Assembly (NCBI GenBank): GCA_903930345.1
Contig: CAIYYI010000478.1
Span: forward strand, 1 to 33,815
Direction of reading: 5' to 3'
Length of the DNA stretch: 33,815 nt
Source of the DNA: an uncultured Verrucomicrobiota bacterium
GTDB taxonomy: Bacteria; Verrucomicrobiota; Verrucomicrobiia; Limisphaerales; CAIYYI01
Shown here: one piece after another, positions 1 through 33,815 of the stretch
How the letters are laid out: each line of letters opens with the position of its first letter
Position numbering within the stretch: position 1 is the stretch's first letter
Translations under genes and position numbers: made by a program
The notes under the pieces: model-generated
Seen by the model: the letters and a program-made list of their open reading frames with translations, nothing else
The model's database searches: none
Told to the model about the DNA's origin: nothing

Positions 1-32
1 GATTCAGAAAAACCCTGAGCCGGTAAGGAAAA

Positions 33-54
33 AGTAAAGTTTTAGTAAACTTTT
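33..54. repeat. Two tandem 11-bp units
   Basis: AGTAAAGTTTT (33-43) is followed directly by AGTAAACTTTT (44-54), with one mismatch between the units. Directly repeated 11-bp half-sites are the usual binding geometry of OmpR/PhoB-family response regulators. A TTGACA hexamer follows 6 bp later. Which gene it could serve is not visible. Confidence 0.5.
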
Positions 55-165
55 GGTCTTTGACATTATTGTTGGCAGCAAAACCCAGGCGATTGAGTGC
101 CCCAGCAGGTTGGAAAACCAAAACCCGGTGGGGCTCCTGCCGAGCCGTCCCTGTCTTCCGTCCCC

Positions 166-213
166 AGTTCCGAGTTCCGAGTTCCTTCAGCATTCAGCCT
201 TTAGCGTTCAGCA
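166..213. repeat. Two adjacent heptanucleotide tandem arrays
   Basis: Three 7-mers of the form AGTTCCG (166-172, 173-179, and 180-186 as AGTTCCT) run straight into four 7-mers of the form TTCAGCN (186-192, 193-199, 200-206 as TTTAGCG, 207-213). The two arrays share the base at 186, so the phase shifts by one base where they meet. I see no protein-coding sense in it. Confidence 0.65.
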
Positions 214-450
214 TTTTACAATGTGTGCGCCTGTTTTCAAAAATCCAACCTTGTCCTCCACTCTTCAGTTGCAAGCCGGATCCAGGTTCACGGCATCGAC
301 CAGGCTGGGCGTGATAAAATTGATTGCGTGGGTTCGGCGGGGTTGGCAGGATATCGCCAGCACCACCCGGAATGGCCGCACCCGAGCATCTTGCCGGTGA
401 AAGGGGCCTTCTGGTGGCCGAGCCATAACATTTAACCAGCGAAAACCGTC

Positions 451-1449
451 ATGTCATCCACCTTTGGTCGTCGCAGTTTCCTGAAAAAATCCCTGGCCGC
501 CACCGTGGCCGCCCCGGTCGTGATCAGCATGGAGGAGCATTTGCTGGTCAGCCAGGCCTCTGCGGCGGAGACTTCCGCCGTCCTGCCGGTCACCCCGAAA
601 CCGCCCTCCTACGGCAAGTGGTACGGCACCATTGGCAAGGTGAAGATGGGCCGGATCCTGTGCGGCGGCAACCTGATCAGCGGGTATGCGCACAGCCGCG
701 ACCTGATTTATGTCTCCAAGCTGCTGAAGCACTATTTCACGGACGAAAAGATCATCGAGACCTGGGCGCGCTGCGAGGAGAACGGGGTGAACACGATGGT
801 GACCAACCCCTCCGACCCCAATGCGCTGCGCGTTTACCAGAAGTACCGCAAGATGGGCGGCAAAATCCAGTACCTGGCCCAGATCGGACCGAACAAGGAT
901 GACTTGAAAACCGCCGTGCAGCAGGCGGTGGACGGCGGGGCCGTGGGGGCCTTCCTGCTCGGCAACCTGGGCGACCTCTGGACCCGCACCGGCTCCACCT
1001 CGTCCATCGCGGAGCTGATCGACCTGATCAAGGCGCAGGGGCTGATCGCGGGAGTGGCGGGCCATGAGCTGCGCACCCCGCGCGAGGTCGAGAAGTCGGG
1101 GGCCAAACCTGATTTCTACGTCAAAACCCTCCACCACACCAACTACTGGTCCACCCGTCGCTCGGACCAGACCAAGGATGTCATTGATAATTACAGCATC
1201 GACAACTATTGGTGCCAGGATCCGAAAGAGACCATTAATTTCATGGCCAAGGTGGACCGCCCATGGATTGCCTACAAGGTGCTGGCGGCCGGAGCCATCC
1301 CCCCGAAGAGCGGCTTCCGCCACGCCTTTGAAAACGGGGCGGATTTCGCCATGGTGGGGATGTTTGATTTTCAGGTGGCGGAGAATGTGAGCGTGGCCAA
1401 CGAGGTTCTGAACAGCCAATTGGATCGCGAGCGCGGATGGATGGCCTGA
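451..1449 (+). CDS. Tat-exported protein, TIM-barrel / aldo-keto-reductase-like
   Basis: This is a 332-aa protein with a twin-arginine signal at the N-terminus (RRSFLKKSLAATVAA, residues 8-22), so it should be folded and cofactor-loaded before export. After the signal, the pattern of GRILCGGN (about residue 67) followed by alternating helix and strand segments resembles an aldo/keto reductase or related TIM barrel. Segments such as GAVGAFLLGN and GADFAMVGMFDF fit barrel strands. I cannot place it in a named enzyme family or point to a proven catalytic tetrad. The next gene starts inside its last codons (overlap 1437-1449), which implies translational coupling and a joint role at the cell envelope. 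The start is chosen because it puts the RR motif at the expected position; no Shine-Dalgarno is visible. Confidence 0.8.
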   Translation: MSSTFGRRSFLKKSLAATVAAPVVISMEEHLLVSQASAAETSAVLPVTPKPPSYGKWYGTIGKVKMGRILCGGNLISGYAHSRDLIYVSKLLKHYFTDEKIIETWARCEENGVNTMVTNPSDPNALRVYQKYRKMGGKIQYLAQIGPNKDDLKTAVQQAVDGGAVGAFLLGNLGDLWTRTGSTSSIAELIDLIKAQGLIAGVAGHELRTPREVEKSGAKPDFYVKTLHHTNYWSTRRSDQTKDVIDNYSIDNYWCQDPKETINFMAKVDRPWIAYKVLAAGAIPPKSGFRHAFENGADFAMVGMFDFQVAENVSVANEVLNSQLDRERGWMA

Positions 1450-3632
1450 TCAGCTTTCAAACTGTCACCCGCCGACCGGGTGGGCGGAGGCGGTTTCCCC
1501 TGCCCCTCCTGCTGCTGCTGGGCTGGCTGCCCTGGGGCTGTCAGCCACGGGATTCGGACTGGGCATCCATGGCGCGAAAGGCTTTGCAGGCCCCGCCTGC
1601 CCGGCAGTTCGAGGTGCTTTACCCGCGCCCGGGCACCCTATTCCCCCCCGGCACCCCACCCCCCACCTTCCGGTGGCCCACGAACAATGCCGCCGCCTTC
1701 TGGGTGGTGCTGGTGGCAACGCCGGTCCCGGGCCAGTGGGAGGCTTGGAAAACCGCCACCAATGGCTGGACCCCCACCCAAAGCGAGTGGCAGCGGCTGC
1801 AAACCGGGGCCGCCACCAACCCGGTGGCGGTGGTGGTCACCGCCTTTTCCGCCGCATCCGCCCCCCGGCCGGACGGCATCGGCCGCACCCATTTTGCCAC
1901 CAGCGCGGATACCCTGGGCGCCCCGCTGTTTTTTCGCGAAGTGAACCTGCCGTTTGTGGAGGCGGTCCGGGATCCCTCCAAAATCCGCTGGCGTTTCGGG
2001 CCGGTCACCTCGCCCCAGCCGCCGCCCATCGTGCTGCAAAACCTCCCCGTCTGCGGGAATTGCCATTCCTTCCCTCGGGATGGCGGGCTGCTGGCCATGG
2101 ATGTGGATTACGCCAACAGCAAGGGCTCCTACATCATCACCCCGGTGGCCCGGGAAATGCGGCTGACCACCAACGACCTGATCACCTGGGATGATTACCA
2201 GCGCACGAACCGCACGGAGACCTTCGGGTTGCTTTCCCAGATCTCGCCGGATGGTCGGCACGTGCTGAGCACGGTCAAGGATCAGTCCGTCTTTCTGCCC
2301 ATGCCGGGGCTGGAGTTCTCCCAACTGTTTTTCCCGGTCAAGGGCATCCTGGCCTGCTATGACCGGGTCACGCGCCAGTTTCAGGCCCTGCCCGGGGCGG
2401 ACCGACCGGAATTCGTGCAGAGCAACCCCGCCTGGAGCCCGGATGGCCAGTGGGTGGTCTTTGCACGCGCCCGGGCGCACGACCTGCTGAGCGGGAAACG
2501 GCCGGACAAGGTGCTGCTCAATGCGGACGACTGCCGCGAGTTCGCGGTGGATGGGCGTCCCTTCCAATACGACCTTTACCGCGTGCCCTTCAACGGGGGC
2601 CGGGGCGGGGTGGCCGAACCGTTGCCCGGAGCCGCCACCAACGGGTTCAGCAATTTTTTCCCGAAGTATTCGCCCGACGGGCGCTGGATCGTGTATTGCC
2701 GCGCCCACAGCTACATGCTGTTGCAACCCGACAGCGAACTCTGGATCATCCCGGCGACCGGCGGGGTGGCCCGGCGGCTGGCCGCCAACACCGCCCGGAT
2801 GAATTCCTGGCACACCTGGTCGCCCGACAGCCGCTGGCTGGTGTTCTCCTCCAAGGCGAACTCGCCCCACACCCAACTATGGCTGACCCACATCGACGAA
2901 CGGGGAGAAAGCACGCCCCCGGTGGTGCTGGAGCACCTGACCGCGCCCGGCTGGGCGGCGAACCTCCCGGAGTTCGTCAACACCACCCCCACCGGCATCG
3001 CGCACATTCAGGAGCGGTTCCTCAACGATTATTCCTTCATGCGCGCAGGCCAGGAGGCGCTGTCGGGCGGGGACATCACCAATGCCATCCGCCAGTACCA
3101 ACGGGTGCTGGCGCTGAATCCCGGCAACGCCGAGGCGCACCAGTGCCTGGGCCTGCTCATTTTCAACGAACTGAAGGATCTGGCCGGGGGCATGGAGCAT
3201 TCGCGCACCGCCCTGCGGTTGAACCCCGATCTGGGCAGCGCCCATTTCGACCTGGGCATGGCGCTGCGGTATTTCTGGAATCTCGGTGCCACCTCGCCCC
3301 CGGCGCAAATCCGGGAAAGCCTGGAACATTTGGAGGCCGCGGTGCGCCTGCTGCCCCAGGGGCTGGAGGAACAGTACCCCCCGGCGGAGCTGCGGCGGGA
3401 ACTGGCGACGGGATTGCTCCTGGCCAAACGCTTTCAAGAGGCCTCCACCATGGCGGAAAGCGCGCGCAAACTGGCGCCGAACGACCCGCAGACCCTCCTC
3501 GTCTTCGCCCGGACCCTGGCGGCCACCGGTTTTGTGCCCGAGGCCCTGGAGGAAGCCGGGCGGGCCTTGCAGATGGCGGAGCAGCAGCGGGATCAGCGCA
3601 TGGCGCGGGAAATCCGGGCCGCCCTGCCCTAA
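1437..3632 (+). CDS. Lipoprotein with c-haem site, PD40/TolB-like repeats and TPR domain
   Basis: This 731-aa protein starts inside the upstream gene. An Arg-rich n-region and a Leu-rich core end in a lipobox, LPWGC (Cys35), so it is probably a lipid-anchored envelope protein. A single CxxCH haem-c motif (CGNCH, residues 206-210) follows. After it come PD40-type beta-propeller repeats with SPDG/SPDS plus aromatic-strand signatures (for example SPDGQWVVF, SPDGRWIVYC, SPDSRWLVFS; roughly residues 265-500). The C-terminal 200 residues are TPR-like helix pairs, including NAIRQYQRVLALNPGNAEAH. Combinations of one haem, a propeller and TPRs are typical of Planctomycetota and Verrucomicrobiota, but the substrate is unknown. 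The haem suggests electron transfer or gas sensing, and the TPRs suggest assembly with partners. Coupling to the Tat protein suggests they work together; this is inference. Confidence 0.8.
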   Translation: MDGLISFQTVTRRPGGRRRFPLPLLLLLGWLPWGCQPRDSDWASMARKALQAPPARQFEVLYPRPGTLFPPGTPPPTFRWPTNNAAAFWVVLVATPVPGQWEAWKTATNGWTPTQSEWQRLQTGAATNPVAVVVTAFSAASAPRPDGIGRTHFATSADTLGAPLFFREVNLPFVEAVRDPSKIRWRFGPVTSPQPPPIVLQNLPVCGNCHSFPRDGGLLAMDVDYANSKGSYIITPVAREMRLTTNDLITWDDYQRTNRTETFGLLSQISPDGRHVLSTVKDQSVFLPMPGLEFSQLFFPVKGILACYDRVTRQFQALPGADRPEFVQSNPAWSPDGQWVVFARARAHDLLSGKRPDKVLLNADDCREFAVDGRPFQYDLYRVPFNGGRGGVAEPLPGAATNGFSNFFPKYSPDGRWIVYCRAHSYMLLQPDSELWIIPATGGVARRLAANTARMNSWHTWSPDSRWLVFSSKANSPHTQLWLTHIDERGESTPPVVLEHLTAPGWAANLPEFVNTTPTGIAHIQERFLNDYSFMRAGQEALSGGDITNAIRQYQRVLALNPGNAEAHQCLGLLIFNELKDLAGGMEHSRTALRLNPDLGSAHFDLGMALRYFWNLGATSPPAQIRESLEHLEAAVRLLPQGLEEQYPPAELRRELATGLLLAKRFQEASTMAESARKLAPNDPQTLLVFARTLAATGFVPEALEEAGRALQMAEQQRDQRMAREIRAALP

Positions 3633-3666
3633 TTGCGGCAGGCCACCCAATCCCCCGCGCCCCCGC

Positions 3667-4617
3667 TCAGCCCTGGCCGATGAGTTTCATGCCCCAGCGG
3701 ATCCAGAGCGGCATGGTGAACAGGCTGACGAGAGAGGTGACCATCACCACCCGCAGGGCGGTGGGGGTATCGCCCCCATAGTGGCGGGACATCACGATGG
3801 GAAAAACCGCCGCCGGCATGGCGGCCTGCAGCACCATCACCGCCTTCAGCTCACGCGGCGCCTCCAGCACCGAGGCCAGCCCCAGGAACAACAACGGCAG
3901 AATCCCCAAACGAAGGAGACAGGCCATCATCATCACCCGCCCCCCACGGGCGGGATGGAATTCATGGATGTGGTCCGCGATGGTGGCCCCGATCAGGATC
4001 AGCCCCATGGGAATCGCGCATTGCCCCAGCATGTGGGCCGTCAGCGGCACAAAGGCCGGCATCCATTGGCGCGCCCCCGCCAGGTTCAGAACCACGGAAA
4101 CCAGGATGGCCACCACGGGGATATTGATGACTTTGCGCCAGGCTGACCCCGGGCGCTGCTCCCCCAGCATGGAGAGCCCGAACATCCACAAGGCCACCTC
4201 CACCCCGACATTGTGAACCATCAGCACCCCGGCGGTCTCGCGGTTGAACAGCGAGAGGGCCAGCGGGAGCGGAACATAGCCGTAATTGTAAATGCCGGTC
4301 ACATAGGCGAAGGTGCGCCGACTGTTGCCGGAGGTCAGGCCGCTCAGCCGCGCCCAGCCCAACCCCAGGGCGATGCCCAGGGCCACGGTGCTGAAGCCGA
4401 TCAGCGGCGCGAGTACCAGGTTGCCGGGCTGCGCCAGGGCCTGGTTGCCCAGGATGGCGTCAAACGCCAGGCAGGGCGCCAGCAAATTGATGGTGATGCG
4501 CAGGAGGCTGGCGTCCGCCTCCTCGGTCAGCCAATTGACCCGCCGCATGGCGAAACCGGCCAGGGCCGCCGAAAACACCGGCAGCACAGATTGAATGACA
4601 GCCTGAAGCGGGTTCAT
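3667..4617 (-). CDS. AEC-family (auxin efflux carrier-like) permease
   Basis: This is a 316-aa, very hydrophobic protein with about ten predicted membrane segments. It has the Mem_trans family look: an N-terminal segment with LLAPCLAFDAIL, a middle hydrophilic break near GEQRPGSAWRK, and a C-terminal half with CAIPMGLILIGATIADH and QAAMPAAVFPIVMSRHYG. Bacterial members carry organic acids such as malate or malonate; the substrate here cannot be read from sequence. The open frame extends to 4698, but that would leave 16 bp to the divergent leuD. The ATG at 4617 (MNPLQAVIQSVLPVF) gives the usual family length and puts the first membrane helix at the N-terminus. It is convergent with the lipoprotein gene (34 bp apart). 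Confidence 0.88.
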   Translation of the reverse strand: MNPLQAVIQSVLPVFSAALAGFAMRRVNWLTEEADASLLRITINLLAPCLAFDAILGNQALAQPGNLVLAPLIGFSTVALGIALGLGWARLSGLTSGNSRRTFAYVTGIYNYGYVPLPLALSLFNRETAGVLMVHNVGVEVALWMFGLSMLGEQRPGSAWRKVINIPVVAILVSVVLNLAGARQWMPAFVPLTAHMLGQCAIPMGLILIGATIADHIHEFHPARGGRVMMMACLLRLGILPLLFLGLASVLEAPRELKAVMVLQAAMPAAVFPIVMSRHYGGDTPTALRVVMVTSLVSLFTMPLWIRWGMKLIGQG

Positions 4618-4714
4618 AAACCGGGGCGAGACTACCGTCACCATCCGGGGGGGTTCAACCTGATTAAGATTCTTTCTAGTTGAAATCCGTCCGGGCACCC
4701 GCCAAATTCAGCCC

Positions 4715-5269
4715 ATGCAATCGGTTTTTACAGGTCCTGTGTTTGTGGTGCGCGACAACATCGACACCGACCAGATCATTCCGGCCCAGTTCTTGAACCT
4801 CATTCCGACCATTGCGGAAGAGTATGAAAAACTGGGCAGCTACGCGCTGTGGGGGTTGCCGGAAGGCCAATACACCACCCGGTATGTCAAAGAGGGTCAA
4901 CTGGATAGCGAATACCCGATTGTGATCGGCGGACGGAATTTCGGCTGCGGCAGCTCCCGGGAGCATGCCCCCATCGCCCTGGGTTCCGCCGGTTGTCAAC
5001 TGGTGGTGGCCGAAAGCTTTGCCCGCATCTTTTTCCGCAACTGTGTGGCCACCGGGGAGTTATATCCCTGCGAATGCCCCGAACGCCTGTGTGATCTCCT
5101 GCAAACCGGGGACCGGGTAACGGTGGATTTGGACCAGGCCACGGTGACGGTGGAAAAGACCGGCAAGGTGTACTCCTTCAAGCCGCTGGGCGAAGTGCGC
5201 CCGGTGGTGGATGCCGGCGGGTTGTTCAATTATGCCCGCCAAACCGGCATGATGCCGAACCGAGCCTAA
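4715..5269 (+). CDS. leuD: 3-isopropylmalate dehydratase small subunit
   Basis: LeuD pairs with LeuC to isomerise 2-isopropylmalate to 3-isopropylmalate in leucine synthesis. The 184-aa sequence has the small-subunit swivel-domain signatures: NIDTDQIIPAQF at residues 15-26 and NFGCGSSREHAP at 75-86, the substrate-specificity and active-site loop region. Length is normal for the family. The large subunit LeuC is not in this window, so the two subunits must be encoded apart, or LeuC lies far upstream. It stands alone, 92 bp before rpmI, which has its own promoter. No Shine-Dalgarno is visible before the ATG. Confidence 0.95.
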   Translation: MQSVFTGPVFVVRDNIDTDQIIPAQFLNLIPTIAEEYEKLGSYALWGLPEGQYTTRYVKEGQLDSEYPIVIGGRNFGCGSSREHAPIALGSAGCQLVVAESFARIFFRNCVATGELYPCECPERLCDLLQTGDRVTVDLDQATVTVEKTGKVYSFKPLGEVRPVVDAGGLFNYARQTGMMPNRA

Positions 5270-5296
5270 AGCCTCGTAAAAAACTAAAAATCCGGC

Positions 5297-5325
5297 TTGC
5301 ACGCACTTTGGCAAGCCCCTATAGT
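5297..5325 (+). promoter_or_regulatory. Sigma-70-type promoter of the rpmI-rplT operon
   Basis: TTGCAC (5297-5302) and TATAGT (5320-5325) are separated by exactly 17 bp, close to the housekeeping consensus. Transcription should start near 5332, giving a leader of about 30 nt before the rpmI ATG at 5362. Confidence 0.7.
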
Positions 5326-5328
5326 GCC

Positions 5329-5351
5329 CGCTCTTTTCAAAAGAAAGAGCG
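5329..5351 (+). promoter_or_regulatory. Leader stem-loop ahead of rpmI
   Basis: CGCTCTTT (5329-5336) and AAAGAGCG (5344-5351) pair perfectly over 8 bp around a 7-nt loop. The hairpin occupies almost the whole predicted leader and ends 10 nt before the ATG, so it could control translation initiation. L20-mediated autoregulation of this operon is known in other phyla; whether this hairpin is an L20 target is a guess. Confidence 0.5.
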
Positions 5352-5361
5352 TACAGATATT

Positions 5362-5571
5362 ATGCGTCGCCCAAAAGGTATTAAGACAAAGAAATCGGTT
5401 GCCAAGCGCTTCAAAATCACAGCGCGCGGCAAGGTGTTGCATTCGCGCGCGGGCCGACGTCACTTGCTGCAAGGCAAGTCGTCGAAACGTCGTCGCGGAC
5501 TGGGTAAGAGAGCTGTTCTGGGCCCGACCGATGCCCACCGTATCCTGGCCAGCTTGCCCTTCAGCCACTAA
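5362..5571 (+). CDS. rpmI: 50S ribosomal protein L35
   Basis: This is a 69-aa, very basic protein with the L35 core KTKKSVAKRFKITARGKVLHSRAGRRH split over residues 8-34, and SKRRRGLGKRAVLGP after it. It binds the large ribosomal subunit. The ATG at 5362 is chosen over the upstream in-frame ATG at 5308 because it gives normal L35 length and lies just downstream of the promoter and leader hairpin; the 5308 start would lie upstream of the predicted transcript. The gene is followed by rplT after 43 bp, the standard order. The usual upstream partner infC is absent here. Confidence 0.96.
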   Translation: MRRPKGIKTKKSVAKRFKITARGKVLHSRAGRRHLLQGKSSKRRRGLGKRAVLGPTDAHRILASLPFSH

Positions 5572-5614
5572 GACACCGTACTCACTACAAACCACAGGAC
5601 TGAAATAAACCGCC

Positions 5615-5986
5615 ATGCGAGTAACAAACGCTGCTGCTTCCCGTAAACGTCGGACACGGATGCTCCAAGCCGCCAAAGGCTTCCGGCTGCGCCGTTCCAA
5701 ACTTTATCGTTACGCTTCGGACGCTGTGGATCACGGTCGGCAATACGCCTACCGTGACCGCAAGGTCAAGAAGCGCGAATTCCGCTATCTCTGGCAGGTC
5801 CGCATCAATGCCGCCACCCGGGCTTTAGGCATGACCTATAGCCGGTTCATCGAAGGTCTCAAGGCCGCGCAGGTGGCTTTGGACCGCAAGATTCTCTCCG
5901 ACCTGGCAGCGACCGACAATGCGGCTTTTGCCGAATTGGTCCGGATCGCCCAGGACGCGCTGAAGGCCAAGGCCGTCAAAGCCTGA
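5615..5986 (+). CDS. rplT: 50S ribosomal protein L20
   Basis: L20 is an early assembly protein of the large subunit and, in several bacteria, the repressor of its own operon. The 123-aa sequence carries the family's basic N-terminal arm (SRKRRTRMLQAAKGFRLRRSK) and the globular domain with QVRINAATRALGMTYSRFI (about residues 65-83), and NRKILSDLA-like helices after that. Length is a few residues above the usual 117-119. It forms an operon with rpmI and is followed by an intrinsic terminator. Confidence 0.97.
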   Translation: MRVTNAAASRKRRTRMLQAAKGFRLRRSKLYRYASDAVDHGRQYAYRDRKVKKREFRYLWQVRINAATRALGMTYSRFIEGLKAAQVALDRKILSDLAATDNAAFAELVRIAQDALKAKAVKA

Positions 5987-6011
5987 GCCGATCAATACCC
6001 TGATTTTCGCG

Positions 6012-6042
6012 AACGGGCGACCCTCCGGGCCGCCCGTTTTTT
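6012..6042 (+). terminator. Intrinsic terminator or attenuator after rplT
   Basis: AACGGGCG (6012-6019) pairs with CGCCCGTT (6031-6038) around an 11-nt loop, followed by a run of six T (6037-6042). It lies 26 bp after the rplT stop and 40 bp before pheS, so pheST is either transcribed from its own promoter or by read-through. Confidence 0.85.
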
Positions 6043-6082
6043 CATTTGGCACCGTTCCTGAACCTGTTTCCCGCTGTCACCT

Positions 6083-7114
6083 ATGTCCTTGTTGAATGAA
6101 ATCGAACCGCTGAAGCAGGCGGCCCTGGCCGACCTGCAAGCCGCCGCCGACCTGGCCGCCTTGGAGCAAGCCAAGGGACAATGGCTGGGGGCCAATGGCA
6201 AATTCACGGCTCTGCTCAAACAAATGGGCGGATTGCCCAAGGAGGAGCGTCCGCTGGCCGGCAAAGCCATCAACGCCGCCAAAGTCGAACTGGAAACCGC
6301 CCTGGCCGCCCGCCGGGGCGAACTGGAGTTGCGCGCCGCCCTGCCCAAGGATCCCACCGATTTCACCCTGCCCGGCCGCCGCCGCATCCCCGGCAAACTG
6401 CACCCGCTCACCCAGGTGACGGACGACATTGTCCGCAGCTTTCGCAAGATCGGGTTCGTGGTCGCGGACGGCCCGGAAATCGAGGACGAGTACCATTGCT
6501 TTGACGCGCTGAACACCCCCGCTGATCACCCGGCCCGGGACAGCCAGGACACCTTTTTCGTGGCGGGCTCAGAAAACCGCGGCGGTGCCACCCCTCAATC
6601 CCCGCTGCTCCTGCGCACGCACACCTCCTCCGTGCAGATCCGCGTGATGGCAAAGCAGCCGCCCCCGGTGCGCATCATCGTGCCCGGCCGGGTTTACCGG
6701 CGGGATAATGCCGACGCCACCCACAACCCCACCTTCAACCAGGTGGAAGGCCTGTATGTGGATCGCAAGGTCACGGTGGGCGATCTGAAGGGCACGGTCG
6801 AATTCGTCTTCAAGGATCTGATGGGGCCGGACACCAAAATCCGGTTTCGCCCCCACTACTTCAGCTACACCGAGCCGAGTTTTGAGATCGATTTTTCCAG
6901 CCCGCTCGTCAAAAAAATGGGCAAGGACTGGCTGGAGATCGCCGGCTGCGGCATGGTGCATCCCCAGGTGTTTGAGACCGTCGGCTACGACCCGGAAGTC
7001 TGGACCGGCTGGGCGTTTGGCTTCGGGATTGAGCGCATCGCCATGATCCGGTACGGCATCACGGACATCCGGCTCTTTTACGAGAACGAAACCCGCTTCC
7101 TGCGCCAATTCTAA
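6083..7114 (+). CDS. pheS: Phenylalanine-tRNA ligase alpha subunit
   Basis: PheS is the catalytic subunit of the class II alpha2beta2 enzyme that charges tRNA-Phe. The 343-aa protein has the N-terminal coiled-coil arm (about 1-90, Ala/Leu/Gln-rich), then the class II catalytic core. Core signatures visible are motif 2 with GRVYRRDNADATHNPTFNQ (about 203-221), HYFSYTEPSFEID, and motif 3 GWAFGFGIERIAMIRYGI near the C-terminus. Length is normal. pheT follows 33 bp downstream. No Shine-Dalgarno is visible; the ATG at 6083 gives the standard N-terminus. Confidence 0.97.
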   Translation: MSLLNEIEPLKQAALADLQAAADLAALEQAKGQWLGANGKFTALLKQMGGLPKEERPLAGKAINAAKVELETALAARRGELELRAALPKDPTDFTLPGRRRIPGKLHPLTQVTDDIVRSFRKIGFVVADGPEIEDEYHCFDALNTPADHPARDSQDTFFVAGSENRGGATPQSPLLLRTHTSSVQIRVMAKQPPPVRIIVPGRVYRRDNADATHNPTFNQVEGLYVDRKVTVGDLKGTVEFVFKDLMGPDTKIRFRPHYFSYTEPSFEIDFSSPLVKKMGKDWLEIAGCGMVHPQVFETVGYDPEVWTGWAFGFGIERIAMIRYGITDIRLFYENETRFLRQF

Positions 7115-7147
7115 CCGCGCCACCGCAACGCCGAACACCTTAGCTCC

Positions 7148-9604
7148 ATGAAAGTTACCCTGAACTGGCTCAAACAGTACGTTGATTTCGACTGGTCACC
7201 CGAGGAAGTCACCGAGCGTCTCACGATGCTCGGGCTGGAGGTCGAGGGGGTCCAGAAAGTCTCCGGCGAATTTGAAGGCATTGTGGTCGCGCAGGTCATC
7301 ACCCGCGACAAACACCCCAACGCCGACAAGCTATCCCTCTGCCGGGTGAACGACGGCAAAGGGGAGCGTCAGATTGTGTGCGGGGCGCAAAACTTCAAGG
7401 CGGGCGACAAAGTACCGCTGATCCTGCCGGGCGCCACCCTACCCGCCAAGCCGGGCGAAGCCCCCTTCACCATCAAGGTGGGTAAAATCCGCGGCGTGGA
7501 ATCCCACGGCATGCTGTGCTCCCCGCAGGAGCTGGGCCTGCCGGAACCGGTGGACGGCCTGTTGCTGCTGCGGGAGGACGCCCGGGTGGGGCAGCCCTTT
7601 GCCGAATATCTAGGCCGCGCGAGCGGGGACGTGGTGTATGACCTGGAGGTCACCCCCAACCGACCCGACCTGAACAGCCTGATCGGCATTGCCCGGGAAA
7701 TTGCCGCCCTCACCGGCAATCCGCTCAAGCTCCCCGAAATCTCCCTCACGGAGGAACCCGGCACCACCACCGATTCCCTGGTGCGGGTGCAGTTGGATGA
7801 CCCGGAGCTCTGCCCCCGCTATACGGCGCGGGTGATCCGGGGCGTGAAGGTCGGCCCCAGCCCCGACTGGCTGCGGCAGATGCTGGAAAAAGTGGGCATC
7901 CGCAGCATCAGCAACGTGGTGGACGTCACCAATTATGTCATGCTGGAATGCGGCCAGCCGTTGCACGCCTTCGATTACCATCTGGTGGCCAAAGACGCCG
8001 CTGGCCTCCCTGCAGTGGTGGTCCGCCGGGCCCAGCCAGGCGAGAAATTTGTGACTCTGGACAACCAGGAGCGCACGCTCACGGAAAACATGCTCCTGAT
8101 CGCCGACCCCGCCAAGGGCATCGCCTTGGCCGGGGTCATGGGCGGATTGAACTCCGAGATCAAGGAGAACACGGTGGATGTGCTGGTGGAAAGCGCCTGC
8201 TTCAAACCGACCAACATCCGCCGCACCTCCAAGCTGCTGGGCCTGCGGACGGACGCCAGCTACCGGTTTGAGCGCGGGGCGGATGTGGGCGTCACCGAAT
8301 GGGCCTGCCGCCGCTGCGTGCAATTGATCCAGGCCACGGCGGGAGGCCAAATCGCCCTCGGCGCGGTGGATGCGTACCCCGCCCCCGCAGAGGCGCGCCA
8401 GATCACGCTGCGCCACCAAAAGGTGACCGACCTGCTGGGGGTGACCTTGCGCAACGAGGAGATCGAGTATTTCCTGGGCCAGCTCGGCCTGCGCGCCATG
8501 GGCCGCAAGGCGCGTCCCGTGGGGGATGAGACTGCGGCCGAGCCGATCACCGTGCAAGTCCCCAGTTGGCGGGTGGACCTCAAGCGCGAAGTTGATTTGA
8601 TCGAGGAAATCGTGCGGCTTCACGGGGTGGACAAAATCCCCCCCACCCCGCCGCGCGGCGCGATTGGCAGCCATCCCTTTGATGCGGTGTATGACCAGAT
8701 CGGCGAGGCCCGCCGCATTCTGTGCGCCCTCGGCTTGAACGAGGCGCAGGGGCAGACCCTGGTGGCTGACAGCGCCGCCCGACTGGCCTCGGCGGACAAC
8801 CTGGCGCTGCTGAGCAACCCGCTCAGCTCCGACATGAACGCCCTGCGGCCGAGCCTGCTGCCCGGGTTGCTGGACTCCCTGCGCAACAACCTGACCCGGA
8901 AGAACAATGATGTCGCGTTGTTTGAAATCGGGCGGGTCTTCACGCAGACCGGCGGCCAGCTCAAGGAAGAGCGCCGCCTGGCCATCGCCCTGACCGGGAC
9001 ACGCCAGCCAGCCTTCTGGAGCGGGACCGATCGCGACGCCAAGCACGACATCATGGATTTGAAGGGGCTGCTGGAAAGCTTCCTGGAAGATTACGGCCTG
9101 CGCGCGATCAGCTACACCCGGCGGGCGGAGAGCACCCCCCTGTTTCTGGAATCGGCCACGCTGGCCCTGGGCGGCAAGCTGGTCCTGGGTGAGCTGGGCC
9201 AACTGCTGCCCCCGCTGGCCAAACAGTACGACTTGCGGGACGCCGTCTTCCTGGCGGAATTGAACCTGGATCTCCTGCTGGCCCGGCGCAATGCCGCCAA
9301 GTCCTTCAAGGCATTGCCCCAATTCCCCGGCATCGGCCGGGACATCGCCCTGGTGATGGCTGAAAATGTGACGCATGAGGCGGTGCTGCAAGCGGTGAGG
9401 CAGGCCAAGGCCGCCAACCTGGAAAGCGTGGAGGTTTTCGACATCTTCCGCGGCAAAAACGTCCCGGCCGGGCAGAAGAGCGCCGCCTATTCCTTCACCT
9501 ACCGGAGCAGTGACCGGACGCTCACCGACACGGAAGTCAACGCCGCGCACGAGAAGCTGACCGCCCACCTATTGACGGTCCTGAAAGCCACCATCCGGGA
9601 ATAA
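7148..9604 (+). CDS. pheT: Phenylalanine-tRNA ligase beta subunit
   Basis: This 818-aa partner of PheS carries tRNA recognition and editing. Domains in order: N-terminal MKVTLNWLKQYVD segment; EMAP-type tRNA-binding domain (about 40-155, with HPNADKLSLCRV and ESHGMLCSPQELGL); B3/4 editing domain (about 215-400, with VVDVTNYVMLECGQPLHAFD); B5 domain (about 415-500); inactive synthetase-like core; and C-terminal anticodon-binding FDX-ACB domain (about 725-818, with FPGIGRDIALV and SFTYRSSDRTLTDTEV). All domains are intact. It forms an operon with pheS. Confidence 0.97.
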   Translation: MKVTLNWLKQYVDFDWSPEEVTERLTMLGLEVEGVQKVSGEFEGIVVAQVITRDKHPNADKLSLCRVNDGKGERQIVCGAQNFKAGDKVPLILPGATLPAKPGEAPFTIKVGKIRGVESHGMLCSPQELGLPEPVDGLLLLREDARVGQPFAEYLGRASGDVVYDLEVTPNRPDLNSLIGIAREIAALTGNPLKLPEISLTEEPGTTTDSLVRVQLDDPELCPRYTARVIRGVKVGPSPDWLRQMLEKVGIRSISNVVDVTNYVMLECGQPLHAFDYHLVAKDAAGLPAVVVRRAQPGEKFVTLDNQERTLTENMLLIADPAKGIALAGVMGGLNSEIKENTVDVLVESACFKPTNIRRTSKLLGLRTDASYRFERGADVGVTEWACRRCVQLIQATAGGQIALGAVDAYPAPAEARQITLRHQKVTDLLGVTLRNEEIEYFLGQLGLRAMGRKARPVGDETAAEPITVQVPSWRVDLKREVDLIEEIVRLHGVDKIPPTPPRGAIGSHPFDAVYDQIGEARRILCALGLNEAQGQTLVADSAARLASADNLALLSNPLSSDMNALRPSLLPGLLDSLRNNLTRKNNDVALFEIGRVFTQTGGQLKEERRLAIALTGTRQPAFWSGTDRDAKHDIMDLKGLLESFLEDYGLRAISYTRRAESTPLFLESATLALGGKLVLGELGQLLPPLAKQYDLRDAVFLAELNLDLLLARRNAAKSFKALPQFPGIGRDIALVMAENVTHEAVLQAVRQAKAANLESVEVFDIFRGKNVPAGQKSAAYSFTYRSSDRTLTDTEVNAAHEKLTAHLLTVLKATIRE

Positions 9605-9631
9605 AACCGGAGCGTTCACGGCGGCACCTTT

Positions 9632-9635
9632 GGAG
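9632..9635 (+). promoter_or_regulatory. Shine-Dalgarno of recQ
   Basis: GGAG lies 7 nt before the ATG at 9643. It is one of only a few clear Shine-Dalgarno sequences in the window and fixes the recQ start. Confidence 0.7.
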
Positions 9636-9642
9636 CGGGTCC

Positions 9643-11511
9643 ATGGATTCAACACCCCCAACGACGGGTCCGTGGTCGTCAGGCGCCTTGCACAAGGCGC
9701 TGAAGCGGCATTTTGGCTACGACACCTTCCGCCCGCACCAGGAGGAGATCATCCAGGATGCCCTGGCCGGGCGGGATGTTTTCGCCCTGCTACCCACCGG
9801 GGGCGGTAAATCCCTCTGTTTCCAACTGCCCGCCGTGATGCGGCCCGGCCTGACCGTGGTGGTCTCCCCTCTGGTGGCCCTGATGAAGGATCAGGTGGAT
9901 GGCCTGTCGGACGCCGGAGTGGCGGCCACCTTCCTGAACTCGACCCTGAAAAAGACCGAGTCCACCGCACGGCTGCGCGGGCTGTACCAGGGGGCCTACC
10001 GGCTGCTCTACGTGGCCCCCGAACGGCTCACCCTGAGCGGCTTTCTGAGTGAACTGCCCAAATGGAATGTGAACCTGTTCGCGGTGGATGAGGCCCACTG
10101 CATCAGCGAATGGGGCCATGATTTCCGGCCCGAATACCGGGATTTGCAACGGCTGCGGGAGCTGCTGCCCGCCACCCCCATCATGGCCCTGACCGCCACG
10201 GCCACCACCCGGGTGCGCCTGGACATCGTGGAGCAACTGCGCCTGCGCGAGCCGTGCCGCCATGTGGGCAGCTTCAACCGGCCCAACCTGTTTTACCGGG
10301 TGCGGCCCAAGCAGGAGGCCTTTGAGCAGGTGCTGGCCTACGTCGGCAAGCGCCGCCAGGAGAGCGGCATCATTTATTGCCAGGCGCGCAAGACCGTGGA
10401 AAAACTGGCCGAGCGGCTCTCCTCACACGGCATCCGCGCCCTGCCCTACCACGCGGGGCTGACGCCTGCGGAGCGAACCGAGAACCAGGAGCGATTCATC
10501 CGCGACCAGGTGCAGGTGATCTGCGCCACCATCGCCTTCGGCATGGGCATCAACAAGCCGAACGTGCGCTTCGTCATCCATTACGATCTGCCGAAAAATG
10601 TGGAGGGCTACTACCAGGAGACCGGACGCGCGGGGCGCGACGGGCTGCCCAGCGAGTGCCTGCTGCTGTTCAGCACCGGCGACGCCATCAAGCAGCAGGT
10701 GTTCATTGACGAGAAGACCAACCCGCAGGAGCAGGAGATCGCCCGCCAGCAACTGCGGCAGATGCTCCAGTACGCGGAGCAGCCCGGTTGCCGGCGGGAC
10801 TCCCTGCTGGCCTACTTCGGGGAGACCTACCCCAAATCCAACTGCGGCGGCTGCGACAACTGTCTGGAACCGCACGAAACCTTTGATGGCACCATTGCCG
10901 CGCAAAAACTGCTCTCCTGCGTCTATCGCATCCGGGAAAAAGGCCGCTTCAGCGTGGGGCTGAACCACGTGGTGGCCGTGCTCTGCGGGGCCCGCACCGA
11001 GCGCGTCCAGCAGTGGGGGCACGACACCCTCTCCACATACGGCATCGGCACTGAATTCTCCCGCAACGACTGGCTGGCCATCGGTCGCGAACTTGTTCGT
11101 CACGGGCTGCTGGCACAATCCAACGGGCAGTTCCCCACGGTGGAGATTTCCCCGGAGGGCCGGGCCTTTCTCAAGCACCGCCCCCCCCTCACCCTGACGA
11201 AGCCGAAGACCAAGCCCGTGGTCGTGGCGGTGCCGCGCGACGGCGAAATCCCCTGCGACGAATTCCTGTTCCAACGCCTGCGGGATCTGCGCCGTCGGCT
11301 GGCGGACGAGCGGGACGTGCCAGCCTACGTCATCTTCTCGGATGTCGCCCTGCGCCACATGGCGCGGGAATACCCGCAGTCCCGCGAGGAACTGCTGGGC
11401 ATCAGCGGCGTGGGCGAGGCCAAACTGCGGGCCTACGGCGAGATTGTGCTGGCCGAAATCCAACGCCACCTGGCCGCCCATCCCCGCCAAACATTCCCCC
11501 CCTTGCGTTGA
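9643..11511 (+). CDS. recQ: ATP-dependent DNA helicase RecQ
   Basis: RecQ unwinds DNA 3' to 5' in recombination and fork repair. The 622-aa protein has the full RecQ order: helicase domain with Walker A TGGGKS (52-57), DEAH box (149-152) in VDEAHCISEWGHDFRPEY, and motif VI QETGRAGRDG; the RecQ-Ct zinc-binding region with four Cys (CRRD ... CGGCDNC, about 383-407) followed by a winged helix; and a C-terminal HRDC domain (about 540-610, with ISGVGEAKLRAYGE). Length is close to the 609 aa of E. coli RecQ. It starts 38 bp after pheT and ends in a hairpin just before the pncB promoter. Confidence 0.97.
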   Translation: MDSTPPTTGPWSSGALHKALKRHFGYDTFRPHQEEIIQDALAGRDVFALLPTGGGKSLCFQLPAVMRPGLTVVVSPLVALMKDQVDGLSDAGVAATFLNSTLKKTESTARLRGLYQGAYRLLYVAPERLTLSGFLSELPKWNVNLFAVDEAHCISEWGHDFRPEYRDLQRLRELLPATPIMALTATATTRVRLDIVEQLRLREPCRHVGSFNRPNLFYRVRPKQEAFEQVLAYVGKRRQESGIIYCQARKTVEKLAERLSSHGIRALPYHAGLTPAERTENQERFIRDQVQVICATIAFGMGINKPNVRFVIHYDLPKNVEGYYQETGRAGRDGLPSECLLLFSTGDAIKQQVFIDEKTNPQEQEIARQQLRQMLQYAEQPGCRRDSLLAYFGETYPKSNCGGCDNCLEPHETFDGTIAAQKLLSCVYRIREKGRFSVGLNHVVAVLCGARTERVQQWGHDTLSTYGIGTEFSRNDWLAIGRELVRHGLLAQSNGQFPTVEISPEGRAFLKHRPPLTLTKPKTKPVVVAVPRDGEIPCDEFLFQRLRDLRRRLADERDVPAYVIFSDVALRHMAREYPQSREELLGISGVGEAKLRAYGEIVLAEIQRHLAAHPRQTFPPLR

Positions 11512-11512
11512 T

Positions 11513-11538
11513 CCCGGATCTTTTTTCGCATATCCGGG
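11513..11538 (+). terminator. Hairpin after recQ, possible weak terminator
   Basis: CCCGGAT (11513-11519) and ATCCGGG (11532-11538) pair perfectly around a 12-nt loop that contains six T. No T-run follows the stem, so it is not a classic terminator. Its right arm ends one base before the -35 hexamer of the pncB promoter. Confidence 0.4.
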
Positions 11539-11539
11539 C

Positions 11540-11570
11540 TTGACAGTCACCGGGTATTTGTGACTTCTAA
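11540..11570 (+). promoter_or_regulatory. pncB promoter with embedded 21-bp palindrome (candidate NrtR operator)
   Basis: A consensus TTGACA (11540-11545) precedes a weaker -10 candidate TTCTAA (11565-11570) at 19-bp spacing. Between them lies an inverted repeat: AGTCAC (11545-11550), 9 nt, GTGACT (11560-11565), 21 bp in total. A protein bound there would block RNA polymerase. The operon downstream encodes an NrtR-like regulator, a family that binds palindromes of about this length in front of NAD genes. Assignment to NrtR is inference. Confidence 0.5.
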
Positions 11571-11606
11571 ACGCATTATAAGTGTCTGGTGCAGTTTTAC
11601 CGTTTT

Positions 11607-13085
11607 ATGCAGGTACTCAAGCGACTTTATCGGGACGGCCTGAGTCTGGCCACAGACCTGTACCAACTGACCATGGCCCAGGGCTATTGGAAGCTGGGCC
11701 ACGCCCGGCAGGAATCCGTCTTCCACCTCTTCTTCCGCCGCAATCCGTTCCAGGGCGGCTACGCCATCGCCGCCGGGCTGACGTATGTGATGGATTACCT
11801 GAACCAGTTTCATTTCCAGGAGGATGATCTCGCTTACCTGGCCACCCTGACGGGCAATGACCAGCGGCCGCTGTTTGACCCCGGCTTTCTCAAGTACCTG
11901 GCCGAGCTGAATTTCTCCTGCGACATTGAGGCCGTGCCCGAAGGCACCGTCGTCTTCCCCCATGAGCCGCTGATCCGCGTGCGGGGATCGATCATTGAGG
12001 CGCAGGTTCTGGAGACCCCCCTCCTGAACCTGATGAATTTTCAGACCCTCATCGCCACCAAAGCCAGCCGGATCTGCCAGGCCACGGGCGGCGATCCGGT
12101 GCTGGAGTTCGGGCTGCGGCGGGCGCAGGGTCTGGACGGCGGCCTGGCGGCGAGCTGGGCGGCCTACCTGGGCGGCTGCGATGCCACCTCCAACGTGCTG
12201 GCCGGCAAAATTTTCGGCATCCCCGTCAAAGGCACCCACGCCCATAGCTGGGTGATGTCCTTCGATTCCGAGCTGGAGGCGTTTCAAGCCTATGCCGAGG
12301 CCATGCCGAACAACTGCGTGTTCCTGGTGGACACGTACGACACCCTGGAAGGGGTGCGCCGGGCGGTGCAAGTGGGCCACTGGCTCAGGGAACGGGGGCA
12401 TAAGATGGCCGGGATCCGCCTGGATTCCGGGGATCTGGCCTACCTGAGCATTGAAGCCCGCAAAATACTCGACGCCGCCGGATTCCGGGACGCCGTAATC
12501 GTGGCGAGCAATGACCTGGATGAACACATCATCGACAGCCTGAAGGACCAGGGGGCGCGGATCGCGGTGTGGGGGGTGGGCACCAAACTGGCCACCGCCT
12601 ATGATCAACCGGCACTGGGGGGCGTGTACAAGCTGGCCATGACGCGCCAGCCGGGCGAGGAGTGGAAGTACAAGATCAAACTCTCTGAACAGGCCATCAA
12701 AATCTCCACCCCCGGCATCCAGCAGGTGCGGCGGTTTTTCAACGGCACCGAATACATCGGCGACATGATTTTCGACCAGGAGCGGGGCCTGAAAGGCGGC
12801 TCGCACTGGGTGCTGGTTGACCCGTCCGACCCCACCCGGCGCAAGCTGGTGCCACGGGACAGCGAATTCCGGGATCTGCTGGTCCCCATCTTCCGCCAGG
12901 GGCAGCAGGTGTACACGCCCCCGGATCCGGCGGCCATTCGCGACCACGTGAAAAACCAGCAACGGTTTTTCCACGCGGGCATAAAACGGTTCGTCTATCC
13001 CCACCAATACCCGGTGGGCCTGGAGGAGGGCTTGCACGATTTGAAGACCGAACTGGTGCTGCAAGCCCGGGGTTTCAAGCCATGA
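11607..13085 (+). CDS. pncB: Nicotinate phosphoribosyltransferase
   Basis: It converts nicotinic acid and PRPP to nicotinate mononucleotide, the entry step of the Preiss-Handler NAD salvage route. The 492-aa protein has the family opening [15 protein letters not shown], the phosphoribosyl site region with [11 protein letters not shown] (containing the conserved His), and [12 protein letters not shown] and [11 protein letters not shown] barrel-end motifs. It belongs to the longer bacterial form, not the 400-aa enterobacterial form. The frame also has a GTG at 11589; I prefer the ATG at 11607 because the predicted transcript starts near 11578. Neither start has a Shine-Dalgarno. It is the first gene of the operon pncB-nadE-nrtR-pncA and overlaps nadE by 4 bp (ATGA). 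Confidence 0.94.
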
Positions 13086-15130
13086 AACTGATCAAAGTCG
13101 CCGCCGGGATCCTGAATCAGACCGCCCTGGACTGGGAGCACAACCAGCAAAACATTGTGGCGGCCATCCGGGCGGCGCGCGAGCAGGGGGTCACCCTGCT
13201 CTGCCTGCCGGAGATGGCCATTCCCGGCTACGGCTGCGAGGATGCCTTCCATGCCCCCTCCCTCCACCGCACCTGCTGGTCCATCCTCCAGGAGATCGCC
13301 CCGGAAACCACGGGGCTCATCGTGGCGGTGGGCCTGCCTGTCTTTCATCAGAACGCCGTGTTCAACTGCGCCTGCCTGCTGGTGGATGGCGCCATCGCCG
13401 GCTTCACCGCCAAGAAGTTCCTGGCCGGGGACGGCATCCATTACGAGCCGCGCTTTTTCAAGCCGTGGCCGGTGGGCGTGCAAAACACCCTGGAGATCGG
13501 CGGGCAGAGCCACCCCATCGGCGACCTCTATTTTGACTGCGGCGGCATCCGGCTGGGGTTTGAGATTTGCGAGGATGCCTGGGTGTCCACCCGGCCCGGC
13601 TCCGCCCTGGCACTGCACGGGGTGGATGTGATTCTGAACCCGAGCGCCTCGCACTTCGCCTTCGGCAAGCATCAGGTGCGCCAGCGCTTTGTGATCGAGG
13701 GTTCCCGCGCCTTCGGGGTGAGCTACCTTTACGCCAATCTGCTGGGCAATGACGCCGGGCGGGTGATCTACGACGGCGGCGCCCTGATTGCCTCCCAAGG
13801 ACGGCTGGTGGCCGCCGGGCCGCGCTTCACCTACGCGGATTTTCATCTGACCACCGCTGTGGTGGATGTGGAGGCCAACCGCCTGAACCAGTCCCGCACC
13901 AGCAGCTTTAAGCCCAACCTGGTGGAAACCCCGCAGGCGGTGGTCAAAGTGCCCTTTGAATACCCGGACATCCCGTGGGAAAACCCGCTTGGCCAGGCGT
14001 CCCCCTGGGAGACATCCGCCGCCCTCAAGGAGGAGGAATTCACCCGGGCCGTGTCACTGGCCCTGTTTGATTACCTGCGCAAGAGCCACGCGAACGGCCT
14101 GGTGGTGTCGCTGAGCGGCGGGGCGGATTCCTCCGCCGTCTGCTGCCTGATCCACCTGATGGCCCGTCAGGCCCTTGCGGAATTAGGCGCGGAGGGCGTG
14201 CGCGCCAAACTGCCGGACCTGCAACCCCCACTCCCGGCCGGCAGCCGCCTGGACGCGCGGCGGCTGACCCACCGGTTGCTGACCACCGCCTACCAGGCCA
14301 CCCGCAACAGCTCCGCCACCACCCGCAACGCCGCCCGCACGGTGGCCCGGGGGGTGGGGGCCGAACACTTTGAATGGGATGTGGATGAGCTGGTGCAGGG
14401 CTACGTGGGGCGCATCAGCCGGGCGCTGCGCCGACCGCTGACCTGGGCGCAGGACGATCTCTCCCTGCAAAACATCCAGGCGCGGGTTCGCTCACCCGGC
14501 ATCTGGCTGCTGGCCAACCTGCGCAATGCGCTCCTCCTTTCCACCAGCAACCGGTCTGAAGCCGCCGTGGGGTACGCCACCATGGATGGCGACACCAGTG
14601 GCGGGCTCTGCCCCATTGCGGGCATTGACAAGGCTTTCCTCCGCCACTGGCTGCGCTGGCTGGAGACGCAGGGTCCAGCCGGGCTGGGCCCCCTCCCCTT
14701 TGTCAAAGCCGTCAACCGGCAGGAGCCGACGGCGGAACTGCGCCCCGGCAAAGAGAAGCAGACCGACGAGGCGGACCTCATGCCGTATGATATCCTGGAC
14801 GCCGTGGAGCGAGCCGCCATCCGGGACAAAATGGATCCCGTGGAGATCTGGCGCCGGTTGCAGGTTGAATTTCCCACCCGCACCCCGGCGCAACTGGCCA
14901 CGTGGATCCAGCGGTTCTTCCGCCTCTGGTGCCGCAACCAATGGAAGCGGGAACGCTACGCCCCCTCCTTCCACTTGGACGACGAAAACCTGGACCCAAA
15001 AACCTGGTGCCGTTTCCCCATCCTCTCGGGCGGCTTCGCCCGGGAACTGCGCCTTCTGGCGGCCGAGGCCGCCGCCGCACCTCTGCCCAAGCCGGCCATT
15101 GAAAAACGGGAGGGCCGCACCTGCCGCTGA
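13082..15130 (+). CDS. nadE: Glutamine-dependent NAD+ synthase
   Basis: It amidates nicotinate adenine dinucleotide to NAD+ using glutamine. The 682-aa protein has an N-terminal nitrilase-type glutaminase with the Glu-Lys-Cys triad in [10 protein letters not shown] (Glu44), the KKFLAGDG segment (Lys111/112) and FEICEDAW (Cys163). The C-terminal synthetase has the PP-loop SGGADS (about 345-350) and the [19 protein letters not shown] stretch. It is the long, glutaminase-fused type seen in eukaryotes and some bacteria. The start codon overlaps the pncB stop (ATGA), implying translational coupling. The adenylyltransferase NadD, needed between PncB and NadE, is not in the window. Confidence 0.95.
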
Positions 15131-15140
15131 TTTTTTCCCC

Positions 15141-15827
15141 ATGTACACCTACAATTACCCCCATCCCGCAGTCACCGTGGACTGTGTTATCTTCGGCCTG
15201 GGCGAGCAGGAACTGGAAGTGCTGCTCATCCAGCGCAAAGCCGAACCGTTCCGCGATTCCTGGGCGCTGCCCGGCGGTTTTGTGCATATTGACGAAAGCC
15301 TGGAAGATGCCGCCCGCCGGGAACTCAAGGAGGAGACAGGCGTGGAAAACGTCTTCCTGGAACAGCTCTTCACCTACGGCGAACCGGCGCGCGACCCGCG
15401 CGAGCGGGTCATCAGCGTCGCCTACTACGTGCTGGTCAAGCCGAGCGATTTCAAATTGCGCGCGGAATCCGACGCCAGCGACGCCCGCTGGTTCCCGCTG
15501 AAAAGCCTGCCCCCGCTGGCCTTCGACCACGCGTCCATCCTGGCCAGCGGCCTGCAACGGCTGAAGGGCAAGGTGCGCTACGAGCCGATCGGCTTTGAGC
15601 TGCTGCCCGCCCGCTTCAAGCTGCCGCAACTGCAAAAGATGTACGAGATCATCCTGGAACAACCGGTGGACAAGCGGAATTTCCGGAAAAAAATCCTTGG
15701 CACCAACCTGCTGGTGCAGCTCGATGAATTCGACACCAGCGAGCAGCGCCGCCCGGCCCGGCTGTACCGGTTCGACCGGAAAAAGTATCTGCAGCTCAAA
15801 CAAAAAGGCTTTAATTTTGAGATTTAA
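15141..15827 (+). CDS. nrtR: NrtR-like NAD regulator: Nudix domain plus C-terminal winged helix
   Basis: This 228-aa protein has a Nudix domain (about 8-140) and a C-terminal domain matching the NrtR winged helix (about 150-215, with [22 protein letters not shown] and a closing RPARLYRFD strand). NrtR proteins repress NAD biosynthesis genes and are released by ADP-ribose. The Nudix box at residues 46-68 is complete (G-x5-E-x7-REL-x-EE-x-G-V), whereas many NrtR proteins have lost it, so this one may also hydrolyse ADP-ribose. Position between nadE and pncA, 10 bp after nadE, supports the regulator role. The frame stays open far upstream inside nadE; the ATG at 15141 is chosen because [14 protein letters not shown] is the normal N-terminus. 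The alternative is a plain Nudix hydrolase. Confidence 0.85.
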
Positions 15828-15852
15828 CAGTTACCGTAGCCCTTAGCTCGCC

Positions 15853-16455
15853 ATGCATAGCAAAGCACTCATCATTGTGGATGTGCAGTATGACTTCATC
15901 CCCGGCGGCGCCCTGGCCGTGCCCGGCGGCGATGAGATCATCCCGGTCATCAACCAACTCTCCCCGGAATTCGATTTGATCGTGGCCACCCAAGATTGGC
16001 ATCCCGGCAACCATGGCAGTTTTGCGTCCAACCATCCCGGCCAATCCCCCGGGGACATCATCAGCCTCAACGGCCTCACCCAGATCCTCTGGCCGGACCA
16101 TTGTGTGCAGAACACGCCCGGCGCGGCCTTCGTCAAGGAACTGGACATGAGCCGGGTGTCGCGGGTGTTCCAGAAAGGGACCGATTCAGGCATTGACAGC
16201 TACAGCGGCCTCTTTGACAACGGGCACAAGAAAGACACCGGTCTGGCGGATTTCCTGCGTGAAAACGGGGTGAAAGACGTTTTCCTGGCCGGACTGGCCA
16301 CGGATTACTGCGTGAAATTCACCGCTTTGGATGCCCGCAGCCTGGGCTACACCGTCCACGTTTACCGGGAGGGATGCCGCGGTGTGAATCTGTTCCCGGG
16401 CGATGTTGAGCAGGCCTTCCGCGCCATGCAGCGCGTGGGTATCAGTGTCGAATGA
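15853..16455 (+). CDS. pncA: Nicotinamidase
   Basis: It hydrolyses nicotinamide to nicotinic acid, feeding PncB at the head of the same operon. The 200-aa isochorismatase-fold protein shows the catalytic triad Asp10 (VDVQYDF), Lys108 (FQKGTDS) and Cys153 (TDYCVKF). The metal ligands are Asp48, His50 and His54 in QDWHPGNHGSF. Length is typical. It lies 25 bp after the Nudix regulator and is the last gene of the operon, convergent with cysNC 60 bp away. Confidence 0.96.
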   Translation: MHSKALIIVDVQYDFIPGGALAVPGGDEIIPVINQLSPEFDLIVATQDWHPGNHGSFASNHPGQSPGDIISLNGLTQILWPDHCVQNTPGAAFVKELDMSRVSRVFQKGTDSGIDSYSGLFDNGHKKDTGLADFLRENGVKDVFLAGLATDYCVKFTALDARSLGYTVHVYREGCRGVNLFPGDVEQAFRAMQRVGISVE

Positions 16456-16468
16456 CCCGGGCCGGCCA

Positions 16469-16492
16469 GGCAAGGGAAACGGTTCCCCTGCC
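16469..16492. terminator. Hairpin between convergent pncA and cysNC
   Basis: GGCA-a-GGGAA (16469-16478) pairs with TTCCC-c-TGCC (16483-16492) around a 4-nt loop, with one A-C mismatch. It sits in the 60-bp gap between two convergent genes and is symmetric enough to act in both directions. There is no T-run on either side, so termination is plausible but not shown. Confidence 0.4.
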
Positions 16493-16515
16493 CGACCGGA
16501 CCCTGACGACGCCGG

Positions 16516-18408
16516 TCAGATCGTGATGGCGCTGTCCGACTCCGCCACGTGCAGATGCTCAATGATTCGGGTGACTGATTCGGTGATGGTGGCCTGGTCT
16601 GTGTGCAGCTCCAACTCCGGGCTCAACGGCGGCTCGTACGGGGCCGAAACTCCGGTGAACTCGCGGATCTGGTTGGAACGTGCCTTGGCATACAGGCCTT
16701 TGACGTCCCGCTGTTCGCAGACCTCCACCGGGGCATTGACGTACACCTCCACAAACCGGCCCTCGTCGAACATCCGCCGCACATAGTCGCGATCCTCCCG
16801 GTAGGGGGAGATGAAGGCGGTGATGCAGATGAAGCCGGCTTCCGCAAACAGTTTGGCCACCTCCCCCACGCGGCGGATATTCTCCTTGCGATCATGCGGG
16901 GAGAAGGCCAGGTCGGAGCAGAGACCGTGACGGATGTTGTCGCCATCCAGCACGAAGGCATGCTTGCCCAGATTGAACAGCTCACGCTCCAGGTCCTGGG
17001 CGATCGTGCTCTTGCCCGAGCCGGACAATCCGGTCAGCCAGACCACGCAACCGGGATGCCCGTTGCGGCGCGAGCGGTGGGCATGGGTGATCTTGCCCTG
17101 GCTCCAGAATATGTTCTCGCTGCGCACCTCGCCGCCCACCGTGCGGCGCGGGTATTGATCCGCCACGATGATGCCGCCGCCGCTCACATCATACCCATCC
17201 ACGATCACAAACCGGCCAGTGGGAACGATCTCCGTGATGGCGTCGAAAGCGACCGGCCGCTTGGTTTTCAGGGTCAGCTCGGCCACCTCGTGGCGGCCCA
17301 CATAGGCGTCCTCATCGGGCCGATTGATGGTGTCGAGCGTCGAGGCGTCGAGCACGCGGTCGATGGAATCGATTTCCACCTCCACCTCCTGGGTGGCCAG
17401 CTTGAGCTTGTACCGGCGGCTTTTGCGGAATGGATTGCGACCCAGCCAGAAGAGCCGGGCCTTGAACTTGGAAAGCTCATAAGGCGGGGAGGTTTCCAAG
17501 GCGGCCACCGCGCCGCGCTCCACGAAAATCTGCTCGGTGAGGGTGATCCCGATGCTTTCGCCGGCCTCGGCGGAATCGCGGGAGGGGGCGTTCCAGCGCT
17601 CGATGGTTTTGACCACGCTGGTCTTGTTGGTGGGGCTGAACACCAGGCGGTCCCCCACCTTGATGCGACCGCTCTCAACGCGGCCGGCCAGGATTCGCCG
17701 CTCATCGAAGCGGTACACCTCCTGAATCGGGAAACGCAGCGGCTGGTTGCTGGGCGGCTCGGCTACCTTGAACTGATCCAGCACTTCCACCACGGTGGGC
17801 CCCTGATACCAGGGCATCTGGCTGCTGCGGGTGGCAATGTTGTCGCCATGTTTGGCCGCGATGGGGATGAAGACCAGGGGCTCGACCTCAATGGTCTTGA
17901 GCCAGGCCCGGTACTCGGCCTCCACCGCGCGGAAACGCTCCTCGCCGAACTGCTCCAGATCCATCTTGTTGACGAGCACGGCGATCTGGCGGATGCCCAG
18001 CAGGTTTAGGAGATAGCCGTGGCGGCGCGAGTTTTCCTGCACCCCCTCGTGGGCGTCGATCAGCAGCAGGGCGGCCTCCGCGTTGGCCGCGCCGGTGATC
18101 ATGTTCTTCAGGAATTCCTTGTGGCCGGGCGCGTCGATGATCACGTACTGGCGCTTGCGCGTCTGGAACCAGATCTGGGCGGTGTCGATGGTGATGTTCT
18201 GGTCGCGCTCGGATTGCAGCGCGTCCATCAGGTTGGCCCACTCAAAGGGCACCCCCCGGCGCTCGGCGATGCGCTGGAGCTGCTCCAGCTTGCCCTCCGG
18301 CAGGGAGCCGGTGTCGTGAAACAGGCGCCCGACGAAGGTGGATTTACCGTGGTCAACATGCCCCACGATGACGATTTTCAATTGCTCGTTGGAGTCGGAA
18401 GTATTCAT
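16516..18408 (-). CDS. cysNC: Bifunctional sulfate adenylyltransferase subunit 1 / APS kinase
   Basis: The N-terminal CysN part is an EF-Tu-like GTPase that powers APS formation by CysD. The C-terminal CysC part phosphorylates APS to PAPS. The 630-aa protein has G1 GHVDHGKST (16-24), G3 DAPGH (92-96) and G4 NKMD (147-150), two beta-barrel domains (about 220-435), then the kinase with Walker [10 protein letters not shown] (about 455-465). The kinase also has [10 protein letters not shown], holding the Ser that is phosphorylated in the family. Its switch I region reads [16 protein letters not shown], unlike the EREQGITIDVAYRYF of enterobacterial CysN. It is the last gene of the minus-strand cys operon, 38 bp after cysD. 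No Shine-Dalgarno is visible. Confidence 0.93.
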
Positions 18409-18446
18409 GCAAATTCAGTGCGGTTGGGGTGGGTGCGGTGGCGCGA

Positions 18447-19265
18447 TCACATGTAACCGTCCCGGCGGAGCTTCTCAAACGCGTCCTCACTTTCCTTGTC
18501 CTGCGCGCGGCCCGCGCGTTCGGGGGTGTTGCAGCCACGCAGCTCCTCGATGATCTCGCGGACGGTGCGGGCCTGGGACTTGATGGGGAAAGTGCAGGGG
18601 TAGCAGCCGATGGAGCGGTAGCGCTCCCCCTTCTCGTTGGCGAAATAGAGGGGGATAACCGGAATGTTCTCGCGCTCAATGTATTCCCAGATGTTCAGCT
18701 CGGTCCAGTGCAGGAGCGGATGAATGCGGATGTGCGCCCCCTTTTCGTAATCGGTCTTGAACTGGTCCCACAACTCCGGGGGCTGATCCTCGACGTTCCA
18801 CTCCATGTTCTTGTCCCGCGGGCTGAAATAGCGCTCCTTGGCGCGGGTGGGCTCCTCGTCCCGGCGCACACCAACGATCACGCCGTTGAATTTGTGCTCG
18901 TCGAGCACCGCCTTCAGGGCGTCCTTCTTGAGGGTGCCGCAGCACTCCACCCGGGTGGACTTGCCATTGGGAAAAGTGCGGCCCTCGGCCAGCACCTGCT
19001 CGTTCTTGCCCACCACCAGGTCCAGCTTCCACTCCCGGCACAGCCGGTCCCGGTATTCGATCATGGAGGGGATCTTGTAGGTGGTATCGACATGCACCAG
19101 AGGGAAAGGCACATGCCCGAAGAAGGCCTTGCGCGCCAGCCAGAGCAACACGGTGGAATCCTTCCCGATGCTCCAGAGCATCGCGGGATTTTCAAACTTG
19201 TTGAATGCCTCGCGGAATATGTAGATCGATTGGTTTTCGAGTTTTGAGAGATGATCCGTAGCCAT
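18447..19265 (-). CDS. cysD: Sulfate adenylyltransferase subunit 2
   Basis: CysD makes adenylyl sulfate (APS) from ATP and sulfate together with the CysN GTPase. The 272-aa protein has the PP-loop SIGKDS (32-37) in the [21 protein letters not shown] segment, [28 protein letters not shown], and the C-terminal [13 protein letters not shown] and RDGYM tail typical of CysD. The open frame continues far upstream into the cysH region, but the ATG at 19265 gives the standard N-terminus and leaves 47 bp after the cysH stop. It is slightly shorter than the 302-aa E. coli form. Confidence 0.95.
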
Positions 19266-19312
19266 AATAATGCCTGAAATTTGTTGGTGCCAGCGTCGGG
19301 TTCGGGCGTCAC

Positions 19313-20071
19313 TCACGCCTTGCGCGCCATAAAGGTGTGAATGCCGCATTCGGTCTTGTGGAAGCCGGTCCAACGGCCGGCCCGCTCGTTTTCGCCGCCG
19401 CCGGATTTCGCCGTGCAGGGCTGGCACCCGATACTGCGGTAGCCCTGGTCGTGCAGTGGGTTGTAGGGGATTTTTTCGCGGTGCAGGTAGTCCCACACCT
19501 CCTCCCGACGCCAGGCGGACATGGGGTTGAGCTTGATGATTTCCCGGCCCGTGTCCGGATCCGCCACGTGGAGTTCCACCACCCCGATGTCCGCACGGGT
19601 CTCGGCTTGCTGGCGGCGCAGGCCGGTGATCCAGCAGTCCAGGTGCGCCAGGCGGGCCTGGAGCGGCAAAACCTTGCGCAGGGTGCAGCATTGGTCCGGC
19701 TGGTGGCGCCATAGCTCCGGCCCCATGGCTTCCGCCTGCTTTGCCACGCTCAGGTCCGGCCGCAACACCTCGATGGTGAGGCCGAAAAACGCCTCCAGCC
19801 GATCCTTGAGGATGACGGTTTCCGGGAACAGCAGCCCGGTGTCAATGGTGAAGACCGGAAAGGAAAAACCGTGCTGTTCAGCCAGGTGCATCATGACGAG
19901 GCCAGCCCCCTGGAAGCTGGTGCCAATGCCCGCCCGGACGCCAAAGCGCTGCCAGGCCCAGGCCAGGATTTCAGGGGTGCCCAGCGTGGCAAACCGGGCG
20001 TTCAATTCCCGCACCTCCCCGGCGCTGGGCAGCGCGGAGGGGGCCGTGGAGTGTCCAGTGTCATCGGCCAT
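19313..20071 (-). CDS. cysH: APS/PAPS reductase with iron-sulfur cluster motif
   Basis: It reduces activated sulfate to sulfite using thioredoxin or glutaredoxin. The 252-aa protein has the Cys pairs Cys128-Cys129 (DQCCTLRKV) and Cys216/Cys219 (CQPC) that bind a [4Fe-4S] cluster in APS-type reductases, and the catalytic Cys242 in the TECGIH tail. Enterobacterial PAPS reductases lack the cluster Cys, so this one belongs to the APS or dual-specificity group even though an APS kinase is encoded in the same operon. An AGGA Shine-Dalgarno (20077-20080, minus strand) lies 5 nt before the ATG, and cysI ends 10 bp upstream. Confidence 0.94.
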
Positions 20072-20081
20072 GAGGTTCCTT

Positions 20082-21758
20082 TCAGGCCGACGGCAGAATC
20101 ACGCGGTGGCACCAATCCCCAAACCGCTCCCCGGCCTGCCGCTCGGCGGCAAACCGGGCGAAGAGCGGCTGCAGTTCCGCCAGAATCTCAACATCTTTGA
20201 CGCTATCCTTATAAAGGCGGTTGAGCCGGGTGCCAGCCAGGTTGCCCCCCAGATAAAGCTGGTAGCGCCCGGGGGCGCGTCCGACAAACGCCACTTCCGA
20301 CACATAGGGCCGGGCGCAGCCGTTCGGACAGCCCGTCATACGGATGACAATATCCTCCTGCCCCAGGCCCAATTTGGCCAGGGCTTCATCAAGCTGGGTG
20401 ATCAGGTCCGGCAGGTAGCGCTCCGCCTCCGCCAGCCCCAGGCCGCACGTCGGCATGGAGACACAGGCCATGGAGTTGCGCCGCACCGCCGAGGCCTGCT
20501 GCGCCAGCTCCACGGGAATCCCCTGCTCCGCCAGCAGCCGAGTGAGGGCGTCCTTCTGCCCATCGGTCACGCCAACCATCAGCAGGTTGTTTGACGGCGT
20601 CATGCGGTATTCCAGCCGGAACTGCTCGGCGATGAGACGCAGCGCGGTCTTGTACTTGCGAGCGGGGGTGTCCTTGATGCGCCCCCCCTCGATGTGCAGC
20701 CCCAGGAACCAGCGGCCATCCAATTGGCGATGCCAGCCAAACCGGTCGCCCTGCTGTTCAAACCGATACGGGCGCACCGGGGCCAGCGGCAGGCCGGTCT
20801 GCTTCTCCAGCTCCGTCCGGAACCAGTCCACTCCCCGCTCCTCCAGCACGTATTTGAGACGGGCATGCTTGCGATTGGTGCGATCGCCATATTCGCGAAA
20901 CACCTGCATCACCCCACGGGCCACTTTCTCCACCTGATCAGGCGGCAGGAAGCCCACCTCATCCGCCAGCCGGGGAAATGTTTCCTGGTTGCCATGGCTG
21001 CGCCCCATGCCGCCACCCACCACCAGATTGTAACCCAGCAACTGGTCCTTTTCGATGACGGCAATGAAACCGACGCACTGCGTGAAGACATCGACATCAT
21101 TGTGGGGCGGAACCGCGAACGCCACCTTGAACTTGCGCGGCAGATATTGCCGGCCATAAAGCGGATCCACAAAGTCCCGCTGCCGGGCCTCCTCCAGCTT
21201 CAGGGCCTGCCCCTCCACCCAAATCTCATGGTAGGCCGGCGTGGCCGGCAAGAGCGACTGTGAAACCCGACGCGCCTCCTCCTGCACCCGCTCCACCACC
21301 GGGCTGAGCGCCGGGGTCACCGGGGCCATGACATTGCGGGCGACATCGCCGCAGGCGGCCAGGGTGGTCAACAGCGCCTCGTTGATTTCCCGGATGGTCT
21401 CCCTGAGCCTGGACTTGATAATGCCATGAAATTGCAGGCCCTGACGGGACGTGATGCGCAGCGTGTTGTTGGCATGCGTTTCAGCCAACCGATCCAACAC
21501 CAGATACTGGTTTGGCTGGATCGTCCCACCTGGCATCCGCACCCGCACCATCATGATGTACTTCTTGCCCGTCTTGCGCAGATCGCGGTCGTCCTGCTGA
21601 TACACACCGTGAAATTTCAGGAATTCATAATCATCGTGCGAAAAACATTCAGCGCCGGGATCGGCCAGGGTGTCAGTAATGTTGCCGGACAACAACCGAT
21701 TCCCCTCTTTGAGGTCCTCGTTGTGGGTCCGTTTGGCAACTGTCTCACTGTTATTCAT
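20082..21758 (-). CDS. cysI: Sulfite reductase hemoprotein (siroheme, 4Fe-4S)
   Basis: CysI carries out the six-electron reduction of sulfite to sulfide. The 558-aa protein shows the duplicated nitrite/sulfite reductase layout and the cluster ligands Cys432 and Cys438 (ACVSMPTC), Cys477 and Cys481 (GCPNGC), in the correct Cx5C and Cx3C spacing. TSRQGLQFHG (103-112) and NDVDVFTQ are siroheme-binding region signatures. No flavoprotein CysJ is encoded in the window, so the electron donor is unknown (CysJ elsewhere, or ferredoxin). It is the first gene of the operon cysI-cysH-cysD-cysNC and has a promoter with an overlapping palindrome directly upstream. Confidence 0.95.
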   Translation of the reverse strand: MNNSETVAKRTHNEDLKEGNRLLSGNITDTLADPGAECFSHDDYEFLKFHGVYQQDDRDLRKTGKKYIMMVRVRMPGGTIQPNQYLVLDRLAETHANNTLRITSRQGLQFHGIIKSRLRETIREINEALLTTLAACGDVARNVMAPVTPALSPVVERVQEEARRVSQSLLPATPAYHEIWVEGQALKLEEARQRDFVDPLYGRQYLPRKFKVAFAVPPHNDVDVFTQCVGFIAVIEKDQLLGYNLVVGGGMGRSHGNQETFPRLADEVGFLPPDQVEKVARGVMQVFREYGDRTNRKHARLKYVLEERGVDWFRTELEKQTGLPLAPVRPYRFEQQGDRFGWHRQLDGRWFLGLHIEGGRIKDTPARKYKTALRLIAEQFRLEYRMTPSNNLLMVGVTDGQKDALTRLLAEQGIPVELAQQASAVRRNSMACVSMPTCGLGLAEAERYLPDLITQLDEALAKLGLGQEDIVIRMTGCPNGCARPYVSEVAFVGRAPGRYQLYLGGNLAGTRLNRLYKDSVKDVEILAELQPLFARFAAERQAGERFGDWCHRVILPSA

Positions 21759-21772
21759 AAGATATATACTTA

Positions 21773-21808
21773 TGTTACTAATGTAACAAAGTTGTGTGGG
21801 CTTGTCAA
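21773..21808 (-). promoter_or_regulatory. cysI promoter with palindromic operator over the -10 box
   Basis: On the minus strand, TTGACA (21808-21803) and TACATT (21785-21780) are spaced exactly 17 bp, predicting transcription start near 21773 and a leader of about 15 nt. The perfect 16-bp palindrome TGTTAC-TAAT-GTAACA (21773-21788) covers the -10 box and the start point. A bound repressor there would shut off the cys operon. The regulator is not identified. Confidence 0.65.
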
Positions 21809-21816
21809 ATTTTGAC
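21804..21816. promoter_or_regulatory. 13-bp palindrome over the cysI -35 box
   Basis: GTCAAA-T-TTTGAC is a perfect inverted repeat around one base. Its left arm contains the minus-strand TTGACA of the cysI promoter. It may be a second regulator site or simply two back-to-back TTGAC elements. Confidence 0.45.
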
Positions 21817-21885
21817 TAGCGATATTTTAACGCGGTTGCGTGGTCTTGCCACCATTTTATCATTTTTCTAATGCAACTATTTTAT

Positions 21886-21901
21886 GTATAAGTATTTATA
21901 C
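21886..21901. promoter_or_regulatory. 16-bp palindrome in the cysI-nifS divergent region
   Basis: GTATAA-GTAT-TTATAC is a perfect inverted repeat with the same 6-4-6 layout as the palindrome over the cysI -10 box. It lies about 80 bp upstream of the cysI -35 and 55 bp upstream of the candidate nifS promoter. It could be an operator shared by the divergent genes. Confidence 0.45.
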
Positions 21902-21916
21902 CATAAATAAAAACCT

Positions 21917-21947
21917 AAAAACGCCCCCCCGGAGGAACGCCGGGGGC
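21917..21947 (-). terminator. Minus-strand intrinsic terminator upstream of cysI
   Basis: Read on the minus strand, a GC stem (GCCCCC at 21947-21942 with GGGGGC at 21928-21923, or an alternative CCCCCGG/CCGGGGG pairing) is followed by G and five T (21921-21917). No gene ends here on this strand. It may insulate the cys promoter from transcription antisense to nifS, or belong to an upstream-initiated leader. On the plus strand it would lie ahead of the predicted nifS transcript. Confidence 0.55.
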
Positions 21948-21956
21948 AGACAGGGC

Positions 21957-21984
21957 TTGCACAACGGTGACGGGCCCCTAAATT
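21957..21984 (+). promoter_or_regulatory. Candidate promoter of the cysteine desulfurase gene
   Basis: TTGCAC (21957-21962) and TAAATT (21979-21984) are spaced 16 bp, predicting a start near 21991 and a leader of about 35 nt before the ATG at 22026. The -35 context GGCTTGCAC is identical to that of the rpmI promoter. Confidence 0.5.
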
Positions 21985-22025
21985 GATGGGAAGTAATCGG
22001 TGAATCGGTTTGGACCGTGGACTGC

Positions 22026-23165
22026 ATGATTTACCTGGACAACAACGCCACCACACAAGTGGCCCCGGAGGTCGTGGCCGCGATGCTGCCTTTTTGGGCG
22101 GAAGCGTACGGAAACCCGTCCAGTCCCCATAAGTTTGGCCATCGCGTGAGGCAGGCGGTGGAGATGGCGAGGGAACAGACCGCCGCCCTGCTGGGAGCCG
22201 GGGCGGAACAAATTCATTTCACCAGCGGGGGCACCGAGAGCATCAATACGGCGCTGCATTTCGCCACGCAATCCCAACCGGACCGCAAACATTTGGTGAC
22301 GACCGCCGTGGAGCATCCGGCGACCTTGAAATACTGCGCCTACCTCCAACAACGGGGCCATCAAATCAGCATCATTCCCGTGGACCGCGAAGGCCGCCTG
22401 GACCTGGACCAACTCACGGCCAGCCTGCGACCCGACACCGCCGTGGTCTCGCTCCTGCACGCAAACAACGAAACCGGCGTGCTTTTCCCGGTGGAAGCAG
22501 TAGGGGAAATCTGCGCAAAACGCGGGATTTTAATGCATTTGGATGCCGTTCAGACGGTTGGCAAACTTCCATCGCCGGTTGCCTCATGGCCGGTGGACCT
22601 GGTTTCCTTATCCGCGCATAAGTTCCATGGACCAAAAGGGATAGGGGCTTTGTATGTGTGTAAGCCGGGACGTTTTTCACCCTTCGTGCACGGGGGAGGA
22701 CAGGAAAAAGGCCGACGGGGTGGCACGGAAAATGTTACTGGTATCGTCGGCTTGGGCAGAGCGGCCGCACTGGCAGTCAGCCGTGAACCTGAGGTTGAGC
22801 GACGCATTCGACAGTTGCGTGATGATTTGGAACGGGCGGTGTTGTCGGACATTCCCGATTCCTGGCGCAACGGTGGGTCTGAACCTCGGTTGCCCAACAC
22901 CGCAAATCTGGGATTTGCGGGTTTGGAAGCGGAAGCACTGGTGCTGTGGTTGGATCGCGAGGAAATCTGTGTATCGACCGGATCGGCTTGCACATCGGGA
23001 TCGCTGGCACCTTCGCATGTGCTGACCGCCATGGGACAGACGCCGCAACAGGCACAGGGCGCAATCAGGATCAGCCTGGGGTTGCACACCACCCGGGCAG
23101 AGGTGGAGTTTGTGTGCGAAAAACTGGCCTTGGCGGTCGGTGAATTGCGACGACTCGTCCCTTAG
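22026..23165 (+). CDS. nifS: Cysteine desulfurase, NifS/IscS family
   Basis: This PLP enzyme takes sulfur from cysteine for Fe-S clusters or thiolation. The 379-aa sequence opens with MIYLDNNATT, has GNPSSPHKFG, His98 (VEHPAT), the PLP-binding Lys199 in SLSAHKFHGPKG and the catalytic Cys322 in STGSACTSGSLAPSHVL. The frame allows a GTG at 22017, but the ATG at 22026 gives the conserved N-terminus. It reads divergently from the sulfate reduction operon, and no scaffold protein (IscU/NifU) is adjacent. The divergent pairing with cysI suggests sulfur-responsive control. Assignment to NifS as opposed to IscS is approximate. Confidence 0.92.
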   Translation: MIYLDNNATTQVAPEVVAAMLPFWAEAYGNPSSPHKFGHRVRQAVEMAREQTAALLGAGAEQIHFTSGGTESINTALHFATQSQPDRKHLVTTAVEHPATLKYCAYLQQRGHQISIIPVDREGRLDLDQLTASLRPDTAVVSLLHANNETGVLFPVEAVGEICAKRGILMHLDAVQTVGKLPSPVASWPVDLVSLSAHKFHGPKGIGALYVCKPGRFSPFVHGGGQEKGRRGGTENVTGIVGLGRAAALAVSREPEVERRIRQLRDDLERAVLSDIPDSWRNGGSEPRLPNTANLGFAGLEAEALVLWLDREEICVSTGSACTSGSLAPSHVLTAMGQTPQQAQGAIRISLGLHTTRAEVEFVCEKLALAVGELRRLVP

Positions 23166-23385
23166 GGAAATAATGCAGTCAATAAGCCGCACTCTGGAGC
23201 GTTAAAGTTCCCCGGTCGTCACCGGAAGTCGGAAACCATTCTGCTTCTTTTTTTGGGTATTTTTCACATCATATTCCCCAAGAGGATCTTGTGATTCAAT
23301 ATTTTTGTGGATTCTCGCGTCCTTTTGGTGTATGTTGGTTTCAGCGATCAGCCCAACAGCCAGTTTCGAAGACCGCTAAACCGAC
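23166..23385. other. AT-rich intergenic region before the pseudopilin
   Basis: This 220-bp stretch has markedly lower GC than its neighbours. A small hairpin CCGGT-cgtc-ACCGG lies near 23202-23215, but the following T-run is some 25 nt away. Several promoter-like hexamers occur (for example TATGTT at 23331-23336), but none has a convincing partner at correct spacing. Confidence 0.5.
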
Positions 23386-24249
23386 ATGCAAGTCCATCAG
23401 CCACGTGTAAGTCGAGCACGTTGTGACCGGGACATCAACAACCAGAATGTTCCGGGTCCACGCGGGGCGGCGTTTACCTTGATCGAACTGTTGGTGGTGG
23501 TTGCGATTATCGGTATTCTGGCAGCCCTTCTTCTTCCCGCCTTGAACAAATCCATGGAACAGGGCCGCAGTATCGCCTGTTTGAACAATCTGAAACAGTT
23601 GCAACTTTGCTGGATACTTTATACCGACGACAATGGAGGGGAAATGCCCCCCAACAACTACGTTGGCGAAGCTGGCGGCACAAATTATATCACGAAGTTT
23701 GAGGATGCATCGTGGGCACCCGGAAACACCCGGTTGGACACCGACAGTTTGAATTTGGAGAAGGGGGTTTTGTTTCACTACAATCGTTCGGTGCAAATCT
23801 ACAAGTGCCCCTCCGACAAAAGCACGGTGGAAACCGTCAGCGGTCAGCGGACGGGTATTCCCCGCACCCGCAGCTACAACCTGAGCATCTGGCTGAATTG
23901 TGATGCCGCCACGAATTTGGGATCATACAAGAAGGTTTCCGAAATCACCCGTCCACAACCCAGCCAAATGTTCGTGTTCATAGACACCCACGAGGATGCC
24001 ATTGTAGATCCCACCTTCGGAATCTACCCGGTGGGAACATATTCAGGTTTTGGCGAGTGTTGGGTGGATCTGCCTGCGGACCGGCACAACAAAGGTGCCA
24101 ACATCACCTTCGTGGATGGGCACGTGGAACATTGGCGCTGGGCTTCCAGCAAGAAGTTCAACTCGTGGGGCCAACCGCCGCAAAATGCCGGTGACTTGAA
24201 GGATTTGCGTCGTCTGCAAAAAGCCATTCCGCCAAGTCCCTCCCGTTGA
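23386..24249 (+). CDS. Type II secretion / type IV pilin-like pseudopilin
   Basis: This is a 287-aa protein with a class III (prepilin) leader of about 29 residues ending GAA before [20 protein letters not shown] (residues 30-49), the Glu+5-containing cleavage site and hydrophobic stalk of pseudopilins. The C-terminal region has [14 protein letters not shown], the VDGH motif of the large pseudopilin-like family abundant in Verrucomicrobiota and Planctomycetota. Four Cys in the globular part suggest disulfides. No secretion genes are adjacent, so it is an orphan copy, probably processed by a prepilin peptidase encoded elsewhere and displayed at the envelope. The leader is longer than usual and the exact start is uncertain. 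Confidence 0.88.
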
Positions 24250-24422
24250 TGCGCCTTTGGCGTGGGCCCGCCCGGCCAGGGCGAAGTTCACCACTTGATG
24301 ATCCCCCCCATGGTTCAGACTGACCGGAACAGGCCCGAGCCGGGGGTGGGCGGGGCTTGCAAATAAACTCCAATTATCACTTGCGCTGGCATCAGGATTG
24401 ATTAATTTTTCACACCATTATT

Positions 24423-25598
24423 ATGCAATATAAGATATCACGGCAGGCTGCCTCGCTCTCCCCCTCCCTCACGCTGGCCATTGACTCGAAAGCCAAGCAG
24501 ATGAAAGCCGAGGGGATGGATGTCGTGGGTTTCGGCGCGGGCGAACCGGATTTCGACACCCCCCAGCACATCAAGGATGCCGCCGCCGCCGCCTTGGCGG
24601 CGGGGTTCACCAAGTACACCCCCAGCAGCGGCATCCCGGAACTGCGCCAGGCCATCGCCGACAAGTTCAAGCGAGAGAACGGCCTGACGTACAAACCCAG
24701 CCAGGTGATCGTCTCCTGCGGGGGCAAGCATTCCTGTTACAACGTCATTCTCGCCACCTGCGAGGAAGGCGATGAGGTCATCATTCCCGCCCCCTACTGG
24801 CTGAGCTATCCGGAAATGGTCAAGCTCGCCGGAGCCACGCCGGTCATCATCAACACCTCGGACAAGACCGAGTTCAAAGTGACCCCGGCGCAACTGGAGG
24901 CAGCCATCACCCCGCGCACCCGGCTCTTCATCCTCAATTCCCCCAGCAATCCCACCGGCTCCCTCTACACTCCGGAGGAGGTCAAAACCTTGGGCGACAT
25001 CTGTGTGGCCAAGGGCGTGCTCATCATGAGCGACGAGATTTACGAGCACTTGGTCTATGATGGGGCGAAACACCAGAGCGTCGCCAGTTTTTCCCAGGCG
25101 CACTACGAGCACACCATTGTGGTGCATGGGTTTGCCAAAGCCTGGAGCATGACCGGTTGGCGGCTGGGCTTCCTGGCCGCGCCGGAACCGATCGCCAAGG
25201 CGATTGACGCCGTCCAGAGCCACAGCACCAGCAACCCGACCTCCTTCGCCCAGAAGGGTGGCGTGGCAGCCCTCACCGGCCCGCAGGATCATCTACCCAA
25301 GTGGCTGGCGGAATTCGCCAAACGCCGCGCCTACGCGCACCAGAAGTTCAACAGCATCCCCGGCATCACCTGCGTGAACGCCAAGGGTGCCTTCTACCTC
25401 TTCCCCAATATCTCCGGCACCGGCCTGAAATCCGCCGAGTTCTGTGCCCGGCTGTTGGAGCAGGAGAAAGTGGCCGCCGTCCCCGGCATCGCCTTCGGGG
25501 CCGACGACTACATCCGCATCAGCTACGCCACCAGCCTGGTCAACATTGAAAAGGGCCTGGACCGCGTGGACAAGTTCGTGCGCGGCCTGGTCAAGTAA
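24423..25598 (+). CDS. aspC: Aspartate aminotransferase (class I, subgroup Ib-like)
   Basis: It interconverts aspartate and oxaloacetate with glutamate/2-oxoglutarate; some relatives also use prephenate or aromatic acids. The 391-aa protein has GFGAGEPDFDTP (36-47), YTPSSGIPELRQAIA, LNSPSNPTG with Asn176, SDEIYEH with Asp204, and the PLP Lys239 in GFAKAWSMTGWRLGF. The C-terminal Arg for the substrate carboxylate is in DDYIRISYA. No Shine-Dalgarno is visible before the ATG, but the N-terminus matches the family. A bulged intrinsic terminator follows. Confidence 0.93.
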   Translation: MQYKISRQAASLSPSLTLAIDSKAKQMKAEGMDVVGFGAGEPDFDTPQHIKDAAAAALAAGFTKYTPSSGIPELRQAIADKFKRENGLTYKPSQVIVSCGGKHSCYNVILATCEEGDEVIIPAPYWLSYPEMVKLAGATPVIINTSDKTEFKVTPAQLEAAITPRTRLFILNSPSNPTGSLYTPEEVKTLGDICVAKGVLIMSDEIYEHLVYDGAKHQSVASFSQAHYEHTIVVHGFAKAWSMTGWRLGFLAAPEPIAKAIDAVQSHSTSNPTSFAQKGGVAALTGPQDHLPKWLAEFAKRRAYAHQKFNSIPGITCVNAKGAFYLFPNISGTGLKSAEFCARLLEQEKVAAVPGIAFGADDYIRISYATSLVNIEKGLDRVDKFVRGLVK

Positions 25599-25622
25599 CC
25601 GACGACGGTTTTCATCCGATTG

Positions 25623-25668
25623 ACGGGATGGGCAGACGGGGGCGACCCCCATTTGTTCATCCCGTTTT
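25623..25668 (+). terminator. Intrinsic terminator after the aminotransferase gene
   Basis: ACGGGATG (25623-25630) pairs with CATCCCGT (25658-25665), enclosing an inner GGGGG-cga-CCCCC hairpin, and is followed by TTTT (25665-25668). The structure lies 25 bp after the stop codon. Confidence 0.7.
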
Positions 25669-25685
25669 CCGTTCGTCATCCATGT

Positions 25686-25708
25686 CCCCCACCCTCCTCC
25701 CCCCTCCC
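25686..25708 (-). other. G-quadruplex-type motif upstream of the enolase promoter
   Basis: The minus strand carries four G-runs of three or more with short spacers: GGG, GGGGGG, GGG and GGGGG (plus-strand C-runs at 25706-25708, 25699-25704, 25692-25694, 25686-25690). It lies about 60 bp upstream of the eno -35 box. Confidence 0.5.
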
Positions 25709-25718
25709 TCTCGTGGTT

Positions 25719-25732
25719 CAGGCTTCAGCCTG
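25719..25732. repeat. 14-bp palindrome before the enolase promoter
   Basis: CAGGCT-TC-AGCCTG is a perfect inverted repeat 36 bp upstream of the eno -35 box. No function can be assigned; it may be a short dispersed repeat. Confidence 0.4.
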
Positions 25733-25768
25733 GCGGAGCGGCATTCCCAATTCCGTCAAAACGCCGCC

Positions 25769-27125
<1,357 letters not shown>

Positions 27126-27151
27126 GCTGTCGCTGCTGATTGACCATTCCC

Positions 27152-27187
27152 AACCCGGGGACGTTTTACGACGTTCCCGGGTTTTTT
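27152..27187 (+). terminator. Strong intrinsic terminator after enolase
   Basis: AACCCGGGGACGT (27152-27164) pairs with ACGTTCCCGGGTT (27171-27183) with a single G-T wobble around a 6-nt loop, followed by six T (27182-27187). It begins 26 bp after the stop. Confidence 0.92.
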
Positions 27188-27427
27188 GTTGTCCTCCAAT
27201 CCGATCTCCCCTTGATCGCGGGAACTCGCTTTTCACATGGTCCGCATAATGACACTGACCCCAAGGCAACCCCACAGAACGACAAATCCCCCGACGACGC
27301 CGTAGGACTGCCAACTGCGTGGGTTTGGTCGGGCACACAATTCGTCGTCAAAACCATGAGTGATGCTGACGCTCCCGGCTCCCGCTCTGCTTTGGGGATG
27401 AAACACCAAAGTGGCAAGCTTTTGGAC
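27188..27427. other. Intergenic region between convergent eno and the small secreted protein gene
   Basis: About 240 bp with only short, featureless frames on both strands, which run into the terminator or the antisense of the neighbouring gene. No clear minus-strand terminator for the secreted-protein cassette was found. Confidence 0.5.
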
Positions 27428-27859
27428 TCAAGGTTTGATGAGCCGATAGCAGCGAACCGGAAAAGTGACAGGAACAGTGACGGGATTGGTTCCGCCACTG
27501 AGCGAAAACGTCCAATTGGAAACCATCGGACTGGCATTTTCCTGCAGGACAAACCCGGTCGTTTCCGGCCACCATGAAAGAATCGCCCGGCCCGGCAAGG
27601 GCGCAGGTCGAATGGAGAGCAGCGGTGCGCCCGGCATTTGCACCACAGTCGGCAGAATCCAAAGACCGCCCTGGACAGAGCACTGGCTGTTGGTCAGCAA
27701 AACGCCCGCCTCTGGCTGACCGATGACCCCAGTGAGCCGATACGTGCCACCAGAGCTTTCCCGGTTGACCGAACTGGTCTTGAACCGGTCAATGACAAAC
27801 TGTTGGGCAAAACAGCCGACTGCTGCCAGCAATCCAAACAGCGAGAGATGTTTTTTCAT
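27428..27859 (-). CDS. Small secreted protein of unknown function
   Basis: This is a 143-aa protein with a clear Sec signal peptide (MKKHLSLFGLLAAVGCFAQQ). The mature part starts FVIDRF and contains GGTYRLTGVIGQPEAG, followed by QCSVQGGLWILP and a C-terminal beta-rich module (LSIRPAP..AILSWWPETTGFVLQENASP.. ending RCYRLIKP). This layout is familiar from exported verrucomicrobial proteins, but no function is known to me. The frame is open further upstream, but the ATG at 27859 places the signal peptide correctly, 29 bp after the metzincin stop. It is the last gene of the three-gene exported cassette. Confidence 0.8.
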   Translation of the reverse strand: MKKHLSLFGLLAAVGCFAQQFVIDRFKTSSVNRESSGGTYRLTGVIGQPEAGVLLTNSQCSVQGGLWILPTVVQMPGAPLLSIRPAPLPGRAILSWWPETTGFVLQENASPMVSNWTFSLSGGTNPVTVPVTFPVRCYRLIKP

Positions 27860-27888
27860 GGCAAGGGATGGTGGTTGGAAGCACCCAT

Positions 27889-29193
27889 TTAAGGTTTGCC
27901 AATAATCACGCGCCCCCCCTCGGCCACCAAAGTGAGGCGTTTGCGAATGGTCATCCGCTCTGGGTAGGATCCAGCGGCGATCTGCACGCGGTCTCCGTCC
28001 TGGGCGGCGCAATCAATGGCCTTTTGAACAGTTTTGTAGGCCCCCCCCAGGCAAATGGAAAACTCAACGGGATCTTCCAGTGGCCAAGGCCAATCGGATG
28101 GAAAACCCGGGGGCCGACCGAGATTCAACGGCGGAGGCCACTCCCAATCATCCGGTACCCCCGGCGGACGGGGCGGGAAAGCAGGGTTGATGGAAAAGGA
28201 ATTGCAGGTTCGCCGGAAGTTATTCTCCGGGCCGGGAGGGTGGAGGTTGAGTTCATCGGTGTACCAGGAGACCGGTCCGGGAAGACTCTCCACCAGACCG
28301 GCCAGTTGCCCTGCCAGCTCACATGGGGAAAGGCCCACCGCTGTGGCATTCACAAACACCGTGGAACCGCTGCACACGTGCCGTTTTTTAAGCGGATCAT
28401 TGGAGGAATCCACCAGAATTTGCCACTGATCATGGGTCAGGCGATCCGCCTTGCCGCCGTTGGATTGGTGGTAGCTCATCACATTATCGAAAACATTGAG
28501 CACCTGTTCCCGTTGAAACATGAAAAGGTTGGAAAAAGAGTTTTGAAAATTGTACTGCGCCACCTCGTTCAACGATTTGTAGCCGAAATCAAAAACAGTA
28601 TCCGCACAGCGGTCATCATTGCGCCAAACATTGCCGCAGTCCGAAGGGTCATTGCAGGGCCCGTGGGTGTGGTTCAGATCCAGGTCGTGGCCAAACTCGT
28701 GCAGGATTATCGGAAAAGAGCCGGCAACCCCGATCAGCACCCCATTGCCGACAATGGGAGTGTAAGGAAATCCCGTGCTCACCCCGGATGCGCTGTTATT
28801 GATGTACACGTTGATGGCATCAATACGCCAATTGTAGCTCGACCAGTTATTGGGCAGCTTGGCCTCGTTTTCGAGGCCTATGAGGTTTGCCCCATCGCGC
28901 GCATCCGCATTGAACCACTTGCTGGCATGGGTGAGTTCAGTCACCCCCACCAATTCGAAGCGGTACCCCCACCCCATGCGGTCCAACAGGGCATTATACC
29001 GCACAATTTCCTGCCGGATATCCGCCTCGGAACCAAGCGTCACGTCATTTGTCGAGGAGGGCCACTGGTTCTCAGGCCCTAGAATCACGTTGATGGATAT
29101 CCGCCAGTAAATGACCGCCTGCGCGGGCCACGCCGCCCCGAACACCATAAGCAGGAACGCCATCCGAACACACCAGAAGCTCACTTTTTTCAT
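27889..29193 (-). CDS. Secreted metzincin-type metalloprotease with Trp/Pro-rich linker and beta-helix stub
   Basis: This 434-aa exported protein has a signal peptide (residues 1-26, ending AWPAQA). The zinc site HEFGHDLDLNH (His165, Glu166, His169, His175) fits HExxHxxGxxH except that Asp replaces the usual Gly. A Met-turn NVMSYH follows at 238-242, so it is metzincin-like, closest in appearance to pappalysin/M43 enzymes. Eight Cys after the signal suggest disulfides. Residues 340-375 form a Pro/Trp-rich linker with a near-repeat of PPGxPxDWxWP. The last 50 residues (AYKTVQKAIDCAAQDGDRVQ onward) look like the first turns of a pectin-lyase-type beta-helix, cut short at the stop. It lies 19 bp after the large surface-protein gene and has a good Shine-Dalgarno. 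Confidence 0.82.
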   Translation of the reverse strand: MKKVSFWCVRMAFLLMVFGAAWPAQAVIYWRISINVILGPENQWPSSTNDVTLGSEADIRQEIVRYNALLDRMGWGYRFELVGVTELTHASKWFNADARDGANLIGLENEAKLPNNWSSYNWRIDAINVYINNSASGVSTGFPYTPIVGNGVLIGVAGSFPIILHEFGHDLDLNHTHGPCNDPSDCGNVWRNDDRCADTVFDFGYKSLNEVAQYNFQNSFSNLFMFQREQVLNVFDNVMSYHQSNGGKADRLTHDQWQILVDSSNDPLKKRHVCSGSTVFVNATAVGLSPCELAGQLAGLVESLPGPVSWYTDELNLHPPGPENNFRRTCNSFSINPAFPPRPPGVPDDWEWPPPLNLGRPPGFPSDWPWPLEDPVEFSICLGGAYKTVQKAIDCAAQDGDRVQIAAGSYPERMTIRKRLTLVAEGGRVIIGKP

Positions 29194-29200
29194 GCACTTT

Positions 29201-29204
29201 CTCC
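29201..29204 (-). promoter_or_regulatory. Shine-Dalgarno of the metzincin gene
   Basis: GGAG on the minus strand lies 7 nt before the ATG at 29193, inside the 19-bp gap after the upstream stop codon. It supports independent initiation within an operon. Confidence 0.7.
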
Positions 29205-29212
29205 AGTTTGAG

Positions 29213-32200
29213 CTATTGCAGACTGACCAGCACCAGCACCATGCCGTAGCCTGACGGCAGGCTGGTCATAGCCTTGCCGATGACCGCCCCTGGCCGACGC
29301 ACAGAGTCCGCAGCCTTCATCAGATGCCCCCGGGTGTCCGAGGTGGTCAGCAAATCGCCCGGCTTGATGGGTGCGTGGGTGGCATCCGCCAAGGCATAGA
29401 CACGCCCGGAAAGAGCGATGTTTTGCGTCCCCTCCAGCACGCCTTCCTGACGCAAGGTGAGACCGGGACGGACACCATTTGCCCCGCTGACAATACCAGC
29501 CACGCGTGTATCATAGGCCTGGGTGCTGATTTCCAATTGGCCTGGGTGGTCTTCATCAATCACCACCACCGCCCCCTTGGGAACATCTTCATGGGAAAAT
29601 TGGAACGGCTCAGCCAGATCACTCCCCCCCTTGATTTCAAGAACCGCCACCGAGACATTGCGGGCTTCCAGATCCATATAGGAAGCCGCCGCCGGATTGA
29701 ACAGGGACACTTTGAACACATTGCTGTTCAAGCTACCCATCTGGATATCATTCCCAACGCCGTCGCCACCCAGATAAGCGGCCTCGCCGCCGGTCCCATC
29801 CACCCGGAGATAGCGACCAGCCACCTGCAGTTTCTCCGAGGGAGTCTGGGTTCCCACACCAACATCCCCACCGTCGGCAATACTGATCCGAGACCTTTCG
29901 TGGGTACACAAGTCCAGGCCGTAAACATTGGGGCCGGAACTGCCTCGCCGAGAATATAAGCCAACCCCACTCGTCCCCCCGAATTCAATGCCGCCATCCA
30001 ATCCGGCCGTGTTGGTATTGCTGGCATCCACCATCAAACCCGCTTTCAACTTCAGCAATCCATTGGGTTTGACACTGGCCATCTCCACGTCACCAGCCTC
30101 CAACGAAAGGATGTCATCCCCGTCTGAGGCGCTGATAGCCAAGGCTGCCGCCGGGTTGGTCACATTGATGCCAACCCCGCCGGTGGCCCGAACCAGAAAC
30201 TGATTCATGCCAGTGGAGGCAAAATCAGTGTCGTGATTATCCGCCCAGACAAAGGTTCCGGCATGCCGGGCCTGGGCACGGTGGCCTGCTGCCAGGCTGC
30301 GGGATCCGCTCGCCAGATTACCAACCCCGCCCGGCACTGCCGCCCCCGACCCGGAAGCCGTGTTGTTCAGGCCACCAGAAACGGTCCCGGCGTATCCAGC
30401 GGAGTTACCGCCTCCCCCGCCCACCGTTCCGATGTTTTCAGTCACCTGGTTGGCCAGGACAAAAGCCGCCCCCTGCCCGGTTTTGGTGTCGGTGCTGTAA
30501 CCCTCGTAACCACCACCGGCAATGGTTGCGCCAACACTTCCACTGGCAATGGTGTTGCTCCAGTACCCTCCCAGAAGGTTGACTCCTTCCGTGAAATCAT
30601 CGCTGCCAAACACGGTGCTTTTCCGGTGTCTGAGGGACAGGGCGCGGACATCATTCGCACGGAACTCCATCGGCCTGTTGTCGCTGGTGCCGAGAAAGTG
30701 CGTGCCCGCGAGGGTGCCGGCATTGCCGGTCATCACCCATCCCCCGGAGGCCGCCAACCCGAGGTTGGTCAGGGCGGAGCCATTGCCGGAAAAACTAGTG
30801 GCGCTCACGGTGCCTTGAAAGGCTGCACTTCGGTTCATCAGCGCAACATTGGTGGTCAGACGTGCGTCGGGAAGCGTTCCCTCAAGGCTGCCAGCTCCCA
30901 CCCCCACCAACCCTGCGCCATTACCGACAAAACCAGCCCCTAACGTCATCGCCCCTCCCGGCACCACGGACAAGGTGTTGTCAGCGGCATTCGCACTGAT
31001 AAGGTCCAGACCGCCATCCCGGTTAAGGTCGGCAACAATCACAGCCCAAGGCGAACCGCCAATGCTGTTCGTGCTGGCGAATCCAAACCCTCCCCGCCCA
31101 TTATTGGTCAGCACCGTCAGGGTTCCTGTCGCGTTATTGACCGCCACCAAGTCCTGCCAGCCATCCCGGTTCAAATCGGCTCCGGTCACGGCGATCGGCA
31201 CGTTTCCCACCACCAGCGTCGCTGCCGTCACAAAAGCCCCTCCGGCACCATTCGTCAGCACCGTCAGGGTGCCAGCCACCGCGTCCGCACTCACCAAATC
31301 CTGGCGGCCATCCCGGTTGACGTCCACCGCTGCGACTGCATACGGACGGTTCCCCACTGCCGGGGAGGCTGCCAAGCGAAAACCTCCGGCTCCATCGTTG
31401 GTGAGCACAGACAGGGTATTGGCCTGAAAATTGGCGCTCACCAAGTCCGCCCAACCATCCCCGTTCACTTCGGCAACCTGAACAGCATACGGTTGCCCCC
31501 CCACGCCGGGGGAAACCATCACCCCAAAACCACCGGCGCGATTGTTGGTCAGTACGGTCAAGCTGTTTGCCCCGCTGTTGGCACTCACCAAGTCCTGCCA
31601 ACCGTCCCCGTTGACATCGCCAACCGCCAATGATCGAGGGCCAACCCCGACTGGAATGATCACGGCAGGACCAAATCCGGCCCCGCTGTTGGTAAGCACG
31701 GTCACAGTGCCATCGACCGAATTGGCAGTGGCCAGATCCTGCCGTCCATCATTGTTTAAATCCCCGACCACCACGGCACTGGGATAGGCACCCACACTCC
31801 AGTGGGCCGCCGAAACAAAACCACCCTGCCGATCATTGAGAAGCACTGTAACGGCGTCATCTCCGGTGTTGGCACCGATCAAATCCAGCCAGCCGTCCCC
31901 ATTGATGTCCCCTGCCGCCACCGCGTGAGGGGCAGTTCCTACACCATGAGCCACGGCACGCCCAAAACCAAAGGTGAAGTTTGTCGTCCAGAAAATGGCT
32001 CCACCGGTGTTGGCGGCCCGCAACTCCATATTCGTCAACGCCTCGCCGCTACCGCTAAAAGTGCCCGTCAGGCGCACTCCAGCCCCGCCATTGATCACCA
32101 CGCTTCCCGGCAATTGCCCGGTTGCCAACACCCCCAGAATGTTGGCGGCATCGACCTTGTTGGCGGTGCCGGAAACACCGGCATTCGGCGCAAAAAGGGC

Positions 32201-32557
32201 ATACGGCACAGGCGTGACCGGTTGACGGGGGGAGAGGATAACATAGGTTCCGGTGTCCCCATTGGTCCGCACCCCGATTTCCAACCACCGAGACGGCCCG
32301 GTGAAAACGCCCGGGCCAAAATCCACCAAGGCAGTAAACTGCCCGTTACTGATAGACAGAGCGTTAGTAAACCAGGGGATACCAATCACATCGCCCTCGG
32401 CTGGCCCACTGAAAACGACAAAACGCAAATCGTACGTTCCCCCGGCAGGAACACCCCGGTCGGTCAATCGGCCTTGATAAGTAAAAGCAGTATCTTGCGC
32501 CACAACGCCATTGATCCCCAGAAGGGAACACAAAAGAAGAATCCAGAGGGCTTTCAT
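29213..32557 (-). CDS. Large secreted surface protein: FG-GAP/VCBS repeats plus YadA-head-like region
   Basis: This is a 1114-aa protein with a signal peptide (1-20, ending NGVVA). Residues 22-125 form a domain opening AFTYQGRLTDRG and closing near PRQPVTPVPYA, common in exported verrucomicrobial proteins. Residues 206-540 hold seven FG-GAP/VCBS-type repeats of 48-49 aa, each with a DxNxDGxxDL calcium-site-like core. After that come beads of GSGxALTN/GNGSALTNL type and, around 670-790, Gly/Ser/Ala-rich segments (GTVSGGLNNTASGSGAAVPGG, then AAGHRAQARHAG) resembling trimeric autotransporter head repeats. The C-terminal 150 residues (from SDLAEPFQF to VLVLVSLQ) form a distinct domain without a membrane anchor that I recognise. 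It is probably an adhesin or scaffold; how it stays on the cell is unclear. It is the first gene of the exported cassette. Confidence 0.82.
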   Translation of the reverse strand: MKALWILLLCSLLGINGVVAQDTAFTYQGRLTDRGVPAGGTYDLRFVVFSGPAEGDVIGIPWFTNALSISNGQFTALVDFGPGVFTGPSRWLEIGVRTNGDTGTYVILSPRQPVTPVPYALFAPNAGVSGTANKVDAANILGVLATGQLPGSVVINGGAGVRLTGTFSGSGEALTNMELRAANTGGAIFWTTNFTFGFGRAVAHGVGTAPHAVAAGDINGDGWLDLIGANTGDDAVTVLLNDRQGGFVSAAHWSVGAYPSAVVVGDLNNDGRQDLATANSVDGTVTVLTNSGAGFGPAVIIPVGVGPRSLAVGDVNGDGWQDLVSANSGANSLTVLTNNRAGGFGVMVSPGVGGQPYAVQVAEVNGDGWADLVSANFQANTLSVLTNDGAGGFRLAASPAVGNRPYAVAAVDVNRDGRQDLVSADAVAGTLTVLTNGAGGAFVTAATLVVGNVPIAVTGADLNRDGWQDLVAVNNATGTLTVLTNNGRGGFGFASTNSIGGSPWAVIVADLNRDGGLDLISANAADNTLSVVPGGAMTLGAGFVGNGAGLVGVGAGSLEGTLPDARLTTNVALMNRSAAFQGTVSATSFSGNGSALTNLGLAASGGWVMTGNAGTLAGTHFLGTSDNRPMEFRANDVRALSLRHRKSTVFGSDDFTEGVNLLGGYWSNTIASGSVGATIAGGGYEGYSTDTKTGQGAAFVLANQVTENIGTVGGGGGNSAGYAGTVSGGLNNTASGSGAAVPGGVGNLASGSRSLAAGHRAQARHAGTFVWADNHDTDFASTGMNQFLVRATGGVGINVTNPAAALAISASDGDDILSLEAGDVEMASVKPNGLLKLKAGLMVDASNTNTAGLDGGIEFGGTSGVGLYSRRGSSGPNVYGLDLCTHERSRISIADGGDVGVGTQTPSEKLQVAGRYLRVDGTGGEAAYLGGDGVGNDIQMGSLNSNVFKVSLFNPAAASYMDLEARNVSVAVLEIKGGSDLAEPFQFSHEDVPKGAVVVIDEDHPGQLEISTQAYDTRVAGIVSGANGVRPGLTLRQEGVLEGTQNIALSGRVYALADATHAPIKPGDLLTTSDTRGHLMKAADSVRRPGAVIGKAMTSLPSGYGMVLVLVSLQ
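30937..31942 (-). repeat. Seven tandem FG-GAP coding repeats of about 147 bp
   Basis: The stretch encodes seven consecutive 48-49 aa units with VG-x2-P-xAV, then a D-x-N-x-DG-x2-DL core, then TVLTN. DNA similarity between units is visible, for example the recurring CAGCACCGTCAGGGT around 31113 and 31257. The first repeat (near 31942) and last (near 30940) are the most divergent. Confidence 0.75.
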
Positions 32558-32718
32558 GGTGACGAATCTACAATGAGTTTCAGTGTTGGATCAACGCTAT
32601 TTTCAAACAAAGCGGGGAACAGACGTGCAAATCTGCCGCCCTTGAAAATGCCCGGAGACCGTGTTGTCACTTCTCGATTATCCGACCATTCAAACACCAA
32701 AACCCAGATATGGCGCGA
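32558..32718. other. Intergenic region before the exported cassette
   Basis: This 161-bp gap separates the upstream oxidase gene from the large surface-protein gene, both on the minus strand. TTGATC (32594-32589) and TAGATT (32570-32565) on the minus strand are spaced 18 bp, but would start transcription within a base or two of the ATG at 32557. A leaderless transcript is possible but unproven. Confidence 0.4.
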
Positions 32719-33815
32719 TCACGTCAGATCCAACAGCGAGGCAATGTGCCTGCCAATTTCCAGGGAAGCGGTGGCGGCCGGGGACGGCGCGTTGCAAACA
32801 TGCAGGGATCGGCGGTCCTGAATGAGGTGAAAATCATCCACCAACGAACCGTCGCGTTTCAACGCCTGCGCGCGGATACCGGACTTGCATGGCACCAGAT
32901 CCTGCATCTGGACTGCGGGGATCATTTCCTGAAGGCTGGCGAGAAACTTTCTTTTGGAAACCGACCGGTGCATTTCTTTCAATCCTTCCCCCATGTGTTT
33001 GGAGATCAGCCGCCAGAACCCCGGAAACAAAAGCGTCTCCGCCAACTCAGTCACGGAAATGGTTGATTTCGCATATCCCTCACGGGCAAAGGCGAGAACC
33101 GCATTGGGACCGGCATGGACACTGCCGTTGATCATCCGGGTGAAGTGAACCCCGAGAAATGGGAAAGCCGGATTCGGTACCGGATAAATCAAGCCTTTGA
33201 CCAGCGGCGTTTTCTGAGGCGTCAACTCGTAATACTCCCCCCGGAAGGGGACGATCTGCAACCGGGGATCCACCCCCGCACATTTGGCCAGGTGATCGCA
33301 GTAGAGTCCGGCGCAATTCACAAAGCTTTTTGTCTCAATCACGTTTGCCTCTGTCTCAATGGCGTAGATACCCGACCGCAGTTTGATCCTGGTCACGGTC
33401 CGGTGGTAAAGAATCTGCCCTCCCTGCTGCCGCAAAAGTTCGCTGAGTTTATTGCAGACGACCGTGTAATCCACGATCCCGGTCGAGGATACACAGAGGC
33501 CCGCCACCCCCTGAACAAAGGGCTCTTTTTCCGTGACTTGTGCGGCGGAGAGCTTTTCCACGGGCAATTGGTTCTCCAGACCCCGCTGGTAAAGCTTTCC
33601 CAGTTGCGGCAATTGCTCCCGACGAGTGGCCACGACCATTTTGCCGCAAACCTTATGGGGAATGCCATGTTCCTGGCAGAAATGAACCAGGCTCTGACTG
33701 CCTTGACGAGCAAAGCGGGCCTTTAAACTGCCGGGTTGGTAATAAAGGCCCGAATGAATCACCCCGCTATTCCGACCGGTCTGGTGCAAGGCGCAGGCCT
33801 TTTCCTTTTCCAAGA
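32719..33815 (-). CDS. lhgO: L-2-hydroxyglutarate oxidase (partial, N-terminus outside window)
   Basis: This FAD-dependent enzyme oxidises L-2-hydroxyglutarate to 2-oxoglutarate. The visible 364 residues begin inside the protein with LEKEKACALHQTGRNSGVIH, the conserved segment that follows the N-terminal Rossmann strand-helix. Roughly 35-40 residues including GxGxxG lie beyond the window edge. FVNCAGLYCDHLAK (about 165-178) is the second FAD contact, and PFRGEYYEL and YPVPNPAFPFLGVHFTR are family signatures. The C-terminus DGSLVDDF... PSPAATASLEIGRHI is intact. The frame is open to the window end; its apparent TTG start there is an artefact of truncation. Confidence 0.9.
   Translation of the reverse strand, partial: LEKEKACALHQTGRNSGVIHSGLYYQPGSLKARFARQGSQSLVHFCQEHGIPHKVCGKMVVATRREQLPQLGKLYQRGLENQLPVEKLSAAQVTEKEPFVQGVAGLCVSSTGIVDYTVVCNKLSELLRQQGGQILYHRTVTRIKLRSGIYAIETEANVIETKSFVNCAGLYCDHLAKCAGVDPRLQIVPFRGEYYELTPQKTPLVKGLIYPVPNPAFPFLGVHFTRMINGSVHAGPNAVLAFAREGYAKSTISVTELAETLLFPGFWRLISKHMGEGLKEMHRSVSKRKFLASLQEMIPAVQMQDLVPCKSGIRAQALKRDGSLVDDFHLIQDRRSLHVCNAPSPAATASLEIGRHIASLLDLT

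Follow-up and report, generated by a model that had tools for sequence, protein, structure and literature searches.

An uncultured Verrucomicrobiota bacterium carries one copy of a modular gene cassette that may display exchangeable enzymes at the cell surface

What do three adjoining genes for exported proteins build together in an uncultured member of the Verrucomicrobiota? The window analysed here, a DNA stretch of 33,815 nucleotides, encodes a large repeat protein (BIG), a metzincin (METZ), and a small protein (SMALL). The earlier note on this DNA described them as three genes on one strand with gaps of 19 and 29 bp and suggested a protease-displaying or protease-processed structure; a check of the open reading frames agreed with this gene arrangement and placed all three on the minus strand. 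Each product also starts in the manner of a signal peptide, with a basic n-region, a hydrophobic stretch, and a plausible cleavage site, as judged by eye from the translations. On balance, we take these genes to be a single copy of a modular, widespread cassette, which most likely builds a surface-displayed enzyme. The features discussed below are listed in Table 1.

Table 1. Features of the cassette and its surroundings, in positions of the window.
Feature	Positions	Strand	Basis or remark
BIG, fibre-like exported protein of 1114 aa; cassette scaffold gene	29213..32557	-	ORF, translation; relatives at same relative place in other genomes
BIG N-terminal domain, 'AFTYQGRL...SPRQPVTPVPYALFA', common with S74-ended relatives	32195..32488	-	In 86/146 order relatives
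BIG FG-GAP repeat region, 7 FG-GAP_3 stretches	30959..31960	-	Pfam PF13517 1.6e-55, PF01839 6.8e-22
Cassette-defining BIG C-terminal domain, 152 aa, with predicted autochaperone fold of the phi29 gp12 type	29216..29671	-	A2/A4 alignments; AF2 + Foldseek
SDLAE motif, BIG residues 979-983	29609..29623	-	Aligns with gp12 S691-D692...E695
METZ, 434-aa secreted metzincin; exchangeable enzyme slot	27889..29193	-	ORF, motifs, predicted fold
METZ zinc-binding motif HEFGHDLDLNH, residues 165-175	28669..28701	-	H165, H169, H175 invariant in alignment A3; E166 in 11/12
METZ Met-turn NVMSYH, residues 237-242	28468..28485	-	N237, S240, Y241 invariant in A3; M239, H242 at least 90%
Tag at the METZ C-terminus (residues ~375-434), resembling a beta-helix N-cap	27892..28071	-	HMM matches at C-termini of genes after BIG
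SMALL, 143-aa exported adaptor-like protein	27428..27859	-	ORF, comparison with relatives
SMALL constant module, 'GGTYRLTGVIGQPEAG...GGLW' type	27650..27802	-	Conserved across phyla in cassette SMALL proteins
SMALL lineage-specific tail, '...FVLQ...CYRLIKP'	27431..27634	-	T9SS or dockerin tails instead in other phyla
Terminator-like hairpin, 14-bp stem, between enolase and cassette	27152..27183	+	Terminator-like sites in region total no more than chance

The 146 genomes analysed from the same order contain 49 genes with the BIG C-terminal domain, and 43 of these are directly followed by a gene for a secreted protein with the C-terminal tag seen in METZ. Relatives of the BIG N-terminal domain have such a tagged gene in 12 of 14 cases when the C-terminal domain is present, and in none of 136 when it is absent (Fisher, 5e-16). 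The median gap over 84 non-redundant cassettes is 18.5 bp, and the cassette was also present in MAGs whose labels span at least eight phyla. Co-location elsewhere, on which the earlier note had made its proposal depend, was found: BIG, METZ, and SMALL lie together in further families of this order, and cassettes of the general type in many phyla. The trio as a unit held up in part. The widespread cassette is real, but the metzincin is not essential to it: roughly a dozen unrelated enzymes, the metzincin among them, occupy this slot. Within the model libraries and open-access papers searched, nothing contradicts the statement that no such system has been described. In the literature covered, which was open access with few subscription-journal articles and without bioRxiv preprints, no account of the cassette was found. 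Neither Pfam nor NCBIfam recognises the three families concerned, namely the BIG C-terminal domain, the enzyme tag, and SMALL.

The description of BIG as a repeat protein was borne out by its FG-GAP_3 stretches. This region appears to be dispensable for the cassette, since it is unmatched in many BIG relatives. The N-terminal domain has no match in Pfam, NCBIfam, or PDB, and PDB sequence searches with this domain, METZ, or SMALL gave no usable match. Several N-domain relatives without the BIG C-terminal domain end in Peptidase_S74. These fibres of the same order share with BIG the type of N-terminal domain and the possession of a C-terminal trimerisation chaperone, and several adjoin SMALL; they differ in the complete absence of a tagged enzyme gene behind them.

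The last ~150 residues of BIG and the C-terminal tag of METZ, both key features of the locus, were overlooked in the earlier note. The BIG C-terminal domain was modelled by AF2 with a pLDDT of 85.8, and the predicted structure has, according to Foldseek, the fold of the C-terminal fragment of phage phi29 gp12. The match at PDB level is modest (3gqh and 3suc; probability 1.00, TM 0.46-0.57, E 2e-3 to 8e-3). In a viral structure library, the C-termini of phage preneck appendage and tail-fibre proteins were matched with E values of 1e-12 to 1e-9, with TM values of 0.58-0.63 for the preneck appendage models. At the sequence level, hhalign gave an E value of 0.0015 against gp12 with a probability of only 16%, no G2 family was among the Pfam matches, and a PDB search with the C-domain profile yielded no usable match.

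The phi29 gp12 autochaperone (Peptidase_G2) cleaves itself between S691 and D692. An S/A-D-x-x-E-x-F motif is common to this site (S691/D692/E695) and the BIG C-terminal domain, where D and E are invariant (77/77) and the residue before D is S or A in 66/77. Retention of these gp12-like residues suggests that BIG may be capable of self-cleavage. Unlike gp12, the BIG domain is missed by every Pfam profile and sits on bacterial proteins that are exported and whose operons include tagged enzymes and SMALL; its self-cleavage is putative.

METZ carries the HExxHxxGxxH/D zinc motif and the Met-turn of metzincins, clan MA(M). The usual Gly of the motif is replaced by Asp; this position is variable in alignment A3, with D, G, N, S, A, or other residues in the relatives. 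The protein scores below the Pfam cut-offs for Reprolysin_5 (16.2 of 27 bits) and Peptidase M43 (PF05572, the pappalysins; 11.2 of 23 bits), the latter being reached by one relative, L087 (23.6 bits). The first reading of METZ as a metzincin is nevertheless right, since the predicted fold matches those of PAPP-A and ADAM-8. METZ thus shares the catalytic fold, the HExxH...H motif, and the Met-turn with the pappalysins (M43) and the ADAM/reprolysin family (M12B), and differs from them in bearing the cassette tag. A pattern scan of GTDB genomes with METZ as a single protein revealed nothing, and far relatives were reached only by the BIG C-domain profile.

The proteins that precede the tag in other cassettes include metzincins and peptidases of families M4, M6, M12A, M12B, M23, S1, S8, S12, S53, and C10, as well as kelch or BNR propellers and a nuclease. 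One BIG gene is sometimes followed by two or three tagged genes. The slot enzyme might be a maturation protease of BIG, which acts in trans to activate the fibre or trims its C-terminal chaperone; any protease would suffice for this, and the self-cleaving S74-type relatives would need none. Such a role agrees with the finding that 54 of 83 slot enzymes are peptidases of many unrelated clans, and with the lack of tagged genes beside the N-domain relatives without a C-terminal domain. We regard it as unlikely, however: kelch or BNR propellers or a nuclease fill at least 17 of the 83 slots, kelch-only cassettes exist, the gp12-like D and E suggest that BIG would cleave itself, and a processing enzyme would need no common C-terminal tag. 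Of the two structures offered in the earlier note, the protease-displaying one fits better and the protease-processed one less well.

One C-terminal tag of ~55 residues is common to the unrelated slot enzymes. Its profile matched the N-cap and first coil of right-handed beta-helix proteins, namely PL6 lyase (5gkd, 2.6e-7) and pectin methylesterase (1qjv, 2.4e-4). A solenoid of successive coils is absent; for the large majority of tagged genes, the chain stops just past the first coil. The structure prediction for the tag was moderate to good (block pLDDT 64-87), and the tag is preceded by a proline-rich linker of very low confidence. In a genome-wide search, 38 of 44 strong tags adjoined a C-terminal domain, with 0.01 expected by chance. 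Across 289 other Verrucomicrobiota genomes, almost all without the C-terminal domain, no tag match stronger than 2.7e-11 was obtained apart from the window's own. Specific docking of the tag to the C-terminal domain is not supported, because the two did not co-vary when different enzyme families were compared (r = 0.04, a value reached by 116 of 500 permutations).

The combination of unrelated enzymes, each with one small tag and a flexible linker, beside a large scaffold-like protein resembles the cellulosome, and some cassette SMALL tails are type I dockerins. Unlike in the cellulosome, the enzyme tag resembles a beta-helix cap, most of the enzymes are peptidases, and Pfam revealed neither dockerins nor cohesins in the tagged enzymes tested or in the BIG of the window. 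Type IX secretion likewise employs C-terminal sorting modules on exported proteins, and SMALL of some lineages has a Por_Secre_tail. The enzyme tag is unrelated to that tail; neither Por_Secre_tail nor CHU_C was detected on the tagged enzymes tested. The tag also occurs in Chloroflexota, which to our knowledge lack T9SS.

The tag could be a secretion or sorting signal for a general export machine, its adjacency to the C-terminal domain reflecting co-regulated export instead of physical docking to BIG. Such signals classically take the form of short modules at the C-termini of unrelated enzymes, SMALL has sorting tails in other lineages, and the missing co-variation is in line with this explanation. 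We consider it quite improbable, since an export signal should occur on many scattered genes, whereas most strong tags adjoin the C-terminal domain and no comparable tags were found in the 289 other genomes of the phylum.

SMALL keeps one module, while its tail varies among type IX sorting (Por_Secre_tail), dockerin (type I), and other tails. The number of cassettes in which it directly follows the tagged gene is limited, at least 37 of 84. Its partner is probably BIG, because SMALL also adjoins BIG relatives without a tagged gene (43 of 136). A tail resembling a sorting domain is not in itself proof of a surface location. SMALL was also considered as a lipoprotein; this was set aside, as its 'AVGC' is not a strict lipobox and the Cys is missing in many relatives.

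That the set is a mere genomic habit of co-inherited exported genes, perhaps a horizontally moved block with no common physical complex, agrees with the unrelated neighbourhoods of the cassettes and with an enzyme type that changes almost randomly on the C-domain tree (57 changes, where shuffling the labels gave 61.8, a barely better fit to the tree), but is very unlikely, given that a conserved tag on otherwise unrelated enzymes requires a common partner or common selection and that the BIG-enzyme-SMALL order and short gaps persist across phyla.

In the display reading that we prefer, BIG would be secreted and form a fibre, probably a trimer, with a C-terminal domain that may act as a trimerisation chaperone and release itself in the manner of gp12. 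The slot enzyme, in this window a presumably active metzincin, would be a separate secreted protein, with its flexible linker and generic beta-helix-cap tag, and the tag would attach it to the BIG assembly. The constant module of SMALL would bind BIG, and its lineage-specific sorting tail would link BIG to the cell envelope. Against this model, a C-terminal domain that is cleaved off and lost, as in gp12, could not hold cargo. The missing co-variation, the limited number of cassettes with SMALL right behind the tagged gene, and the modest PDB-level match to gp12 also count against it. More tentatively, and with slightly less than even confidence, we propose an undescribed cross-phylum surface-display system. 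In it, a universal beta-helix-cap tag would fit enzymes of whatever fold to a phage-related trimeric fibre, and a small adaptor with a phylum-adapted sorting tail would serve as the anchor. If true, plug-and-play enzyme display on a phage tail-fibre chaperone fold would be common to many phyla of uncultured bacteria from soil, freshwater, and sediment. The BIG C-terminal domain, the enzyme tag, and SMALL would gain a functional hypothesis, sequences would allow the surface location of many exported proteases to be predicted, and the tag could serve as an enzyme-display tool.

The survey of the surrounding region revealed promoter and terminator signals at chance level only. PADLOC gave no defence-system match, and PHROGs a single weak one, located in the FG-GAP region of BIG. 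The start of SMALL was set at an internal ATG; the mechanical open reading frame begins at a TTG (28012). Long antisense open reading frames are present, such as one of 404 aa at 27868-29082 (+). Despite these, the three genes are real, because homologues of all of them occupy corresponding positions elsewhere.

The cassette comprises the genes for BIG (a 1114-aa exported fibre-like protein), METZ (a 434-aa secreted metzincin) and SMALL (a 143-aa exported adaptor-like protein). The earlier description of three exported genes on one strand, with gaps of 19 and 29 bp, was borne out. The host metagenome-assembled genome (MAG) consists of 709 contigs and 7.2 Mb, the window being its contig C478. 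Named relatives, from MAGs labelled Pedosphaera, Limisphaerales and Verrucomicrobia subdivision 3, put its order within Verrucomicrobiota. The cassette is flanked by a convergent enolase gene on one side and an L-2-hydroxyglutarate oxidase gene on the other. A hairpin with a 14-bp stem and a T run separates the cassette from the enolase gene (27152-27183) and is likely the enolase terminator.

Genes of the cassette and their positions in the window
Gene	Position	Strand	N-terminus
BIG	29213-32557	minus	signal-peptide-like start
METZ	27889-29193	minus	signal-peptide-like start
SMALL	27428-27859	minus	signal-peptide-like start

Further families of the order have METZ relatives; almost every such relative that spans the catalytic domain has a BIG relative next to it, often together with SMALL. 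The order BIG-METZ-SMALL is exactly kept on contig C75 of genome G037 (METZ identity about 50%), while BIG and METZ (53%) are kept on contig C549 of genome G084, with a SMALL relative 172 bp further on. Co-location of the trio, which the earlier note had proposed to search for, is thus not confined to the window.

METZ proved to be one of many occupants of an exchangeable slot when the genes following all BIG relatives were tabulated. Immediately after the BIG C-domain (the last ~150 residues) comes a gene for a secreted protein with a variable catalytic part and similar last ~55 residues, here called the tag. Cluster representatives belong to thermolysin M4, subtilase S8, astacin M12A, beta-lactamase-fold S12, trypsin S1, pro-kumamolisin S53, C10 streptopain, M6, reprolysin M12B, M43/reprolysin-like, M23, sortilin/BNR, kelch, Vps62, and endonuclease/exonuclease/phosphatase families; additional M6-domain proteins match below the curated cut-off. 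With each cluster's family taken from its representative, 54 of the 83 non-redundant cassettes have a peptidase in the slot, the others having kelch or BNR propellers (16), a nuclease (1), or no family assignment (12). Some cassettes contain kelch only, and several have two or three consecutive tagged genes. In locus L093 (2117-7625), one BIG is followed by three, two of kelch type and one from the S53 cluster, which suggests that one fibre may serve several cargos.

METZ itself falls below Pfam cut-offs, but its zinc-binding His residues and Met-turn are conserved, and its top Foldseek matches are PAPP-A and ADAM-8. In the predicted model, the metzincin domain is joined by a proline-rich linker of very low confidence (about 307-383) to a tag that folds separately; as modelled, this is the layout of a docking module. 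A tandem metzincin paralogue within another cassette (L155:13408-14412) retains the tag but carries HAxxH rather than HExxH; it is probably catalytically inactive.

The strongest evidence comes from the control, namely BIG relatives that share the N-terminal domain but lack the C-domain; several of them have Peptidase_S74 at the C-terminus. A tag follows 0 of the 136 control relatives versus 12 of 14 that have the C-domain (Fisher 5e-16, nominal only, since related genomes are not independent). A BIG-independent, whole-genome profile search of the 146 order relatives gave 44 strong tags (E <= 1e-9), 38 of them with a same-strand C-domain within 4.5 kb (expected 0.01). The great majority of the 58 ORFs around BIG that match the profile end within 4 residues of the tag. 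Searched against the PDB, the tag profile aligned with the start of right-handed beta-helices (N-terminal cap and first coil), namely those of alginate lyase PL6 (2.6e-7), pectin methylesterase (2e-4), and a phage tail spike (1.6e-3). Weaker tag matches are mostly partial and lie inside longer reading frames; ordinary proteins with beta-helix N-caps would be expected to give such matches. The gene after BIG in locus L104 (864-2387) has an N-terminal tag-like segment followed by ~415 residues; judging from this sequence, a longer protein can also carry the tag at its front end.

The C-domain was matched in 5 of 289 other Verrucomicrobiota genomes, the window's own counted among the five. Apart from the window's own tag, these genomes gave no tag match stronger than 2.7e-11; the tag search rates just the top first-look candidates of each genome and may miss some tags. 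Among the 80 named loci that rank best out of at least 466 relatives, the C-domain occurs in MAGs labelled Verrucomicrobiota, Planctomycetota, Chloroflexota, Calditrichota, Zixibacteria, KSB1, Bacteroidota, Armatimonadota, Gemmatimonadota, Eisenbacteria, and Acidobacteriota, these being submitters' labels that can be wrong; in most of these groups it is followed by a tagged gene.

The first module of SMALL is constant across phyla, while its tail varies: Por_Secre_tail (loci L163, L190, and L147), dockerin type I (L176, L179, L170, and others), a 'YLPLVxR'-like end in Chloroflexota, and '...FYRLxxP' in Verrucomicrobiota. SMALL also adjoins BIG relatives without a tagged enzyme (43 of 136); its partner is therefore likely BIG rather than the enzyme. 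The C-terminal 60 residues of a 1137-aa protein elsewhere in the host MAG (L071:306-3719, contig C524 of G000) match the SMALL-type tail, which may be a recurrent C-terminal sorting module of Verrucomicrobiota.

Two pairings are implied by the gene associations, SMALL with BIG and the tag with C-domain-type BIG. In the simplest model, tagged enzymes would be carried on a surface fibre, with SMALL as the anchor. Counting against this model, tag and C-domain sequences do not co-vary across enzyme families (r = 0.04), which lends no support to a specific interface between them. On the C-domain tree, enzyme types are distributed almost at random (57 changes versus 61.8 in shuffles), the pattern that a generic plug would produce. 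The main rival explanation, that the slot enzyme is a maturation protease of BIG, accounts for the peptidase bias but leaves the propellers, the nuclease, and the tag unexplained.

None of the window's tag, C-domain, BIG N-domain, or SMALL passes curated Pfam or NCBIfam cut-offs; PADLOC and PHROGs gave no relevant match, and no description of the cassette was found in the open-access literature searched. Its individual components are reminiscent of phage autochaperones, dockerin-like tagging, and type IX tails, all of them known, but to our knowledge no described system has this composition.

The C-domain model (pLDDT 85.8; alignment of 77 sequences) best matched phage proteins in the viral library (E from 1e-12, TM about 0.6), among them proteins annotated as preneck appendage or tail fibre. 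Top PDB matches include phi29 gp12 (3suc and 3gqh) and phage capsid decoration proteins that share this type of barrel. The gp12 protein self-cleaves between S691 and D692 once its C-terminal domain has aided trimerisation. The invariant D980 and E983 of BIG align on gp12 D692 and E695, and the S691 position holds S or A. Because the fold and the D/E positions match gp12, BIG probably forms, by analogy, a trimeric fibre whose chaperone releases itself. The related MyRF/endosialidase chaperone is described as following the logic given above for gp12, with a serine-lysine dyad (PMC8326128).

BIG relatives have alternative C-terminal modules: S74, the C-domain or, in a single copy from the host MAG, a VgrG-type domain. 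The latter locus (L053:13132-16360; G000:C182:29131-32359) encodes a SMALL homologue and then a BIG relative with the N-domain and FG-GAP repeats, continuing in frame into a VgrG/Phage_GPD domain (PF05954 5.4e-33, TIGR03361 1.2e-31), after which the contig ends. It would represent either a secreted fusion of FG-GAP repeats with VgrG or a join made in assembly.

Follow-up and report, generated by a model that had tools for sequence, protein, structure and literature searches.

A short C-terminal module on varied exported enzymes is linked to AEPF-domain genes in Verrucomicrobiota and may couple these enzymes to a common carrier

The window analysed here, a stretch of 33,815 nt (contig CAIYYI010000478.1 of assembly GCA_903930345.1, from an uncultured Verrucomicrobiota bacterium of the Limisphaerales, CAIYYI01), contains two adjacent genes, A and B, which we interpret, with a probability of roughly 55%, as a two-gene exported cassette in which a C-terminal module of the gene B product serves to attach differing enzymes to a shared carrier. 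This module is a conserved, self-contained domain that is mobile between enzyme types and chain positions. Its linkage to genes ending in a second conserved region, here termed the AEPF domain, is strong in both directions with few exceptions, and the arrangement occurs in three phyla. Neither the module nor the AEPF domain was found as a described family in Pfam or NCBIfam, and no paper on the module or the cassette was found in those parts of the open-licence PubMed Central literature that the search returned.

Gene B (27889..29193, minus strand) encodes P0001, an exported M43-like metzincin of 434 amino acids, and the reading frame originally predicted was confirmed to be intact, with an ATG start and no internal stops. 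An apparent Sec signal peptide recognised by eye (residues 1-26; 29116..29193, minus strand) is followed by the metzincin catalytic domain (residues 27-282; 28348..29115, minus strand), a Trp/Pro linker (residues 337-376; 28066..28185, minus strand) and the module, which resembles the start of a beta-helix and extends up to the stop codon (residues 378-434; 27892..28062, minus strand). Behind gene B lies gene C (27428..27859, minus strand), encoding an exported protein of 143 amino acids with an apparent signal peptide and the C-terminal sequence RCYRLIKP. Gene A (29213..32557, minus strand) is located upstream of gene B, with a gap of 19 nt behind its stop codon, and encodes the putative partner, a protein of 1114 amino acids with an apparent signal peptide, FG-GAP repeats and a repetitive middle part that appears fibre-like by eye and for which relatives yielded weak Pfam and PHROG hints only. 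The last 150 residues of gene A, ending MVLVLVSLQ, constitute the AEPF domain (29216..29665, minus strand), which shares 50-70% identity with 12 others aligned and has no match among phages or, at curated cut-offs, in Pfam and NCBIfam. With a crude pattern, the N-terminal 'YQGRL' start of gene A was recovered in 15 of 41 cases, so a common start of these genes is not shown to be general. When 97 genomes of the order were searched with profile A6, built from AEPF domains, 39 AEPF genes were identified in 20 of them (the window's own included), 12 of these genes being rows of the profile.

The last ~57 residues of P0001 match positions 2-44 of the NosD model (E 4e-4) and the opening of DUF1565 (E 0.13), which bears out the earlier observation that the ~50-residue end corresponds only to the opening of a beta-helix; across 52 modules, DUF1565 was matched at E<=1 in 16 (best 2e-5). 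Right-handed beta-helix domains (NosD, DUF1565, pectate-lyase-like) contain several stacked turns and the module resembles their first ~45 residues, whereas the module in the window has only 57 residues and ends at the stop codon. In sequence, it is reminiscent of the cap plus the initial turn of a right-handed beta-helix onto which no further turn is stacked, a solenoid fold being predicted from this likeness. A full-length orthologue (match 12-434 of 434) has its end at the same position, and the ends of 11 of the 12 family members aligned lie no more than a few residues from that of P0001, the other (L005) having an extra tail. Thus, the same ending recurs in homologues as a stable domain, and an apparently truncated protein end can prove to be a genuine domain.

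A module profile with 11 protein ends as rows, chosen before any gene context was seen (A3), gave full-length matches 0-5 residues before the stop codon in the first 76 loci, with one exception in L066, and partial matches mostly at the start of proteins with at least 400 residues following. The 66 module proteins, classified by hand, some of them being incomplete at a locus edge when scanned, comprise 19 M43-like proteins and 47 others, with 11 kinds of recognised domain. The others include nine M4, five S53, three S8, two astacin and one M23 peptidases, three beta-lactamase-fold and 11 kelch proteins, one sortilin-type propeller, one exo/endo-phosphatase, one NBR1-type Ig protein and 10 proteins without an informative match. 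An improved profile (A10, 52 rows) was applied to these 97 genomes and yielded 43 best hits (E<=3.2e-11, a cut placed at the break seen). In contrast to beta-helix domains, 41 of these 43 end 0-4 residues before the stop codon, and the other two (G018 and G084:C751) are located directly after the signal peptide, the sequence behind them showing no resemblance to a beta-helix on visual inspection; neither of the latter proteins had a match in the PDB.

Within the order, 33 of the 43 best hits are encoded directly behind an AEPF gene, five further behind one (1.7-3.7 kb) and three just before one; one hit is at a contig edge and one stands alone (G040:C36, with no AEPF gene within 6.8 kb upstream). 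The module was detected at E<=3.2e-11 in 18 of the 20 genomes with AEPF genes and in none of the 77 others. In the reverse direction, the gene following the AEPF gene ends in the module in 33 of 39 cases with an iterated profile and in 25 of 39 with A3 alone (i-E<=1e-3). The remaining cases comprise a following gene that begins with the module (G018), a weak module match followed by a TPR-like tail (G017:C357, i-E 0.012), two contig ends behind the AEPF gene (G032:C253 and G037:C609) and two AEPF genes without a module protein behind them (G037:C219 and G046:C320). When the 12 rows of A6 are set aside, 22 of 27 following genes end in the module, one begins with it, two lie beyond contig ends and two lack it. 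Among 1106 C-termini tested, the best non-module protein scored E 0.99, and of 19 ORFs in which the module-like stretch lies more than 100 residues before the stop codon, the two located in AEPF clusters are those with the module behind the signal peptide. As the iterated and A10 profiles were built partly from proteins found through the linkage itself, the result obtained with A3 matters as a check: its 55 terminal modules, from a locus set including some loci fetched for their AEPF genes, comprise 41 directly behind an AEPF gene, four in tandem and 10 in neither position (three at contig edges and one a 67-residue fragment). In 49 of 51 pairs, the open frame of gene B starts in the interval from 339 nt upstream to 52 nt downstream of the gene A end.

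Twenty-five hits below the cut were followed, 21 of which run on for at least 207 residues; most hits below the cut are true beta-helix openings. In three others, the stop codon follows within 3 residues (G040:C51, G068:C281 and G034:C272), the first of them being a second module protein behind an AEPF gene, and a terminal module behind an AEPF gene was also present below the cut in G037:C55 (E 6.8e-6). The third, a 68-aa ORF (G034:C272:9674-9877; L276) in which a piece of an AEPF end is followed by a piece of the module, is apparently a decayed cassette and counts in favour of the link. Apart from this remnant, no protein combining AEPF domain and module was found among the ORFs examined. G068:C281 is a real exception that counts against the link: no AEPF match accompanies the terminal module in the 15.2 kb covered, a neighbouring protein carries the module 90 residues before its end, and no AEPF gene was found in this genome among the 40 of 54 candidates scored. 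Upstream of these two module proteins, a protein of 404 amino acids with a coiled-coil end is encoded (L275:6574-7785, corresponding to G068:C281:13373-14584), which looks fibre-type by eye and is possibly a different kind of carrier. Several module genes in tandem, or AEPF and module genes in alternation, lie on a single strand in L118 (G008:C27), L059 and L116 (G026:C482) and L061 (G059:C91), as if cassettes had multiplied. Furthermore, in L186 (G017:C357) and L194 (G180:C420) an M43-like gene follows the AEPF gene and the module is degraded or absent, with a TPR-like charged tail.

Beyond the order, AEPF genes were found in five of 288 genomes of a phylum-wide draw (the window's own included) and in four of 40 genomes of the phylum to which a Calditrichia MAG belongs. 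A close AEPF gene followed by a module protein was identified in the Calditrichota genomes G293 (two cases, both used as rows of the profile), G325 (two cases, 1e-9 and 4e-9) and G323 (1e-5) and in the Verrucomicrobiota genome G541 (2e-10); in G569, an M43-like gene has an end that is not recognisable (E 0.31). No module protein follows the distant AEPF-like genes in Calditrichota; behind three of these in G293 and one in G326, the encoded proteins have ends that by eye resemble T9SS sorting domains (L222, L224 and L225). Among plasmids, 11 records had an AEPF match and six were examined. On a Runella rosea plasmid, the protein encoded behind the AEPF gene contains the module at residues 416-467 (A3, E 8.8e-6), with a T9SS sorting domain after it. 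The scanned proteins after the AEPF gene on Hymenobacter, Acaryochloris, Streptomyces sp. NBC_01351 and Paraburkholderia plasmids lack the module, and a Streptomyces canus plasmid record also has an AEPF match. On the Paraburkholderia plasmid (L231:4054-6177), the AEPF gene is followed by a small ORF and a 240-aa protein with HEFGHMLGLPDEY, a putative AEPF-linked metalloprotease without the module.

As the module is present on many unrelated exported enzymes and nearly always beside an AEPF gene, it most likely docks the enzyme onto the A protein or onto a structure built by it, and coupling to this partner is the simplest function that accounts for a module that is both mobile and AEPF-linked. 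The A protein, with its conserved AEPF domain at the C-terminus, would then be a fibre-like carrier that is presumably located at the cell surface, and the B protein a metzincin protease joined by its Trp/Pro linker to a docking module of ~55 residues. The protease might process the fibre, serve in feeding or attack neighbours. The likeness of the module to the start of a beta-helix suggests its open first turn as the docking face, which may be completed by a solenoid of the partner. More tentatively, and rather less probably than the cassette reading itself, the genes could represent an undescribed display system with one fibre-like carrier per cassette, a solitary open-edged turn as plug and interchangeable enzymes, the carrier supplying the missing turns in trans such that the enzyme would become the end of the carrier's own solenoid. 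The enzymes bearing the plug include at least six peptidase families, propellers and serine hydrolases. In cellulosomes, dockerin-cohesin pairs allow a small module to plug varied enzymes into a common carrier. The module described here would by analogy let varied enzymes plug into a carrier, although the carrier, the module and the enzyme types (mostly peptidases) differ and no dockerin match was found in P0001 with Pfam at E<=1. If the cassette reading is correct, one small tag mounts many enzymes, mainly proteases, on a common carrier in a large, little-studied bacterial group, as a protein-degrading counterpart of the cellulosome idea. The two undescribed domains would then form a new pair of candidate coupling domains with a joint, testable function, and 'hypothetical' proteins could be annotated as cassette members.

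The alternative that survives best, though we consider it doubtful, is that the A and B proteins are operon partners without contact, and that the module binds another ligand, e.g. a surface polysaccharide or the product of gene C. Beta-helices often bind glycans, which counts for this possibility, as does the module protein of G068 without an AEPF gene. Relatives of gene C (phmmer E<=1e-3) are encoded within 3 kb behind 27 of the 66 module proteins, which points in the same direction, but the module accompanies the AEPF gene more regularly than it does gene C, in other phyla as well. No signal of pairing between the two proteins within genomes was seen, which also counts for this possibility: AEPF and module distances correlate across 51 pairs (r 0.249, reached in none of 5000 free shuffles), but shuffles within genomes reach this value in 2874 of 20,000 cases, i.e. 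there is no pairing beyond genome identity.

Less probably, the A protein exports or chaperones the B protein as in two-partner secretion, with the module serving as the recognition tag. The order of A then B with the close spacing of their frames would suit such a system, as would a single tag on varied cargo. However, no translocator domain was recognised in the A protein, which carries an apparent signal peptide (by eye), the B protein has an apparent signal peptide of its own, and the cargo in Runella additionally bears a T9SS tail.

Slightly more unlikely still is a role of the module as a signal for sorting or export at the C-terminus, comparable to the T9SS tail or PEP-CTERM. Like the T9SS sorting domain, the module is a short C-terminal domain common to varied, unrelated exported enzymes, and it is terminal in all but two of the best hits. 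In contrast to a sorting signal, most copies sit in AEPF clusters and are not spread over the secretome, and the module, which is linked to one type of partner gene, can also be internal or N-terminal. In Runella it precedes a separate T9SS sorting domain, and in G018 and G084:C751 it directly follows the signal peptide, arrangements that do not fit a pure sorting signal. Furthermore, scans of P0001 and of two isolated module sequences against NCBIfam revealed no sorting domain, P0001 had no PEP-CTERM match in NCBIfam at E<=1, and the Por_Secre_tail profile matched neither P0001 nor the window's module alone.

The reading put forward in the original prediction, a decayed or truncated remnant of a longer beta-helix protein, is very improbable and was rejected, since despite its resemblance to the opening of beta-helix families the same end is found in many unrelated proteins, and none of the examined homologues of P0001 continues into a beta-helix.

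The catalytic domain of P0001 falls below Pfam cut-offs (Reprolysin_5, E 0.013; Peptidase_M43, E 0.36), scoring 11.2 bits against PF05572 with its curated cut-off of 23, whereas 11 of the 12 aligned family members match Peptidase_M43 at E<=1 (best 2e-7). Searched alone against the PDB with phmmer, P0001 retrieved one irrelevant match and no M43 enzyme. A profile of 18 catalytic domains of the family (A9), in contrast, matched pappalysin-1 (6e-9), ulilysin (3.8e-6) and mirolysin (7e-4), and the gene B product is therefore assigned to the M43-like metzincins. The earlier suggestion of a new protease subfamily is fair; the protease itself is a new member of a known enzyme type. An AlphaFold model of P0001 was poor (mean pLDDT 48), as was one of the AEPF domain (41), the two being based on 4 and 5 sequences, respectively. 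Foldseek on the P0001 model returned weak matches to ADAM-8 (E 0.037) and promirolysin (0.32) and none at E<=0.001.

The zinc motif HEFGHDLDLNH (residues 165-175; 28669..28701, minus strand) has Asp172 at the metzincin Gly position (28678-28680, minus strand), as predicted, and, apart from this Asp at the variable position, fits HExxHxx(G/N)xxH/D; the Met-turn NVMSYH is present (residues 237-242; 28468..28485, minus strand). P0001 shares the extended zinc motif, the Met-turn NxMSY and a DT after the zinc site with the M43 pappalysins (mirolysin, ulilysin and pappalysin-1). The metzincin motif is given with G/N in a recent paper (PMC11674741), and mirolysin, a solved M43 enzyme, has Asp231 at the same position (PMC6949598). 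Within the family this position is occupied by G in 11, N in seven, S in three, D in two and R in one of the 24 readable motifs among 27 ORFs. Asp172, which had been regarded as an oddity, is consequently ruled out as a novelty. The same source (PMC6949598) describes a cysteine-switch pro-segment as a feature of unicellular pappalysins such as mirolysin. In contrast, P0001 has no Cys from the signal peptide to residue 180 (residues 27-179), and thus no such pro-segment, and it differs from known pappalysins by its distinct Trp/Pro linker and C-terminal module. P0001 retains all three His and the Glu of the zinc motif and is predicted to be proteolytically active. The paralogue in L016 (HACGHFFNLRH) lacks the catalytic Glu and that in L020 (REIGHYFDLCD) has lost two zinc ligands, and the family therefore probably also includes dead enzymes.

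A search with the whole of P0001 yielded relatives in 14 of the 58 genomes searched from its order (own included, some matches covering the C-terminal stretch only), and one with the catalytic domain alone yielded relatives in 16 of 293 genomes (own included). A single-protein scan of genome contigs with P0001 retrieved no relative, and P0001 had no match among PHROGs or plasmids. The repeat PPGxPxDWxWP occurs twice in the linker of P0001 (PPGVPDDWEWP and PPGFPSDWPWP), as originally noted, and a pair of units is likewise present in each of the two close orthologues, which derive from a MAG labelled Pedosphaera parvula (L104) and an uncultured Verrucomicrobia MAG (L103), the first unit in one of them being PPLVPADWPWP. 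The linker is the best-conserved part of these three proteins, with pairwise identities of 26-29 of 40 residues as opposed to 113-152 of 245-247 in the catalytic domain. In addition to their position behind module proteins, relatives of gene C also precede some AEPF genes. Elsewhere in the window, an open frame of 416 amino acids antisense to enolase (26088-27338, minus strand) is most likely a shadow ORF.
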